NCBI RefSeq assembly: GCF_963668385.1
Contig: NZ_OY764327.1
Span: 620,001-684,000, forward strand
Source: an uncultured Carboxylicivirga sp.
GTDB taxonomy: Bacteria > Bacteroidota > Bacteroidia > Bacteroidales > Marinilabiliaceae
Direction: 5' to 3'
Length of the DNA stretch: 64,000 bases
In this document: piece by piece, positions 1 to 64,000 of the stretch
Position numbering within the stretch: position 1 is the first letter of the stretch
Layout of the letters: each line of letters starts with the position of its first letter
Notes under the pieces: model-generated
The model's input: only the letters and a program-made list of their open reading frames with translations
The model's database searches: none
Told to the model about the DNA's origin: nothing
Program-made: the position numbers and the translations under genes

Positions 1-163
1 CCGCGAAGAATATCAAACAGAAGAAGGTGAAGCATTACGTCAGGATGACAAATTTGCTTATTCTGCTTGTTGGGAATACCAAGGCGAAGATAAGGCTCCT
101 GTAATGCACAAAGAGGAACTTACTTTTGATGTGGTAAAAGTTGCACAACGTAACTACAAATAA
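1..163 (+). CDS. sdhA: Succinate dehydrogenase/fumarate reductase flavoprotein subunit, C-terminal end (partial)
   Basis: The window opens inside this gene; the frame starts at base 2 and gives 53 residues to a TAA at 161-163. The tail (REEYQTEEGEALRQDDKF, then CWEYQGEDKAP, then VVKVAQRNYK) looks like the C-terminus of Bacteroidota SdhA/FrdA, the FAD subunit that oxidises succinate or reduces fumarate at the membrane. The sdhB gene follows after 39 bases on the same strand, the expected operon order. The catalytic and FAD regions lie outside the window, so the call rests on the tail and the neighbour. Confidence 0.85.
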   Translation, partial: REEYQTEEGEALRQDDKFAYSACWEYQGEDKAPVMHKEELTFDVVKVAQRNYK

Positions 164-202
164 TCTCATAGGTCAATAGTTTTAATTGTTAAACAGAGAA
201 AA

Positions 203-958
203 ATGGAAAATAATATAAATTTGACTCTAAAGGTTTGGCGTCAAAACGGACCTCAAGACAAAGGTCGTTTTGAAACATACAAATTAGAGAAAGTATCTAC
301 CGAAAGTTCATTCCTTGAGATGATGGACATCTTGAATGAGCAATTGGTAAACGAAGGAAAAGAACCTGTTGCATTCGATCACGATTGTCGTGAAGGTATT
401 TGCGGAATGTGTTCATTATACATCAACGGACGTCCTCATGGACCAGATGATGATGTAACTACTTGTCAATTACACATGCGTAAATTCAAAGATGGTGAAA
501 CAATCACTATCGAGCCTTGGCGTTCTGCTGGTTTCCCTGTAATCAAAGATTTAATGGTTAACCGTAACGCTTTCGATCAAATTATTGCTGCAGGCGGTTA
601 CACTTCAGTAAGTACTGGTGGTGTACCTGATGCAAATGCTATTCCTATTCCTAAAGATGACGCTGACGAGGCTATGGATGCTGCTTCATGTATTGGTTGT
701 GGTGCTTGTGTTGCAACTTGTAAAAATGGATCAGCAATGTTATTCGTTTCAGCAAAAGTTAGTCACTTAGCTTTATTGCCACAAGGAAAAGTGGAAGCTG
801 CTCGTAGAGCAAAAGCCATGGTAGCAAAAATGGACGAATTAGGATTTGGTAACTGTACCAATACCGGAGCATGTGAAGTTGAATGTCCTAAAAGTGTATC
901 AATTTCAAACATTGCTCGTTTGAATCGCGAATTTTTAAAAGCTAAATTTCAAGACTAA
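203..958 (+). CDS. sdhB: Succinate dehydrogenase/fumarate reductase iron-sulfur subunit
   Basis: This 251-residue subunit passes electrons between the flavoprotein and the quinone-binding membrane anchor. The N-terminal plant-ferredoxin-type domain carries C62, C67 and C70 (motif CREGICGMC) and C88 for the [2Fe-2S] cluster. The C-terminal domain has C163-x2-C166-x2-C169-x3-C173 and C218, C224 and C228, matching the ligands for the [4Fe-4S] and [3Fe-4S] clusters. All ligands are present, so the protein should be functional. It is the last gene of the operon: a hairpin terminator starts 29 bases after the stop. Sequence alone does not settle whether the complex runs as succinate dehydrogenase or fumarate reductase in vivo. 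Confidence 0.95.
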
Positions 959-986
959 AAAGACTTGAAGCTTTTTATACTCCTCC

Positions 987-1017
987 AACCACCTTTCGTT
1001 TGAAAGGTGGTTTTTTT
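987..1017 (+). terminator. Rho-independent terminator of the sdh/frd operon
   Basis: An 11-bp stem (987-997 with 1002-1012, core ccacctttc/gaaaggtgg) and a 4-base loop run into a T tract at 1011-1017, directly after sdhB. Confidence 0.9.
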
Positions 1018-1058
1018 ATGCTTCATTTTCAACTATGCGTTATTTCCTTATAATTTAG

Positions 1059-1090
1059 TTTGTTAATGAAATGTATTTTTTTTACTTTAG
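1059..1090 (+). promoter_or_regulatory. Bacteroidota-type promoter (-33 TTTG, -7 TACTTTAG)
   Basis: TTTG at 1059-1062 and TACTTTAG at 1083-1090 are 20 bases apart, close to the TTTG / TAnnTTTG consensus of the primary sigma factor in this phylum. Transcription would start near 1097. That is downstream of the in-frame ATG at 1071 and supports the ATG at 1122 as the true start of the next gene. Confidence 0.6.
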
Positions 1091-1121
1091 TGCGAATAGG
1101 TTTCATTTAACAAATCTGTCT

Positions 1122-1826
1122 ATGCCATATCGTCGTCTTCCCAACACTGATCAAGCCAGATTGAGAGCTATGAAAGCCATGCAAAATAAAGGCATGCAGG
1201 TAAATCCATTTGATCTAGCGTTTTCACAAAAGCACTTTTTACGACTTCAGTCGTTTTTGCCACAGTATGAACAAGCCATCAATCAATATAATTTTAGCAA
1301 AGAAAGACAGGCAAAATATGGCAAACTATTAAACGATCAGTTTAAAACAGCTCGACTATATATTTCGCATTTTATTCAGGTATTTAATTTTTGTATTGCT
1401 CGTAAAGAAATAAAGCCCGAAACCCGAAAACTTTTTGGGTTTGCAGAAGATGATAAATCTGTTCCTGAAATGGGAACTGAACAACAATTGTTACAAATAG
1501 GTAAGAACCTCATTGAAGGTGAAGAAAAAAGGATGATGCAAAGTGGAACCCGTATCTATAACCCTTCCATTGCCGTTGTAAAAGTACAATTCGAAAAGTT
1601 CAAAGATTATTACAATAATCACAAAAATTTGCTTGTTACCACTCAAAAGATGCACGATAAAGTGGTTCAACTAAGACAAAATGCTGATGATATAATTCTT
1701 GCTACCTGGAATGAAATTGAAGCAAAATTTGACCATCTATCAGGTGATGAAAAAAGAAAAAAAGCAAGTGAATATGGTATTGTTTATTTCTTAAGAAAGC
1801 ACGAAAAAGAACAACAAGCAGAATAA
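1122..1826 (+). CDS. Conserved helical protein of unknown function (paralogue of the gene at 44343-45056)
   Basis: I do not recognise a named function for this 234-residue, mostly helical, soluble protein. It has no signal peptide or membrane segment. The start at 1122 (MPYRRLPNTDQARLRAMK) is preferred over the ATG at 1071 because the promoter -7 box overlaps the latter. By eye it is related to the minus-strand gene at 44343-45056: 'LPNTDQARLRAMK' matches 'FPQSDNARSQFLK', 'LPQYEQ' matches 'LPQFDQ', 'YNPSIAVVK' matches 'INPSASELK', and the C-terminal pattern LR-x4-DDII ... KR ... YG-x2-Y is shared. It is monocistronic and converges on the DUF502 gene with a 14-base gap. Confidence 0.75.
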   Translation: MPYRRLPNTDQARLRAMKAMQNKGMQVNPFDLAFSQKHFLRLQSFLPQYEQAINQYNFSKERQAKYGKLLNDQFKTARLYISHFIQVFNFCIARKEIKPETRKLFGFAEDDKSVPEMGTEQQLLQIGKNLIEGEEKRMMQSGTRIYNPSIAVVKVQFEKFKDYYNNHKNLLVTTQKMHDKVVQLRQNADDIILATWNEIEAKFDHLSGDEKRKKASEYGIVYFLRKHEKEQQAE

Positions 1827-1840
1827 AACAGATATTTTTT

Positions 1841-2422
1841 TTATTTAACCTTGGTTACTCCACCCGAAACAATAAACTTCATTACATCGGCAGAATTGGC
1901 ATCTATTGGCTGAACCTTGTTAGCTGGAACAATATACAACTCGCCTAAAACACCATACGAACTGGGTAAATAAACTGCGATCATTTCTTTAATTCCTATA
2001 TCGCTTAGCTCCGAAGCAGTAATAAATCCCAATCGATGTAAAATACCTTCTTCATCTAAAGTGACCATTACCGGCTGTTCGAATTTACGTTCTTTACCCA
2101 CAAAAGCCGAAAGTAAATCTTTTACCGAGCTGTAAATCATCTTAATCAAAGGTGCCCTTTTCAATAAATTGTCAAAAGCACTAGATATTGGAGTAGTAAT
2201 TAATCGCTGACCAAGAAATCCGGCCATTGTAATGGCAATAAGAATTATCACCAATCCAATTCCTGGAAAACTAAATTTAGATAAAACACCATGCTGAAAT
2301 ATTTCTAAATCAAGCAAAAGTCCATCTAACCAAATAAAAGATACAATTAAAACATATAGCGTAATACCAATTGGAGCTACATACAAAAGACCTTGTAGGA
2401 AATATCCTATCAGCTTCTTCAT
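1841..2422 (-). CDS. DUF502 family membrane protein
   Basis: This 193-residue protein has two hydrophobic segments near the N-terminus (about residues 5-30 and 48-70). A soluble C-terminal part follows, with the DUF502 signature region (PLIKMIYSSVKDLLSAF, then a beta-rich tail with AVYLPSSYGVLGELYIVP). The family is widespread in bacteria and archaea and has no established biochemical role. The TAA stop is 14 bases from the end of the convergent gene. A 57-base gap separates it from the upstream MmcQ gene, so the two may or may not share a transcript. Confidence 0.85.
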   Translation of the reverse strand: MKKLIGYFLQGLLYVAPIGITLYVLIVSFIWLDGLLLDLEIFQHGVLSKFSFPGIGLVIILIAITMAGFLGQRLITTPISSAFDNLLKRAPLIKMIYSSVKDLLSAFVGKERKFEQPVMVTLDEEGILHRLGFITASELSDIGIKEMIAVYLPSSYGVLGELYIVPANKVQPIDANSADVMKFIVSGGVTKVK

Positions 2423-2479
2423 TTTTTTTAGATTGGGTGTAATTATTCGTCTTTATACGCAAATGAACAACAATTGTTT

Positions 2480-2830
2480 TCAAAAACCCATTTGTTGCTT
2501 CACCTTTTTCGTTAGTCCGTTAACTATTAAATCATACGAATGGTCAATCCACTGATAAATCAATTCATCTTTTACCAATCCATTTATCAAGATTGTATTC
2601 CAGTGCTTTTTACTCATATGATAACCGGGCATAACACAATCGTACTGCTCGCGCAGTTCAATCGCCAATTCAGGATCGCATTTTAAATTCAAATAAAAAT
2701 CACCCTCCAAATCGGTTAATGCGAACATCTTACCTGCAACTTTAAACACCAAAGTGGTTTCATCAAAAGGAAAGTCTTCGGTAACAGCCTTCTTCTTTAA
2801 ACAATATTCTCGGAACTCTTCAATATTCAT
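2480..2830 (-). CDS. MmcQ/YjbR family protein
   Basis: This 116-residue protein has the usual length and layout of the YjbR/MmcQ fold: 'MNIEEFREYCLKKKAVTEDFPF' split as an N-terminal helix and turn, 'VFKVAGKMFALTDLE' strands, then 'YHMSKKHWNTILING' and a C-terminal helix. The fold is often called DNA-binding-like (double wing), but direct evidence for DNA binding across the family is thin. It lies 98 bases downstream of yraN on the same strand and may belong to that unit. Confidence 0.85.
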   Translation of the reverse strand: MNIEEFREYCLKKKAVTEDFPFDETTLVFKVAGKMFALTDLEGDFYLNLKCDPELAIELREQYDCVMPGYHMSKKHWNTILINGLVKDELIYQWIDHSYDLIVNGLTKKVKQQMGF

Positions 2831-2928
2831 AAATCCAATTTATATAGATTATTAGACTTTTAGCAACCAGACCATAGACTAATTTAAAGATCGTACAAAC
2901 ACTTATTGCAAATCCTTTAACTATTAAA

Positions 2929-3291
2929 TTATAAAGTAGGATGAAAGGCTTCTCTGATATGTTCTACTTTCCATTCTCCATCTTCAGGAATAATCGTTAT
3001 TACATCAAAACGAATTTCTTCCTGAATATTTTTTTCGATTACATAAGCCTCGGTAGCCTCTACAATAAATCTAATTTTAGACGGGGTAATCGCCTCCTTT
3101 GGATGCTCCCAGCCATCGGTACTTCTTGTTTTTACTTCTACTATAACCAAATGCGAATTGTCGTATGCTATAATATCAAGTTCTTTTCTATTGTATCGCC
3201 AATTTCTATCAACAATTCTAAAACCTTGTTCAATCAAATATCGGGCAGCATACTCCTCTCCTTCTTTTCCTAATTCGTTATGATTAGCCAT
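2929..3291 (-). CDS. yraN: YraN family protein (UPF0102, endonuclease-like fold)
   Basis: This 120-residue protein opens with the family hallmark NELGKEGEEYAARYL. It carries the PD-(D/E)xK-like core: E in 'NRKELDIIAYD', then D and the EVKTRS segment (about residues 38-58). The fold is that of Holliday-junction resolvase-type nucleases; the physiological role is unproven. The start is three bases from the end of the upstream ldcA gene, so the pair is almost certainly co-transcribed. Confidence 0.9.
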   Translation of the reverse strand: MANHNELGKEGEEYAARYLIEQGFRIVDRNWRYNRKELDIIAYDNSHLVIVEVKTRSTDGWEHPKEAITPSKIRFIVEATEAYVIEKNIQEEIRFDVITIIPEDGEWKVEHIREAFHPTL

Positions 3292-3294
3292 AAT

Positions 3295-4197
3295 TTAGAA
3301 CCTTATTTTAACATCACAATTACATGCCGATAAATTAATGCGCTTCCCAAGTATCAAAGGCATATTAATACTGCCATGGCCGGCAGGAAAACCAAATATT
3401 ACTGGGTAATCATAGCTGCCAACAGCTTCTTTGATAATCTCAAAAGCGTCTAATCCAAATTTTTCGTCATTATCTTTCATTTCGGTAAACTGACCAACAA
3501 TCAATCCGCTTAACTGCTTTAAAAAACCACTCAAACGTAGATTCTGCATCATTCGATCCAAACTATACAAGTATTCCGAAACATCTTCGATAAATAAAAT
3601 TTTACCATGTGGTTCAATATCATAAGATGTTGCTCTCATTGTTTGTATTAACGACAAGTTACCACCAACTAACAAACCTTCGGCCTCTCCATTTCGGTTT
3701 AACTGATGTGGTTTAAATTTATAAGTTGGCAATTCTCCATGCAAAACCTTAAACAGCTCCACCATATCCTCATCATCTTTTGATTTATCAGGAAAATTTT
3801 TAGGCATTGGGCCATGAATCGAAGCTACCTTCAACTCATTTTGCAAACGTGCATGCAGCACTGTAATATCGCTATATCCAATAACCCATTTAGGCTTATT
3901 TATAAAATGAGTAAAATCCAATTGGTCGATAATTCGCGCAGTTCCATATCCTCCTCGTGCACAGAAAATAGCTTCTACATCCTCTCTATCAAGCATCATT
4001 TGCAAGTCCGTAGCTCTATGCTCATCTGTTCCTGCAAATTGATGATATGCGTTGGTTGCATGCTGTCCTACCACAACATTATAACCCAAACTGATTAAAA
4101 ATTTTTCGGCGAAACGAATTGTTTCAGAATCAATCTTACCTGCCGGTGATATTATACCAATAGTTGAACCTTTGGTTAAAGACTTAGGAAAAATCAT
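3295..4197 (-). CDS. ldcA: LD-carboxypeptidase (peptidase family S66), murein recycling
   Basis: This 300-residue S66 enzyme removes the terminal D-alanine from tetrapeptides released from peptidoglycan, a cytoplasmic recycling step. The nucleophile motif GYSD is present (S109), preceded by the substrate-loop motif ARGGYG near residue 80. The C-terminal region holds the expected glutamate (EDVSEYLY, near 206) and histidine (PAGHGSINMPL, near 279) of the Ser-Glu-His triad. No signal peptide is visible, in line with a cytoplasmic role. It leads a unit with yraN. Confidence 0.92.
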   Translation of the reverse strand: MIFPKSLTKGSTIGIISPAGKIDSETIRFAEKFLISLGYNVVVGQHATNAYHQFAGTDEHRATDLQMMLDREDVEAIFCARGGYGTARIIDQLDFTHFINKPKWVIGYSDITVLHARLQNELKVASIHGPMPKNFPDKSKDDEDMVELFKVLHGELPTYKFKPHQLNRNGEAEGLLVGGNLSLIQTMRATSYDIEPHGKILFIEDVSEYLYSLDRMMQNLRLSGFLKQLSGLIVGQFTEMKDNDEKFGLDAFEIIKEAVGSYDYPVIFGFPAGHGSINMPLILGKRINLSACNCDVKIRF

Positions 4198-4246
4198 ATA
4201 TTATTACAACAAGTAACAAGATTAAAGCACAAAAAACAGATAATCC

Positions 4247-4344
4247 TATCTTTGTGTTTAGGGTTGATGCCTTAATCTTACTACTATTATTAAATAGTTT
4301 GCATATCTTTGTGAAGTTAATAAAATGCCCCGAATGATACGGGG
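4247..4344 (+). promoter_or_regulatory. metG upstream region: two -7-like boxes and a short hairpin
   Basis: The 10-mer TATCTTTGTG occurs twice on the plus strand, at 4247-4256 and 4304-4313; both match the TAnnTTTG -7 consensus. Neither has a good TTTG 19-21 bases upstream, so the promoter call is tentative. Downstream of the second box, cccc-g (4328-4332) pairs with c-gggg (4340-4344) and is followed by ttttgtttt. It could be a weak terminator or attenuator in the metG leader, or end-of-unit structure. Confidence 0.4.
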
Positions 4345-4390
4345 TTTTGTTTTGATTTATATTACCCAACCATAAAAGTATTCAGACGGA

Positions 4391-6430
4391 ATGAAGACGG
4401 GAAATTTTAAAAGAACGCTGGTAACAACAGCATTACCTTATGCCAATGGACCAGTGCATATCGGACACTTAGCCGGAGTTTATGTACCTGCAGATATTTA
4501 TGTTCGTTACCTACGCATGAAGAAGGAAGATGTTGTTTTAATTGGCGGATCGGACGAACATGGCGTACCTATTACATTAAAAGCAAAAAACGAAGGTGTT
4601 ACGCCACAAGATATTGTTGACAAATACCACGGCATTATCAAAGATTCATTTGAAAAATTTGGTATCTCGTTCGACATCTATTCCCGAACTACTTCCGAAA
4701 CGCATAAAAAAACTGCATCAGAGTTTTTCAGAACCTTATATGACAAAGGTGAATTTATTGAAAAAGAGTCTGAGCAATATTACGACGAAGAAGCCAAACA
4801 ATTTTTAGCCGACAGATATATTACCGGAACTTGCCCTCATTGTAAAAGTGAAGGAGCTTATGGTGATCAGTGCGAAAGTTGCGGAACTTCGTTAAATGCA
4901 ACTGATTTAATAAATCCTCATTCTGTTATTTCAGGCAGTACTCCTGTAATTCGAACAACTAAACATTGGTATCTTCCATTGGATAAACACGAGCCATTTT
5001 TAAAGAAATGGATATTGGAAGATCACAAAGAATGGAAATCAAATGTTTATGGCCAGTGTAAATCTTGGATTGATTTAGGTTTACAACCACGTGCGGTAAG
5101 CCGCGATTTAGATTGGGGGGTTCCAGTTCCTGTTGAAGGAGCCGACGGCAAAGTTCTTTATGTGTGGTTTGATGCACCTATTGGATATATCTCAGCAACT
5201 AAAGATCTTACCCCCGAATGGGAAAAATACTGGAAAGATCCTGAAACACGCATGTTGCATTTCATCGGAAAAGACAATATTGTGTTCCATTGTATTGTAT
5301 TTCCATCAATGTTAAAAGCTGAAGGTAGTTACATCTTACCAGAAAATGTTCCTGCTAACGAATTCTTGAACCTTGAAGGTGATAAGATTTCAACTTCTCG
5401 TAATTGGGCTGTTTGGTTACACGAATATTTGGTTGATTTTAAAGATAAGCAAGATGTATTAAGATATACACTTACAGCCAACGCTCCGGAAACAAAAGAC
5501 AATGACTTTACCTGGAAAGATTTTCAGGCGCGTAATAATAATGAATTAGTTGCCATTTTAGGAAACTTCGTAAACCGTGCAGTTGTTTTAACACACAAAT
5601 ACTACGATGGAATAGTTCCTGCTGCGGGAGAATTAAATGATTTTGACAAAGAAACATTAAATGAAATTCCGGCAATTGTTAAAAGAGTAGAAGAAGCATT
5701 GGATCATTTCCGTTTTCGTGAAGCAGTTAAAGAAGCTATCAATTTAGCACGTTTAGGGAACAAATACCTTGCAGACACTGAGCCATGGAAATTAATTAAA
5801 ACAGATGCCGATCGTGTAAAAACAATCATGAACATTGCGCTTCAGATTACAGCCAATACAGCCGTTTTAATTGAACCATTCTTACCATTTACAGCTAAAA
5901 AGATGCAAAGCATGCTAAATCTTGAAGGCTTAGACTGGTCTGCTTGCGGAAATATTGAATTATTGGCTACAGGAAAAGAGATCAACAAACCAGAATTGTT
6001 ATTTGAAAAAATCGAAGACGAAACAATTCAGTCTCAGCTTGACAAATTACAGCAAACAAAAGTAGCTAACGAAGCTGCCAATAAAACAGCTACTCCAGTA
6101 AAAGATAACATTGAGTTTGATGATTTCACAAAAATGGATATTCGTGTAGGTACAATTTTAGAAGCTGAGAAAGTCGCCAAAACAAAAAAACTACTTCAGT
6201 TAAAAGTGGATACAGGAATTGATCAACGAACTGTAGTTTCGGGCATTGCAGAATATTTCAAACCGGAAGAAATCATTGGAAAACAAGTTAGCATCTTGGT
6301 TAACCTGGCTCCGCGAAAAATTAGAGGAATTGAATCGCAAGGAATGATTCTAATGGCAGAAGATGCCACTGGTAAACTTGAATTTATCACACCTGCTAAT
6401 TCTGTAAAACCGGGTTCTGAAATCAGATAA
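4391..6430 (+). CDS. metG: Methionyl-tRNA synthetase with C-terminal tRNA-binding domain
   Basis: This 679-residue class I synthetase charges tRNA-Met. The HIGH motif is seen as VHIGHLAG near residue 24 and the KMSKS loop as DKISTSRN near 335. A zinc knuckle CPHC ... CESCG lies near residues 147-162. An anticodon-binding helical domain (about 390-550) follows. The C-terminal OB-fold tRNA-binding domain (about 570-679, [18 protein letters not shown]) is of the EMAP/Trbp111 type that drives dimerisation. Length and order fit the long bacterial form. It is a single-gene unit with its own terminator. Confidence 0.97.
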
Positions 6431-6450
6431 TAAAACACAACTAATACACA

Positions 6451-6483
6451 AGTGGGTTTACATCAGATAGACCCACTTTTTTT
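6451..6483 (+). terminator. Rho-independent terminator of metG
   Basis: The arms agtgggt (6451-6457) and acccact (6471-6477) are followed by a T tract, 20 bases after the metG stop. Confidence 0.88.
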
Positions 6484-7059
6484 ACTCATTATAAAAGTAA
6501 TTTACAATCCCTTCTCTATATTTGTGTTAAATTATCAACACACCCCCATAAAAACATACCTCTTATCACATAAATTACCTTTTTAGTATTATTTATACCC
6601 TCATTCGTCAAACCTCTCAGCAGTTTCAAGTAAAAAACAAAACCTTTCTGTTGGTATATCAGAAACGAATATTATTTTTACTCCTCAATTATAGTTTTAT
6701 TGTACAACACTTCGTTATAGCAAATCGGCTCCCCAATTGTTGCAGTAACTGCGCTACAACAAACCGAATTTGCAATTAGCTTATATTCTGTGTAATACAA
6801 GCTCAATCATCAAAATACAACAAATAATCTGACGGATTATTTGATTATGTTTTGGATAATACATCACACATATAATAAAGTACATATATTAAGATGTAAG
6901 TAACTACATCTACAGAAATTTTATTGTTAATAGTATTCTTCTTTAAAAAGAGGTATGCTATTGATGTGTATTGCTGTTAATTAAAACATAAAGACAACAA
7001 AGAAAAATACAACTAACGTAGCTTTTGCTACACTTTTTTTAAACCTAATTATTAATTTT
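6484..7059 (+). other. Long non-coding leader/intergenic region before the giant protease
   Basis: No ORF of note lies in these 576 bases. Three structures are visible. First, an extended imperfect hairpin spans 6721-6772 (caaatcgg with ccgaatttg outside; ttgttgcag 6737-6745 with ctacaacaa 6754-6762 inside, one mismatch). Second, a perfect 9-bp inverted repeat caaataatc/gattatttg with a 5-base spacer lies at 6821-6843. Third, a gtagc-tttt-gctac hairpin at 7018-7031 is followed by a T7 run at 7034-7040. The last could cause weak premature termination. No clear -33/-7 promoter pair was found, so the transcription start is unknown. Confidence 0.5.
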
Positions 7060-10000
7060 ATGATCAAAAATTATCTTTCTAAAATTGTGCACTATTTTCA
7101 TTTGAGTAGTGCTTTAACCCTACACCGAGCAAGTATAAAAACGAGCTTGCTCTTATTTTTTTGCTTTTCGCTTATAAGTACCAATGGTATTGCACAAATT
7201 AAGCAAACACAACAAACTGCTGACAAAAAACAAAGTCAAACAAAAACGGTGCTTACTTCGCAGCCAGTAAGTACATCTTTTAAGGCTAACTCAGCTAAAA
7301 GCTTAAACTCTTCTAATGTAAGCACAAATGCTCCTGCGGCTATACAACAAGATGAGTCACAAAAAATGAGTACAAAGCAAGCTAAATTAACTCAATCAGA
7401 TAAACTACGTGTTTTGTCAACAGAGTTTGCGAAAAAAAGCGATAAAAAAAGAGCTATTGCTTTGCAAATGGCAAAAGAAAATGGTTGGGTAATTAAAAAA
7501 GAGGTTGACGGACGTTTAATGGAATTACAAGGAATTGACGAAAATAATCGTCCTTTGTATTACATTACAACTAATGCCGGAGCCGCTAAAACAACATCTA
7601 CTGATAAAGTTTATGAAGGTGGGCCACTTGGTTTAAGCCTTGATGGAACTGGTGTTCATGCTGCTGTTTGGGATGGTGGAGCTGTTCGCCCAACTCACCA
7701 GGAATTTACCAACACTGGTACTTCCAGAATTCATCAATCAGATGGTGTAACTGCAACCAACTATCACTCAACACACGTTGCAGGTACTATGATAGCAGCA
7801 GGGGTTGATGCTGATGCAAAAGGGATGGCCTTTAATGGTGAATTAAATACTTACGACTGGACCAATGACATAAGTGAAATGGCAGCCGATGCAGCTGATG
7901 GTCTGTTAATATCTAACCACTCTTATGGATATGTGCATGGCTGGTCTACCAATGGTATTAGCTGGACTTGGTATGGTGATCCAGACATTAGCGACCAAGA
8001 AGACTATCGCTTTGGATTTTACTCAAGTTCTTCTCAAGATTTAGATGAAGTAGCTTACAGCGCTCCATATTATCTAATATTAAAAGCTGCAGGTAACGAC
8101 AGAGGAGACGGACCTACCAATGGCGAATATCCACAAGATGGACCGTATGATTGTATTGGAACAGCTGCAGCTGCCAAAAACATTATGACCGTTGGAGCGG
8201 TAAATGAATTATCTAGTGGTTATACCGGTAACCCTGGTGATGTAATCATGTCTAGTTTTAGTGGCTGGGGCCCTGTTGATGATGGACGTATCAAACCTGA
8301 TATTGTTGCTAAAGGTGTGGAAACCTATTCAACTTACGATACTGATGACCAAGCATACAATACCATTAGTGGTACAAGTATGGCAACACCAGCAGTTTCT
8401 GGTTCTTTAATGTTACTTCAACAACATTATCATAATTTGAACGGTGAATATATGAAGTCAGCTACTCTTAAAGGAGTTGCTATTCATACAGCTGACGAGT
8501 GTGGGTCAAATCCTGGTCCTGATTATGTATATGGATGGGGACTATTAAACACAGCTAGTGCTGCTGAGTTAATTTCAAACAATAACTTATCGACGCTGAT
8601 TCAGGAAAGAACTTACTCTGGAGACGAACAAACAATAACTGTTAAAGCTTCAGGTGCAGGTCCATTGGTTGTTTCAATGGTATGGACTGATGTTGAAGGT
8701 ACTCCTGTAGCACCTCAACTAGACCCTGCAGATGCAATGTTGGTAAACGACCTAGACATTAAAGTTTCAGCTGATGGTACCGATTTTTATCCTTACAAAT
8801 TAGATAAAGACAATCCGGAAGCTGCTGCAACAACTGGAGTTAATGATGTTGATAACGTTGAAAAAATTGTAATTGACAATCCTGTTGCAGGAGAAACATA
8901 CACTATTACAATCTCTCATAAAGGAACTATCACTAATTCAACTCAAGATTTTTCTTTGATTGTTTCTGGTATTGTTATGGAAGGTGTTTACACTGCTACA
9001 CTTAACGTATCAGATGCAGACGGAATAGTTGATGGCGCAACTGTTGTATTAAATGGTTTAACTAAAAAAACTAACGCTGAAGGAAGTGTAACCTTTATTG
9101 TTGAGGATGGAAAAACCTATGAGTACACTGTTTCTAAATATGGTTACTACGATGCAACTGGTAGTTTTACTGTTGCTGGCGACAACCTAGTTGAAGGTGT
9201 TACATTAACAGGTTTGCCTAGTTACGATATAACATTCAATGTTAGCTCATCCGAAACAAGTGAACCAATTCAATATGCAAATATTGAAATAGATGGTAAA
9301 TCAGGACTAACAGATGCAACTGGTAGTGTTACAATTAGTGGTATTATTGAAGGAGAACAAGAATATACTGTTTCAGCAAATGAATTCACAAAAGTATCCG
9401 GAACCATTACTGTTAGTGAAAACTCATCTATTGATATTAGTTTAGATCCTTCTCCTGTATTATGGGATAACTATTCTACAGTTGAAACTACAAATGGTAT
9501 CGTTTCAACAAACTTGGGAGGGCTAGGCGAAATTCCTGCTGGTTTAATCGAAAGTGCTGATGACTTTATCGTTCCCGAAGGAGCAGTTTGGAATGACATT
9601 GATATCTATGCCTATGGTTTCTCATCAAACACACCATACCCAGAATCGTTCTATATGGTAATTTATGGAGATAACGATGGTGTTCCTGGAGATATGATTT
9701 TCGAACAGATGTATACTCCTCTTAATGTTGAAGAGCCAGTTTTCCCTCTTAATAACATGAATCTTACTCCTGGTAAATACTGGATATCTATTTCAGGTCA
9801 CTACCCAGAAGCATCTGCGGTATCTGCTGCAAGATGGAATATATTCACTGTTACAGAAACACAAAATGGTGAAGCTATGCTTCGCGATCATCCCGATGCC
9901 TTTAGTGCTGGTGCTACAGATTGGACATCAATTGCTACTCTAACCGGAGATGCAACTGTTTCTCTTCAGTTTGCTATCTATAAAGGTGTTCCTCGTTACG

Positions 10001-13000
10001 CTACTACATTAACTCTAAAAGATCAAAATGGTGATCCTGTAGTTAATGCAAGTATTGAAGTTGAGGATAACGGAACAATTGTTTCTGACGAAAACGGAGT
10101 TGCCGAAATCAATTTACCTGACGGTGATCACAACTATACAATCACTCTAAAAGGTTACGATACATATACCGGAACATTAACAGTTAATGGTGTAGAATCA
10201 TCGGTTGATGTAACTCTTAATAAGCAACCTCATTACAATGCTACGTTTACCATTTCTAACGAAGAAGGTAATCCGTTACCAAATGCAATACTTTATATCG
10301 ATGATCAAAGTGTAACATCAGATGAATCAGGTATAGCTATTGCATCAATATTACCTGGAACTTATACTTATACAGTTAGTTTATCAGAATACGAAGCTGC
10401 AACTGGCGAATTAACCATTACAGATTCAAACGTAGAACAAGCAGTAACTCTAATCTTCAACGGTGAAGTTTTATTCGAAAGTTTCGAAGGAGACATTTCT
10501 CGTTGGACAATGGTTGATGCCGATGGTGATGGAAATAACTGGTATGTATTTGACACATCTGCTTCATCAACTACTGAGGCAATGGACGGAAACATGGTTA
10601 TTACTTCTGCTTCATATGCAAGTGGAGTATTGACTCCTGAAAACTGGTTAATTTCTCCTGAAATTGATTTATCAGAAAAAAGTGGTGTATATTTCTTAGA
10701 ATACTACGTTGCTCCACAAGATGCATCTTGGGCTGGAGAACATTACAAATGTGTTATTTCTACAACAGGCTCAGAAGTATCTGATTTTACTGATGATAAT
10801 ATTTTGTACGAAGAAACCATGGAAGTGGGAGATCTACCAGGTGGATTTACAAAACGTTCTTTCGATGTTTCAGAATATTGTGGACAAAAAATACATATTG
10901 CTTGGGTTCACTACGATTGCTCTGATATGTTCAGAATGAATTTAGATGCCATCAAAGTATATCAAAACTTAACTACTGATGCAGGAGTAACGGCAATCAC
11001 AGCTCCTAACAACAATGAAGATTGTTCTCTTTCTTCTGAAGAAGCAGTAACTGCAACTGTATATAATTATGGTGGATATGACATCACAAGTCTAACTATG
11101 AGTTATACTATTAATGATGACACTCCTGTTACCGAAACATTTGATGATATCACAATTGCTCCTGGAACATCTCAAGAAATTACATTCTCAGAAGCTGCTG
11201 ACTTATCAGAATTAGGAGCTTACACTGTCAAAGTAGAAACAAACTTAGATGGTGATGATAATACTGACAATGATGCAAAAGAAGTTCAAATAGCCAATGG
11301 TGATGCAGTAATAACTGTTCATGTATTTACCGACTCAGGAACTCAAGATGTATGGACCATCAAAGATGAAAATGGTGATATTATCAGAGAACACTCTAAC
11401 TACCAATGGAACATTGAAGAAACAACCAATGTTTGTGTTGTAGCTGATGGTTGTTATACTTTCGAATTCAATGGTTTCACCGAAGGAGACAATGAAACTC
11501 CATCAGAAACAGCTTGGGTTGAACTTCTATACAACGGTGATGTTATCTGGGGTGGAGAAACTCCTGGTAATGCTGGCGAACCAATTAAAGTTGAGTACAT
11601 CGGTAGCTGTTCTAACCTTGAACTATACAATGCTAATTTTGAAGTTACATTTGGCGATAAACCAGTAGAGGCAACTATCAGTATGAATGATAATACATAC
11701 TCAACAGATGCTGATGGTCTAGCTTCAATTGTTCTTCCTGAAGGCGAATACGAATATACGATTTCTGCTGATGGATATTTCCCAAAAACAGGTACATTGA
11801 CAATTGCAGGAGCTGATGCTACTGTTAGCGAAGACCTATTGATGAAATACAATATGTTCTTTGAAGGATTTGAAGGAGATATTTCGGGATGGATAATGAT
11901 TGACAATGACGGTGATACTTATCAATGGGAAGTTAAGGACTACTCTAGTGAATCCGATGCTGTTGAAGGAAGTAAATATATTTCTTCTGATTCATGGAAT
12001 TCTTCAGGTGGTTTATTACCTGAAAACTGGTTAATTTCTCCTGAAATTGATTTAACTAATACATCAGTAGCATCACTATCATACTTCATAGGCCCACAAA
12101 GTACGGGATTTGCTGACGAGCATTACAAATGTATTGTATCAACAACAGGTTCTGAAATCAGTGACTTTCCTGATGAAAACATCATCTACGAAGAAACTGT
12201 TACTCCAGGTACTATTGGCCGTAACTTTAAGCAAATTGAAATTAATTTAGAAGATTATTTAGGTCAAGTTATCAGAATTGCCTGGGTACACTTCGATACT
12301 GATAATCAATGGTCATTAAACATGGATGCTATTGCAGTATCTGCTCCAATCTCATCTGATGCAACTATTTCAACAACACTTAAATTTACCGATGTAAATC
12401 AAGTTGCTATTGAAAATGTTGAAGTAACATTAGATGGTGCTACTAAAACAACTGATGCAGAAGGTTTAGTTGAATTTAGTTCTTTAGTTGAAGGAACAAG
12501 TTATGACTATACAGTTATCGCTCCTCGTGGATATAAAAACTCTAATGGAAGTATAACAGCAGTTGCTGATCAAACAACTGAATTAACTATTGGTGTTGTC
12601 TCACCTGCTAATTTCGAAGTTGTTGATTCTCCATACACTGCTATGAAAGAACTCTCTTGGGTCAATAGTACTACTTCAAAATGGTTCCAATACGACGATG
12701 GAATAGTAGCCAATGGTATTGGTACTAATAATGAAGCAACTTTCGATGCTGCCATTATGCTTGACGAAGATGACTTGAGCGCTTATGACGATTATGCAAT
12801 TACCAAATTTGCATTTGTTCCTAATATTAATGCTTCATCTGAAGGTGCTGTATTTGAAATGAAGTTATGGGATGGAGAAGCTAATGTTTTATATTCACAA
12901 GAAATAGATGAATATACTCCAAATCAATTAAATATTATTGATTTAGACGCTCCATATGTAATTGATGCATCTGAACCAATATACATCGGTTATACTGTAC

Positions 13001-14622
13001 AAACTCCAGGGGGTCACCCAATTGCTGCATCAGCAGGACCTGCAACTCCAGGTAAGAGTGATTTACTTAACCTAGGAGATGGATTTGTTAGTGCATTTGA
13101 TGAATATGAGCTTGATTATAACTGGATGATAAGAGCATTTGCAACAGCTGATTATGATGCTGTTAACAACGTTATCAATGCCAATCCATCTTATCAAGTT
13201 CTTTCTGCTCAACCTAATGCATCTGCTTCTTCTATAAGTGTAGTTGAAATAGCTACTCCAATTGTAGTAGATCAACCAATACTATTAGTTGATAATGATT
13301 TCAGTTTTAATATTTACCGTAATGATGAATTACTTTCAACTGTTAATGGTACTTCTTATTCTGAAACTGTTGAACCAGGAGTATACAATTACTATGTAAC
13401 CTCAGTATTCAACGGAGCAGAATCTGAACCAAGTGATGTAATTAAAACAGCTTACTACGGTGATAATACAACAGATAGAAAAACAGTTCTTTTCGAATCT
13501 GTTATTAATACCGAAATGGAGAACAGTGCAGGTATTGAAATCGGCCTACAGGATCTTGTAAGTGCAGGTTATGATGTTTCAAATATCAACTATGCAGTTT
13601 ACGATGATTTTGAAAATGACTTTTCAACAGCAAGGGTTAACGATTACTACGAAGAATCATCGTTAAGTGTAAGAGCTGATGGTGGTAACCGTCAATTAGG
13701 CGGAGGTACAGAATCGTTATTTGCTAATTACGAAAATGCTTATCTAGCCAGAATTGACGAAAAATCTATTTTTGATTTAGATATCAATATTACTCGAGTT
13801 GATGCTGATAAATGCGAAGCTACTATTAATGTAAGCGAGTTGTTTAAACTTTACGAATCGGGTTATGTATTACAATTAGCATTAGTTGAAAACAATATTG
13901 AATTTGCTTGGGATGAAGATCATACTCATATCAATTCTTTATTGCGCGAAATGTACCCTAATGCTTTAGGTACTGCTTTAGACCTTACTGAAGGAAGTCA
14001 AACAATTACTATCGATTTTGATGTTGACAGTGAAATAAATACTGACAACTTCGAAGTTATTGCATTTGTTCAACAAGATGCTACTCATGAAGTAATGCAA
14101 GCTGTCAAAACAACCATTCCTGAAGTAGGAGCTCATCAATTAACATTTGAAGTAAAAGATGGCGACAACAATGCTATCGAAAACGCTGATATTGTAATAG
14201 ATGGAAAAACACTTCACACTAACACTAGTGGTAGTACAAGTATCTGGTTAGTTGATGGTACTTATAACTATACAGTTAGCTTAGAAGGTTATGTTGCAGC
14301 AAGTAGCTCTGTTACTATTGCTGGTGATAATGCAACTGAAATAGTAACTCTAGTTTCAACAGGCCTTTCTGATATTACAAGTTCTGAAATCAGATTGTAC
14401 CCTAACCCAGTTAAGGATATGCTTAACGTTGAATTACCAGCAACTAAAGAAGATCAATTAGTTCAGGTTGTTTCAGCTACAGGTAGTATATTAAAAACTG
14501 TTGAAGTTCCAGCCGGAGCTGATCAAGCTCAAATTAACTTCACTGATCTTCCAAGAGGAATATATTTAATCAATATAATCCACAACGATCAGTCAATTAA
14601 ATTGGTGAAAATTGTTAAATAA
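7060..14622 (+). CDS. Giant secreted subtilisin-family (S8) protease with gingipain-like adhesin domains and T9SS sorting domain
   Basis: This 2520-residue protein has an N-terminal export signal (hydrophobic run near residues 29-45, then GIAQ). An S8 peptidase domain (about 160-500) has the triad D205 (AVWDGG), H236 (motif HSTHVAGT, with Ser where HGTHVAGT has Gly), S440 (SGTSMATP) and oxyanion N346 (AAGND). Seven carboxypeptidase-regulatory-like beta repeats start near residues 643, 721, 979, 1057, 1523, 1769 and 2357. Two cleaved-adhesin (gingipain/HagA K-type) domains lie near 1137-1302 and 1600-1764, each with PENWLISPEIDL. A beta domain with 'VTAITAPNNNEDCSL' sits between them. The last ~75 residues (LYPNPVKDMLNVEL ... 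LVKIVK) form a type A T9SS sorting domain, so the protein should be exported across the outer membrane and anchored or released. The substrate is unknown. Confidence 0.93.
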   Translation: MIKNYLSKIVHYFHLSSALTLHRASIKTSLLLFFCFSLISTNGIAQIKQTQQTADKKQSQTKTVLTSQPVSTSFKANSAKSLNSSNVSTNAPAAIQQDESQKMSTKQAKLTQSDKLRVLSTEFAKKSDKKRAIALQMAKENGWVIKKEVDGRLMELQGIDENNRPLYYITTNAGAAKTTSTDKVYEGGPLGLSLDGTGVHAAVWDGGAVRPTHQEFTNTGTSRIHQSDGVTATNYHSTHVAGTMIAAGVDADAKGMAFNGELNTYDWTNDISEMAADAADGLLISNHSYGYVHGWSTNGISWTWYGDPDISDQEDYRFGFYSSSSQDLDEVAYSAPYYLILKAAGNDRGDGPTNGEYPQDGPYDCIGTAAAAKNIMTVGAVNELSSGYTGNPGDVIMSSFSGWGPVDDGRIKPDIVAKGVETYSTYDTDDQAYNTISGTSMATPAVSGSLMLLQQHYHNLNGEYMKSATLKGVAIHTADECGSNPGPDYVYGWGLLNTASAAELISNNNLSTLIQERTYSGDEQTITVKASGAGPLVVSMVWTDVEGTPVAPQLDPADAMLVNDLDIKVSADGTDFYPYKLDKDNPEAAATTGVNDVDNVEKIVIDNPVAGETYTITISHKGTITNSTQDFSLIVSGIVMEGVYTATLNVSDADGIVDGATVVLNGLTKKTNAEGSVTFIVEDGKTYEYTVSKYGYYDATGSFTVAGDNLVEGVTLTGLPSYDITFNVSSSETSEPIQYANIEIDGKSGLTDATGSVTISGIIEGEQEYTVSANEFTKVSGTITVSENSSIDISLDPSPVLWDNYSTVETTNGIVSTNLGGLGEIPAGLIESADDFIVPEGAVWNDIDIYAYGFSSNTPYPESFYMVIYGDNDGVPGDMIFEQMYTPLNVEEPVFPLNNMNLTPGKYWISISGHYPEASAVSAARWNIFTVTETQNGEAMLRDHPDAFSAGATDWTSIATLTGDATVSLQFAIYKGVPRYATTLTLKDQNGDPVVNASIEVEDNGTIVSDENGVAEINLPDGDHNYTITLKGYDTYTGTLTVNGVESSVDVTLNKQPHYNATFTISNEEGNPLPNAILYIDDQSVTSDESGIAIASILPGTYTYTVSLSEYEAATGELTITDSNVEQAVTLIFNGEVLFESFEGDISRWTMVDADGDGNNWYVFDTSASSTTEAMDGNMVITSASYASGVLTPENWLISPEIDLSEKSGVYFLEYYVAPQDASWAGEHYKCVISTTGSEVSDFTDDNILYEETMEVGDLPGGFTKRSFDVSEYCGQKIHIAWVHYDCSDMFRMNLDAIKVYQNLTTDAGVTAITAPNNNEDCSLSSEEAVTATVYNYGGYDITSLTMSYTINDDTPVTETFDDITIAPGTSQEITFSEAADLSELGAYTVKVETNLDGDDNTDNDAKEVQIANGDAVITVHVFTDSGTQDVWTIKDENGDIIREHSNYQWNIEETTNVCVVADGCYTFEFNGFTEGDNETPSETAWVELLYNGDVIWGGETPGNAGEPIKVEYIGSCSNLELYNANFEVTFGDKPVEATISMNDNTYSTDADGLASIVLPEGEYEYTISADGYFPKTGTLTIAGADATVSEDLLMKYNMFFEGFEGDISGWIMIDNDGDTYQWEVKDYSSESDAVEGSKYISSDSWNSSGGLLPENWLISPEIDLTNTSVASLSYFIGPQSTGFADEHYKCIVSTTGSEISDFPDENIIYEETVTPGTIGRNFKQIEINLEDYLGQVIRIAWVHFDTDNQWSLNMDAIAVSAPISSDATISTTLKFTDVNQVAIENVEVTLDGATKTTDAEGLVEFSSLVEGTSYDYTVIAPRGYKNSNGSITAVADQTTELTIGVVSPANFEVVDSPYTAMKELSWVNSTTSKWFQYDDGIVANGIGTNNEATFDAAIMLDEDDLSAYDDYAITKFAFVPNINASSEGAVFEMKLWDGEANVLYSQEIDEYTPNQLNIIDLDAPYVIDASEPIYIGYTVQTPGGHPIAASAGPATPGKSDLLNLGDGFVSAFDEYELDYNWMIRAFATADYDAVNNVINANPSYQVLSAQPNASASSISVVEIATPIVVDQPILLVDNDFSFNIYRNDELLSTVNGTSYSETVEPGVYNYYVTSVFNGAESEPSDVIKTAYYGDNTTDRKTVLFESVINTEMENSAGIEIGLQDLVSAGYDVSNINYAVYDDFENDFSTARVNDYYEESSLSVRADGGNRQLGGGTESLFANYENAYLARIDEKSIFDLDINITRVDADKCEATINVSELFKLYESGYVLQLALVENNIEFAWDEDHTHINSLLREMYPNALGTALDLTEGSQTITIDFDVDSEINTDNFEVIAFVQQDATHEVMQAVKTTIPEVGAHQLTFEVKDGDNNAIENADIVIDGKTLHTNTSGSTSIWLVDGTYNYTVSLEGYVAASSSVTIAGDNATEIVTLVSTGLSDITSSEIRLYPNPVKDMLNVELPATKEDQLVQVVSATGSILKTVEVPAGADQAQINFTDLPRGIYLINIIHNDQSIKLVKIVK

Positions 14623-14640
14623 GTTATAGCACATTAAAAC

Positions 14641-14665
14641 GAGGCTTCCTGAATAAGGAAGCCTC
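14641..14665 (+). terminator. Hairpin downstream of the protease gene (first of two)
   Basis: A perfect 10-bp stem gaggcttcct/aggaagcctc with a 5-base loop lies 19 bases after the stop. No long T tract follows, so by itself it may act as an RNA 3'-end stabiliser or a weak terminator. Confidence 0.65.
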
Positions 14666-14702
14666 TGATAAACATCCTTTTTTGAGGATAGTTTAAAAAT
14701 AT

Positions 14703-14752
14703 AAGGATGTAATATTGGGTCAATACTCAATTATTACATCCTTTGTTTTTTT
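14703..14752 (+). terminator. Strong terminator downstream of the protease gene (second of two)
   Basis: A 12-bp perfect stem aaggatgtaata (14703-14714) with tattacatcctt (14732-14743) is followed by tttgttttttt. It lies just after the first hairpin, so the 7.6-kb transcript has a tandem stop. Confidence 0.85.
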
Positions 14753-15139
14753 GAAAGATATATTTTTCGACATACTTCATCCGTTGAGTAATATGCACTC
14801 AGAAGTACCATTTGTCAAATGGTACATATCTTCAGCCTACTTACTTAATAGAGTTTCAATATTCGTTTTAAAATGGAGCGGAAAGTATTCTTGCAACAAA
14901 GAGCTGGAGAACCAATTGGGAGGAGCTTACGGCTTTTTTATAGTTTTCCTCTCGAGATTCGAACCATTATATATACTACAAGTCTAGTTAAAGCCTGAAG
15001 TAAAATAGGTAAATTCACTAAAAATAAACTCTCCTATACAACTGATCATACGGTTTTTCTGACCACTCGAGAAGTGAATAAAAAGTGGACTATCAATGAA
15101 AAACTGGGACTCATTCTTAATCGATTTATTACTTTACTT
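14753..15139. other. Intergenic region without a supported gene; contains a 21-bp palindrome
   Basis: A 90-codon open frame crosses this stretch (14715-14987). It starts inside the preceding terminator, has an odd composition and no recognisable motif, so I do not call it a gene. A perfect palindrome gtaccatttg-t-caaatggtac lies at 14805-14825. The remainder shows no promoter pair or repeat that I can see. It may be decayed coding sequence. Confidence 0.4.
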
Positions 15140-15175
15140 GAAAAAAGGGTCCAATTTTAATTTAGCTGAACCCTT
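15140..15175 (-). terminator. Terminator of the propeller/SpoIIE gene
   Basis: On the minus strand, aagggt(t)c pairs with g-accctt around a 17-base loop, followed by a T6 run (plus-strand 15141-15146). It lies about 50 bases past the stop at 15228. Confidence 0.65.
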
Positions 15176-15227
15176 ATGTTTTGAATTTCACACATGGTGG
15201 GATAGTGCCTTTTTTTTGTATTCTATT

Positions 15228-18200
15228 TTATAATTTAAATCCAATAAGTAACATATCATCAATTTGTTCATGCTCACTTCCCATCCATTCTTCCATTTTT
15301 TGATGTAGAATTGCTTTTTGATCTACAATGGGTAACTTATGAATATTTAATAGAAGATGTCTGAATCGGCGATATTTGAATTTCTTACCTTCTGGGCCTC
15401 CAAACTGATCCGCATATCCATCAGAAAACATGTAGATAATATCATTCTCTTGAATAGGTATTATTTTTTTATCGAAAGGTTCATTATTATTTTCTATTTT
15501 CAAACCAATTGGATTTCTATCACCTTTATATACTATTATTTCGTTATCACGTATTATGTATATTGGATTCATAGCACCTGCAAATTCAATAATTTGCTTA
15601 CTTCGATCATATACAACCAAAGACATATCCATTCCATCATTAACATCTCGTTTACCGATTCCTGCCTTCCCGTTATTACTAAAAGTACGAACGACTTCAT
15701 CGTTTAACTTATTAAGCACTTTTGCCGGACAATCAATTTCTTGAATTTCAACAATATTTTTAATCAGGTCAAAACCAATTATCGACATAAATGCTCCTGG
15801 AACTCCATGTCCTGTACAATCTACAGCTGCAATGTAAGCTTTATTACCACTTTCATAAGTCCAGTAAAAATCACCACTTACAATGTCTTTAGGTCTAAAA
15901 TAAACAAACGATTCTGGGAAAATAGTTTTCACTTGATCTTCTGACGGAATCATTGCTTCCTGTATTCGCTTGGCATAGCTTATACTATCAGTTAGGCTCT
16001 GATGTATCGTAGATAAATCTTCTCTTTGCTTTTCTATCTTACGCTTATCTTCAGCACTTTCGTGCAATGTTTTATAGGCTTTACGATATTTCCGCACCCG
16101 ATAATTAATAAAACTCTGGATAACCAGAAATCCAAAAATAAAATAGAATACATAAGCGTAAGTCGACATCCAAAGAGGCGGATTAATAATAATATGCAAT
16201 TCTGTTGGTTCATTATTCCACACATAATCGCTATTAGCTCCTGTAATCTTTAATGTATATCTTCCAGGTGTTAGATTTGGAAAATCTACTGTATTTTCAT
16301 GTGTAACCAATCGCCATCCATCATCATGACCTTCTAAATATACTTTATAAGAGTTATATAGAGGATTCGTGAATTCCATAGCAGAAAATTCAACATGCAG
16401 TAATGAATTGGGACTGTATTTATAAGATATTTCCTTAATATCTCCTTTATAACTTTTTACATTAGTTCCTTTTTTGCGCAATTGAACTTTTGTTATTACA
16501 ACTTCTGGACGAATTAAATTTTGCCTTATCGAATCAGGCTTTATTATCGTTAACCCCTTATCTCCGGCAAAGTAAAGTTCTTCATTGTGATGATTATAAG
16601 ATGCACCATTATTAAATGTAACATTAGGAACTCCATCCTTCTCATTAAATCTAAAAAAAGTTTGATCAGTTATTAAATACGAAATTCCGTTACCCGAACT
16701 CATCCAAATACGATTGTAACCATCAACCTCAAGCGAATACACCTTACTTGTAGTTAAATCATTATCGTCAGCCCAAAAACCGGATACTCTGGTTTTTTTA
16801 TCGAAATAAGATAAACCAGATTGAGTTCCTATAATTATTCGGTTTTCAGCATCTTCGGTAAAAGACAAAACAATATTATGACTTATTTGCAAGTCCTCTC
16901 CAACTTTATTTCGGATGCGACTAAATTTGTCCTCGGCAATATCCAGTATATTAACTCCATCATTTGTTCCAATCCAGATCCACCCTTCTTTATCTTCAAA
17001 CAAAGCATTTATTTCATCGCTACATAAAGTGGCTTCATTATCCTTATCAGCAAAGTAACTACTCAGTTTCTTTCCATTATATCGAAATAAACCAAACTGG
17101 GTTGCAATCCAAATATTGCCAAGTCTATCCTGAAGAATATCGTTTGTTTGATTTGAAGTGAGCAAATTCTTAAATTCACTACTACCTGCATAATCGAATT
17201 CTTTAATCACAGACTGATTGGGTTTTAATGTATAAAGTCCTTTGCTTGTTCCAAACCAAATTTCACCATCATTAGCCTTTAATATTGCTAGTACTGCTGG
17301 ATCATTTTCTGAACTATAAATCGGTGTTAATGGATAATGTTTATAATCATTTCGTTTCTGATCTATGCAGTAAACCCCTTTATCGTTTGTTCCAACCCAG
17401 ATCTTATCATCATCATCAACTAAAATTGATTTAAAATTATAACTATCAAGAGGGTAAGGTGATGTTTTTTCGGTAATAGATATAAATTTAGGCGGTTTTC
17501 GATCCACCTTAAACAACCCATTGGTACGGGTTCCAATCCACATCAATCCACTTTTATCAATAATTATAGAACTAATGTTTTTTACTTCTGATTTATCATC
17601 ATAGTTTAAAGAAACATCATCAAAAGAGAGATCAGATATACCGGCATGCATCAGTCCCTTCGATGTTCCAATCCAACAATCATTTCCTTCTTTTAACAAG
17701 CACCTTATTTCCTTCCCTTTATTGAATAACGAATTGGAATATACATTACGAATTGTATTATTATTGGTATCGAATAACTTAATATCTGATAGAGTAGAAA
17801 TAAGTAAACTATTCTCATTTAGTTGAACTAAATCCGTAATCTCATTTTCAGATTTCCCTTCTTCGTATATAACACGATCAAAGGTTTTGGTATTTGCATT
17901 AAATTGCTGGATTCCATCTTTTGATCCTAGCCATAAATGATTTTTGTTAAAAACCATTGGATAAGAAAAACCTGATCCAGATTTAAAAACGGAAGTATAA
18001 TGCCCAAAACTCTCAAAATTATCGAGTGATTGATTAACTCTAAGTATATAATTTCTAGTTTTTACCCATACTAAACTGTCTTCGGCAACCATTCCATAAA
18101 TACCACATTCGTTGATTTTTTGAAATAATTGTGATGCAATATCAATATTTGTGAAAGATCCATCTTTTCTACTCCAAATAGCAATTCCACTATGTTTGGT

Positions 18201-18515
18201 TCCAATCCAAATATCACCATTGTCGGTTTCTAATATGCACTGTATATTATTACCAACAATAGATGTACTATCTATTGGATTATGCCTATAAACTTCGAAA
18301 TGATATCCATCAAAACGATTAAGCCCGTCTGATGTTCCTACCCAAACAAATCCGTAAGTGTCCTGATAAATTGTAGTAACATCACTATTAGATAGACCTT
18401 CTTGCATACAGTATTGTTTCACAGTCCAGCTTTCGGCTTTTACTATTCCATTTATACTGAAAGTAAACAATAGCATTACCCAATAATAACGTAATATTTT
18501 TACTCTTTCCGACAT
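15228..18515 (-). CDS. Periplasmic propeller sensor with Y_Y_Y domain, one membrane segment and cytoplasmic SpoIIE-type phosphatase
   Basis: This 1095-residue protein has a signal sequence (residues 1-27). Fourteen propeller repeats of the type 'GxIWIGTxxGLxxF' can be counted over about residues 30-665, enough for two seven-bladed propellers. A Y_Y_Y beta domain follows (about 680-750), then one transmembrane helix (about 755-775, YAYVFYFIFGFLVIQSF) and a coiled-coil linker (about 790-825). The C-terminal PP2C-like SpoIIE domain (about 850-1093) has metal-site motifs VDCTGHGVPGAF and FSDGYADQFG. The periplasmic half matches the sensors of Bacteroidota hybrid two-component systems. Here the output is a Ser/Thr phosphatase instead of a histidine kinase, suggesting partner-switching control of an unseen target. 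Confidence 0.9.
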   Translation of the reverse strand: MSERVKILRYYWVMLLFTFSINGIVKAESWTVKQYCMQEGLSNSDVTTIYQDTYGFVWVGTSDGLNRFDGYHFEVYRHNPIDSTSIVGNNIQCILETDNGDIWIGTKHSGIAIWSRKDGSFTNIDIASQLFQKINECGIYGMVAEDSLVWVKTRNYILRVNQSLDNFESFGHYTSVFKSGSGFSYPMVFNKNHLWLGSKDGIQQFNANTKTFDRVIYEEGKSENEITDLVQLNENSLLISTLSDIKLFDTNNNTIRNVYSNSLFNKGKEIRCLLKEGNDCWIGTSKGLMHAGISDLSFDDVSLNYDDKSEVKNISSIIIDKSGLMWIGTRTNGLFKVDRKPPKFISITEKTSPYPLDSYNFKSILVDDDDKIWVGTNDKGVYCIDQKRNDYKHYPLTPIYSSENDPAVLAILKANDGEIWFGTSKGLYTLKPNQSVIKEFDYAGSSEFKNLLTSNQTNDILQDRLGNIWIATQFGLFRYNGKKLSSYFADKDNEATLCSDEINALFEDKEGWIWIGTNDGVNILDIAEDKFSRIRNKVGEDLQISHNIVLSFTEDAENRIIIGTQSGLSYFDKKTRVSGFWADDNDLTTSKVYSLEVDGYNRIWMSSGNGISYLITDQTFFRFNEKDGVPNVTFNNGASYNHHNEELYFAGDKGLTIIKPDSIRQNLIRPEVVITKVQLRKKGTNVKSYKGDIKEISYKYSPNSLLHVEFSAMEFTNPLYNSYKVYLEGHDDGWRLVTHENTVDFPNLTPGRYTLKITGANSDYVWNNEPTELHIIINPPLWMSTYAYVFYFIFGFLVIQSFINYRVRKYRKAYKTLHESAEDKRKIEKQREDLSTIHQSLTDSISYAKRIQEAMIPSEDQVKTIFPESFVYFRPKDIVSGDFYWTYESGNKAYIAAVDCTGHGVPGAFMSIIGFDLIKNIVEIQEIDCPAKVLNKLNDEVVRTFSNNGKAGIGKRDVNDGMDMSLVVYDRSKQIIEFAGAMNPIYIIRDNEIIVYKGDRNPIGLKIENNNEPFDKKIIPIQENDIIYMFSDGYADQFGGPEGKKFKYRRFRHLLLNIHKLPIVDQKAILHQKMEEWMGSEHEQIDDMLLIGFKL

Positions 18516-18639
18516 AATTATAATTTGCCTCTCATTCCGTTTCAGGTAAAAATAATAAAAAACAAATGATGATATTGACTATATCATAAATTTAAGGTCA
18601 AGTACCTTTCGATTTTACGGATTATCTACATTATAAAAC

Positions 18640-18666
18640 AAAAAAAGAGGTGCTAAAACACCCCTC
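18640..18666 (-). terminator. Terminator of gltA
   Basis: On the minus strand gaggggtg pairs with cacctctt around a 6-base loop (one G-T wobble), followed by T7. It ends the citrate synthase transcript 22 bases past the stop. Confidence 0.85.
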
Positions 18667-18688
18667 ATTGTAAGAAGTATATCTTCGC

Positions 18689-20002
18689 TTATTCTTGGTA
18701 GTTGACTTTTTCCATATACCAAGCCAAATTTTGTGATTTAGGCCTTTCTATAGGCAAACCATACAAACGATCCCACACCTGCTGAGCCAAAACTCCCAAT
18801 GCTCTTGATACGCCAAATAATACGGTATAAATTGGATATTCGGTAATACCATATGATGATAAAAGCGATCCACTAATGGCATCAACATTTGGCCATGGAT
18901 TTTTTACTTTACCAGTAGCTGATAAAACCTCGGGTACAACATTATAAATTTTTTCTACTAATTGTATTAGTGGAGCATCAGGAATATACTTTTTAGCAAA
19001 CTCTAGTTGTACTGAAAAACGAGGATCTGTCTTCCTTAAAACAGCATGACCATATCCCGGTATTACCTGCCCATTACTTAAGGTTTCTTTGGCATATTCT
19101 CTAATTTGATCTTCTGATGGATTTTCATCCCCAAGATCCCGTAACATCTTGTGTATCCAATGCATTACATTTTGGTTAGCCATTCCATGAAGTGGACCTG
19201 CTAAACCATTCATTCCTGCCGAAAAGCTATAATATGGATTTGCTAATGCTGAACCAACAAGATGGGTAGCATGTGCTGATACATTACCACCTTCATGATC
19301 TGCATGAATTAACATATACAGCCTCATTAATCGTTTCACTTCAACAGCATCAAATCCCATCATATGAGCTAAGTTACCTGCCCAGTCAAGACTTGGATCC
19401 ATTTCGATATACTGCTCATTATGGAACACCCTTCTGTAAATATAAGCAGCTATAACAGGTAGGCGAGCAATTAAATCCATTACTCCTTCATAGGTTGGAT
19501 CCCAGTAATCTTTTTTATCCATTCCAGCTAAAAAAGCCTTCCTAAACTGCGACTCAGTAGACATTGCCAATATGGCCGTATTAAACTGTATCATAGGATG
19601 GGCATCTTTAGGTAATGCATTAATAACATCAAATACATGTGGTGGTATATTTAATGCTCTTTGTGACCACTGATTACTAATAAAATTTACATCTGCTTTA
19701 GTTGGTAACTCACCCGTCAACATTAAATAAAATAATCCTTCAGGTAATGGTTCTCCTTCATCCTGAATTTTTGGCAGTAATTGTTGCAACTGAGGGATAG
19801 TATATCCACGAAAACGAATTCCTTCATCAGGATCTAACTTCGAAGTACAGGTAAGTAATGAGACCATACCTTTCATCCCTGTTAGAACCTGACCTAATGT
19901 AACTTCCTGAATAGACTGATCCCCATATTTTTTTATAAGGTTTCTAACTATTTCGGCTTTTGGCTTTCCTATGTCAATTAGTTTTTCTTTTATATAATCC
20001 AT
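18689..20002 (-). CDS. gltA: Citrate synthase, eukaryote/mitochondrial-like type
   Basis: The enzyme condenses acetyl-CoA and oxaloacetate to citrate. The start at 20002 (MDYIKEKLIDIGKPKAE, 437 residues) is chosen; the in-frame ATG at 20071 adds 23 residues unlike the family. Motifs resemble the mitochondrial enzyme more than the E. coli hexameric type: IRFRGYTIPQ, HADHEGGNVSAHATHLVGSA (catalytic His), GLAGPLHGMAN, and PGYGHAVLRKTDPRF (second catalytic His and substrate-binding Arg). The gene stands alone: a terminator follows it, and a terminator of the upstream eno gene lies behind it. Confidence 0.95.
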   Translation of the reverse strand: MDYIKEKLIDIGKPKAEIVRNLIKKYGDQSIQEVTLGQVLTGMKGMVSLLTCTSKLDPDEGIRFRGYTIPQLQQLLPKIQDEGEPLPEGLFYLMLTGELPTKADVNFISNQWSQRALNIPPHVFDVINALPKDAHPMIQFNTAILAMSTESQFRKAFLAGMDKKDYWDPTYEGVMDLIARLPVIAAYIYRRVFHNEQYIEMDPSLDWAGNLAHMMGFDAVEVKRLMRLYMLIHADHEGGNVSAHATHLVGSALANPYYSFSAGMNGLAGPLHGMANQNVMHWIHKMLRDLGDENPSEDQIREYAKETLSNGQVIPGYGHAVLRKTDPRFSVQLEFAKKYIPDAPLIQLVEKIYNVVPEVLSATGKVKNPWPNVDAISGSLLSSYGITEYPIYTVLFGVSRALGVLAQQVWDRLYGLPIERPKSQNLAWYMEKVNYQE

Positions 20003-20194
20003 GCTATTTGGCTGTGTTATTAAAAAAAGGGTACCTACAAATCTTTTTGTAGTAAAGTAATCTTTAAACACTTATTAAAAGCCTTTTGTTTTACAACATG
20101 CAATTTGATTTACTACTTGATTAACACTAGAAATAAATATAGTTTAATATCCATGCAAAGACGGTTTTACAATAGCCCAGTATAGATAAGTTTT

Positions 20195-20208
20195 TTTCCA
20201 TATGGAAA
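20195..20208. repeat. 14-bp perfect palindrome between eno and gltA
   Basis: TTTCCATATGGAAA lies about 190 bases upstream of the gltA start and just past the eno terminator. It could be an operator for gltA, but a palindrome this short in AT-rich DNA may be chance. Confidence 0.3.
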
Positions 20209-20235
20209 CTAAATACTCTTTAAGAAAGAAGGAAC

Positions 20236-20264
20236 AAAAAAGGCTGCCTGAAATCAGACAGCCT
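20236..20264 (-). terminator. Terminator of eno
   Basis: On the minus strand aaggctgtctga and tcaggcagcctt form a 12-bp stem (one wobble) with a 2-base nominal loop, followed by a T6 run. It lies 22 bases past the eno stop. Confidence 0.9.
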
Positions 20265-20285
20265 TTACATATAATGAAGGTTCAA

Positions 20286-21599
<1,314 letters not shown>

Positions 21600-21622
21600 T
21601 TATGTATTGATAGAAAAATTCT

Positions 21623-21658
21623 AAAAAAAAAGGATAATGTCCTCTTCGACAATTATCC
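21623..21658 (-). terminator. Second terminator of the ribosomal cluster
   Basis: On the minus strand ggataat(t)gtc pairs with gac-attatcc (one bulge), loop gaaga plus g, followed by T9. It lies downstream of the first terminator and upstream of eno. Confidence 0.8.
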
Positions 21659-21679
21659 CCAAATTTACATCAAACAAAG

Positions 21680-21710
21680 AAAAAAAGGAAAAACTTACGT
21701 CTTTCCTTTC
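21680..21710 (-). terminator. First terminator of the ribosomal cluster, after rplQ
   Basis: On the minus strand aaaggaaa and tttccttt form a stem followed directly by T's, 12 bases past the rplQ stop. Together with the one at 21623-21658 it makes a tandem stop for the ~18-kb operon. Confidence 0.75.
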
Positions 21711-21721
21711 TTTAAAAAATG

Positions 21722-22258
21722 TTATTCTTTTGATTCGGCATCAGTAGACTCCGAAGATTGCTCACCAGAAGTAGATTCTTGAGCTGGAGCTTCAGCAACA
21801 GCAGCAGGTGCTGCAGCAGCTTTACTACGTCCGCGTCTTGTTCTCTTACCTTTAGTTGAGGCTTTCTTAGTCTCTAACATATTTTCATTGTAGTCAACCA
21901 ATTCGATATAACACATTTCAGCGTTATCACCTAAACGATTACCTAACTTTAAAATACGAGTATATCCTCCTGGACGATCTGCTACTTTTTCAGCAACATC
22001 AGTAAATAACTCTTTTACAGCGTACTTATCTTTCAAATAAGAAAATACGGTACGTTGAGCGTGAGTTTTCTCTTCAACCGTGCTCAAACCTTTGGTCTTA
22101 GTAATAAGAGGCTCCACATAAATACGTAATGCTTTTGCTTTTGCTACGGTAGTCTTGATTCTTTTGTGAAGGATCAAAGACGAAGCCATATTAGCTAACA
22201 TAGCTTTACGGTGTGCGCTCTTACGACCTAAATGATTAAATTTCTTTCTATGTCTCAT
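21722..22258 (-). CDS. rplQ: 50S ribosomal protein L17
   Basis: The core (residues 1-~120) is typical L17: [20 protein letters not shown] and the '[24 protein letters not shown]' region. The total of 178 residues is longer than the E. coli form because of a low-complexity C-terminal tail rich in Lys/Arg, then Ala, then Ser/Glu (about 130-178). Such tails are common on Bacteroidota L17. It is the last gene of the cluster, five bases after rpoA, and is followed by two terminators. Confidence 0.97.
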
Positions 22259-22263
22259 CGCGA

Positions 22264-23256
22264 TTATTCCTTGTCTAATTTATACTTTGCGGTATCCATT
22301 CCGAAAGTCAGTCCCATATTAAGTAACAGATCATCTAGCTCTGTTAGAGACTTCTTACCAAAGTTACGGAATTTAAGTAAATCATTACGGTTGAAAGTAA
22401 CTAACTCACCTAATGTTTCAACATCAGCAGCCTTTAAACAATTTAAAGCACGTACTGAAAGATCCATATCCACTAACTTAGTTTTCAGAAGTTGACGCAT
22501 GTGTAATACTTCTTCATCGAATTCTTCATTACCAAATTTTTCATCAGAATCGAGAGTAATCTTCTCATCTGAAAATAGCATGAAGTGATAAATAAGAATT
22601 TTAGCTGCTTCCTTCAAGGCATCTTTTGGATGGATTGAACCATCAGATTCAATTTCAATAACCAACTTTTCGTAGTCTGTTTTTTGTTCTACACGATAAT
22701 TTTCAATCGAATATTTAACATTACGAATAGGGGTATAAATTGAATCAATAGCAATTACACCAAATTCTGCCTCAACAGGTTTATTTTCGTCTGAAACAAC
22801 ATAACCACGACCTTTATTGATAGTTATAGTCATTTGCAGATTTACTTCTGGATTCATTTTAGCAATAACTAACTCTGGATTTAAAACCTCAAAGTTTGTC
22901 ATAAACTGATTTAAATCACCCGCAGTAAATTCTTCTTTACCTGAAATAGAAACGTTCACAATTTCCTGATCTGTTTCTTCAACCAGGCTCTTGAAGCGTA
23001 CCTGTTTAAGGTTAAGAACGATTGAAGTAACATCATTAATTACTCCAGGTATACTAGAGAATTCATGATCAACTCCTTCGATCTTGACAGTAGTAATTGC
23101 GTATCCCTCTAAAGAGTTCAACAAAATTCTTCTTAAGGCGTTTCCAACTGTAATACCATATCCCGGTTCGAGCGGACGAAATTCAAATTTGCCGAATTTA
23201 TCGTCGGCTTCCAGCATGATTACTTTATCAGGTTTTTGGAATGCTAATATTGCCAT
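22264..23256 (-). CDS. rpoA: RNA polymerase alpha subunit
   Basis: This 330-residue protein has an N-terminal assembly domain ([23 protein letters not shown] split: '[13 protein letters not shown]' and '[14 protein letters not shown]') and a C-terminal helix-hairpin-helix domain ([20 protein letters not shown], then [16 protein letters not shown]). The C-terminal domain binds UP elements and activators. It sits in the alpha part of the cluster, nine bases downstream of rpsD. Confidence 0.98.
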
Positions 23257-23265
23257 AAGAATTAA

Positions 23266-23871
23266 TTATTTAGAATACAATTCAACTATCAACTGTTCTT
23301 TAATATTTTCAGGAATATCGCTTCTTTCAGGCACTGTTAAAAATTTACCTGTTAGAGATGTGTTATCCCATTCAATCCAAGAAAATTTATGCGCTCCAGA
23401 ATTAGCCAATGAATCTGTAATTACTTCTAAAGATTTTGACTTTTCGCGGATTCCAACAATTTGATCAGGTTTAACCTGATATGAAGGAATATTTACAATA
23501 CCACCATCAACAACAATATGACGATGAGATACTAATTGACGCGCTGCTGCACGAGTAGGGGCAATACCCATACGGAATACAACATTATCTAAACGCGATT
23601 CTAGAAGACCAAGTAGCACTTCACCAGTTACACCTTTACTACGAGATGCTTTTTTGTATAGGTTACGGAATTGTTTTTCTAACACACCGTAAGTGTACTT
23701 CGCTTTTTGCTTTTCTTTTAACTGCAAACCGTATTCGCTTGTTTTTCTACGACGGTTTGCGCCGTGTTGCCCTGGAGGAAAATTTCTTCTTTCGAAATTT
23801 TTATCCGGACCATAAATCGCTTCACCAAATTTACGAGCGATTTTTGTTTTTGGACCAATATATCTAGCCAT
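23266..23871 (-). CDS. rpsD: 30S ribosomal protein S4
   Basis: The protein has 201 residues: an N-terminal segment [17 protein letters not shown] without the zinc cysteine set, then the S4 RNA-binding domain ([39 protein letters not shown]). In E. coli S4 represses the alpha operon; no such leader fold is assigned here. A 144-base gap with a 14-bp tandem repeat precedes the gene, the longest gap within the cluster. Confidence 0.98.
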
Positions 23872-23880
23872 TCTTCTAAA

Positions 23881-23908
23881 TTTTTGACTTTAAATTTTTG
23901 ACTTTAAA
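23881..23908. repeat. 14-bp tandem repeat (two copies) just upstream of rpsD
   Basis: TTTTTGACTTTAAA occurs twice back to back on the plus strand, starting 10 bases from the rpsD start codon. It lies in the S4 mRNA leader. It may be slippage or a binding site; no function can be shown. Confidence 0.7.
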
Positions 23909-24015
23909 TATTGAATATGGCAGCCGCACGATTATAGAGAGGATGTAATAATCTTATAACCAATTCTTATTCAAAATTCTCCGTCAAAAACCTATGGTTA
24001 ATAACTAGTGAGAAA

Positions 24016-24405
24016 TTAAACTCTTCTACGTTTCGGTGGACGACAACCATTATGTGGCAATGGAGTAACATCAACAATTTCTGTTACTTCGATACCAGCT
24101 GCATGAATTGAACGCATTGCAGATTCACGACCATTACCTGGACCTTTCACATACACTTTTACCTTTCTTAATCCTAAGTCGAAAGCTACTTTTGAACAAT
24201 CAGTAGCTGCCATTTGTGCGGCATAAGGAGTGTTCTTTTTAGAACCTTTAAATCCCATTTTACCTGCACTTGACCAAGAGATCACCTGACCGTTAGTATT
24301 AGTCAGCGAAATAATAATGTTGTTGAAAGATGAATGGATATGAGCCTGTCCCTGCGCTTCCACTTTAACGACTCTCTTTTTCTGAGATCCTGACTTCTTT
24401 GCCAT
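24016..24405 (-). CDS. rpsK: 30S ribosomal protein S11
   Basis: The 129-residue S11 has the motifs [21 protein letters not shown], split by the loop, '[19 protein letters not shown]' and the C-terminal [15 protein letters not shown]. It lies ten bases downstream of rpsM. Confidence 0.98.
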
Positions 24406-24415
24406 ATCTTACTTA

Positions 24416-24793
24416 TTATTTAGTGGCTTTCTTTTTATTTGCAACAGTCTTCTTCTTACCTTTACGGGTACGAGCATTGTTCTTAGTATGTTGTCCACGT
24501 AATGGTAAACCAATACGATGACGAATACCACGATAACAACCAATATCCATCAAACGTTTGATGTTTAATTGTATCTCAGAACGAAGTTCACCTTCGATTT
24601 TGTAGCTATTAGCGATAGATTCACGAATAGCCTTTACTTGCTCGTCAGTCCACTCTGATACTTTTAAATCAGCGTCAACACCAACGGTCTTAAGAATTTC
24701 AGTAGCTCTGCTACGGCCAATACCGTAGATGTAAGTCAAAGCTATTTCTCCTCTTTTATTTGAGGGTATATCAACTCCAGCAATCCTTGCCAT
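24416..24793 (-). CDS. rpsM: 30S ribosomal protein S13
   Basis: The 125-residue S13 starts [20 protein letters not shown]. It has the helix-hairpin-helix [12 protein letters not shown] and the basic tail with [20 protein letters not shown]. It sits four bases after the rpmJ stop. Confidence 0.98.
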
Positions 24794-24797
24794 AATA

Positions 24798-24914
24798 TTA
24801 TCCTTGACGTTGTTTAAACTTTGGATTCTTCTTATTAATCACGTATAAGCGCCCTTTTCGTTTTACGATTTTACAATCGGCACTTCTCTTTTTTATAGAT
24901 GCTCTAACCTTCAT
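24798..24914 (-). CDS. rpmJ: 50S ribosomal protein L36, zinc-free form
   Basis: This 38-residue protein was read directly from the minus strand: [15 protein letters not shown], then [19 protein letters not shown], ending QRQG. Only one cysteine (C14) is left of the C-x2-C ... C ... H zinc ribbon, so it is the C-minus form usual in this phylum. It sits between infA and rpsM, the standard order, with a 14-base gap to infA. Confidence 0.96.
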
Positions 24915-24928
24915 GATCAGTAACTTTA

Positions 24929-25147
24929 CTATTTATATCTATAGGATATTCTTCCTTTTGTCAAATCATACGGAGACATCTCTACTTTCACTTTATCTCC
25001 AGGTAAGATTTTGATATAGTGCATACGCATCTTTCCTGAAATATGTGCAGTAATGATATGTCCGTTCTCCAACTCCACTCTAAACATGGCATTGGATAAG
25101 GCTTCAATAATTGTACCGTCTTGTTCTATAGACGCTTGCTTCGCCAT
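24929..25147 (-). CDS. infA: Translation initiation factor IF-1
   Basis: This 72-residue single OB-fold protein ([58 protein letters not shown]) blocks the A site during initiation. It lies between map and rpmJ, 14 bases after map. Confidence 0.98.
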
Positions 25148-25161
25148 AATTGTATAACTTT

Positions 25162-25947
25162 TTATTTTTCAGACCGCAAAGTTAATACTTCTTCTACAAA
25201 TTTAAAACTAGAAAGTATATCTGCTTCACCTTTTCTTATTGCAACAGTATGTTCATAATGAGCTGAAACCCGCTTATCTGCTGTTCTGATGGTCCATCCA
25301 TCGTCTTCTTGAATAATTTGACGTTTGCCTAAATTAATCATTGGTTCAATGGCAATTACCATTCCAGCTTTTAATTTGGTTCCATTTCCCTTACGTCCGT
25401 AGTTAGGAACTTCAGGCGATTCGTGAAGATCACGACCAATACCATGTCCAACCATCTCTCTTACGACTGAATAACCACGCTCTTCTGTATATTTCTGAAC
25501 AGCATGACCTATATCACCCAAGCGATTATTCTCTACAGCTTGCTCTATTCCTTTATATAACGATTCTTTAGTAGCTTCAAGCAATGCTTTTACTTCTGGT
25601 GCAACTTCACCTACCATAAAAGTATAAGCTGAATCACCATAAAAACCATTCTTTAAGGCTCCACAATCAACTGATACAACATCACCCTCTTGCAAAGGTA
25701 TATTATTTGGTATCCCGTGTACTACTTGCTCGTTTACAGACATGCAAAGCGAGTTTGGAAAACCGTTATAATTTAAAAAGGCAGGAGTACCTCCATTATC
25801 TCTAATGAAGGTCTCTGCAATTTTATCTAGTTCTAACGTAGAAACACCAGGTTTAATAACCTTAGCTACTTCTGCGAGCGTTTTAGCAACAATTAAGTTA
25901 CTCTCACGCATCAACTCTATTTCTTCGTCAGTCTTTAAATAAATCAT
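25162..25947 (-). CDS. map: Methionine aminopeptidase, type I
   Basis: This 261-residue metalloenzyme removes the initiator Met. The five metal ligands are visible: D in [20 protein letters not shown] (two Asp), H in [19 protein letters not shown] in IAIEPMI and E in the HYEHTVAI segment. The ~260 length without an N-terminal zinc-finger extension is the minimal type I form. It lies between secY and infA as usual in spc-type operons. Confidence 0.97.
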
Positions 25948-25968
25948 TCTAATGATACTTATTTTGCA

Positions 25969-27312
25969 TTAATAAATGGCAGCTCCACCTCCGGATCTAC
26001 CCATTATCCTACCTGTTTTAGTTAATCCATCATAATGTCTCATTAACAAATGACTTTCGATTTGCTGCAAAGTATCAAGAACAACTCCTACTAGAATTAG
26101 TAGTGATGTACCTCCATAAAAATGCGCAAATCCTTGATCAACTCCAGCCATCATTGCAAAAGCAGGTAAGATAGCTACAATGGCTAATAAAACAGAACCA
26201 GGAAGTGTAATTTTTGACATTACTGAATCCAAGAACTCAACAGTTTTTTTACCAGGTTTAACACCTGGAATAAATCCACCGTTACGTTTCATATCTTCTG
26301 CCATTTGTGTAGGATTAATGGTTATTGCTGTATAAAAATACGTAAAAGCAATAATCATTAAAGCAAATATAAAGTTATACCAAAAACCGGTAAAATTAGC
26401 AAATATAGCAGCAAACCCAGTTGCAGTTTCACTATCAACAAATCCTGCAAATGTTACAGGGATAAACATGATAGCTTGAGCAAAGATTATTGGCATTACG
26501 CCAGCTGCATTTACTTTTAACGGAATGTATTGACGAACTCCGCCATATTGTTTATTACCAACAATTCGTTTTGCATACTGTACAGGAATACGACGAGTAC
26601 CCTGAACCAAAAGAATCGTACCAGCAAATACAAAGAACAATACAACAAATTCTATTAGCAACATCACCAAACCACCGCTACCGCTTGAAGCTTCTAATCG
26701 CGATACGAATTCTGCAATCAGATTCTGAGGAAGACGAGCAATAATACCAATCATAATGATTAATGAGATACCATTACCAATTCCTTTATCAGTGATACGT
26801 TCACCTAACCACATTACAAACATTGTTCCTGCAGTTAAGATAATAATACTGGTTGCAAAAAATCCGAATCCATCATCTACAATAGCACTTGCTGATTGTG
26901 CTCTAAGGTTGGCAATAAAACCAGGCCCTTGTACAAGCAAAATAATTACAGTCAAATACCTTGTAATCTGGTTAATCTTTCTACGTCCACTTTCGCCTTC
27001 GCGTTGTAAACGTTGAAAATATGGTACTGCTATACCCATTAACTGAATTACAATTGAAGCAGAGATGTAAGGCATAATTCCCAATGCGAAAATAGAAGCA
27101 TTAGAAAATGCACCTCCAGAGAACATATCAAGAAGTCCAAGTACTCCGTCTCTAGTTTGATCTTTTAGAGCCGACAATTCAGTAGGATCAATCCCCGGTA
27201 AAACCACAAAAGAACCCAAACGGTAAATTAATAAATACACTAATGTTGTTAGGATTCGGGATTTTAACTCCTCAATTTTCCAGATGTTGCGGATGGTTTC
27301 GAATAGTTTCAT
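25969..27312 (-). CDS. secY: Protein translocase subunit SecY
   Basis: This 447-residue inner-membrane channel protein has about ten hydrophobic segments. Recognisable motifs are YRLGSFVVLPGID, PYISASIVIQLM (plug/TM2), the FQRLQREGESGRRKINQITRY loop, split after GRRK, and the C-terminal ESHLLMRHYDGLTK. It overlaps neither neighbour; rplO ends four bases upstream. Confidence 0.98.
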   Translation of the reverse strand: MKLFETIRNIWKIEELKSRILTTLVYLLIYRLGSFVVLPGIDPTELSALKDQTRDGVLGLLDMFSGGAFSNASIFALGIMPYISASIVIQLMGIAVPYFQRLQREGESGRRKINQITRYLTVIILLVQGPGFIANLRAQSASAIVDDGFGFFATSIIILTAGTMFVMWLGERITDKGIGNGISLIIMIGIIARLPQNLIAEFVSRLEASSGSGGLVMLLIEFVVLFFVFAGTILLVQGTRRIPVQYAKRIVGNKQYGGVRQYIPLKVNAAGVMPIIFAQAIMFIPVTFAGFVDSETATGFAAIFANFTGFWYNFIFALMIIAFTYFYTAITINPTQMAEDMKRNGGFIPGVKPGKKTVEFLDSVMSKITLPGSVLLAIVAILPAFAMMAGVDQGFAHFYGGTSLLILVGVVLDTLQQIESHLLMRHYDGLTKTGRIMGRSGGGAAIY

Positions 27313-27316
27313 TCAA

Positions 27317-27763
27317 TTACAGTTTTACTACGGTTCCTTGAGCAGCTTCGATAGCTTCGATAGCTGACTTTGAGAATGCATGAGCTTTTACTTCCAATTT
27401 GGCTTTCAACTCACCATTACCTAAAATCTTAACTAAATCGTTTTTGCTAATCAGACCAGCTTCCCTCAATGATTCAGGTTCAATAACTGTAAGGCTTTTT
27501 TTCTCAGCCAACACTTGTAGAAGCTCTAAATTTACAGCCTTATATTCTACACGGTTAATGTTTTTGAACCCGAATTTAGGAACCCTTCTCTGCAATGGCA
27601 TCTGTCCTCCTTCAAATCCGAACTTACGAGAGTAACCTGATCTAGATTTAGCTCCTTTGTGACCACGAGTAGCAGTACCACCCTTGCCAGAACCTTGTCC
27701 TCGACCAATTCGCTTTGAAGCTTTTACTGAGCCTTTTGCAGGTCTTAAGTTATTTAAATTCAT
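27317..27763 (-). CDS. rplO: 50S ribosomal protein L15
   Basis: The 148-residue L15 has the glycine-rich N-terminal region [20 protein letters not shown] and a globular C-terminal domain ([20 protein letters not shown]). It lies 28 bases downstream of rpmD. Confidence 0.98.
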
Positions 27764-27791
27764 ATTATTTTATCTAATTCGTTTGACCAAA

Positions 27792-27968
27792 TTATCTTTC
27801 TACTGACACTAAGTGCAGTACTTTTTGAACCATTCCTTCAATCTGAGGTGTAGCCTCATGTTCAACGGTTTGTTGAAGTTTCTTCAACCCAAGGGCTGCC
27901 AAAGTATTTTTTTGTCTGGCAGTGGCCCCGATTTTACTCTTAACTTGAGTTACTTTTATCTTAGCCAT
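27792..27968 (-). CDS. rpmD: 50S ribosomal protein L30
   Basis: This 58-residue protein was read directly from the minus strand. It starts MAKIKVTQVKSKIGATARQK and continues NTLAALGLKKLQQTVEHEAT with C-terminus HLVSVER. The 'KVTQVKSxIG' strand and 'TLxALGLxKxxxxV' helix are the L30 signature. It lies between rpsE (12-base gap) and rplO, the standard order. Confidence 0.96.
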   Translation of the reverse strand: MAKIKVTQVKSKIGATARQKNTLAALGLKKLQQTVEHEATPQIEGMVQKVLHLVSVER

Positions 27969-27980
27969 TTTTCTCCTTTT

Positions 27981-28499
27981 TTATCCGTTAAATACTTTAT
28001 CCAACGATACTCCTCTAACGGCAGCAACTTCATTAGCATCACGTAATTCAGTTAATGCTTCGATAGTAGCTTTCACCAAGTTATGAGGGTTTGACGAACC
28101 TTTTGATTTCGCCAATACGTCAGTTACACCAACACTCTCTAATACAGCACGCATCGCACCACCAGCTTTAACTCCGGTACCATGAGAAGCAGGTTTAATA
28201 AAAACACTTGCTCCACCAAAACGAGCGTATTGCTCATGAGGAATAGTACCCTTGATAACAGGCACCTTCACTAGATTCTTTTTGGCAGCTTCAACACCTT
28301 TAGCGATAGCAGTCGTAACTTCTCCAGCTTTTCCAAGCCCCCATCCGATCACGCCGTTCTCATTTCCAACCACAACAATGGCAGAAAAACTAAAGGTTCT
28401 ACCACCCTTGGTTACTTTAGTTACCCTGTTGATAGCAACCAAACGATCTTTTAACTCAAGATCGTTATTGTTTCTTACTCTTTTGTTATTTCCAGCCAT
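27981..28499 (-). CDS. rpsE: 30S ribosomal protein S5
   Basis: The 172-residue S5 has the double-stranded RNA-binding N-terminal domain ([20 protein letters not shown]) and the C-terminal domain with [18 protein letters not shown] and [15 protein letters not shown]. It lies six bases downstream of rplR. Confidence 0.98.
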
Positions 28500-28505
28500 A
28501 ATCTG

Positions 28506-28862
28506 TTAGAATTTAAGCCCAGCTTCACGAGCTGCTTCAGCTAATTGTTTAACTCTACCATGATATAAGTACCCGTTTCTGTCGAATACAACAGAAGTAA
28601 TACCAGCTTTAGCAGCAACTTCAGCAATATTTTTACCTACTAATGCAGCTTTTTCTGATTTGCTTCCACTTTGATCAGCAACTTCTTTTATTAGTGATGA
28701 GCTTGCAGCTAAAGTTTTACCTGACAAATCATCAATTAATTGTACAGAAATTTGCTTATTGCTTCTGAATACGCTCATTCGAGGACGATCAGCAGTTCCG
28801 CTAATTTTGCTACGAACGCGCATTTTAATTTTTCCTCTTCTCTCTATTTTCGAAAAAGCCAT
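28506..28862 (-). CDS. rplR: 50S ribosomal protein L18
   Basis: The 118-residue 5S-rRNA-binding protein has [20 protein letters not shown] and the C-terminal [20 protein letters not shown], followed by AREAGLKF. It is 20 bases downstream of rplF. Confidence 0.98.
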
Positions 28863-28882
28863 AACTCCTAATTTAAATTACA

Positions 28883-29434
28883 TTAAACTTTTGCAGATTT
28901 ACCAGCCTTACGACGTACAACCTCACCTTTGAAACGTACACCTTTACCTTTGTAAGGTTCTGGTTTACGTAAAGATCTGATTTTCGCACACACTTGACCA
29001 AGCAATTGCTTGTCTGCTGATTCTAGCGTAATAATAGGGTTGCTCTTTCTATCGGTAACCGCTTCAACTTTAATCTCAGAAGGCAACATTAAATGAATAG
29101 GATGAGAAAAACCTAGGGCTAATTCCAGCAATTGACCTTGGCTGGTAGCACGGTAACCTACACCTACTAATTCAAGTTCTTTTTTGTATCCTTCAGAAAC
29201 ACCAACAACCATGTTGTTGATCAATGAACGATATAAACCGTGCATTGAACGTATTTCTTTTTCATCGTTAGGACGTTCAACTATTAAAGTTCCATCCTCA
29301 ACTTTTACCTCTAATTCGGGGTGAATCGCTTGTGTTAATTCGCCTTTTAGGCCTTTCACTGTTACAGTATTGTCTTTTACTGTTACGTTCACTCCTGAAG
29401 GTATGCTAATCGGTGCTTTTCCAATTCTTGACAT
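28883..29434 (-). CDS. rplF: 50S ribosomal protein L6
   Basis: The 183-residue protein is an internal duplication of the L6 fold. It starts MSRIGKAPISIPSGVNV; the C-terminal half contains the KPEPYKGKGVRFKGEVVRRK binding motif for 23S rRNA. It follows rpsH after 12 bases. Confidence 0.98.
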   Translation of the reverse strand: MSRIGKAPISIPSGVNVTVKDNTVTVKGLKGELTQAIHPELEVKVEDGTLIVERPNDEKEIRSMHGLYRSLINNMVVGVSEGYKKELELVGVGYRATSQGQLLELALGFSHPIHLMLPSEIKVEAVTDRKSNPIITLESADKQLLGQVCAKIRSLRKPEPYKGKGVRFKGEVVRRKAGKSAKV

Positions 29435-29446
29435 AATTTCTTCTTT

Positions 29447-29842
29447 TTAATAAACGTAACACAATACTTCACCTCCGATTTTCTGTACTCGGGCTTCTTT
29501 ATCTGTCATTACACCTTTAGATGTTGACACAATAGCAATACCCAATCCATTCAAAACACGAGGAAGACTTTTGTATCCTGAGTACGAACGTAAACCAGGA
29601 GTACTGACTCTTTTTAGTGATTTGATGGCTGGAGTTTTTGTTTGAGGATCGTATTTCAACGCGATCTTCACAACACCTTGCTTATCATCATCGATAAATT
29701 TGTAATTCAAGATGTACCCTTTCTCGAAAAGAATTTTGGTCATCTCTCTCTTAAGGTTGGAGGCAGGTACCTCAACAACCCTGTGACCCGCCATAATGGC
29801 ATTCCTGATTCTTGTCAGGAAATCTGCTATTGGATCTGTCAT
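29447..29842 (-). CDS. rpsH: 30S ribosomal protein S8
   Basis: The start at 29842 ([15 protein letters not shown]) gives 131 residues, the family length. The in-frame ATG at 29881 adds 13 residues not found in S8 and nearly reaches the rpsN stop. The C-terminal motif [18 protein letters not shown] contacts 16S rRNA. In E. coli S8 represses the spc operon. Confidence 0.96.
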
Positions 29843-29893
29843 TATATAAAGATTAAATTGATCCCGCATTATGCGGGACAATATTTAACACTC

Positions 29894-30163
29894 TTACCAA
29901 CTTGCTTTTTTAACGCCCGGAATTAACCCGGCTGAAGCCATTTCACGAAATTGGATACGTGAAAGACCAAACTGACGCATATATCCTTTTGGACGACCGG
30001 TTAATTTACAACGGTTGTGCATACGAACAGGAGAAGCATTACGTGGAAGCTTCTGCAAGCCCACGTAATCACCTTCTGCCTTTAATGCGGCACGTTTTTC
30101 AGCGTATTTGGCAACCAGCTTAGCCCTTTTTACTTCACGGGCTTTCATTGATTCCTTAGCCAT
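29894..30163 (-). CDS. rpsN: 30S ribosomal protein S14, zinc-free form
   Basis: The 89-residue S14 ([20 protein letters not shown] ... [20 protein letters not shown] ... [19 protein letters not shown]) has the long form without the paired CxxC zinc motifs; only one cysteine remains. It starts four bases after the rplE stop. Confidence 0.98.
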
Positions 30164-30167
30164 ATAA

Positions 30168-30725
30168 CTAGTTCTTTTTTACGTTTTTAAATGGTAACCC
30201 AAACTCTTTCAAAAGAGCAAAAGCTTCCTCATCGGTTTTTCCCGAGGTCACAAAGGTAATATTCATACCCAATATTTTCGACACATTGTCGATATTTATT
30301 TCAGGAAAAATGATTTGTTCTTCAATACCTAAGGTATAATTTCCACGTCCGTCCAACTTGCTGTTGATACCTTTGAAGTCGCGAATACGAGGCAAAGCCA
30401 CGCGAATCAAGCGCTCCAAAAATTCGTACATGTTTTCACGACGTAAAGTTACTCTTACACCGATAGGCATTTTTTTACGTAGCTTAAAATTTGAGATATC
30501 CTTCTTTGAAAGACAAGGAACAGCTTTCTGACCTGTAATAGTGGTCATTTCTTTAAGGGCATTCTCAACCATTTTTTTATCAGAAGTTGCAGCACCGATA
30601 CCTTGGTTGATAACGATTTTCTCCAACTTAGGAACTTGCATGATTGATTTGTAACCAAATTGTTTCATCAAATTTGGTACAATTTGCTCCTTATATTGTG
30701 TGCTTAAACTAGGTGTATAACTCAT
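30168..30725 (-). CDS. rplE: 50S ribosomal protein L5
   Basis: The 185-residue L5 ([65 protein letters not shown]) binds 5S rRNA. Its start codon overlaps the rplX stop by one base (TAATG), suggesting translational coupling. Confidence 0.98.
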
Positions 30726-31045
30726 TACTTGATTTCCTCCCCTGATTTTTTAGAATAACGAACTAATTTACCGTTCTCATTCAACTTGCGGCCAATACGA
30801 GTGGCACTACCAGTTGAAGGATCCTTCACATTCAAGTTTGAAATATGAATAGGGGCCTCTTTCTTGATTATACCTCCTTGAGGACTCTCAGCATTAGGCT
30901 TTGTATGTTTGCTCACCATGTTAACTCCTTCAACAATGGCTCTCTGTTTTTCAGGAAATACTTCAAGTACTTTCCCTTCCTGGCCTTTGTTGACACCGGC
31001 GTTAACAATTACGATGTCGCCTTTTTTAATATGCAATTTACCCAT
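30725..31045 (-). CDS. rplX: 50S ribosomal protein L24
   Basis: The 106-residue L24 has the KOW motif [20 protein letters not shown] followed by the [12 protein letters not shown] loop. It initiates 50S assembly. Its stop shares one base with the rplE start. Confidence 0.98.
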
Positions 31046-31066
31046 TGTTCTAAATCTCTTTGATGA

Positions 31067-31432
31067 TTATAGTACTTCAGGCGCCAAGGATACAATTTTC
31101 ATATATCCGTCCCTCAACTCACGTGCTACAGGGCCGAAAATACGAGTTCCTCTCATTTCTCCTCCCTGATTTAATAAAACGCAAGCGTTTTCATCAAAGC
31201 GGATGTAGGAACCATCTTGACGTCTAACTTCTTTTTTAGTGCGCACTACAACTGCTTTAGTTACGGTACCTTTTTTAAGGTCTCCACCAGCAATGGCGCT
31301 TTTTACAGTTACTACGATACGGTCGCCTACTCCGGCATAACGTCTTCCTGTTCCTCCCAGAACACGAATACATAATACTTCTTTGGCTCCGCTGTTATCG
31401 GCAACTGAAAGTCTAGATTCTTGTTGTATCAT
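31067..31432 (-). CDS. rplN: 50S ribosomal protein L14
   Basis: The 121-residue L14 ([57 protein letters not shown]) is nearly invariant in the rRNA-binding beta barrel. It lies two bases after rpsQ. Confidence 0.98.
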
Positions 31433-31434
31433 GA

Positions 31435-31692
31435 TTACTTAGCTCTTTCTAGAATTTCAACTAATCTCCAACGTTTTGTCTTACTCAACGGACGAGTTTC
31501 CATAATTTTTACAGTATCTCCGTTGTTACAGTCGTTGTTCTCATCGTGCGCGTGAAACTTCTTGGTCTTTTTCACAAACTTACCATAGATGGGATGCTTC
31601 TCGCGAATTTCAACAGACACAACGATGGACTTATCCATAGCGTTGCTGGCTACGATACCAATACGCTCTTTTCTAAGATTTCTGCTTTCCAT
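31435..31692 (-). CDS. rpsQ: 30S ribosomal protein S17
   Basis: The 85-residue OB-fold protein has [39 protein letters not shown] and the tail [20 protein letters not shown]. It lies seven bases downstream of rpmC. Confidence 0.98.
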
Positions 31693-31699
31693 CTGTTAA

Positions 31700-31897
31700 T
31701 TATTTTTCAGTTAGTTGCTTTTGACTCAATACAGTCATTAAGCGCGCAATGTTTCTACGGGTATGTCTAATCTTCATTGGGTTGTCCAATGGCGATGTAG
31801 CGTGAGTTAACTCAAGCTGTTGTAATGTAGCTTGTTCGTTTTCGATACGCTCTACAATTTCGCTTACACTTAATTCTTTGATTTCTTCTACTTTCAT
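31700..31897 (-). CDS. rpmC: 50S ribosomal protein L29
   Basis: The two-helix L29 (MKVEEIKELSVSEIVERIEN ... MKIRHTRRNIARLMTVLSQK) has 65 residues from the start at 31897. This ATG lies four bases after the rplP stop; the ATGs further upstream would overlap rplP by up to 23 bases and add residues not seen in L29. Known function: part of the exit-tunnel rim. Confidence 0.94.
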   Translation of the reverse strand: MKVEEIKELSVSEIVERIENEQATLQQLELTHATSPLDNPMKIRHTRRNIARLMTVLSQKQLTEK

Positions 31898-31901
31898 CTC
31901 A

Positions 31902-32333
31902 TTAAGCATTTGTAGATTCAACATAATCCCTTCTCACAACAAATTTAGTAGTTACAGGAAGTTTTTGCGCAGCTAAACGCAATGCTTCTTTTGCTACTTC
32001 GTAAGGTACTCCTTCGCATTCTAAAATGATACGTCCTGGAGTAACAGGGGCCACAAATCCCTCTGGACTACCCTTACCTTTACCCATCCTTACTTCGGCT
32101 GGCTTTTTAGTAATTGGTTTGTCGGGGAATATTCTGATCCAGATCTGTCCTTGACGCTGCATGTAACGGGTTACCGCTACCCTCGCTGCTTCAATTTGAC
32201 GACCTGTAATCCATTTACTCTGTAAAGACTTAATTCCGAAAGATCCGAAAGCTAACTCGGTACCACGTTGGGCATCGCCTTTCATACGACCTTTCTGTTG
32301 TCTTCTAAATTTAACTTTTTTCGGTTGTAACAT
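31902..32333 (-). CDS. rplP: 50S ribosomal protein L16
   Basis: The 143-residue L16 starts [19 protein letters not shown] and has [20 protein letters not shown], split at the loop, and [20 protein letters not shown]. It lies next to the A site of the 50S subunit. It is 30 bases after rpsC. Confidence 0.98.
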
Positions 32334-32363
32334 CGTTACTTGTCAATTAAAGTGAAAGGATGA

Positions 32364-33083
32364 TTACTTCTTATTTCTTCTGCGTGGAGCTCTATTACCT
32401 GAACCACGGTTACCAGAAGTTTTCTCTTTAGTATTGAAGGCAGGAGATAAATCTGGTTTACCATAAATTTCTCCTTTACAAATATAAACCTTGATACCGA
32501 TAAGACCCATCTTAGTCAAAGCCTCTGCCTGAGCATAGTCAATGTTTGCACGTAATGTATGCAAAGGAGTACGTCCTTCTTTATACATTTCGGTACGGGC
32601 CATTTCAGCACCGTTCAAACGGCCTGAGATTTGTACTTTAATTCCTTCAGCTCCCATACGCATGGCAGAAGCAATAGCCATTTTAATGGCACGACGATAT
32701 GCAATACGTCCTTCCACCTGACGAGCGATGTTGTTGGCTACTATAATTGCATCCAACTCTGGTCGTTTTACCTCAAAGATGTTGATTTGAACTTCTTTGT
32801 CGGTAATTTTCTTAAGCTCCTCTTTAAGCTTGTCAACTTCCTGTCCTCCTTTACCGATAATGATACCTGGACGTGCAGTGAAAACGGTAATGGTTACCAA
32901 TTTCAAAGTCCTTTCAATAACGATACGTGAGATACTAGCTTTAGCTAAACGCGCATTGAGGTACTTCCTAATCTTGGAGTCTTCTAACAGCTTATCGCCG
33001 TAGTTGTTTCCTCCATACCAGTTGGAATCCCATCCTTTGATGATTCCTAATCGGTTACTAATTGGATTAACTTTTTGTCCCAT
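32364..33083 (-). CDS. rpsC: 30S ribosomal protein S3
   Basis: The 239-residue S3 has the KH domain ([19 protein letters not shown]) and the C-terminal domain ([40 protein letters not shown]). It forms part of the mRNA entry channel. The tail is Gly/Arg/Lys-rich. Confidence 0.98.
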
Positions 33084-33090
33084 CTAGCTA

Positions 33091-33510
33091 TTAGTTTTCT
33101 TGATTTTCATTAGATACTACTTTGCTTGCAACGCGTAATGTAACGTGGTTAGAACGTTTTCTGATACGGTGAGCACGGCCTTGTGGAGCCGGACGTAAAC
33201 GTTTCAAAATACGACCACTATCTACAGAGATTTCACTCACGTAAAGATTAGCGTCTTCGATGCGAACACCTTCGTTTTTTTCTTTCCAATTAGCAATAGC
33301 AGAAAGCAACAGTTTCTCTACTCTACCTGAAGCCTCTTTTGAAGAGAACTTCAACATATCTAGAGCAAGATTTACCTCCTTACCGCGGATCATGTCAGCT
33401 ACCAAGCGCATTTTCCTAGGTGAAGTAGGTACATTGTTAAGCTTTGCGAAGTAATCGGTCTTCTTAGCTTCCTTTATTTTTTCAGCTCTTATTCTTTTTC
33501 TTGCACCCAT
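33091..33510 (-). CDS. rplV: 50S ribosomal protein L22
   Basis: The 139-residue L22 has [20 protein letters not shown] and the long hairpin region ending [19 protein letters not shown] that lines the exit tunnel. It lies seven bases after... rpsC downstream and 36 bases after rpsS upstream. Confidence 0.98.
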
Positions 33511-33546
33511 TTTTTACTGTTTAAAGAATTTCATATTGGTAGGCAA

Positions 33547-33816
33547 TTACCTTTTCTTATTACCACCATGACCGCGGAATGTGCGGGTTGGGGCAAATTC
33601 GCCTAATTTGTGTCCTACCATATTTTCAGTAACATAAACCGGGATGAACTTATTACCGTTATGAACGGCAATAGTGTGTCCTACAAAATCCGGAGAAATC
33701 ATAGAAGCGCGGGCCCAAGTTTTAATCACTGATTTCTTACCTGACTCGTTCTGTCCTAGAACTTTCTTTTCCAGATTATAATCGATAAATGGGCCTTTTT
33801 TTAATGATCTGCTCAT
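33547..33816 (-). CDS. rpsS: 30S ribosomal protein S19
   Basis: The 89-residue S19 ([69 protein letters not shown]) sits in the 30S head. It is 20 bases after rplB. Confidence 0.98.
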
Positions 33817-33836
33817 AATTCGTTTAAATTAACCGG

Positions 33837-34661
33837 TTATTTTTTCCTTCTTTCAATGATGTATTGATTTGAAGCCTTCTTCTTGTGACGAGTTTTATAA
33901 CCCTTAGCCAATACCCCTGTACGAGATCTTGGGTGTCCTCCTGAAGAACGTCCTTCACCACCACCCATTGGGTGATCAACTGGGTTCATTGCTACACCAC
34001 GTACGCGTGGACGGCGACCCAACCAACGACTACGACCAGCTTTACCTGAACGCTCTAATGCGTGATCTGAGTTACCTACCGCACCTAAAGTAGCACGACA
34101 AGTTGTCAATACCATTCTGGTTTCACCTGAAGGTAATTTTACAACGGCATATTTTCCATCACGAGCAGCTAATTGTGCGAAAGTACCAGCACTACGTGCC
34201 ATAATACCTCCTTGTCCCGGACGCAACTCGATGTTGTGAATAATGGATCCAAGTGGAATCTCGCTTAAAGGCAAGCTATTTCCGATCTCAGGAGCCACTC
34301 CTGAGCCTGAAGCAATTTCTTGCCCAACCTGCAACCCATTAGGTGCAAGAATGTACCTTTTTTCTCCATCAGCATAAGCAAGCAATGCAATTCGAGCACT
34401 ACGATTTGGATCGTACTGAATCGAATCTACTGTTGCATTAACACCGTCTTTATCTCTTTTAAAGTCGATTACCCTGTATCTCTTTTTGTGACCGCCACCA
34501 ATATTACGAATGGTCATTTTTCCGGAGTTATTTCTACCTCCGGATTTTTTCAACGGCCTCAATAAGGACTTCTCTGGCGTGCTTGAGGTAATCGTATCAA
34601 ACGCACCAATAACTTTGTGTCTCTGCCCCGGTGTCGTGGGCTTTAGTTTTCTTACTGCCAT
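33837..34661 (-). CDS. rplB: 50S ribosomal protein L2
   Basis: The 274-residue L2 has [20 protein letters not shown] and the C-terminal [20 protein letters not shown] with the conserved histidine region near the peptidyl-transferase centre. It lies five bases after rplW. Confidence 0.98.
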
Positions 34662-34666
34662 TTTTA

Positions 34667-34957
34667 TTAGATATTGCTATAAAAATCTATCTGATCTCCT
34701 TCTGCTAGTGTTACCACTGCTTTTTTGAAGGAATTTGTTCTACCAACAATAACTCCGCTTTTTGTATAACGAGATTTTTCTTTTCCCGCGTATACCATTG
34801 TATTGACAGATGCAACGCTTACGTTGTACAACTCTTCTACAGCGTCTTTGATTTGAAGCTTATTAGCTCTTTTATCAACAACAAATCCGTAGCGGTTCAA
34901 CTTTTCGCTTACTTCTGTCATTTTTTCGGTTACAATCGGTTTAATAATAACTTTCAT
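34667..34957 (-). CDS. rplW: 50S ribosomal protein L23
   Basis: The 96-residue L23 ([56 protein letters not shown]) docks trigger factor and SRP at the tunnel exit. It lies 11 bases after rplD. Confidence 0.97.
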
Positions 34958-34968
34958 GACTAGCCTCC

Positions 34969-35598
34969 TTATGCATTAAACAGTTTACCGAATTCTTCTA
35001 CTGAACTTTCAACTAACACCAAGTTTTTAGCTTTCATGATGTCAAATGTATTTAAGTCAGCAATAGTAGCTACGTCAGCACGTTGAATATTACGAGCTGA
35101 GCGATAGATATTATCGTTAGCTTCTTTCAATACCAATAATGAACGTTGTCCGTTCAATTTAAGATTTGCAACCAAGGCAGCAAATTCTTTTGTTTTAGGA
35201 GCTTCAAAGTTGAAGTCTTCCAAAACAGTGATCATTTGGTTTTGAGCTTTATAAGCCAACGCTGATTTACGGGCCAACTGCTTTAATTTCTTATTAAGCT
35301 TGAAGCCATAGTTACGTGGACGAGGACCGAATACTCGACCTCCACCAACGAATACAGGAGACTTAATGCTACCTGCACGAGCAGTACCTGTACCTTTTTG
35401 TTTTTTAATCTTTCTGGTACTTCCTGCTATTTCAGCACGTTCTTTCGACTTATGAGTCCCTTGACGATTATTAGCCAAGTATTGTTTTACGTCTAGGTAA
35501 ATGGCATGATCGCTGGGCTCAATTCCGAATACAGTTTCCGGTAACGTTACTTTACGTCCCGTATCTTTTCCTTCTATAGTTACTACGTTCAGTTCCAT
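34969..35598 (-). CDS. rplD: 50S ribosomal protein L4
   Basis: The 209-residue L4 has the extended loop region ...[40 protein letters not shown] that reaches into the tunnel. Its start overlaps the rplC stop by one base (TAATG). In E. coli L4 represses the S10 operon; no leader of that kind is assigned here. Confidence 0.98.
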
Positions 35599-36215
35599 TA
35601 CTTTTCAATAATTAGATATGAGCCTTTTGCTCCTGGTACTGAACCTTTAACCAAAATAAGGTTGTTCTCAGGAATTACTTTAATCACTTTAAGGTTTTCT
35701 ACCTTAACTCTGTCACCACCGGTACGACCAGCCATGCGCATTCCTTTGAATACTCTCGCAGGATATGACGCTGCACCAATAGATCCAGGAGCACGCAAAC
35801 GGTTGTGCTGTCCGTGTGTAGACTGACCTACACCACCAAACCCATGACGTTTAACTACACCTTGGAAACCTTTACCTTTTGAAATTCCGGTAATGTCTAC
35901 AAAAGTGTCTTCTTCGAAATAATCAACACCTAAAGTATCACCTAATTTGAACTCTTGTTCAAACTCAGCGAACTCAACAACCTTACGCTTAGGCGTAGTG
36001 CTAGCCTTTTTGAAGTGACCAGCTTCTGGTTGGTTGGTGCTTTTTTCTCTTTTTTCGTCAAACGCCAACTGCACAGCCTCATAACCGTCGGTTTCCACAG
36101 TTTTAACCTGTGTAACCACGCAAGGGCCTGCTTCGATAACAGTGCATGGAACATTTTTTCCATCGGCACTGAAAACGGATGTCATTCCGATTTTCTTTCC
36201 AATTAGTCCTGGCAT
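35598..36215 (-). CDS. rplC: 50S ribosomal protein L3
   Basis: The 205-residue L3 ([59 protein letters not shown]) is an early-assembly protein near the peptidyl-transferase centre. It is 20 bases after rpsJ. Confidence 0.98.
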
Positions 36216-36235
36216 TGTTTAAACATTTAAGATTA

Positions 36236-36541
36236 TCACACTTTAATTTCTACTTCTACACCACTTGGCAATTCAAGCTTCATCAATGCATCGATTGTTT
36301 TAGCTGTAGAGCTGTATATATCAATCAAACGTTTGTATGATGATAATTGAAATTGCTCACGTGATTTTTTATTCACGAAAGTGGAGCGCAACACAGTGAA
36401 GATACGCTTGTGAGTAGGAAGTGGAATAGGACCACTTACTACCGCACCTGTGCTCTTTACTGTCTTTACAATCTTCTCAGCTGACTTGTCAACCAAGTTG
36501 TGATCGTAAGATTTAAGTTTTATTCTAATTTTCTGACTCAT
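36236..36541 (-). CDS. rpsJ: 30S ribosomal protein S10
   Basis: The start at 36541 ([20 protein letters not shown]) gives 101 residues, the family length; the upstream ATG at 36553 adds four residues and nearly touches fusA. The motif [20 protein letters not shown] is present. S10 is also NusE, the antitermination partner of NusG. Confidence 0.96.
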
Positions 36542-36559
36542 AGTGGAGAACACTAATTC

Positions 36560-38671
36560 TTATAATAATTCTACTTTTCCTTTTGCTTCTTTTACTACTT
36601 CAACAGCAATGTTCTTAGGTACATCATTGTATGTTAAGAATTCCATTGAAGAAGTAGCACGACCAGAAGAGATAGTACGTAACGCAGTTACATAACCAAA
36701 CATCTCTGCCAAAGGCACCTTAGCTTTTACAACACGAGCACCGTTTTTCTCTTCCATACCTTCTACTTGACCACGACGTTTGTTGAAGTCACCGATGATA
36801 TCACCCATGTACTCTTCTGGAGTAACAACTTCAACACGCATGATAGGTTCAAGAAGAATAGGACGAGCTTTAGCTGAAGCAGCTTTGAATCCTTGACGAC
36901 CTGCGATCTCAAATGATAACTGGTCAGAGTCGACTGCGTGGAATGAACCGTCGAAAAGAACAACTTTCAAGTCTTCTACTTCGTATCCGGCCAATACACC
37001 ATTCAACATAGCTTCTTTGAATCCTTTTTCTACTGAAGGAATGAATTCTTTAGGAATGTTACCACCCTTGATTTCATTAATGAACTGAAGTCCACTTTGA
37101 CCTTCGTCTGCAGGACCCATACGGAACTGAATATCGGCAAACTTACCGCGACCACCAGACTGCTTTTTGAATACCTCACGGTGTTCAACTTGAGATGTGA
37201 TAGTTTCTTTGTAAGTTACCTGAGGAGCTCCCTGGTTACACTCAACTTTGAATTCGCGTTTCAAACGATCGATCAATACCTCAAGGTGAAGCTCACCCAT
37301 ACCTGAGATTACTGTTTGACCTGTTTCTTCGTTAGTAGCTACACGGAAAGTTGGATCCTCTTCGGCCAATTTACCTAATGCAACACCTAACTTATCCATA
37401 TCTTTTTGACTCAATGGCTCAACAGCTACACCAATTACTGGCTCTGGGAAATCCATTGATTCTAATACGATAGGATTTTTCTCGTCACAAAGAGTATCAC
37501 CTGTACGAATATCTTTGAAACCAACACCGGCACAAATATCACCAGCACCAATTACCTCACGAGGTAACTGTTTGTTAGATTTCATTTGGAATAAACGAGA
37601 GATACGTTCTTTCTTATTTGTACGAGTATTTAAGACGTATGAACCTGCATCGATTTTACCTGAGTAAACACGCATGAAACACAAACGACCTACGAATGGG
37701 TCAGTTGCAATTTTAAATGCTAATGCTGACAATGGAGCTTCATCATCAATCTCAAATGAAATAGGCTCATCAGTCTTAGGATTGATTCCTTCAATAGCAT
37801 CTACATCAAGAGGACTTGGTAAATACTGGATAACAGCATCTAACAAACGTTGAACACCTTTGTTTTTAAATGCTGAACCACACATCATTGGAGTGATAGT
37901 CTGAGCGATAGTAGCCTTACGGATAACATCGATCATCTCTTGAGCTGTGATTGAATCAGGATCTTCGAAATAACGTTCCATCAAAGCATCATCATGCTCA
38001 GCAACCGCCTCAATCAATTTTCCTCTCCACTCTTCAGCTTCATCAGCTAACTCAGCAGGAATGTCTTGTAATTCGTAACGAGAACCTAATTGCTCATCAT
38101 CGAACCAAACAACTGCTTTATTTTCGATCAAGTCAATTACTCCTTTGAAGTCATCTTCTGCTCCGATAGGAATTTGAATAGGTACAGGATTAGCACCTAA
38201 CATTTCGCGTACCTGACGAACTACTTCGAAGAAGTTAGCACCTGAACGGTCCATTTTATTAACGAATCCGATACGAGGTACATTATATTTATTAGCCTGA
38301 CGCCATACAGTTTCAGACTGAGGTTCAACTCCACCTACTGCACAGAACAATGCAACTGCACCATCTAACACACGTAATGAACGCTCTACCTCTACAGTAA
38401 AATCAACGTGACCCGGGGTATCAATAATGTTGATTTTATTTTCAACACCTTCGTGAATCCAGTTAGTAGTTACAGCGGCTGAAGTAATGGTAATACCACG
38501 CTCCTGCTCTTGCTCCATCCAGTCCATTGTAGCTGCTCCATCGTGTACCTCACCAATTTTGTGAGTGATACCAGTATAAAACAAGATACGTTCAGTAGTA
38601 GTTGTTTTACCAGCATCGATATGGGCCATAATCCCAATGTTTCTGGTCTTTTTAAGATCTGCCTTTCCCAT
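36560..38671 (-). CDS. fusA: Elongation factor G
   Basis: This 703-residue translocase GTPase has GTP-binding motifs [19 protein letters not shown] (G1), RGITITSAA (G2), DTPGHVDF (G3), NKMD (G4) and CGSAF (G5). Domain IV and V motifs ([34 protein letters not shown]) follow. The gene lies between rpsG and rpsJ, so the str and S10 operons are joined; tuf is not downstream. Confidence 0.98.
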
Positions 38672-38698
38672 GACAATTAAATCCTTAAAAATTAATGA

Positions 38699-39175
38699 TT
38701 AAAATCTAAAGTGAGCAAAAGCACGGTTAGCTTCCGCCATTTTATGCATGTCTTCTTTTTTCTTGAAGGCAGCACCTTCCATATTATATGCAGCAACAAT
38801 TTCAGCAGATAGTTTTTCTGCCATTGATTTACCGCTACGTTTGCGAGCGAATAAAATCAAGTTTTTCATGCTGATGGACATCTTACGGGCAGGACGAATC
38901 TCCGTTGGAACCTGGAATGTAGCTCCACCAACACGACGACTTTTCACCTCCACAGCTGGAGTAATATTTTCTAATGCTTTTTTGAAGATTTCCAATACAG
39001 GCTTACCTTCTTTTTCAGCTTTGTCGGCAATACGATCCATTGCATCATAGAAAATCTTGAATGCAATTGATTTTTTACCATCCAACATCAAGTTGTTCAC
39101 AAACTGTGTTACTTGAGTGTCGTTAAATCTTGGATCAGGAAGAATGATCCTTTTCTTTGGTTTACTTTTTCTCAT
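38699..39175 (-). CDS. rpsG: 30S ribosomal protein S7
   Basis: The 158-residue S7 ([59 protein letters not shown]) nucleates the 30S head. It lies 27 bases upstream of fusA. A 110-base gap to rpsL is the second longest in the cluster. Confidence 0.98.
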
Positions 39176-39285
39176 CTTTCTCTTTTGTTTACTTTGCTAT
39201 TCCTTGGCTGTTGTTCCTAGTCTTCAATGATTATCATTTACTCAACCGGCATTATTAACCAAGTAAACAACGCACTACACAATTA

Positions 39286-39669
39286 TTACTTCTTAGCAGC
39301 CTTTGGTCGTTTAGTACCATATTTAGAACGGCGCTGCGTACGACCGTCAACTCCTGATGCATCTAGTGCACCGCGAACCAAGTGGTAACGTACCCCTGGA
39401 AGGTCTTTTACCCTACCTCCACGAACAAGTACAATACTGTGTTCCTGCAAGTTGTGTCCTTCTCCCGGAATATAAGCATTCACTTCTTTTCCGTTGGTTA
39501 AGCGTACCCTTGCTACCTTTCTCATTGCTGAGTTAGGTTTTTTTGGTGTAGTGGTATACACCCTTACACACACGCCTCGACGTTGAGGACATGCATCCAA
39601 AGCACGTGACTTACTTTTTTCCACCTGCTTGTTTCGTCCTTTTCTAACTAACTGATGAATTGTTGGCAT
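39286..39669 (-). CDS. rpsL: 30S ribosomal protein S12
   Basis: The 127-residue S12 ([73 protein letters not shown]) is the accuracy-centre protein where streptomycin resistance mutations map. The TPKKPN loop lysine is wild type. It is the first gene of the cluster. Confidence 0.98.
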
Positions 39670-39789
39670 AAAAATTAAAATATATTGTATTAAACAATCT
39701 TTTCTCTATCAAAACGGGGTTTAAAAAGGTACACTTCACCCTCAAAAACCCTACTGATTTTCAACTCCTTTGGCATATTTAGACAAAAA

Positions 39790-39804
39790 AGCGCTGCAAA
39801 AGTA
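39790..39804 (-). promoter_or_regulatory. Probable main promoter of the rpsL-rplQ cluster (-7 TACTTTTG)
   Basis: TACTTTTG on the minus strand (39797-39804) fits TAnnTTTG exactly and is followed by GC-rich CAGCGC, as often found at strong Bacteroidota ribosomal promoters. No good -33 TTG lies 19-21 bases upstream. A start near 39790 leaves a leader of about 120 bases before rpsL. Confidence 0.55.
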
Positions 39805-40056
39805 CTAATTTTCAATTAAAAAAGAACCATAGCCACTCTATTTTTTTTCATTTTCAGCGTTAATTTCTGCCTAAAAAACAATTTGTTAGAATTTTTAACA
39901 TATCTCACCTAGCTTTCGCAACTTTTTCATCAGAGCAAGCATAATTACTAAAATTATGCTTCGATGCTTGTATTATCAAAGCAAATGCCTAAGTTGTTCA
40001 TTTTAGTATTTTTAACTTTTTCAGGTTTTCATTTCATCCTTTGAAAATATTTGCAT
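39805..40056. other. Divergent intergenic region between rpsL and fabD
   Basis: No gene is present. A perfect 10-bp inverted repeat aagcataatt/aattatgctt lies at 39937-39961 around a 5-base spacer. A partly overlapping caagcat/atgcttg pair (39936-39942, 39964-39970) could form instead. Otherwise the stretch is AT-rich and featureless. Confidence 0.4.
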
Positions 40057-40151
40057 TACCTTTGCGCCCTGATAAAATGAGTGAATATGCTATAAGTCAA
40101 GAACCTTTGACATAAATTGGTGAAGGTACCTAATACTTGACCACAGTATTA
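40057..40151 (+). promoter_or_regulatory. fabD promoter -7 box and structured leader
   Basis: TACCTTTG at 40057-40064 is a perfect -7 element followed by CGCCC; the -33 box is weak. The ~97-base leader holds hairpins gtcaa/ttgac (40096-40111) and taatact/agtatta (40131-40151). An alternative pair acctt/aaggt (40103-40107 with 40123-40127) excludes the first. A regulatory role is inference only. Confidence 0.5.
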
Positions 40152-40167
40152 ATCAAAATCAAAACGC

Positions 40168-41058
40168 ATGAAAGCATTTGTATTTCCTGGCCAGGGAGCC
40201 CAATACGTTGGTATGGGTAAAGATTTGTACGACAATTCTCCTGAAGCCAAAGATTTATTTGAAAAGGCTAACGAAATTTTAGGGTTTCGCATAACCGACT
40301 TAATGTTTGAAGGTACTGATGAGGACTTGAAACAAACTAAAGTGACTCAACCAGCCATTTTTTTACATTCTGTAATATTAGCTAAAACTCTTGGCGAAAC
40401 ATTTAAACCTGAAATGACAGCAGGTCACTCTTTAGGTGAATTTTCGGCATTAGTTGCAGCAGGCGCAATGAATTTCGAAGACGGATTAAAATTGGTTTCG
40501 CAACGTGCTATGGCTATGCAAAAAGCCTGCGAAGCAGAACCTTCAACAATGGCAGCCATCGTGGGATTGGAAGACGGAGTGGTAGAAGAAGCTTGCGAAA
40601 GCATCGAAGATGTTGTAGTAGCAGCTAATTACAACTGCCCTGGTCAATTAGTAATTTCGGGATCAATTGCCGGAGTAGACAAAGCATGTGATATTTTAAA
40701 AGAAAAAGGTGCTAAACGTGCATTGAAATTACCTGTTGGAGGTGCTTTTCACTCTCCATTAATGGAACCTGCACGTACCGAATTAGCTGCAGCTATTGAA
40801 GCAACTGATTTTAGCGAGCCTATCTGTCCTGTTTACCAGAACGTAAATGCACAGGCAGTAACTGATCCTGCAGTTATTAAAGAGAACTTAGTAGCTCAAT
40901 TAACTGCACCTGTTAAATGGACTCAGACTGTTCAGAACATGATTGCTGATGGAGTATCATCTTTCACTGAAGTTGGTCCGGGTAAAGTTCTTCAAGGATT
41001 GGTTAAAAAAGTTGACCGCCAAATGGAAACTACTGGTTTTAGTAATTACCAAGGATAA
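40168..41058 (+). CDS. fabD: Malonyl-CoA:ACP transacylase
   Basis: This 296-residue enzyme loads malonate onto acyl carrier protein for fatty acid synthesis. Motifs seen: FPGQGAQYVGMGKDLY at the N-terminus, the nucleophile GHSLGE (S88), and the catalytic GGAFHSPLM (H195). Length is typical. It is monocistronic here, with its own promoter and a bidirectional-looking terminator; other fab genes are not adjacent. Confidence 0.97.
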   Translation: MKAFVFPGQGAQYVGMGKDLYDNSPEAKDLFEKANEILGFRITDLMFEGTDEDLKQTKVTQPAIFLHSVILAKTLGETFKPEMTAGHSLGEFSALVAAGAMNFEDGLKLVSQRAMAMQKACEAEPSTMAAIVGLEDGVVEEACESIEDVVVAANYNCPGQLVISGSIAGVDKACDILKEKGAKRALKLPVGGAFHSPLMEPARTELAAAIEATDFSEPICPVYQNVNAQAVTDPAVIKENLVAQLTAPVKWTQTVQNMIADGVSSFTEVGPGKVLQGLVKKVDRQMETTGFSNYQG

Positions 41059-41085
41059 AAAAAATACTAGCTTTAAAATTTAAGG

Positions 41086-41122
41086 AAGGCAAAAGTGAAT
41101 GATGGCACTTTTGCCTTTTTTA
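41086..41122 (+). terminator. Terminator of fabD (12-bp stem), between convergent genes
   Basis: aaggcaaaagtg (41086-41097) pairs perfectly with cacttttgcctt (41106-41117), followed by T's on the plus strand. It touches the stop codon of the minus-strand gene at 41120 and may slow that transcript as well, though it has few T's in that direction. Confidence 0.88.
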
Positions 41123-44100
41123 TTTCCATACAATAGCAGCTCTTTGCTTTGTACCATCCATCAATATTTCTAATGGATGGTTAAACCGAACATGCTTAAA
41201 GTATTTTGTTTCGGTAATTGTTTCCTGATGATTTAAAACATCAAAATCAACTAACTTATCTATACCATTCTGATGAATACTGAAATACCCCACATTCATA
41301 GAGGTTACATTATGGAAGAAGTGCGATCCCAAGGAGGCATCCAAAGGAAAATTAGGTAAGCCCATTTCAACTATTACACGAGCATGTGATATTTGCGACC
41401 AATACACCGGAATACCGGTAAAACGATCGCGGGTACCCCAACGTCCCGGGCCAATTAATACATACTCTGAGTCTTGCTCTTCGAAATACTTATTAAGCCG
41501 GGCTACTTCCTTGGCCATGGCTTCGGTTTGAGTACGATCAAACTCCTCCACCTTCATAAATACCACATCGTGTATATAATCGATATGCCCATTGCCCATA
41601 CCTTTGTTTGACTGCAGCAATAAACGATCGGTAGGTACCTCATCAAAATTGATTTCGATATGATTTTCGATGCGTATCAATGGCTTTATCTGCAACAGAT
41701 ATAAAGTTGGCAAACCTCTTTTCCCCTGATCCAGATCTACGGCAAATTCAATTTCGACAGGTGCCCCCATTGCTTCTTTAAAAAACCGTAGTAACATATC
41801 GAGTGTTGATGCCAAAGGAATATGATCGTATTTAAGAATATTAGAAAAGTTAACCACCCTTGGTCCCCGTTTACTAAAATCGTTTACCAGCCTGTCGTAA
41901 TTAAAATCATAAACGGATGCACAATGTTTTAGATTACCATCTTCCTCGGCTTCTTTAATACTTAGTTTGATGATAGATTCATCTTCATCTCCATTATCTA
42001 AATTCAGACCTTCGCTCTCGAGATTAATGGCATAAAAATGAGTTTGCGAATCTTTGATCTGATCGGGTATGGCATTTAACTCTAATTGTGGGTATTTAGG
42101 ACAAAAGCGATAGGCCTTTTCGCCACCCACAACATATTTACCCAAACCAACGCCCAGCACCGCAAAACCATCTTCGGGTTTCATATACGAGAAGGGGTAG
42201 TAATTATACGACTGTGCAACACCACTTATATGCGGATAATAGCGTTCGCCCACTCGCCCACCTACTACTTGCTGTATGATAACAGCCATTTTTTCTTCCT
42301 CAACCTTATAATTTACCGCATCGAAATAAGCTTTAGCCGGATCGCTAAATACCGATGCATACACCAGCTTTACAGCATTGCACAATTGCTGATACCTCAC
42401 ATTAACATCGGGATGATTATTTGGTATCATATAGGTAGCATATACCCCGGCAAAGGGCTGTAATAAACTATCTTCGAACAAGCCCGATGAACGAACCGCC
42501 AAAGGACAATCGACCATTTGCACATATTGCAAGAGCTTCTCATTTACCTCATCGCTCAACTCCGACCTGATAAACAAACGCTTTACATCACCAAAATCCT
42601 GCTCGTTGCAAAACAGATTGTACAAATCGTTTTTTTCGATAAAACGAGTAAACTCCTCGGCTCCAATAATAGTTGTGGCAGGTATACGGATATTGATATC
42701 CTTTACAATCTCTTCGAAATTAATATTCTCGATGAAGTTACTAAGGAAAGCCATTCCACGGCCCTTGCCACCGAACGATCCGTCGCCAATGCGAACAATG
42801 TAACGGTTACTATTTACCAAAGGCTTATCGAAAGGTACCACTTTACCTCGCAGGCGCTCCAAGCGAACATCTTCGAACACATCCAGAATTACCTGGCGCA
42901 GCTTGGTAAAACTCTCAAAATCTTCGATGCGATATGGGCGTAAACGCTTTGCAATGGTTATCTCACCCCTGGCCATCAACCAGGTTGATAATCCATTTCG
43001 ACGAGCATGATACAGCAACGATTCGGGCGGTACCTCGGCCAAACATTGAATGAACTTATTAAGATTATGAGCCTCGCCTACTTTAACTCCCCTGCTATTG
43101 GTAAATACAAAATTACCAAAGCCCAATTGCTGATGGATGAAATTATAAATATCGAGACTAAGACTATCGGAATTTTTGTCGATAAACTCTGAATTAACAT
43201 ACGCTGCTTTAGATGCATTGGTAGGATCGGATGATTGCAAAAGCGTTGGAATTTCGTTTTTCGATTGTACATATTTGATCAACTCAACCCCTGCATTTTC
43301 ATCATCTACCCCATTGCGCTTGTATTTAACATCGGATATAACACATATAAGATTATCGGTATATTTATCAACCACCTCTATGGCATCTTCGTAATTACTT
43401 ACCAATAATATTTTGGGTCGAACCCGCATTTTTAACATCCGGTACACCTCGCCTAAACTCTCCTCTTCGAGAATGGCTTGCGTTTGCCGCATTACAATGG
43501 AATACAATAAAGGCAAATATCGGGTATAGTATTTTTGTGAATCTTCGACCAACAGAATAATACGAACATCGCCTACCTTAACATCGTTTTCAACATTCTT
43601 TTTATCCTCCACATACTTGATCATAGCCAGGAAAACTCTTGAATCGCCATTCCACACAAATACACGCTCGATATTATCGATGTTGCCACTTGCCTCGTCG
43701 AAAAAACGAAGATCGGCATTGTTATTCACCAACAACATTATAGGTACCTGAGGTTCTATCGCCTTAATCTGGCGACTAATATTAAGAGGCTGTTGCTTAT
43801 CGAGCCCGGCCATCACAATTACCATTTCGAAGTGTCGTTTCTGCATTAAAGCAATGGCTTCGTCGGCACTGTTTACGCTGGTAATACGCGGAGCAGTAAA
43901 CAAATTGAGTTGCAGGTATTCGCCGGCAATCTTATCAAAGAATCGTCCTTCGCGCACAATACTGTAGGCATCGTAATGATTGGCCACCAACAATATTTCG
44001 CGCACCTTAAACGACATTAGTTCCTGAAAAATATCTTTATCGGTAACACGTCGTTTATATATTTGAGACAGCTGTAGCTGATTATCAGACGAGATCATAA

Positions 44101-44197
44101 ACAATCTATTTTCGTTGATTATATGTTTGGTCAGTATAATATTGCTTAAGAAAGATTGTACAAATACGGCTTTTCTTCCATCATCCATAAGCAACAT
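41120..44197 (-). CDS. Large protein with two receiver-like segments and a PEP/pyruvate-kinase ATP-binding (PPDK_N) domain
   Basis: The start is taken at the ATG at 44197; an in-frame TTG lies just upstream and another ATG at 44188. Residues ~65-180 and ~215-350 look like response-regulator folds. The second has acidic LLVEDSQKYY and an Asp in ICVISDVKYKR at the phospho-acceptor place; the first looks degenerate. Residues ~470-850 form the ATP-grasp-like PPDK_N domain, as in PEP synthase (GDGSFGGKGRGMAFLSNF, LAVRSSGLFEDSLLQPFAG, YLLQIKPL). The phospho-histidine swivelling domain and the PEP-binding barrel are absent, so it cannot be a complete PEP synthase. The C-terminal ~150 residues contain GPGRWGTRDRFTGIPVYWSQ. 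The reaction is unknown. Confidence 0.8.
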   Translation of the reverse strand: MLLMDDGRKAVFVQSFLSNIILTKHIINENRLFMISSDNQLQLSQIYKRRVTDKDIFQELMSFKVREILLVANHYDAYSIVREGRFFDKIAGEYLQLNLFTAPRITSVNSADEAIALMQKRHFEMVIVMAGLDKQQPLNISRQIKAIEPQVPIMLLVNNNADLRFFDEASGNIDNIERVFVWNGDSRVFLAMIKYVEDKKNVENDVKVGDVRIILLVEDSQKYYTRYLPLLYSIVMRQTQAILEEESLGEVYRMLKMRVRPKILLVSNYEDAIEVVDKYTDNLICVISDVKYKRNGVDDENAGVELIKYVQSKNEIPTLLQSSDPTNASKAAYVNSEFIDKNSDSLSLDIYNFIHQQLGFGNFVFTNSRGVKVGEAHNLNKFIQCLAEVPPESLLYHARRNGLSTWLMARGEITIAKRLRPYRIEDFESFTKLRQVILDVFEDVRLERLRGKVVPFDKPLVNSNRYIVRIGDGSFGGKGRGMAFLSNFIENINFEEIVKDINIRIPATTIIGAEEFTRFIEKNDLYNLFCNEQDFGDVKRLFIRSELSDEVNEKLLQYVQMVDCPLAVRSSGLFEDSLLQPFAGVYATYMIPNNHPDVNVRYQQLCNAVKLVYASVFSDPAKAYFDAVNYKVEEEKMAVIIQQVVGGRVGERYYPHISGVAQSYNYYPFSYMKPEDGFAVLGVGLGKYVVGGEKAYRFCPKYPQLELNAIPDQIKDSQTHFYAINLESEGLNLDNGDEDESIIKLSIKEAEEDGNLKHCASVYDFNYDRLVNDFSKRGPRVVNFSNILKYDHIPLASTLDMLLRFFKEAMGAPVEIEFAVDLDQGKRGLPTLYLLQIKPLIRIENHIEINFDEVPTDRLLLQSNKGMGNGHIDYIHDVVFMKVEEFDRTQTEAMAKEVARLNKYFEEQDSEYVLIGPGRWGTRDRFTGIPVYWSQISHARVIVEMGLPNFPLDASLGSHFFHNVTSMNVGYFSIHQNGIDKLVDFDVLNHQETITETKYFKHVRFNHPLEILMDGTKQRAAIVWK

Positions 44198-44292
44198 CAA
44201 TCAAAACAAATTAAAGGAAAAATATGAGTTTGCGAAATGATATTACTTACTATATACAGCAACCGTTGGTTTAATCTTTGACCATATACCAC

Positions 44293-44323
44293 AAAAAAGC
44301 CCCGTTTACTATAACGAGGCTTT
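44293..44323 (-). terminator. Terminator of the helical-protein gene at 44343
   Basis: On the minus strand agcctcgtt pairs with aacggggct (one wobble), followed by T6. It starts about 20 bases past the stop. Confidence 0.85.
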
Positions 44324-44342
44324 CAATTATTCACTTCTCTTA

Positions 44343-45056
44343 TTATTCAGGCTTATCGCCAGCTGGTTCATCTTTTAAATATCGGTAAGTAAAACCATAG
44401 TTTTGCAATATACGACGCTTGCTGGCAGCATCTTTTTTGCGCAGGTTGAAATTTAGATACTCATAAATTTCGCGAATTATATCATCCATTTGTACCCTCA
44501 AACCTGCTATCTCTTCCTGAGCTTTATCGTAGACTTCGTCGGCCATTGGCACATCTCCTACTTCCTTCCAGGCCTTATCCAGTACTTCTTTTAACTCCGA
44601 TGCCGATGGGTTAATCATTGCCGGATAACCAGCCAACACCGCTGTTGCATCACCATCAACCACGCGTTGGGCAATATCCAACATATCTTTTTGTTTCGAT
44701 AATTCGGGTGTTGCACCACTCAAGGGTAAATAATAATGCGTTAATACCTGCGCCGAGTGATTAAGTCGCGAAGTACGCCTGCGAAGTACCTCCCAAAAAT
44801 CGCGCAACCAAACATTAAGTGCATCTAACGACACTTGCTTTTCGCTTACTTCTTTTGATCGTTGACTTAATAAACTATTAACAACACTTAATTTCTGATC
44901 GAATTGAGGTAGTAAAACATTGGCTTTGTCAATCACCTCTGGAGGAACCATAACTAAAGTGGCTTTTTCGACGCTGTTTGCCGCCAGGGTATTGATACAT
45001 TTTTTTAAAAATTGTGAGCGAGCATTGTCGCTTTGGGGGAATTGGATTTCGGGCAT
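44343..45056 (-). CDS. Conserved helical protein of unknown function (paralogue of the gene at 1122-1826)
   Basis: This 237-residue soluble protein is predicted almost wholly helical, without signal or membrane segments. I do not recognise a named family. Shared features with the protein at 1122-1826 are FPQSDNARSQFLKK near the N-terminus, LPQFDQKLS near residue 50, MINPSASELK near 148, and the C-terminal block AGLRVQMDDIIREIYEYLN ... SKRRILQNYGFTYRYLK. It has a good terminator. The gene starts next to the region holding the 42-bp repeat array. Confidence 0.8.
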   Translation of the reverse strand: MPEIQFPQSDNARSQFLKKCINTLAANSVEKATLVMVPPEVIDKANVLLPQFDQKLSVVNSLLSQRSKEVSEKQVSLDALNVWLRDFWEVLRRRTSRLNHSAQVLTHYYLPLSGATPELSKQKDMLDIAQRVVDGDATAVLAGYPAMINPSASELKEVLDKAWKEVGDVPMADEVYDKAQEEIAGLRVQMDDIIREIYEYLNFNLRKKDAASKRRILQNYGFTYRYLKDEPAGDKPE

Positions 45057-45230
45057 ATTTGAAGATTTTTATGATTTTTAAGATTCTCAAGATAACAATT
45101 ATGATAATCTTTACAAAGCTTCAACCATCTATTTTTCTGACTTTAACCATACTTTTTCACCAAACCATACTCATCATACTGTTTATAGCACCTGCATCAC
45201 AATAACGCCCTACAAGCTAAACCTCACTAT
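45057..45230. other. Intergenic sequence between the helical-protein gene and the 42-bp array
   Basis: AT-rich, no ORF of note. It should contain the promoter of the minus-strand gene at 45056, but no convincing -33/-7 pair was found. With the array it makes a 505-base gap between divergent genes. Confidence 0.4.
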
Positions 45231-45500
45231 TTTTACGATTAAACAAAGCCATTTCTACTCAACTACAGGTGGATTTGTGGCGCCCACAATGCCCTTCCAG
45301 TCGACCAGACCATCATTTATGGCGCCCAAAATGGGTTCCTAGCCGACTAGGAATGCATTTGTGGCACCCAATATCCCCGTCCAGCCGGCTAGACATCCAT
45401 CGTTGGCACCTAAAATGCTTTTCTACTGGGCTAGAATACCATATTAGGCACCACAAACATAGTTGTAGCCCAGTAGAAAGCCCTATTTAGCGCTCATTGG
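45231..45500. repeat. Tandem array of degenerate 42-bp units
   Basis: Five full units start at 45273, 45315, 45357, 45399 and 45441. A partial unit lies before them (45231-45272) and another after (45483-~45500). The period is exactly 42 bases each time. Positions 1-20 are the most conserved (consensus ATTTGTGGCRCCCAAAATGC). Positions 25-36 hold a tetramer that recurs after 4 bases: ctac-tcaa-ctac, ccag-tcga-ccag, ctag-ccga-ctag, ccag-ccgg-ctag, ctac-tggg-ctag, gtag-ccca-gtag. The tetramer differs between units but agrees within a unit at 3-4 of 4 bases. Units 4 and 5 also contain a perfect 13-bp inverted pair (ttctactgggcta / tagcccagtagaa). The array is richer in G+C than its flanks and lies between divergent genes. 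Function unknown. Confidence 0.85.
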
Positions 45501-45561
45501 TATGTATCATCTTTAAAAAATGCTTTTATCTTTATAGCATAAAATAATTAACCCACCTCAA

Positions 45562-46389
45562 ATGAAGTATCTGATCGTATTAGGATTATTCATGCAAATA
45601 GTGTCTGTTCAGGCACAACAAACCATTAAAGGAAAAATTATTAATGAGGATGATCACCCCATACCTTATGCTACTATTTCCGTTAATGGAACCAATAAAG
45701 GCTGCTACTCCAATACCAACGGTTGTTTTGAATTGATAAGCAATAAACACAGTCTTTCCGTAAGTTGTATTGGATATGTATCGCAACAAATTAAGGTTGA
45801 TGATTGCACCGATACCATACATATAAGACTACAAAAAAGAGATATTGCCCTTAAGGAAGTGGTGGTAACATCGCAAAAAACAAAGCTTAAAAAGGTAAAA
45901 GACCAAGGTAAAATAGCCTGCTCTGTATGCGCTTATAAGGGCATGGAAATAGTTAGTTTTATTCCGGTACCCAAAGGAAGTACTCTGAATAACCTTACCT
46001 TTTATTGCAAAAGAACCCGCACCAAGCGAGTAGCCGGATTGAGGCTTTACAGCTATAATTATAAGAATGAGCCGGAAGAAATTTTGATGACCGAAAACCT
46101 GGTGGTTGACATAGCTCCTTATTCCAATAAAATTTTGTTTGATGTTAAGAAGCTAAATATTGTAGTGCCCCAAAATGGACTTTATGCCGGACTGGTTTTT
46201 ATGGATGCTAATACAGCAGAAATGAAGAAAAAAGACAAAACCAATCCGTATGTATATTTAAGCAGCAAACACAATAGGAAGCAAACTTTTATCAGAACAT
46301 ATAATCACAAATTTACACCCGAAAATTTTCCATACGCATTTGATAAGGAACGCATCAGCAACCTGCAGTGTAGTTATAGTTATTACTGA
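45562..46389 (+). CDS. Secreted protein with carboxypeptidase-regulatory-like (TonB-receptor N-terminal type) domain
   Basis: This 275-residue protein has a signal peptide (MKYLIVLGLFMQIVSVQAQ). The beta domain (about residues 20-95) has the repeat pattern 'GKIINEDDHPIPYATISVNG ... SNTNGCFEL ... SVSCIGYVSQQIKV' and ends in 'LKEVVVTSQK', as at the N-terminus of SusC-like receptors. No plug or barrel follows. Instead there is a ~170-residue beta-rich domain of unknown type (KIACSVCAYKGMEIVSFIPV ... LNNLTFYCKR ... RLYSYNYKNEPEEIL ... YAGLVFMDAN). It probably sits in the periplasm or on the surface. It is monocistronic. Confidence 0.8.
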   Translation: MKYLIVLGLFMQIVSVQAQQTIKGKIINEDDHPIPYATISVNGTNKGCYSNTNGCFELISNKHSLSVSCIGYVSQQIKVDDCTDTIHIRLQKRDIALKEVVVTSQKTKLKKVKDQGKIACSVCAYKGMEIVSFIPVPKGSTLNNLTFYCKRTRTKRVAGLRLYSYNYKNEPEEILMTENLVVDIAPYSNKILFDVKKLNIVVPQNGLYAGLVFMDANTAEMKKKDKTNPYVYLSSKHNRKQTFIRTYNHKFTPENFPYAFDKERISNLQCSYSYY

Positions 46390-46395
46390 TAAAGC

Positions 46396-46440
46396 ATTAG
46401 CTATCAACCAGCAGCCAATAGCTAATAGCTATTTTTTTTA
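46396..46440 (+). terminator. Terminator of the secreted-domain gene, with an alternative hairpin
   Basis: aatagct (46417-46423) pairs with agctatt (46427-46433) before a T8 run on the plus strand. The left arm can instead pair with attagctat at 46396-46404 (9 bp with 46418-46426), so the two hairpins exclude each other. It also lies at the end of the convergent hisB gene. Confidence 0.65.
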
Positions 46441-47571
46441 CAACATCCCTTTGGTACTGGGTAGTTGATCGTTATATGGATCTTTACGAATGGCTGCCCT
46501 GATGGCACGTGCCAGTGCTTTAAAAATACCTTCTATCTTATGATGCTCGTTGCCACCTTCGGCCTTTATATTAAGGTTGCAGGCTGCCGCATCGGAAAAA
46601 CTCTTAAAGAAATGATGGAACATCTCGGTAGGAGTATCGCCAATCATCTCGCGCTTAAATTCGGTTTCCCAAACCAACCAGGGTCGTCCACCAAAATCGA
46701 TGGCTACCTGTGCCAGACAATCGTCCATTGGCAGACAGAAACCATAACGCTCAATACCACGCTTATCGCCCAAAGCCTTTTTGAAAGCCTCGCCCAACAC
46801 AATGGCCGTATCTTCCATGGTATGATGTTCGTCGACATGTAAATCGCCCTTTACCTCAACCGTTAAATCACAACCCGAGTGACGACCAATCTGCTCCAAC
46901 ATATGATCGAAGAAATTCAGTCCGGTTGCAATATTGCACTTGCCCGAACCATCCAAATTAACAGCCACCTTGATGCTTGTTTCAGCCGTTGAACGCACTA
47001 CTTCGGCACTTCTTTCTGATTTAAATAAAAAGGCAGCTACCTCATTCCATTGGTCAGTAAGCAAGGCACACACCTCTGTTAACCCAGCTTCGGCCAACAT
47101 CTTATCTCCTGCTTCTTTACCTTGCAGCAAAATGGCTTTACAACCCAGATTCTTGGCCAGTTGCACATCGGTAATTCGATCGCCAATTACAAACGAACCA
47201 TCCAAATCGTAATCACCCTCCATATACTCAGTCAGCATAGCAGTTCCAGGCTTACGCGTAGGAGCATTCTCTTCGGGTAGGGTTGGATCGATATGCACCT
47301 TATCAAAGGTGATTCCTTCCCCCTCTAAAGCCTTCATCATCTTATTTTGAGCCGGCCAAAAGGTATCTTCCGGAAAAGAAGCTGTGCCCAATCCATCCTG
47401 ATTGGTGACCATAGCCAGGTAGAAATCGAGTTGCTGAGCTATCTTTGATAAGTTTTGAAAAACTCCAGGATAAAACTCCAGCTTCTCCAGACTGTCAACC
47501 TGGTAATCAACGGGAGGTTCCACAATAAGGGTACCGTCCCTATCTATAAATAGTATTTTTTTCTTTTGCAT
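46438..47571 (-). CDS. hisB: Bifunctional histidinol-phosphatase / imidazoleglycerol-phosphate dehydratase
   Basis: This 377-residue fusion catalyses two steps of histidine synthesis. The N-terminal HAD phosphatase domain (~1-165) has IDRDGTL (D10, D12). The C-terminal dehydratase (~185-377) has the metal-binding [10 protein letters not shown] and [20 protein letters not shown] motifs and [14 protein letters not shown]. It is the last his gene of this operon; hisH, hisA and hisF do not follow as they often do in this phylum. Confidence 0.96.
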
Positions 47572-47625
47572 TTAGATTAATTTTTAAATAGCTCAAGCAC
47601 GAATTAGAAATTCGCGCTACCAACC

Positions 47626-48522
47626 TTACTTAATAATCTTGGTTTTCAACCACACTTCTAAATACTGAGTCCAATAAGCAACTGGCCTGTCGGCAGCAAA
47701 TCCAAATCCATGACCTCCGGTAGGAAGAATCACTTTAGTAACATCGCCACCTTTTTCAAACAAGTTTTGGGCATATCGGTCTGAGTTTTCAACAGGCACA
47801 GCCCCATCGTTAATGGCATGAACCATTAGGGTAACCGGTGTTTTTTCAGTCACCTGGTTTTCTACCGAGAAATAATCAACCATACTAACGGCTGGATCTT
47901 TACCAATCAAATTCTCACGACTTCCCATGTGTGTGCATGCTTTATCCATGCTAATAACAGGGTACATCAATACCGAAAAATCAGGACGAACCTCTTCTGA
48001 TGTTCTTTTATCATCAACCGGATGAGTAAACAAGGTTGACACAGATGCAGCCAAATGACCACCCGCCGAAAAACCAATTACACCCACTCTGGTAGGATCA
48101 ATATTATATTCTTTGGCTTTGGAACGAACCAGATAAACGGCCTGCTGCGCATCCATCAAAGGCACATAGCTTGAGTTTTCAAACAAATCAGCATCGGGCA
48201 AACGATACTTCAATACAAAAGCCTCGAATCCTAATTTATTAAACCACTCGGCAGCCATGTAGCCCTCGTGATCGATTGCCTCGCGAGCATATCCTCCACC
48301 AGGAATAATAATAATTGCAGGTTTGGCCTCTTTGCTTTTTACCGGGTAATGATAAAGCTGCGGCACAGTAACCCGCGATACCCGGTTATTAACATCCTGC
48401 TCTTCTACTTGTACATCTTTATTAAAAGGTGCTTTACCTTCCCAAAGGTTAATTCTTTCTTTTTGACCGTACATTGTACTTGCAATCAGTAGTAATACAC
48501 TTAATAAGATTTGGATTTTCAT
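47626..48522 (-). CDS. Secreted alpha/beta-hydrolase (carbohydrate-esterase-like) inside the his operon
   Basis: This 298-residue protein has a signal peptide (MKIQILLSVLLLIASTMYGQ). The hydrolase fold has the oxyanion motif IIIIPGGGYA (~72-80) and nucleophile elbow GFSAGG (S152). The acid is probably the Asp in HAINDGAVPVENS and the base the His in TGGHGFGF. It resembles the acetyl-xylan-esterase-like enzymes of polysaccharide-degrading Bacteroidota. It lies 19 bases after hisC and 54 bases before hisB on the same strand, so it should share the his transcript, though an extracellular esterase has no known part in histidine synthesis. Confidence 0.85.
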   Translation of the reverse strand: MKIQILLSVLLLIASTMYGQKERINLWEGKAPFNKDVQVEEQDVNNRVSRVTVPQLYHYPVKSKEAKPAIIIIPGGGYAREAIDHEGYMAAEWFNKLGFEAFVLKYRLPDADLFENSSYVPLMDAQQAVYLVRSKAKEYNIDPTRVGVIGFSAGGHLAASVSTLFTHPVDDKRTSEEVRPDFSVLMYPVISMDKACTHMGSRENLIGKDPAVSMVDYFSVENQVTEKTPVTLMVHAINDGAVPVENSDRYAQNLFEKGGDVTKVILPTGGHGFGFAADRPVAYWTQYLEVWLKTKIIK

Positions 48523-48541
48523 TAGTTATTGGATTTATTTC

Positions 48542-49579
48542 TTATTTCTGATAAGATTGTAATGATTTAAGTAATTGTTTATTTTCATCGGATGTACCCA
48601 CAGTAATTCGTAAACAGCCCGCACACAAGGCAACCGATGAGCGATCGCGAATGATGATTTCATCACTCACCAGGTAGTTATACAAACCTTTGGCGTCATC
48701 TACTTTCACCAACAAGTAATTGGCATCTGATGGGTAAATCTTTTGTACAAACGTAAATTGCTGCAAATCATTATTCATTCGGGCTCTTTCTTTCAATAAA
48801 GTTTCGACCCACTGATGTTTATCATCTTCTTTATCCAATAATTCTGAAGCCTTCTCTTGGGTAAGAATATTAATATTATAAGGATATTTAATGCTACTTA
48901 GTACTTTGATGATAGCCTTTGATGCAAAAGCCATCCCCAATCGAATACCTGCCATTCCCCATGCTTTAGAGAAGGTTTGCAATACCAGCAGATTTGGAAA
49001 CTCATTCAATTGTTTCAACAAACTCTTCTCAGGAGCAAAGTCAATATAAGCCTCGTCAAGCACAACTATGCCGTCGAATCCTTTGATAAGCGTTACAATA
49101 TCCTCCTCGTTAAAACAGTTTCCGGTTGGATTATTAGGTGAACAAAGAAAAAGCAGCTTAGAATTGTTATCCGCAGCAGCCAGAAGCGCATTCACATCCA
49201 ACTGAAAATCGTCGGTTAACAGAACTTTACGCACTTCAATATTATTAATGTCTGCAGCCACCTGATACATTCCATAGGTTGGATCGATACTTACCACATT
49301 ATCCTGCCCAGGTTCACAAAATGCACGAAACAATAAATCGATGGGTTCATCACTTCCATTACCCAAAAAGATTTGATCTACCTCAACTCCTTTTATAGGA
49401 GCAATCTTTGCTTTAAGCTTCCGTTGATACGGATCGGGATAACGATTGTAGGGTTGGTTAAATGGGTTTTCGTTGGCATCGAGGTAAACTGATGCCGTTC
49501 CGGTGAATTCATCACGGGCCGAAGAGTAGGGCTTCAGCCCTTTTATATTAGATCTTAAAAGCTCATCAAGCGTTTTCAT
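48542..49579 (-). CDS. hisC: Histidinol-phosphate aminotransferase
   Basis: This 345-residue PLP enzyme (fold type I) has DANENPF and NRYPDP near the N-terminus, SPNNPTGN (~147-154), DEAYIDF (~175-181) and the PLP lysine in TFSKAWGMAGIRLG (K205). It lies 20 bases downstream of hisD. The family order GDC is kept. Confidence 0.96.
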   Translation of the reverse strand: MKTLDELLRSNIKGLKPYSSARDEFTGTASVYLDANENPFNQPYNRYPDPYQRKLKAKIAPIKGVEVDQIFLGNGSDEPIDLLFRAFCEPGQDNVVSIDPTYGMYQVAADINNIEVRKVLLTDDFQLDVNALLAAADNNSKLLFLCSPNNPTGNCFNEEDIVTLIKGFDGIVVLDEAYIDFAPEKSLLKQLNEFPNLLVLQTFSKAWGMAGIRLGMAFASKAIIKVLSSIKYPYNINILTQEKASELLDKEDDKHQWVETLLKERARMNNDLQQFTFVQKIYPSDANYLLVKVDDAKGLYNYLVSDEIIIRDRSSVALCAGCLRITVGTSDENKQLLKSLQSYQK

Positions 49580-49599
49580 TTTGACACAAGGATTAGAAG

Positions 49600-50892
49600 T
49601 TATTTCGATTCTTTGATTTTTTGAAGCCTTACAGTAACTGCATTTTTGTGTGCATCTAGCTGTTCGGCTGCTGCCATAATTTCAATCGCGGGTCCTAGCT
49701 TCTGAATTCCTTTCTCAGATATTTTCTGATAGGTAATCTTCTTCATAAAACTCTCTGTACTTACCCCGCTATACGATTTGGCATATCCATGTGTAGGCAA
49801 TGTATGGTTGGTTCCCGAAGCGTAATCACCTGCACTCTCAGGCGAATAGTTTCCCAAAAAGACAGATCCGGCATTTCTAACCTTCGAACCTATTTCCTCA
49901 TCATCCCTCATAGAAATAATCAAGTGCTCGGGGGCATAATCGTTGCACATCTCCAGCATTTCATCCACCGACTTTAATACAATCATACGACTGTTGTCCA
50001 ACGCTTTTTCTGCCACTTCTTTTCGCGATAGCTGATTGAGCTGATCAGCCAATGCCTTTTCAACTTTATCCAGTAAGGCTTCGTTGTTGGTTACCAATAT
50101 CACTTGGCTATCTGCACCATGTTCAGCTTGTGATAGAAGATCAGCAGCAATAAAAGCAGGCTCAGCACTTTCATCGGCCATCACCATTACTTCCGACGGA
50201 CCAGCCGGCATATCAATGGCAACATCCTTCAGGCTTACCACTTGCTTGGCTGCTGTCACAAATCGGTTACCCGGACCAAATATCTTAGACACTGAAGGAA
50301 CCGTTTCAGTACCATAAGCCATAGCTCCGATTGCCTGAATACCTCCCAACTTAAATATTTGCGTTACACCAACCAAGTTGGCTACATATAAAATAGCAGG
50401 ATTGATCTTACCATCTTTACCTGCAGGAGAGCATAAAACCACTTCTTTACATCCTGCAATCTTAGCTGGAATAGCCAACATTAAAACCGTTGAAAATAAA
50501 GGTGCCGTTCCGCCAGGTATATACAAACCAACTTTTTCAATCGGCACAGCCTTTTGCCAGCATTGTACACCAGGCATAGTCTCAATCACCTTTACATCGC
50601 GAAGCTGTGCTTTATGAAATGTTTCAATATTTAGCTTAGCTGTTAAGATGGCTTCTTTCAAATCGCTACTTACTTTTAGACAAGCCTCATCAACCTCGGT
50701 CTGCAATACCTTAAACTCTTCTAGATCCACACCATCAAACATTCGGGTGTATTTAATCAAGGCAGCATCTTTGTTTCGCTTTACATCATCCAATACACCA
50801 CGAGCTGTATCAAATAAGTCGTCCAAACCATTATCAGGCCTTTCCAGTAAAGCTGCCCACGACTCTTTTTCAGGATATACTATTTTTTGCAT
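49600..50892 (-). CDS. hisD: Histidinol dehydrogenase
   Basis: This 430-residue zinc enzyme oxidises histidinol to histidine. Motifs: VGLYIPGGTAPLFSTVLMLA, KIFGPGNRFVTAAKQ, DMPAGPSEVMV, the zinc/catalytic SQAEHGADSQV, and ESAGDYASGTNHTLPTHGYA. It lies 17 bases downstream of hisG. Confidence 0.97.
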   Translation of the reverse strand: MQKIVYPEKESWAALLERPDNGLDDLFDTARGVLDDVKRNKDAALIKYTRMFDGVDLEEFKVLQTEVDEACLKVSSDLKEAILTAKLNIETFHKAQLRDVKVIETMPGVQCWQKAVPIEKVGLYIPGGTAPLFSTVLMLAIPAKIAGCKEVVLCSPAGKDGKINPAILYVANLVGVTQIFKLGGIQAIGAMAYGTETVPSVSKIFGPGNRFVTAAKQVVSLKDVAIDMPAGPSEVMVMADESAEPAFIAADLLSQAEHGADSQVILVTNNEALLDKVEKALADQLNQLSRKEVAEKALDNSRMIVLKSVDEMLEMCNDYAPEHLIISMRDDEEIGSKVRNAGSVFLGNYSPESAGDYASGTNHTLPTHGYAKSYSGVSTESFMKKITYQKISEKGIQKLGPAIEIMAAAEQLDAHKNAVTVRLQKIKESK

Positions 50893-50909
50893 CAGGTTAC
50901 GATTTTAAC

Positions 50910-51770
50910 TTACAGAATCATTTTCTCAATTGGAATCACTAAGATACCTTCAGCACCCAAACTCTTAAGCTGACCAATGATCTCCCAGAATTTCTTTTCC
51001 TGAATCACCGAATGAACCGAGCTCCATCCTTTATCTGCCAATGGCAATACTGTAGGACTTTTCATTCCTGGTAACACATTAACAATCTCATCCACTTTAT
51101 CGTTTGGCACATTCATCAGAATGTATTTGTTCTTACGAGCAGCCATCACCGAATTAATGCGGAAGATAATTTCATCTAACAATTGCTGTTTCTCTGGGCT
51201 TAAATCAGGAGCAGAAACCAATAGTGCTTCAGACTGCATCACTACTTCGACTTCCTTCAAGCGGTTTGCAACCAATGTACTTCCCGAACTTACAATATCG
51301 AAGATACCATCAGCCAAACCTATACCAGGAGCAATCTCTACCGATCCGGCAATCTCGTGAATATTAGCATTGATATTTTTCTCTTTCAGGTATTTCTCTA
51401 GGATAACAGGATAAGAAGTAGCAATCTTTTTTCCTTCGAAGTATTCTGTTCCTGGATACTCATCAGCTTTGGGAATAGCTAAAGACAAACGACATTTGCT
51501 AAACCCTAATCGTTTGGCGATGGTTAGATCGAAGCTTTTCTCAGCCATCTCGTTTTCGCCAACAATACCTATATCGGCAACTGAATCAGCAACTGTTTGC
51601 GGAATATCATCATCTCGCAGATAAAGAACTTCAATTGGAAAATCGGGTGAAGAGGCTACCAATTTACCACCTCCTGAGTTAAACTTAATTCCCGCTTCTT
51701 TTAATAAAGTCATTGAGTCTTCATTCAAACGACCCTTTTTCTGTAATGCAATTCTGATTTTGGTTTCCAT
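50910..51770 (-). CDS. hisG: ATP phosphoribosyltransferase, long form
   Basis: The first and committed enzyme of histidine synthesis. At 286 residues it is the long form: a two-lobe catalytic part (~1-205; VGENEMAEKS, ISIVSSGSTL-like 'DIVSSGSTLVANRL') and a C-terminal ACT-like domain (~215-286, MNVPNDKVDEIVNVLPGMKS, PTVLPLADKGW) that binds histidine for feedback inhibition. No HisZ is needed. It is the first gene after the double leader. Confidence 0.97.
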   Translation of the reverse strand: METKIRIALQKKGRLNEDSMTLLKEAGIKFNSGGGKLVASSPDFPIEVLYLRDDDIPQTVADSVADIGIVGENEMAEKSFDLTIAKRLGFSKCRLSLAIPKADEYPGTEYFEGKKIATSYPVILEKYLKEKNINANIHEIAGSVEIAPGIGLADGIFDIVSSGSTLVANRLKEVEVVMQSEALLVSAPDLSPEKQQLLDEIIFRINSVMAARKNKYILMNVPNDKVDEIVNVLPGMKSPTVLPLADKGWSSVHSVIQEKKFWEIIGQLKSLGAEGILVIPIEKMIL

Positions 51771-51789
51771 TATGGCTATAATTTAATTT

Positions 51790-51827
51790 TTTAAAATAAA
51801 AGGCTTACCCGATAACGGATAAGCCTT
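51790..51827 (-). terminator. Second his attenuator terminator (directly before hisG)
   Basis: On the minus strand aaggcttatcc pairs with gggtaagcctt (11 bp, one wobble), loop gttatc, followed by tttatttt. Its left arm can instead pair with the antiterminator strand at 51856-51864 (GGATAAGTC against GGCTTATCC, 9 bp with one wobble). The hisG start codon lies 20 bases further on. Confidence 0.9.
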
Positions 51828-51858
51828 GTCTCTAATATTTTTATATAAGAATTCCGAC

Positions 51859-51915
51859 TTATCCCTGAGGATTAGCATGCAAATGATGGAATCTATGATG
51901 TTTATTATTATTCAT
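51859..51915 (-). CDS. His leader peptide 2 (18 residues, five His)
   Basis: Reads MNNNKHHRFHHLHANPQG then TAA. Five of 18 residues are His (positions 6, 7, 10, 11, 13). The stop codon lies inside the antiterminator strand (51856-51864), so a ribosome that finishes translation would cover it and let the terminator form. The start codon is only about 6 bases past the T tract of the first terminator, so this leader is reached only by read-through of the first attenuator. Predicted from sequence; translation not shown. Confidence 0.85.
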   Translation of the reverse strand: MNNNKHHRFHHLHANPQG

Positions 51916-51920
51916 GTTTA

Positions 51921-51955
51921 TAAAATAAAAAAGGCTTACCGTTATGGTAAGCCTT
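51921..51955 (-). terminator. First his attenuator terminator
   Basis: On the minus strand aaggcttacc pairs perfectly with ggtaagcctt (10 bp), loop ataac, followed by ttttattttat. The left arm GCTTACC can alternatively pair with GGTAGGC (51992-51998), the strand that overlaps the stop codon of leader peptide 1. Confidence 0.9.
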
Positions 51956-51993
51956 GATAATATTGTTTAAAGTATACATACAACAATCACCGC

Positions 51994-52044
51994 CTACCGG
52001 GTTTGGAGGTTCAAATGATGATAATGATGAATACGATTTGTCAT
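51994..52044 (-). CDS. His leader peptide 1 (16 residues, four His)
   Basis: Reads MTNRIHHYHHLNLQTR then TAG. Four His lie at positions 6, 7, 9 and 10. The stop codon is embedded in the antiterminator strand at 51992-51998. The start codon is about 14 bases after the predicted transcription start, a minimal 5' leader. The layout is that of a classical ribosome-mediated attenuator. Confidence 0.87.
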   Translation of the reverse strand: MTNRIHHYHHLNLQTR

Positions 52045-52064
52045 GTCTTTCAAATAATTTGATA

Positions 52065-52095
52065 CAAAAATAAAGGTTAAAATGACAATTACAAA
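52065..52095 (-). promoter_or_regulatory. Promoter of the his operon (-33 TTTG, -7 TATTTTTG)
   Basis: On the minus strand TTTG (52092-52095) and TATTTTTG (52065-52072) are separated by 19 bases, an exact match to the Bacteroidota consensus. The start would be near 52058. It lies just downstream of the hemerythrin stop codon. Confidence 0.75.
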
Positions 52096-52116
52096 TATTT
52101 ATCCGTTTTTTTCTAT

Positions 52117-52539
52117 TTAGTTATAAGCAAATTGCTGTAGTTTCTCTGCGTTGGCACTCGCAAATTGGGCATATTTCTGGTCTGATATTTTAATATGATT
52201 CACTAACCAATCCTTTAAAAAATTAGTTACCTCCAGAGACAAAATCATTTTACCTTCACTCATCTTTTTATGAAAATTCGTAGCCTTTTCTATGAAAGCT
52301 TCATGTTCTGCCTTATGATCATCGAAATAAGGATAACTAATTCGTTTCATATAGTTTTCTTCCCTCGAAAAATGGGTTTGAGTATACTCCAACAAACCAT
52401 TTATTAATTCTTCAAGTTCAAGTTTAGGCGAATTACTTTGAATACCTTTATAAAAGCTGGTAAGCAGGTTAAAAAGTTTTTTGTGTTCATTATCGATATC
52501 AACATTGTTGACAGATAGATCGTTTGTCCACATGTGCAT
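52117..52539 (-). CDS. Bacteriohemerythrin (non-haem di-iron O2-binding protein)
   Basis: The four-helix domain has the iron-ligand pattern: H in DNEHKKLF, H-x3-E in THFSREENYM, H-x3-H in DDHKAEHEAF, and H ... D in VNHIKISDQKYA. It binds O2 reversibly, for storage, sensing or delivery. The start at 52539 (MHMWTNDLSVNNVDI, 140 residues) is preferred over a TTG at 52560; the ATG at 52533 is also possible and fits the family's 'W-x-DDLSV' opening. It is near cydAB, which also deals with O2, but on its own transcript. Confidence 0.92.
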   Translation of the reverse strand: MHMWTNDLSVNNVDIDNEHKKLFNLLTSFYKGIQSNSPKLELEELINGLLEYTQTHFSREENYMKRISYPYFDDHKAEHEAFIEKATNFHKKMSEGKMILSLEVTNFLKDWLVNHIKISDQKYAQFASANAEKLQQFAYN

Positions 52540-52649
52540 AAAGTTTAGTTCTTTCTTCAAAATTAGAAAATTTTACGCGCTAAACGTTATTTAATTATTA
52601 AATTACTTAATTTCTCATATCTATTAAAAACACTTCTTTATGCGTAAAT

Positions 52650-52680
52650 TTTGTTTGTGTGATGGTTTGATATAATTTCG
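52650..52680 (+). promoter_or_regulatory. Possible pssA promoter
   Basis: TTTG (52650-52653) and TAATTTCG (52673-52680) are 19 bases apart; the -7 box deviates from TAnnTTTG at one base. It lies 18 bases before the pssA start codon. Confidence 0.4.
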
Positions 52681-52698
52681 GCACAAATATTTATTCTT

Positions 52699-53430
52699 AT
52701 GCGAATACTTAAACACATACCAAACACATTAACCAGTTTAAATGTGCTATGCGGTACTATTGCAACTTTTATGGCATTAAATGGCATGATTGATTGGGCA
52801 ATATGGCTTATTTTTATTGGATCCGTTTTTGATTTTAGCGATGGTTTTGCAGCCAGAGCTCTCAAATCGTATAGCGAAATGGGCAAGGAACTTGATTCAT
52901 TAGCTGATCTAATAAGTTTTGGAATGGCTCCGGCAGCTATCTGGTCATCAATAATCAGACAAATAATAATAGGTAATACTTCAACACCTCTAGCTGACAT
53001 GCAACTAGCTGATCAATTATGGATATTGAGTCCATTTATATTGGTTGTATTTGCCGCTCTTCGATTGGCTAAGTTTAATGTAGATACACGACAAACCGAA
53101 AACTTTTTAGGATTAACCACAACTGCTACAGGAATATTCACTGCTTCATTTGCATATCTATTCCTTCACCGCACAGAATGGTTTCAATGGCTTTCGCCTG
53201 TTATTATCCTAATTACAATTGGTGTGTTTTGCATTTTGTTAGTAAGCGAGATTCCTATGTTTTCGTTGAAATTCAAAAATCTTAAATGGTCGGATAACAA
53301 AGAACGCTTTATTTTAATAGCATTTGCTATAATTTCAATCGTTTTTTTATTTGTAGGAGGTATTGCAGCAACTATTCTTTATTATGTCCTTATTTCGATA
53401 ATAAAATCAATTGCAGCACCAAAAGCTTAA
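52699..53430 (+). CDS. pssA: CDP-diacylglycerol--serine O-phosphatidyltransferase
   Basis: This 243-residue membrane enzyme makes phosphatidylserine, the precursor of phosphatidylethanolamine. The CDP-alcohol phosphotransferase motif is complete: D-FSDG-FAAR-x8-G-x3-D-x3-D, seen as FDFSDGFAARALKSYSEMGK followed by ELDSLADL (residues ~53-80). About six to eight hydrophobic helices are present. It is a single-gene unit with a strong terminator. Confidence 0.94.
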   Translation: MRILKHIPNTLTSLNVLCGTIATFMALNGMIDWAIWLIFIGSVFDFSDGFAARALKSYSEMGKELDSLADLISFGMAPAAIWSSIIRQIIIGNTSTPLADMQLADQLWILSPFILVVFAALRLAKFNVDTRQTENFLGLTTTATGIFTASFAYLFLHRTEWFQWLSPVIILITIGVFCILLVSEIPMFSLKFKNLKWSDNKERFILIAFAIISIVFLFVGGIAATILYYVLISIIKSIAAPKA

Positions 53431-53456
53431 AATAAAACTATACACAATAGTGTATA

Positions 53457-53490
53457 AAAAACTCCCGAAGTAATGCTTCGGGAGTTTTTT
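53457..53490. terminator. Bidirectional terminator between pssA and the cyd operon
   Basis: actcccgaag (53461-53470) pairs perfectly with cttcgggagt (53476-53485), loop taatg, flanked by A's on the left and T's on the right. It can stop both convergent transcripts. Confidence 0.93.
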
Positions 53491-53493
53491 ATT

Positions 53494-53622
53494 TTATTCA
53501 TCCTGAGAATCTTTCTCAAGCGACTTGTCTAACCACTGCAAACCTTTTAAAACAGCATAATAACTTACTGCTATGGTTACCGGCAAACTCAAGTACCACA
53601 ATATCTCGTGTAAATATTTCAT
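53494..53622 (-). CDS. 42-residue single-span membrane protein downstream of cydB (CydX-like by position)
   Basis: Read directly from the minus strand: MKYLHEILWYLSLPVTIAVS, then YYAVLKGLQWLDKSLEKD, ending SQDE. One hydrophobic helix (~8-26) and a short charged tail match the size and shape of CydX/CydS, small subunits that stabilise cytochrome bd. It starts 18 bases after the cydB stop and ends at the operon terminator. Sequence similarity to known CydX is not evident; the assignment rests on position and topology. Confidence 0.7.
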   Translation of the reverse strand: MKYLHEILWYLSLPVTIAVSYYAVLKGLQWLDKSLEKDSQDE

Positions 53623-53640
53623 ATCACCAATTTTTCGGAA

Positions 53641-54777
53641 TTAATAAACATGTAAATCATCTGACGACATTTCTTCTTCGTCGATTGGTTTATTATTAAT
53701 AGCTCTCCAAACATAAACAATATAAGCTAACACAAACGGAACCAACAACGATACATAACTCATTGCCGTAAGCGTAAAATGACTGGATGACGCATTTTGA
53801 ATTGTTAAAGAACTTTGCAAATCGTATGTAGATGGATAGAATGCGGTATTATTAAAACCAGCCACCAACAACAAACTTAATACAGTTAATATAGTTCCTC
53901 CACCTGCTGACCAAATTCCTCTTTTACATTTCTCGGTAAGAATAGAAGCTATCAGTCCAAATAAAACAGCAACAACACCTAATAAAAGCATAATTAACAC
54001 AACGGGCATTGCAATTAGATTATTAAAGTATTTGAATGGCTCCATATATACCTCTTGTGTTTCAGGATTAACAGCAAAACCTTCTCTAAGCAATAACCAA
54101 ATCAGGAATGTAAGAAAGAATACCACAAATGGAATTCCATTATATAAAAGCTGCTTACGAGCTCTCTTTTCCATCTCTTCGTGCTTAACACTATTAATAA
54201 AGTACAACAAACCCAAAACTCGTGCTAAAAAGAAAACAGCTAAACCTAACGACAAGTTATGCAGGTTGAATGCAGCTTCTAATCCATGCGATGTCAATTC
54301 CCATTGCGACTGGTTCATATCATTAACCGAAAAGGCCGAACCCGTAAAAAACGTAGCAACCGCTGTTCCAATAAAAATAGTACCAATCAATCCGTTAATA
54401 AAAAGGAATGTTTCAAATGTTTTGGCACCAAATGCGTTATTGGGTCTTGTACGAAATTCATAAGATACAGCCTGCAAAACAAATGCAAACAAAATGATTA
54501 TCCATACCCAGTATGCTCCACCAAAACTTGTGCTATAAAACAGAGGAAACGATGCAAAAAAAGCTCCTCCGAAAGTAACCAGTGTAGTAAATGTAAACTC
54601 CCATTTACGCCCAAGAGTGTTTACTAACATAGTGCGTTGCAAATCTGTCTTTCCAATTGTATAGATGAGTGTTTGACCACCTTGAACAAACATCAAGAAC
54701 ACAAGAATTGCTCCCAAAAGTGAGACGATTACCCACCAATATTGCTGTAATGCTAAATGTGATAATTCTCCAAACAT
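53641..54777 (-). CDS. cydB: Cytochrome bd ubiquinol oxidase subunit II
   Basis: This 378-residue membrane subunit has eight or nine hydrophobic helices. It starts 'MFGELSHLALQQYWWVIVSL' with family motifs WVWIIILFAFVLQAVSYEFR, 'NALRGLP'-like region absent, and 'SYVSLLVPFVLAYIVYVWRA' near the C-terminus. It pairs with CydA and contributes no haem ligands. The start codon overlaps the cydA stop by one base, suggesting coupled translation. Confidence 0.94.
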   Translation of the reverse strand: MFGELSHLALQQYWWVIVSLLGAILVFLMFVQGGQTLIYTIGKTDLQRTMLVNTLGRKWEFTFTTLVTFGGAFFASFPLFYSTSFGGAYWVWIIILFAFVLQAVSYEFRTRPNNAFGAKTFETFLFINGLIGTIFIGTAVATFFTGSAFSVNDMNQSQWELTSHGLEAAFNLHNLSLGLAVFFLARVLGLLYFINSVKHEEMEKRARKQLLYNGIPFVVFFLTFLIWLLLREGFAVNPETQEVYMEPFKYFNNLIAMPVVLIMLLLGVVAVLFGLIASILTEKCKRGIWSAGGGTILTVLSLLLVAGFNNTAFYPSTYDLQSSLTIQNASSSHFTLTAMSYVSLLVPFVLAYIVYVWRAINNKPIDEEEMSSDDLHVY

Positions 54778-56372
54778 TATTTGTCTCCTCCTTCTTTTGG
54801 TCCGTTTTTAATTTGTTTCACCATAATCTTAACTTCTGCAATTGCTAAACCAACAAAGGTTATAGCAAACAACGCAAAAGTGATCATTACCGAGCCTGAA
54901 TCAATTTTAGATACAGCTGTCATTGTTGGCATCAAATCCTGAATAACCCATGGCTGACGTCCCATTTCTGCAACAATCCAACCGGCCTGACTAGCCACAT
55001 ACGCTAAAGGTATTGTCCACAAAGCAGTATAAAGTACTATCTTCTTATCTTCAATCTTATTCCGAGCTGTTAACCAAAGTAACACTACAAATAACAACAG
55101 AAAGTGCATCCCCAAGGCTACCATTATATGGAAAGCATAAAACGACATTGAAATAGGAGGTACAATTTTAAATGCATTAAGCTCTAATTGTTGTGGATCA
55201 GGATCGTAATAATTACCATATCCAAAGTATCGGAAATAATTATCAATCCATTCCTTATCATCAAACTTAGCTTTTAACTCTTCGTATTTTGCTGGGTCGG
55301 TACCTTTTGCTGCTTTAAATGCTTTTAATACCTGCTGTGCTTCGTAACCTCGTTTAATCTTTTCTTTATACGACATGATTCCACGCTCTTCGTTACCAAG
55401 AACCAAATCCTTAATTCCAGGAACAAAAGCATCTACTTTTAAAAATGCCATATACGAAAGCATGTTGGGTATTTCAATTTTTACCAAAAAGTCAGATTCT
55501 GAATTTTTATTTAATGGATCATCTGGTGCTTTACCAAACAAACCAACAGCAATTAATGGAGCTTGAGTTTGTCCTTCAAACAACGATTCCATTGCAGCAA
55601 ACTTCATGGGCTGAGTCTTGGCAATCTCTCTGGCCGAACCATCACCTGTTCCTATCAACATGACCGATGCTACTATACCAAAAACCGATGCAATAACAAT
55701 GCTTCGTTTAGCAAATAAGACATGACGTTTTTTAAGCATAAACCAGGCACTGACACCAACTACAAAGATGGAAGCCAGTACATACCCCGAAGTGGTTGTA
55801 TGTAAGAATTTATTTACAGCAGTTTCAGATAAAAATACATCCCAAAAACTTACCATCTCGTTTCGGGCTGTTTCCGGATTAAACTTCATTCCAACCGGGT
55901 TCTGCATCCAGGCATTGGCAACTAATATCCATAGAGCAGATAGATTAGCTCCAACCGCAGTAAGCCATGTGGCTGTTAGGTGGAACTTTTTACTAACCTT
56001 GCCCCAACCAAAAAACATAACAGCTATGAAAGTACTTTCAAGGAAGAAGGCCATAATTCCTTCGATAGCCAAAGGAGCACCAAAAATATCTCCCACAAAC
56101 CATGAGTAATTCGACCAGTTAGTTCCAAATTCAAATTCCAGAATTATACCTGTTGCTACTCCAATAGCAAAATTAATTCCGAAAAGCTTCATCCAAAATT
56201 TTGTAATTCTTTTCCATTCCGGATCTCCCGTTCGGACGTAAATAGTTTCCATAAAGGCCACTATAAATCCCAATCCCAAAGTGAGCGGAACAAACAACCA
56301 GTGAAACATGGCTGTTAAAGCAAACTGTGCCCTTGACCAGTTGACAAGGGTAAGATCAATGTTATCGAGCAT
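54777..56372 (-). CDS. cydA: Cytochrome bd ubiquinol oxidase subunit I
   Basis: This 531-residue haem-bearing subunit reduces O2 with quinol electrons at high affinity. Motifs: SRAQFALTAMFHWLFVPLTL with the haem b595 His, GVATGIILEFEFGTNWSNYS, 'LLNFAFGWIAAEMGRQPW'-type motif seen as GWIVAEMGRQPWVIQ, and the Q-loop region near residues 255-345. It follows the DUF4492 gene after 16 bases and overlaps cydB by one base. Confidence 0.96.
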   Translation of the reverse strand: MLDNIDLTLVNWSRAQFALTAMFHWLFVPLTLGLGFIVAFMETIYVRTGDPEWKRITKFWMKLFGINFAIGVATGIILEFEFGTNWSNYSWFVGDIFGAPLAIEGIMAFFLESTFIAVMFFGWGKVSKKFHLTATWLTAVGANLSALWILVANAWMQNPVGMKFNPETARNEMVSFWDVFLSETAVNKFLHTTTSGYVLASIFVVGVSAWFMLKKRHVLFAKRSIVIASVFGIVASVMLIGTGDGSAREIAKTQPMKFAAMESLFEGQTQAPLIAVGLFGKAPDDPLNKNSESDFLVKIEIPNMLSYMAFLKVDAFVPGIKDLVLGNEERGIMSYKEKIKRGYEAQQVLKAFKAAKGTDPAKYEELKAKFDDKEWIDNYFRYFGYGNYYDPDPQQLELNAFKIVPPISMSFYAFHIMVALGMHFLLLFVVLLWLTARNKIEDKKIVLYTALWTIPLAYVASQAGWIVAEMGRQPWVIQDLMPTMTAVSKIDSGSVMITFALFAITFVGLAIAEVKIMVKQIKNGPKEGGDK

Positions 56373-56388
56373 TGTAATATAATTTGGT

Positions 56389-56601
56389 TTAATGTGTAAT
56401 TAACTCTTCCAATACATGATTGGCTCTTTCTTCTTCGGTACTATACCTGTTTTTTAATGTATCCCTAAAGAAGAATAATTTTAATATGGCAAACATGATG
56501 AATAGCTTTATCAAAATGATAATCCATAATTTACGTCCCCAACCAGGCATATTTTTAAAGCCATCTATATAAAATTGATAAACTCTTTTAAGTCGATCCA
56601 T
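56389..56601 (-). CDS. DUF4492 small membrane protein, first gene of the cyd operon
   Basis: The 70-residue protein has a single membrane helix (~24-46, LWIIILIKLFIMFAILKLFF) after the conserved FYIDGFKNMPGWGRKLW. DUF4492 proteins are found next to cydA in Bacteroidota and Epsilonproteobacteria. A role in assembly of the oxidase is inferred from context only. Confidence 0.85.
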   Translation of the reverse strand: MDRLKRVYQFYIDGFKNMPGWGRKLWIIILIKLFIMFAILKLFFFRDTLKNRYSTEEERANHVLEELITH

Positions 56602-57106
56602 ATTAGCTCATCTTTCCTTTAACTTAGGTTTACTAACACAATTACTAATTACATTGTTTAACTCTGTTTATTGAATTAGTATCAGCATATAAAATTAATA
56701 TTCAATCAGTCAATTACAAACAAAACGCTTCTGTCTAATACTGAAATAATTCTGCAATTATTCATTCAATATTTCAATATTAAAAAAAATATCATTTTAA
56801 CCTTTATTAACCATTGTGATATTTATACTGTTTTTAAGAAGTTTAGCTCCCATTAAAAACTTCACTATTGATTAATGTACGAATGAAAAAGTTAAACAAA
56901 TTTGTTTATTCAGGAATTTTTGTTCAACTTTAATTTGTATTTGAGTATTTCATTACTTTTTTACATGTTAATTTAATTGTATTGATTATCAGTTGCATTA
57001 AATTATTTTATTTGGTAAATTAAGTGTTTTAGAAAAAATATCAGCTGTTAAACACCCAAACAGTTGAGTTGGTTAAAACAAGTTGTTAACGAAAAACTCC
57101 AAAAAA
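56602..57106. other. Divergent intergenic region between the cyd operon and the ECF sigma gene
   Basis: About 500 strongly AT-rich bases without a gene. No good -33/-7 promoter pair for either side was found. A hairpin cagctgtt/aacagttg (one wobble) lies at 57042-57066, just before the sigma gene. A regulator-responsive cyd promoter is expected here, but no FNR-type palindrome was recognised. Confidence 0.4.
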
Positions 57107-57601
57107 ATGACCGCAGAACAATTTAACAACCGCTTGTTGAATCTTCAACAAAAAATGTTTAGTTACGCTCTTAGCCTTACTGCTAACGAAGAAGATGCTC
57201 ATGACCTGCTTCAGGAAACGAATTTTCGTGCTCTATCATCTCGTGAAAAATTTGTAATGAATACCAACTTTTCAGCATGGATGCACACGATTATGCGCAA
57301 TTCGTTTATCAACAACTACCGACGTAAGTATAAAATGCGTCAAGCACCTATGCTTGTTGATGAAGTAAATTATTTGTCTAACAAGTATTACACTGACGAT
57401 ACCCCAGATGTTTTGCATTACACTGGAGAGATACATAAACATATGAACAACCTGAATGCCGACTTTAAGCAACCGCTTAAAATGCATATGGAAGGTTATA
57501 AATACAAAGAAATTGCCGAAACTTTGGATATGCCAATTGGAACAGTTAAAAGCCGCATATTCTTTGGACGCAAGAAATTACAAAAGATGATTGAAAATTA
57601 G
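57107..57601 (+). CDS. RNA polymerase sigma factor, ECF family
   Basis: This 164-residue protein has sigma-70 region 2 (~1-75; SYALSLTANEEDAHDLLQET and FSAWMHTIMRNSFINNYRR) and region 4 (~105-160; KYKEIAETLDMPIGTVKSRI). The ATG at 57107 is preferred over a TTG at 57083. No anti-sigma gene is adjacent: upstream is cyd on the other strand and downstream a convergent peptidase. This argues for control by other means. Confidence 0.93.
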   Translation: MTAEQFNNRLLNLQQKMFSYALSLTANEEDAHDLLQETNFRALSSREKFVMNTNFSAWMHTIMRNSFINNYRRKYKMRQAPMLVDEVNYLSNKYYTDDTPDVLHYTGEIHKHMNNLNADFKQPLKMHMEGYKYKEIAETLDMPIGTVKSRIFFGRKKLQKMIEN

Positions 57602-57630
57602 AATTGAGACTCTTGTTATTATCTGGTTAT

Positions 57631-57663
57631 AAAAAAGCGGGCTGACACCCGCTTTTATTTTTT
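57631..57663. terminator. Terminator between the ECF sigma and metallopeptidase genes
   Basis: aaaagcggg (57633-57641) pairs with cccgctttt (57648-57656), 9 bp with a 6-base loop; A's and T's flank both sides, so it can serve both convergent genes. Confidence 0.88.
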
Positions 57664-57706
57664 ATTATATTTTACTTAACACAATGTTAAATGCATTAAT
57701 ATCATA

Positions 57707-59752
57707 TTAAGATATCGTTTTTACAGCCTTCCCAGCGGCTTTAATTATCGATTTGATAGAGATATCTTCATTTAATCCTTCCTGCATCCATGCATTAGGA
57801 GTCAAACATCCTATACGAAACAACCTTTCTACTTCATTGGCAAAATCACCCGTCAATAAATACTGCTCCACCTGAAATTGAATTAAATGCCCAAATGCAT
57901 AATTTGATAAATATATTGGACTATTGATCATATGTGAATAGATTGCCAAAATTGGCTGATCTTTTATACCAAAAACAGGTGCATAAAATTCATTCCAGAT
58001 ATCAATGGCCATAGTTTGCACAGCACCTTTTAATTGATCGGCATTTGCATCAGGATGATCGTACAACCACAACCACATTCTTTGATCTAACAAAGACACA
58101 CCCATTATTTCATAGGTATTCCAAAAGTTATCTAAAGTTTCAAGAGCATCTTTTTGAGCATTACTATTCTCAATTCCCAACAGCTCCAAGTCGCGCTTCT
58201 GAAAAATAAAGGCTAAAGCTTCGGTAAAAGCAGTATTTGGAACTCCATGCAGCATGTAATGATCAACATCGTACAACGAAATGGTTTGTTCTACATTATG
58301 CCCAAACTCATGTACCGCTATATTATAACCCTTATAATCCATACCTGTAGATGGAATCCGGGTACGCAAATGAGCATTCTCACCTTTCATTGCAGCTCCC
58401 CACGCATGCCCGGACCCCCGCGCCGGATCCACATCAATATGATCTGCCAAAAACTGGGCCTTTTCACTGGTAAATCCAAGCTTGACAAGCATGTTTGCCA
58501 GGTCAGCATCAAAAGCTTTTGCATCCGGATAGCGCTTTTGAGTGATGGCATTCAGATTTTCCTCATTAATATTACTTCGTGCTTTAAAGCCATCATACCA
58601 GATATCCCAAGGTTTTAAATTACGCCCCAATCGTTGCTTGATTAATTTTGCTACTTTATTCAATTCGCTTGATGAGATAAATTTCTTAAACAGGATTTCA
58701 GCATCTTTTTGAGGAATTTCCATACCTCCTTCAAAGGCTCGCTTAACAGCAGTGTTCAAAGGCGAATATTCATCCATGGCTCGCATGGCATGGAAATTAT
58801 TGATGATTTGTTGATAACGCTCATTTCCTTCAGGAGAAGCTTCAATTGCCTTTCCATCCTGATAAACTATATTGGTAACCGGATCCCATTCGTACAATGG
58901 ATTGTTTATAACTTTTTCAGGAATGGTTTGATCAATGATACGCTTCATCACCTCATAAACCTTACCTTGCAACTCAACACCTTCGGGTCCATGACTATAA
59001 TGAGATTTAATCTCGTCGCGCAAGTTCCAATGGGCCAATAAAACCATATCATCGGGGAAGAAACGGTTCCCATTTTGATCGGTCAAGTGCCCCATATGAA
59101 TATTATAATTGGCAATATACATTTCAGACGCGGCTGCAACTTCTGATGCATTTTGGAGAATAGAAGCCGGGATACGAGCCGTAAACATATCGCCTAATCG
59201 AGCAAAAGCCCATTGCTGACGAGTCCAGTCTTTACCTAATTTTTCTTTCTCCTTCAAACTATAATATGGAAAATTCAAAGCTATTGTAAACGCAATTTTA
59301 TTGCGATACATATCTTCAATAAAATGGGCATTAGCACTGTATCCGCCAAAAGCTTTATCTATGTCAAAAACTTCACCCATTGGCTCCTGAAGCGGACGTT
59401 GCAAATCAAGACTAATTTTATTGAAATGACCTTGTAATATTTCAATGTTGCGACTTATTTTTTCAAAGGATTGAGCCTTTTCTTTGGCATCTGCAATGAA
59501 ATGAGTTACACAGTATGATTTGAATTCGTCTTCTGTACCGTCAACATTTCTCCACAACGAAGCAACATGTTTAACACCTCTTGTTGCATCATCCTTAATG
59601 TCTCCTCCATACTGAGTTACCAAAGCTCCAACAGTTAACTTAATTGTTGATTTTGAAATATTAGCCTTTTCCTTCATTTCCTGTTTTTTACTCTCGTGGC
59701 AACAAGCAGTTATTACAATAATAACAATTGCCAGTAATGCGTTCTTCTTCAT
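57707..59752 (-). CDS. Zinc metallopeptidase lipoprotein (HExxH gluzincin-type), family uncertain
   Basis: The start at 59752 (681 residues) gives a lipoprotein signal MKKNALLAIVIIVITACC with lipobox Cys at 17; the in-frame ATG at 59833 would bury it. The zinc site is HEFGH (H481, E482, H485), with a probable third ligand E511 in NTAFTEALAFIF, 25 residues on. A large helical N-terminal part precedes it. The layout resembles oligopeptidases of the M3/M49 kind. M49 enzymes have HExxGH, not HEFGH, so M49 does not fit well. It is probably anchored in a membrane and acts on peptides. Confidence 0.82.
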   Translation of the reverse strand: MKKNALLAIVIIVITACCHESKKQEMKEKANISKSTIKLTVGALVTQYGGDIKDDATRGVKHVASLWRNVDGTEDEFKSYCVTHFIADAKEKAQSFEKISRNIEILQGHFNKISLDLQRPLQEPMGEVFDIDKAFGGYSANAHFIEDMYRNKIAFTIALNFPYYSLKEKEKLGKDWTRQQWAFARLGDMFTARIPASILQNASEVAAASEMYIANYNIHMGHLTDQNGNRFFPDDMVLLAHWNLRDEIKSHYSHGPEGVELQGKVYEVMKRIIDQTIPEKVINNPLYEWDPVTNIVYQDGKAIEASPEGNERYQQIINNFHAMRAMDEYSPLNTAVKRAFEGGMEIPQKDAEILFKKFISSSELNKVAKLIKQRLGRNLKPWDIWYDGFKARSNINEENLNAITQKRYPDAKAFDADLANMLVKLGFTSEKAQFLADHIDVDPARGSGHAWGAAMKGENAHLRTRIPSTGMDYKGYNIAVHEFGHNVEQTISLYDVDHYMLHGVPNTAFTEALAFIFQKRDLELLGIENSNAQKDALETLDNFWNTYEIMGVSLLDQRMWLWLYDHPDANADQLKGAVQTMAIDIWNEFYAPVFGIKDQPILAIYSHMINSPIYLSNYAFGHLIQFQVEQYLLTGDFANEVERLFRIGCLTPNAWMQEGLNEDISIKSIIKAAGKAVKTIS

Positions 59753-59938
59753 TGTATTATTTTGATTTAAGTTTTCATCTCCACATAGACTTTTAGAAAC
59801 TAGACAAATAGTTAAAATAACTTCCAAAATCAAGCTTCTGCCTTCTGCCCTGGATAGTTATCGGAGCTAACCAACTATTTCATATCTAAACTAAGTTATA
59901 AAAATAACATAGAGAAAGTGAATTGTTAGGTAATAGAG

Positions 59939-61375
59939 TTACACTTCCTGCTTTTTCCAACGCCCTTTTTTAAATAAATATGCAGACAAAAGAGTCATGC
60001 AGGATTCGGCAGTAATGATGGCGTAAAAAACACCTGTTTGCTCCATACCAACAACCATAGCCAACAAATAAGCCAATGGAATTTCTATCATCCAAAAGGT
60101 AAATACATTGATACGTGTTGGTGTTCGGGTATCACCTGCACCGTTAAAGGCCTGTATCATCACCATTCCCATTCCGTAAAAGGTAAATCCATAAGCTACT
60201 ATTCGCAAACATTCGATACCAGCATTCACCACCTGAACCTCATCGGTAAATAATCTTACAAACCAACTTGGAAAAACAATAAACAAAAGACTTAAAACTC
60301 CCAGAAAAATCACATTGATACGAGCCACACCCCAAACAGCTTTCTCAGCTCTCTCAGGTTCTCTGGCTCCCAAATTCTGACCAACCAATGTGGAAGCCGC
60401 GTTACTCAACCCCCACGATGGAAGCAATGTAAAAATGATAATTCTGATTCCGATAGTATAACCCGCCAACACCTCACTGCCAAAGTTGGAAATGATGCGA
60501 ACCATAAATATCCAACTTGAAGTGGCAATTAACTGTTGTGCGATTCCACCTAGCGAAATATTAATCAAATGACGAATACGCTTCCATTCAATAATCAGTG
60601 GTACTCCTTTAAGACTCACACGACCTTTTCCCCGGAACAATAAGATTAATTGCACTGCTACAGCAATTCCTCGACCTATATTGGTCGCTACAGCAGCACC
60701 TGCAATACCCATTTCTGGGAATGGCCCGACACCAAATATTAATAATGGATCAAGTATCATATTTAACCCATTGGCAATCCAAAGTACCCACATGGCAATA
60801 TTGGCATCACCTGCACCTCGAAATATAGCATTGTTAATAAACAGCAACATTATGACCAAATTACCGCCAAACATGATGCTGGTATACGAAGAAAGTTCCT
60901 CAACAATAGTTGCTGAAGCACCCATCAATTGAAGAAGATCCTTAGCGAAGATCATTCCTGGCACAGCTATCAACAAGGACACAACTATTCCGGTAATAAT
61001 CGCTTGCAATCCTTCATGTCCTGCTTCTTCACCCTTCTTCTCGCCAATACGACGAGATACCAAAGCTGTTGTTGCCATACTCAAACCAAATGAGATGGCG
61101 TAAATAACCGTTAATATACTTTCGGTTATGCCTACAGTTGCAACGGCATCGGCTCCTAACCGACCCACAAAATAAATATCAACAACGGCAAAAACCGATT
61201 CCATAATCATTTCGAGCACCATTGGAACAGCCAATAGAAACACCGCCTTTCCTAAAGGAATTTTGGTATAATCCTGCTCCGATCCGCCAAAGGCTTCTTT
61301 GAAATCCTTCCAAATACCACTCAAACTTCTTTCTCTTAATTTCTTAGATAATATACTGATATTTTGCTTGGCCAT
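59939..61375 (-). CDS. MATE family multidrug/cation efflux transporter
   Basis: This 478-residue inner-membrane protein has twelve hydrophobic helices in two similar halves. Family motifs: LLAVPMVLEMIMESVFAVVD, VGRLGADAVATVGITES, and in the second half 'GLSNAASTLVGQNLGAREPE'-type loop and MVMIQAFNGAGDTRTPTRIN. MATE proteins export drugs or metabolites against Na+ or H+; the substrate is unknown. A ~35-residue hydrophilic N-terminal extension precedes helix 1. The gene lies behind a structured leader and a 51-codon upstream ORF that overlaps its start by 32 bases. Confidence 0.94.
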   Translation of the reverse strand: MAKQNISILSKKLRERSLSGIWKDFKEAFGGSEQDYTKIPLGKAVFLLAVPMVLEMIMESVFAVVDIYFVGRLGADAVATVGITESILTVIYAISFGLSMATTALVSRRIGEKKGEEAGHEGLQAIITGIVVSLLIAVPGMIFAKDLLQLMGASATIVEELSSYTSIMFGGNLVIMLLFINNAIFRGAGDANIAMWVLWIANGLNMILDPLLIFGVGPFPEMGIAGAAVATNIGRGIAVAVQLILLFRGKGRVSLKGVPLIIEWKRIRHLINISLGGIAQQLIATSSWIFMVRIISNFGSEVLAGYTIGIRIIIFTLLPSWGLSNAASTLVGQNLGAREPERAEKAVWGVARINVIFLGVLSLLFIVFPSWFVRLFTDEVQVVNAGIECLRIVAYGFTFYGMGMVMIQAFNGAGDTRTPTRINVFTFWMIEIPLAYLLAMVVGMEQTGVFYAIITAESCMTLLSAYLFKKGRWKKQEV

Positions 61376-61499
61376 CGTGTTTTAATTTTTGTTTAAACCT
61401 AAACTTCGTGCTTGTTACTCTTTTCATAAATCCATTTTCTGAATTAATTAAACCCACACATACGGGTACAGCAATCTGATAAACAACATGTGTCCTCAT
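61344..61499 (-). CDS. 51-codon upstream ORF with a strong ribosome-binding site, overlapping the MATE start
   Basis: AGGAGG (61507-61512 on the minus strand) lies seven bases before the ATG at 61499, an ideal Shine-Dalgarno and unusual for this phylum. The predicted peptide starts MRTHVVYQIAVPVCVGLINS and ends in a basic tail. It runs past the MATE start codon in another frame. It might be a leader peptide that couples or limits MATE translation. No homologue is known to me; it may be a chance ORF. Confidence 0.45.
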   Translation of the reverse strand: MRTHVVYQIAVPVCVGLINSENGFMKRVTSTKFRFKQKLKHDGQAKYQYII

Positions 61500-61550
61500 G
61501 GTAAATCCTCCTTTAATTAAAATTTGTTTGAAAAAATTGAATGAATACTA

Positions 61551-61620
61551 CAATGAGACCGACCTAACTAGAAGTTACAGTTGACGCAATTGGCCGGTTG
61601 AAACGATATGTATCTCATTG
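61551..61620 (-). ncRNA. Candidate structured RNA leader (three-way junction) upstream of the MATE gene
   Basis: An outer stem joins caatgaga (61551-61558) and tctcattg (61613-61620). Next is ccgacc (61559-61564) with ggccgg (61592-61597), which is fully paired with one G-U on the minus-strand RNA. Inside it lie two hairpins that abut without spare bases: taact-aga-agtta (61565-61577) and cagttg-acg-caattg (61578-61592, one mismatch in the minus-strand RNA). A 15-base one-sided bulge (61598-61612) separates the inner and outer stems. The element begins about eight bases from the predicted transcription start. It matches no riboswitch class I can name. Riboswitch-like function is inference. 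Confidence 0.5.
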
Positions 61621-61634
61621 TTTTCATGATAAAG

Positions 61635-61665
61635 CAAAGATTGTTTAAAAAAACAGATAAGGCAA
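61635..61665 (-). promoter_or_regulatory. Probable promoter of the MATE transcript
   Basis: On the minus strand TTG (61663-61665) and AATCTTTG (61635-61642) are 20 bases apart; the -7 box has A for T at its first base. The start would lie near 61628, just before the structured element. Confidence 0.45.
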
Positions 61666-61721
61666 TACCCAAAGTGAAAATAAATGAAAGTTTTTGTATT
61701 TTGCCTCAATAATTTAGACAT

Positions 61722-62255
61722 ATGTTATACAAATCAGGAATCATCACAATGTTGGCAATTGTATTGTTTGCCTGTCAGGATATGGAGAAAAACAATCGAA
61801 ATTTGCATTTTAGGTTCGAAAACCTGGTTAAGTTAGATACTTGCAATATTTCGTATTTAGAAACCATTTATGTTCCTGTTTATACGGATGTTTATCACGT
61901 AGATCAATCTCGATTATTCCCATTAACCGTAACATTAAGTTTACGAAACACAAGCTTGAAAGACACCATTTGTGTTCAAAAAGTAGATTACTATAACAGT
62001 GATGGCAAACTCGTTAAAAAGCATATTAAAGATGATAAAATGCTATTGCTTGAACCCCTTGAATCATATGAATTAGTAATTGATAAAATGACCTATACCG
62101 GCGATACTGGTGCCAATTTTATTGTAGAGTGGGGAGGCAAAATAAATAATAGCTCTATGCTTGTACAGGCATTGATGATAAATACTTCGGGCCAGCAAGG
62201 TCTGTCGTTTATTACAGAAGGAAAAACTATTGAATCAAAAACCATTAAACCTTAA
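61722..62255 (+). CDS. DUF3124 lipoprotein
   Basis: This 177-residue protein has a lipoprotein signal (lipobox LFAC, Cys 18). The DUF3124 domain (~45-170) has the motif YVPVYTDVYHVDQSRLFPLT, TLSLRNTSLKDTI and a C-terminal NFIVEWGG. The family is beta-rich and of unknown function. It is six bases upstream of the next gene and should be co-transcribed with it. Confidence 0.85.
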   Translation: MLYKSGIITMLAIVLFACQDMEKNNRNLHFRFENLVKLDTCNISYLETIYVPVYTDVYHVDQSRLFPLTVTLSLRNTSLKDTICVQKVDYYNSDGKLVKKHIKDDKMLLLEPLESYELVIDKMTYTGDTGANFIVEWGGKINNSSMLVQALMINTSGQQGLSFITEGKTIESKTIKP

Positions 62256-62261
62256 CCAATT

Positions 62262-62594
62262 ATGAATGATCAAAGCAGAACCATTGCAATTGTTAGCTAC
62301 ATTACCCTACTTGGATGGATTATAGCGCTTATTATGCGCCAAAACGAAAGACCACAAAGCGAGATAAGCAGATTTCATTTACGACAAGCATTAGGTGTTA
62401 ACCTATTGGTCTTTTTAGTTTCCTCATCACAGTTTTTCTTTTCAGCGCTATATCTCGGCTTTATTGGTACTGTTTTGTCCTTTGCTGCTGGTCTTCTATG
62501 GTTAATGGGGCTGATTGCTGCCATTCAAGGGCGATTTAGATATCTTCCTTTCTTTGGAAGATGGTTTGAAGAGACGTTTAATTTTATTCACTAA
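62262..62594 (+). CDS. Small integral membrane protein (DUF4870/Tic20-like)
   Basis: This 110-residue protein has three hydrophobic segments (~7-24, 45-62, 66-90). The layout 'AIVSYITLLGWIIALIMR ... SRFHLRQALGVNLLVFLV ... FLPFFGRWF'-like C-terminus is that of DUF4870-type small membrane proteins. Function unknown. It is the second gene of a two-gene unit with the DUF3124 lipoprotein. Confidence 0.75.
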   Translation: MNDQSRTIAIVSYITLLGWIIALIMRQNERPQSEISRFHLRQALGVNLLVFLVSSSQFFFSALYLGFIGTVLSFAAGLLWLMGLIAAIQGRFRYLPFFGRWFEETFNFIH

Positions 62595-62663
62595 CATTCT
62601 TTCTCATTCAGTTCCCGTATAACTAAGTATATTATTAACCGCTCCAGCCGCGGAGGCTTTTCA

Positions 62664-62846
62664 TTTCTTGTCTTGATACAAGAAACGAAACAAAGAAAAT
62701 CAAGGCTGCATTGGAGATTTGTCTTTTTTATTTGTTGAACCTAAGTGCGGCTGGGTGATCTTCGAACAAGTTCTCAGCTTCCAAGTCTTACTAATGTTCA
62801 ACTTCAAAAAACTCCATATCTCCAATGAGGTTAACATGTATCAAGA
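62664..62846. repeat. Nested inverted-repeat element in the intergenic region after the DUF4870-like gene
   Basis: Three pairs of arms nest in order: tcttgataca (62671-62680) with tgtatcaaga (62837-62846), cattggagat (62709-62718) with atctccaatg (62818-62827), and gttgaac (62734-62740) with gttcaac (62796-62802). A local hairpin tttcttgt/acaagaaa (62664-62685) overlaps the left end. The 5' part resembles a motif I believe recurs in Bacteroidota intergenic DNA, but that is memory, not a search. It may be a MITE-like element or a structured RNA. No ORF is supported. Confidence 0.6.
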
Positions 62847-62859
62847 TTAAATACAACCT

Positions 62860-63399
62860 TTACAAAAACTGTTCACACCATCGATCGAACTGATCAACCT
62901 GCTTCTGCCCGTGTTTTGCCATTGATTTACGTATTTTTTCAACGCTTTTGGGTTGCATAAGATTTCCGCTCTTACTGAAGAATTTATCAGCAAAACAAAT
63001 GATTTTTTCTTCTATGGATTGAGGCCTCATATCCCGAAGCGGAATAGGTAAATTTTGTGTTTGGATATCTTCAACAGACAATCCGGTTCCGGTATGTCGT
63101 TCACAAACTAAAGCATGTAAAGGATACCCTTCTTTTTCCAATAATTCTCTCCCCATATATCCATGGCATATATATGGTTTATCTCCAACACAATGCAAAT
63201 CGGGAGCATCAGTATAAAAGATACCAATATCATGCAACATACAGGCTTCTTCAATAAATTGCTGATTGGCTTTTAACTCTGAATGATTCTGAGCAATTGA
63301 CAATGCCATTTTTGTAACAGCCATACTATGTTCAACCAAAACAGTCCATAAAGGACTGCCCGGCTGATAATATTTATCTATTATTTCTTGTGGATTCAT
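62860..63399 (-). CDS. HD-domain phosphohydrolase
   Basis: This 179-residue protein has the HD metal-binding pattern: H in LVEHSMAVTKMAL, the HD pair in ACMLHDIGIFYT, a downstream H in CHGYMGRELLE or CERHTGTG, and D in IICFADKFFSK. HD enzymes hydrolyse phosphomonoesters or phosphodiesters, often of nucleotides; the substrate is not known. It follows hisIE after a 79-base gap on the same strand. Confidence 0.88.
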   Translation of the reverse strand: MNPQEIIDKYYQPGSPLWTVLVEHSMAVTKMALSIAQNHSELKANQQFIEEACMLHDIGIFYTDAPDLHCVGDKPYICHGYMGRELLEKEGYPLHALVCERHTGTGLSVEDIQTQNLPIPLRDMRPQSIEEKIICFADKFFSKSGNLMQPKSVEKIRKSMAKHGQKQVDQFDRWCEQFL

Positions 63400-63478
63400 G
63401 CGATTAGTTGAAAAGTCAGTGATCAGTAGATTATAGTAGACACTACTCTCTACGGACTAAAAACTAACAAGCTACTTT

Positions 63479-64000
63479 TTATTTATGTCTACTCTTTAAC
63501 TCACGAGCTAAATCTTCGATACGATAGCCTTTGTAAGTAAGCAATACAATCAAGTGATAAAGAAGATCAGCACCTTCATATAGAAAATTCTCATCATCAT
63601 TTGCCATGGCTCCAATCACTGTTTCTATGGCTTCTTCACCTACTTTTTGAGTTATCTTGCGAATACCTTTATTGAATAAATGAGTGGTGTACGAGCCTTC
63701 TGGCATTTCTTCTTTACGCTTATCAATAAAGTCCTGTAAGGTCTTCAGGAACAATAAATCATCTTGCTTATTTTCCTCTTCCCAACAAGTATCTGTTCCT
63801 TTATGACAAACTGGTCCAACTGGGTTTACTTTGATCAACAAAGTATCATCATCACAGTCAACAGCTATCGAAACCACATTCAAAAAGTTACCTGACTCTT
63901 CACCTTTTGTCCAAAGACGTTCTTTGGTTCGGCTATAAAAAGTAACTTTTCTTTCCTCCTTTGTTTTTTCGTAGGCTTCTTCATTCATAAATCCCAACAT
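63479..64000 (-). CDS. hisIE: Bifunctional phosphoribosyl-AMP cyclohydrolase / phosphoribosyl-ATP pyrophosphatase (N-terminus missing)
   Basis: The gene runs off the right edge; 173 residues are seen. The HisI part (~1-85) has MLGFMNEEAYEKT, the SRTKERLWTKGEESGNFL loop, the metal-binding DCDDDTLL and the catalytic GPVCHKGTDTCW. The HisE part (~88-173) has LFNKGIRKITQKVGEEAIET and EGADLLYHLIVLL. It catalyses steps 2 and 3 of histidine synthesis. It lies 11.7 kb from hisG-hisB, so the pathway is split here. Confidence 0.95.
   Translation of the reverse strand: MLGFMNEEAYEKTKEERKVTFYSRTKERLWTKGEESGNFLNVVSIAVDCDDDTLLIKVNPVGPVCHKGTDTCWEEENKQDDLLFLKTLQDFIDKRKEEMPEGSYTTHLFNKGIRKITQKVGEEAIETVIGAMANDDENFLYEGADLLYHLIVLLTYKGYRIEDLARELKSRHK

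Follow-up and report, generated by a model that had tools for sequence, protein, structure and literature searches.

Two putative histidine attenuators in series before hisG in Carboxylicivirga and its relatives

The his leader of Escherichia coli and Salmonella, both gamma-proteobacteria, consists of one unit before hisG, with a run of His codons and an antiterminator opposed to an intrinsic terminator. In several other systems, leader elements are placed in series. In Salmonella mgtCBR, a single 5' leader contains two short ORFs in series, each affecting transcription into the gene; they respond to different signals, ATP and proline, and the passages of the source concerned with the leader describe stem-loops unlike intrinsic terminators (PMC3641672). 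The leaders MefAL and MsrDL of mefA-msrD respond to the same signal, a drug, and are referred to as a 'double-lock system' against basal expression in the section of the article that deals with them (PMC10314930). Tandem pseudo-cooperative riboswitches (TPP, c-di-GMP-I) recognize one ligand, and steeper, more 'digital' curves are reported for them in the relevant part of that work (PMC9481103). Tandem T-boxes are presented, in the corresponding excerpt, as complete independent units for one signal in series (PMC12452182). The rimP-leader of several Gammaproteobacteria has a second terminator in tandem, one of the two with a potential antiterminator according to the passage on this leader (PMC2965389). 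In the transcriptome of B. thetaiotaomicron, short ORFs in long 5' UTRs recall leader peptides, and the main text of that study gave no match for hisG or his operon (PMC7366714). In the open-licence full-text literature, no description of a serial leader-peptide pair for the same amino acid was found among the matches listed, in line with an earlier note on this DNA whose author knew of no description of a serial pair in Bacteroidota. No thrZ tandem T-boxes were found in the literature search among the matches listed. A comparative study of the attenuation of amino-acid operons, by Lopatovskaya et al. in 2010, could include Bacteroidota his leaders.

The locus described here lies in a window of 64 kb, which is the whole stretch of DNA that was analysed, in a Carboxylicivirga-like genome of one contig (6,271,090 bases). 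On the minus strand, a promoter is followed by leader 1, terminator 1, leader 2, terminator 2 and hisG. The sequence check found the parts and coordinates given in the earlier note to be right; the strand, which it left unstated, is minus. The note had proposed to compare the his leaders of related genomes, and in this comparison 13 relatives were double as well, so that the arrangement is not an oddity of one genome. For this survey, 80 of 185 named hisG loci were kept, the nearest being that of C. linearis (95%). Of these, 13 are double and 45 single; in 5 a leader was found but no terminator after it, and by the survey rule 17 lack a leader. The double loci (L032, L033, L035-L044 and L046) make up 13 of the 15 nearest, and the other two, L034 and L045, are single. 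The hisG of the 13 relatives is 80-95% identical to that of the window, and these loci together with the window are referred to below as the 14 tandem genomes.

The promoter (52065..52095, minus strand) is of the Bacteroidota type, with a -33 element TTTG at 52095-52092, a 19-nt spacer and a -7 element TATTTTTG at 52072-52065. It was scored against what we take to be the Bacteroidota -33/-7 consensus and matches it at 10/10 scored positions. The same 10/10 promoter with a spacer of 19 is found 20-23 nt 5' of the leader 1 ATG in 14/14 tandem genomes. A -33/-7 element is present in about 1% of mononucleotide-shuffled 500-nt regions. A sigma-70 promoter was rejected, the scan giving 3 matches against 2.6 expected, which is the chance level, and the Bacteroidota -33/-7 type was used instead.

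Both units are encoded on the minus strand and are built alike. Leader peptide 1 (MTNRIHHYHHLNLQTR and a stop codon, 51994..52044) has 4 His codons in 5. The 5' arm of antiterminator 1, GGTAGGC (51992..51998), holds the leader 1 stop codon TAG and pairs with GCTTACC of terminator 1, the helix continuing inward. Intrinsic terminator 1 (51931..51955) consists of AAGGCTTACC-ATAAC-GGTAAGCCTT, then TTTTATTTTA, with a stem of -14.8 kcal/mol. Leader peptide 2 (MNNNKHHRFHHLHANPQG and a stop codon, 51859..51915) has 5 His codons. The 5' arm of antiterminator 2, GGATAAGTC (51856..51864), holds the leader 2 stop codon TAA and pairs with GGCTTATCC of terminator 2. Intrinsic terminator 2 (51800..51827) consists of AAGGCTTATCCGTTATCGGGTAAGCCTT, then TTATTTT, with a stem of -18.1 kcal/mol.

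Such units are scarce in the surrounding DNA. Searched on both strands, the 64-kb window contains two units of a His-rich short ORF and a terminator, which are only these two, and the chance level in 20 first-order Markov sequences is 0.25 per 64 kb. The terminator scan returned 2 terminators in the 501-nt stretch against 0.3 expected. A hairpin pattern derived from these his stems, AAGGCTTRYC-N4..9-GRYRRGCCTT, has three sites in the 6.27-Mb genome: his terminator 1, his terminator 2 and a site before trpE.

The double attenuator is followed by the genes of histidine biosynthesis. The first, hisG (50910..51770, minus strand, with its ATG at 51770), codes for ATP phosphoribosyltransferase (Pfam HisG 163 bits, HisG_C 105 bits). 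The second is hisD, coding for histidinol dehydrogenase (49600..50892, minus strand; Pfam Histidinol_dh 571 bits). The third codes for a hisC-like class I/II aminotransferase (48542..49579, minus strand; Pfam Aminotran_1_2 196 bits), whose position in the operon suggests a role on histidinol-phosphate. Two further genes of the operon were assigned by eye from their translations. The first (47626-48522, minus strand) is alpha/beta-hydrolase-like (esterase-like), has a likely signal peptide and lies between the hisC-like gene and the second, which is bifunctional and hisB-like (46438-47571).

The anatomy of both units is conserved. His-rich leader ORFs and terminators are present in both units of 14/14 tandem genomes, the leader 1 ORF having an ATG, and in each unit the antiterminator core is made of standard pairs. 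The description of the locus in the earlier note, two complete histidine attenuators in series, is thereby supported in all 14 genomes. In the window, the antiterminator hairpins have energies of -15.5 (unit 1) and -16.5 kcal/mol (unit 2) against -14.8 and -18.1 for the terminators. Comparable antiterminator hairpins are found in the relatives. In L038, the ORF of leader 2 passes the antiterminator arm without a stop; its unit 2 hairpin has -2.6 kcal/mol when anchored on the late stop codon and pairs with the arm when this is placed by motif.

With core helix limits chosen on the same 14-genome data, the 7 pairs of the antiterminator 1 core are standard in 98/98 cells and the 9 pairs of the antiterminator 2 core in 126/126. 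Invariant pairs number 4/7 in the first core and 4/9 in the second, where one pair changes on both sides. Altogether, 8 of the 16 core pairs are invariant, 7 vary on one side via G-U and 1 varies on both sides. These counts are mostly conservation rather than covariation. At the tested positions that border the core, pairs are non-standard in 13, 4 and 4 of the 14 genomes for unit 1 and in 12/14 for unit 2. Terminator 1 has undergone pairing-preserving, compensatory changes at stem offsets -2, 4, 5, 6 and 7 among the 14 genomes. Antiterminator 1 fits its own terminator better than genome-shuffled partners, 0/2000 shuffles being as good. Antiterminator 2 has no genome-specific match to its own terminator (0.61 of shuffles at least as good) because it is nearly invariant. 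The mean antiterminator energies are -13.8 and -14.2 kcal/mol for cognate partners vs -9.8 and -10.7 kcal/mol for non-cognate ones.

These data bear on the proposal that one unit regulates the operon and the other is a duplication relic being lost. Unit 2 can be lost, since L034, which is nested among doubles on the hisG tree, has only a unit-1-like copy, and antiterminator 2 offers little variation for testing. Nevertheless, both units keep a His-rich ORF, core pairing and a terminator in 14/14 genomes, and meanwhile the leader residues outside the His runs vary among these genomes. Such conservation is not expected for a dead unit. Because both units are conserved, a relic second unit is unlikely.

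The effect of ribosome position was modelled by folding with a footprint in the 14 genomes, L041 leader 2 being taken from an internal ATG, here as in the hairpin energies, the survey and the residue counts, although a longer ORF exists. With the ribosome at the first His codon, 28/28 units are likely to form the antiterminator. With the ribosome at the last His codon, 25/28 are; this stall blocks the antiterminator in L044 unit 1 and L046 units 1 and 2, where a further single His lies near the stop. With the ribosome at the stop codon, the antiterminator is abolished in 27/28 units, the exception being L038 unit 2. At equilibrium, wherever the ribosome stands, the antiterminator nearly always loses to the completed terminator, and the model therefore needs a kinetic (co-transcriptional) choice. 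Classical attenuators likewise depend on such a choice.

When no ribosome is present, the antiterminator has P>0.5 in 6/14 unit 1 and 9/14 unit 2 copies and is blocked in 13/28 units. In the window, its P is about 1.0 in both units. The antiterminator is thus not reliably blocked without a ribosome, and the protector (1:2) hairpin is therefore weak. A possible protector hairpin of unit 2, ATCC-TCAG-GGAT (51861..51872, minus strand), could mask antiterminator arm 2 and folds weakly at -4.5 kcal/mol. Some relatives, though not all, have a longer form with as many as 7 pairs (CTTATCC..GGATGAG). The folding model thus supports a textbook protector hairpin only partly.

A serial function would require both units to lie on one transcript. 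The region between them was scanned for Bacteroidota -33/-7 and sigma-70 promoters. The earlier note had named a separate start before leader 2 as one case that would speak against a series, and no -33/-7 element of 9/10 or better was found there in 14/14 genomes. Such a start is also the basis of an explanation in which a second promoter between terminator 1 and leader 2 lets the units serve two transcripts. In none of the 14 tandem genomes is there a -33/-7 element of at least 9/10 between leader 1 and hisG, as opposed to the 10/10 element before leader 1, and the further promoter matches in L037, L041, L043 and L046 are likewise 5' of leader 1. The space is narrow as well: the stem of terminator 1 is separated from the ATG of leader 2 by 15 nt only, the ATG lying about 6 nt past the U-rich tract, in agreement with the six or so bases of the earlier note. 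A second promoter is given almost no credence. Transcription from the promoter before leader 1 must pass both terminators. As far as the sequence indicates, two same-signal units follow one another on one transcript with neither gene nor promoter between.

That the signal is the same is suggested by the composition of the leaders. Leaving aside the start Met, His outnumbers every other residue in 27/28 leaders and ties with Phe in the remaining one, L041 leader 1. It accounts for 66/210 residues of leader 1 and 73/239 of leader 2 in the 14 genomes, the next commonest residues reaching 24 and 20. The leaders could also sense different signals, as in mgtCBR, namely histidine and a second input such as the general translation rate or another amino acid. 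The make-up of leader 2 does differ, with Phe and Ile in many relatives, e.g. FHIHHHH. Against the predominance of His in both leaders, a second input appears very improbable.

Upstream of the promoter, a hemerythrin-domain gene identified with Pfam (52117-52560, minus strand) is co-oriented with the his operon. Its 3' end is located about 20 nt before the -33 element, and the terminator scan detected no terminator between it and the his promoter. Transcripts of this gene may run into leader 1, and terminator 1 may double as its 3' end. Terminator 1 could accordingly be kept mainly as an end or insulator for this gene, either with unit 2 as the true attenuator or with two transcripts feeding the operon. 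A hemerythrin homologue lies upstream in 11/14 doubles against 4/28 other named loci examined, counts that are confounded by kinship. However, L035, L038 and L043 are double without a hemerythrin-domain gene, and L059 and L062-L064 are single despite one in their upstream flank. In addition, His codons and a matching antiterminator would be superfluous for a plain terminator. Insulation as the main role of terminator 1 is hence quite unlikely, though as part of the selection it is a real possibility.

The best reading of the locus is that of two ribosome-mediated attenuators in series, both reading charged tRNA-His and forming a same-signal double lock (probability about 0.8). It draws on the parts, their pairing and conservation, the absence of a second promoter match and the ribosome-position logic, all obtained from sequence and computation. 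The transcript would start about 20 nt 5' of leader 1 and meet both attenuators in turn. A ribosome that finishes a leader would sit on the stop codon and cover the antiterminator arm, so that the terminator forms and transcription ends there. If it stalled at the His codons instead, it would free this arm, which would pair with the 5' arm of the terminator before the 3' arm is made and lead to read-through. Transcription of hisG would need the passage of both units, by which leak would be multiplied down and the response to histidine shortage made steeper. This reading predicts actual termination at both hairpins, translation of both leaders, dependence on histidine and a multiplicative output. 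The steeper response or lower leakage that the earlier note had expected from two gates would be a consequence of the same logic.

The two gates of this double lock might also be coupled. When a stalled ribosome opens gate 1, the freed 3' arm of terminator 1, just 5' of leader 2, could capture the 5' arm of terminator 2 and serve as an additional, long-range antiterminator. In that case gate 2 would be open after regulated passage of gate 1 and shut for leaks past a formed terminator 1, so that it would filter leaks and remember what was decided at gate 1. The two arms have a mean pairing energy of -13.4 kcal/mol in the 14 genomes (window -15.6) vs -14.2 for antiterminator 2. The energy was computable in three candidates from other families only, where the match is strong in G040 (-19.3) and G130 (-18.9) and weak in G146 (-8.5); it is weak in L046 as well (-8.3). 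There is no sign of co-evolution, the match within genomes being no better than that between them (0.84 of shuffles at least as good). We regard coupling as an unlikely addition to the double lock.

The occurrence of such units was surveyed beyond the named relatives. The rule applied was permissive (3 His in 9 residues, HH and a terminator-like stem), and some singles and doubles may be spurious or missed. In the order, 119 genomes have a hisG match, and 110 of their loci were covered, own genome included; G011, G017, G047, G056, G128, G154, G174, G210 and G228 were left out. By the rule, 9 of the 110 are double, 72 are single and 29 are neither. By eye, two of the genomes counted as single, G032 and G146, are double, with mismatches in the second terminator; a stricter terminator finder accepted this terminator in G146 and found none in G032. 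Outside the order, 0/67 loci are double and 45/67 are single. These loci come from a phylum sample of 70 of 251 genomes with a match (68 loci, own genome and G165), from which L194 was moved out as belonging to the order. At least one unit of a His leader and a terminator is found before hisG in 58/80 named loci, 81/110 loci of the order and 45/67 outside the order.

Candidate serial His leaders were observed in other families of Bacteroidales (L118, L122, L124, L132, L176, L178, L189, L017, L020 and L027). These ten doubles belong to seven families and have other terminator stems, of the GGCTTGCA, GGTTTGCA and GCCCCGG types. In the 12 of their units that were folded by a generic procedure, the antiterminators gained no support (z +0.6 to -1.5), and in 8/20 units no terminator was accepted by the stricter finder. 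As their antiterminators are unsupported, the ten are considered leader-plus-terminator candidates and not proven double attenuators. Mapped onto a 130-row hisG tree, the double state takes 10 changes, at least 3 of which are forced by well-supported branches. This tree was built quickly and has long branches, some of them joining at doubles (G157, G198 and G214), and the history of hisG may differ from that of the species. Should the candidates prove real, the double state either arose several times or has old origins followed by several losses.

The history of the pair itself can be approached from the single units. Against a profile of 17 single units, L034 included, unit 1 averages 57 bits and unit 2 averages 28 bits. 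The single unit of L034 reaches 90.6 bits when compared with the unit-1 profile but 25.2 bits with that of unit 2. From these scores, unit 1 is most likely the original attenuator and unit 2 a later copy, which L034 would have lost.

Two other amino-acid operons of the genome have single leaders. The trpE leader MNLITLNTGWWHHLLLSTRS, at ~695.8 kb of the genome (L288/L280), has one leader and one terminator by eye. It contains two Trp codons directly followed by two His codons, and the sequence of its terminator stem is the same as in the his attenuators. The ilvD leader MRFNLTLVLDIIIILLVIIN (L282, just upstream) is rich in Ile, Leu and Val and is followed by one terminator-like hairpin, again by eye. 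Doubling is thus not general for trpE and ilvD, the two other operons looked at. At the gathering threshold, Rfam gave 0 matches in the window, in 20 hisG-region loci and in the trpE region, and His_leader is absent from the relaxed Rfam list for 51600-52300. Weak sub-cut-off matches to GibS (33.8 of 115 bits), Phe_leader (27 of 55) and Bacteroid-trp (23.3 of 49) were taken as chance or shared leader features.

The his pair resembles the classical his attenuator in its His-run leader, its antiterminator opposed to a terminator and its place before hisG, and differs from it in having two units rather than one. The single leader-plus-terminator units found before hisG in Bacteroidota in this survey resemble unit 1, and many share a GGCTTACC-type stem, but they have only one unit. 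Bacteroid-trp (RF01692) and, in this genome, the leaders of trp and ilv follow the same plan of a leader peptide and then a terminator, but with one unit each. In the mefA-msrD system, the second leader lies behind the mefA gene. The his leaders, in contrast, stand back to back before a biosynthetic operon. With mgtCBR the pair shares serial leader ORFs, but here both are His-rich and are followed by two intrinsic terminators, unlike the stem-loops in the part of the source on that leader. Tandem terminators are common to the pair and to the rimP-leader, which the passages on it do not present as two amino-acid-sensing leader peptides. The serial one-signal plan is the same as in the accounts of tandem riboswitches and T-boxes that were at hand, with RNA as the sensor there and a ribosome on a leader peptide here. 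By this analogy, the his pair is best read as a putative leader-peptide counterpart of the 'pseudo-cooperative' tandem riboswitches. The novelty that the earlier note had seen in Bacteroidota holds for the serial arrangement, but single His units before hisG are common there and the pair itself occurs in 13 relatives.

The surveys suggest that attenuation by His leaders is common in Bacteroidota, where the scanned loci have no Rfam match. Leader-peptide attenuators are the textbook control of amino-acid operons; as far as we know, those described in series read different signals (mgtCBR) or have a gene between them (mef/msr), and the stacking of riboswitches in series is known to make gene control more switch-like. 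A natural pair for the same signal, possibly with more than one origin in Bacteroidales, could show what a second gate buys in terms of leak, steepness and noise, with single-gate relatives such as L034 as natural controls.
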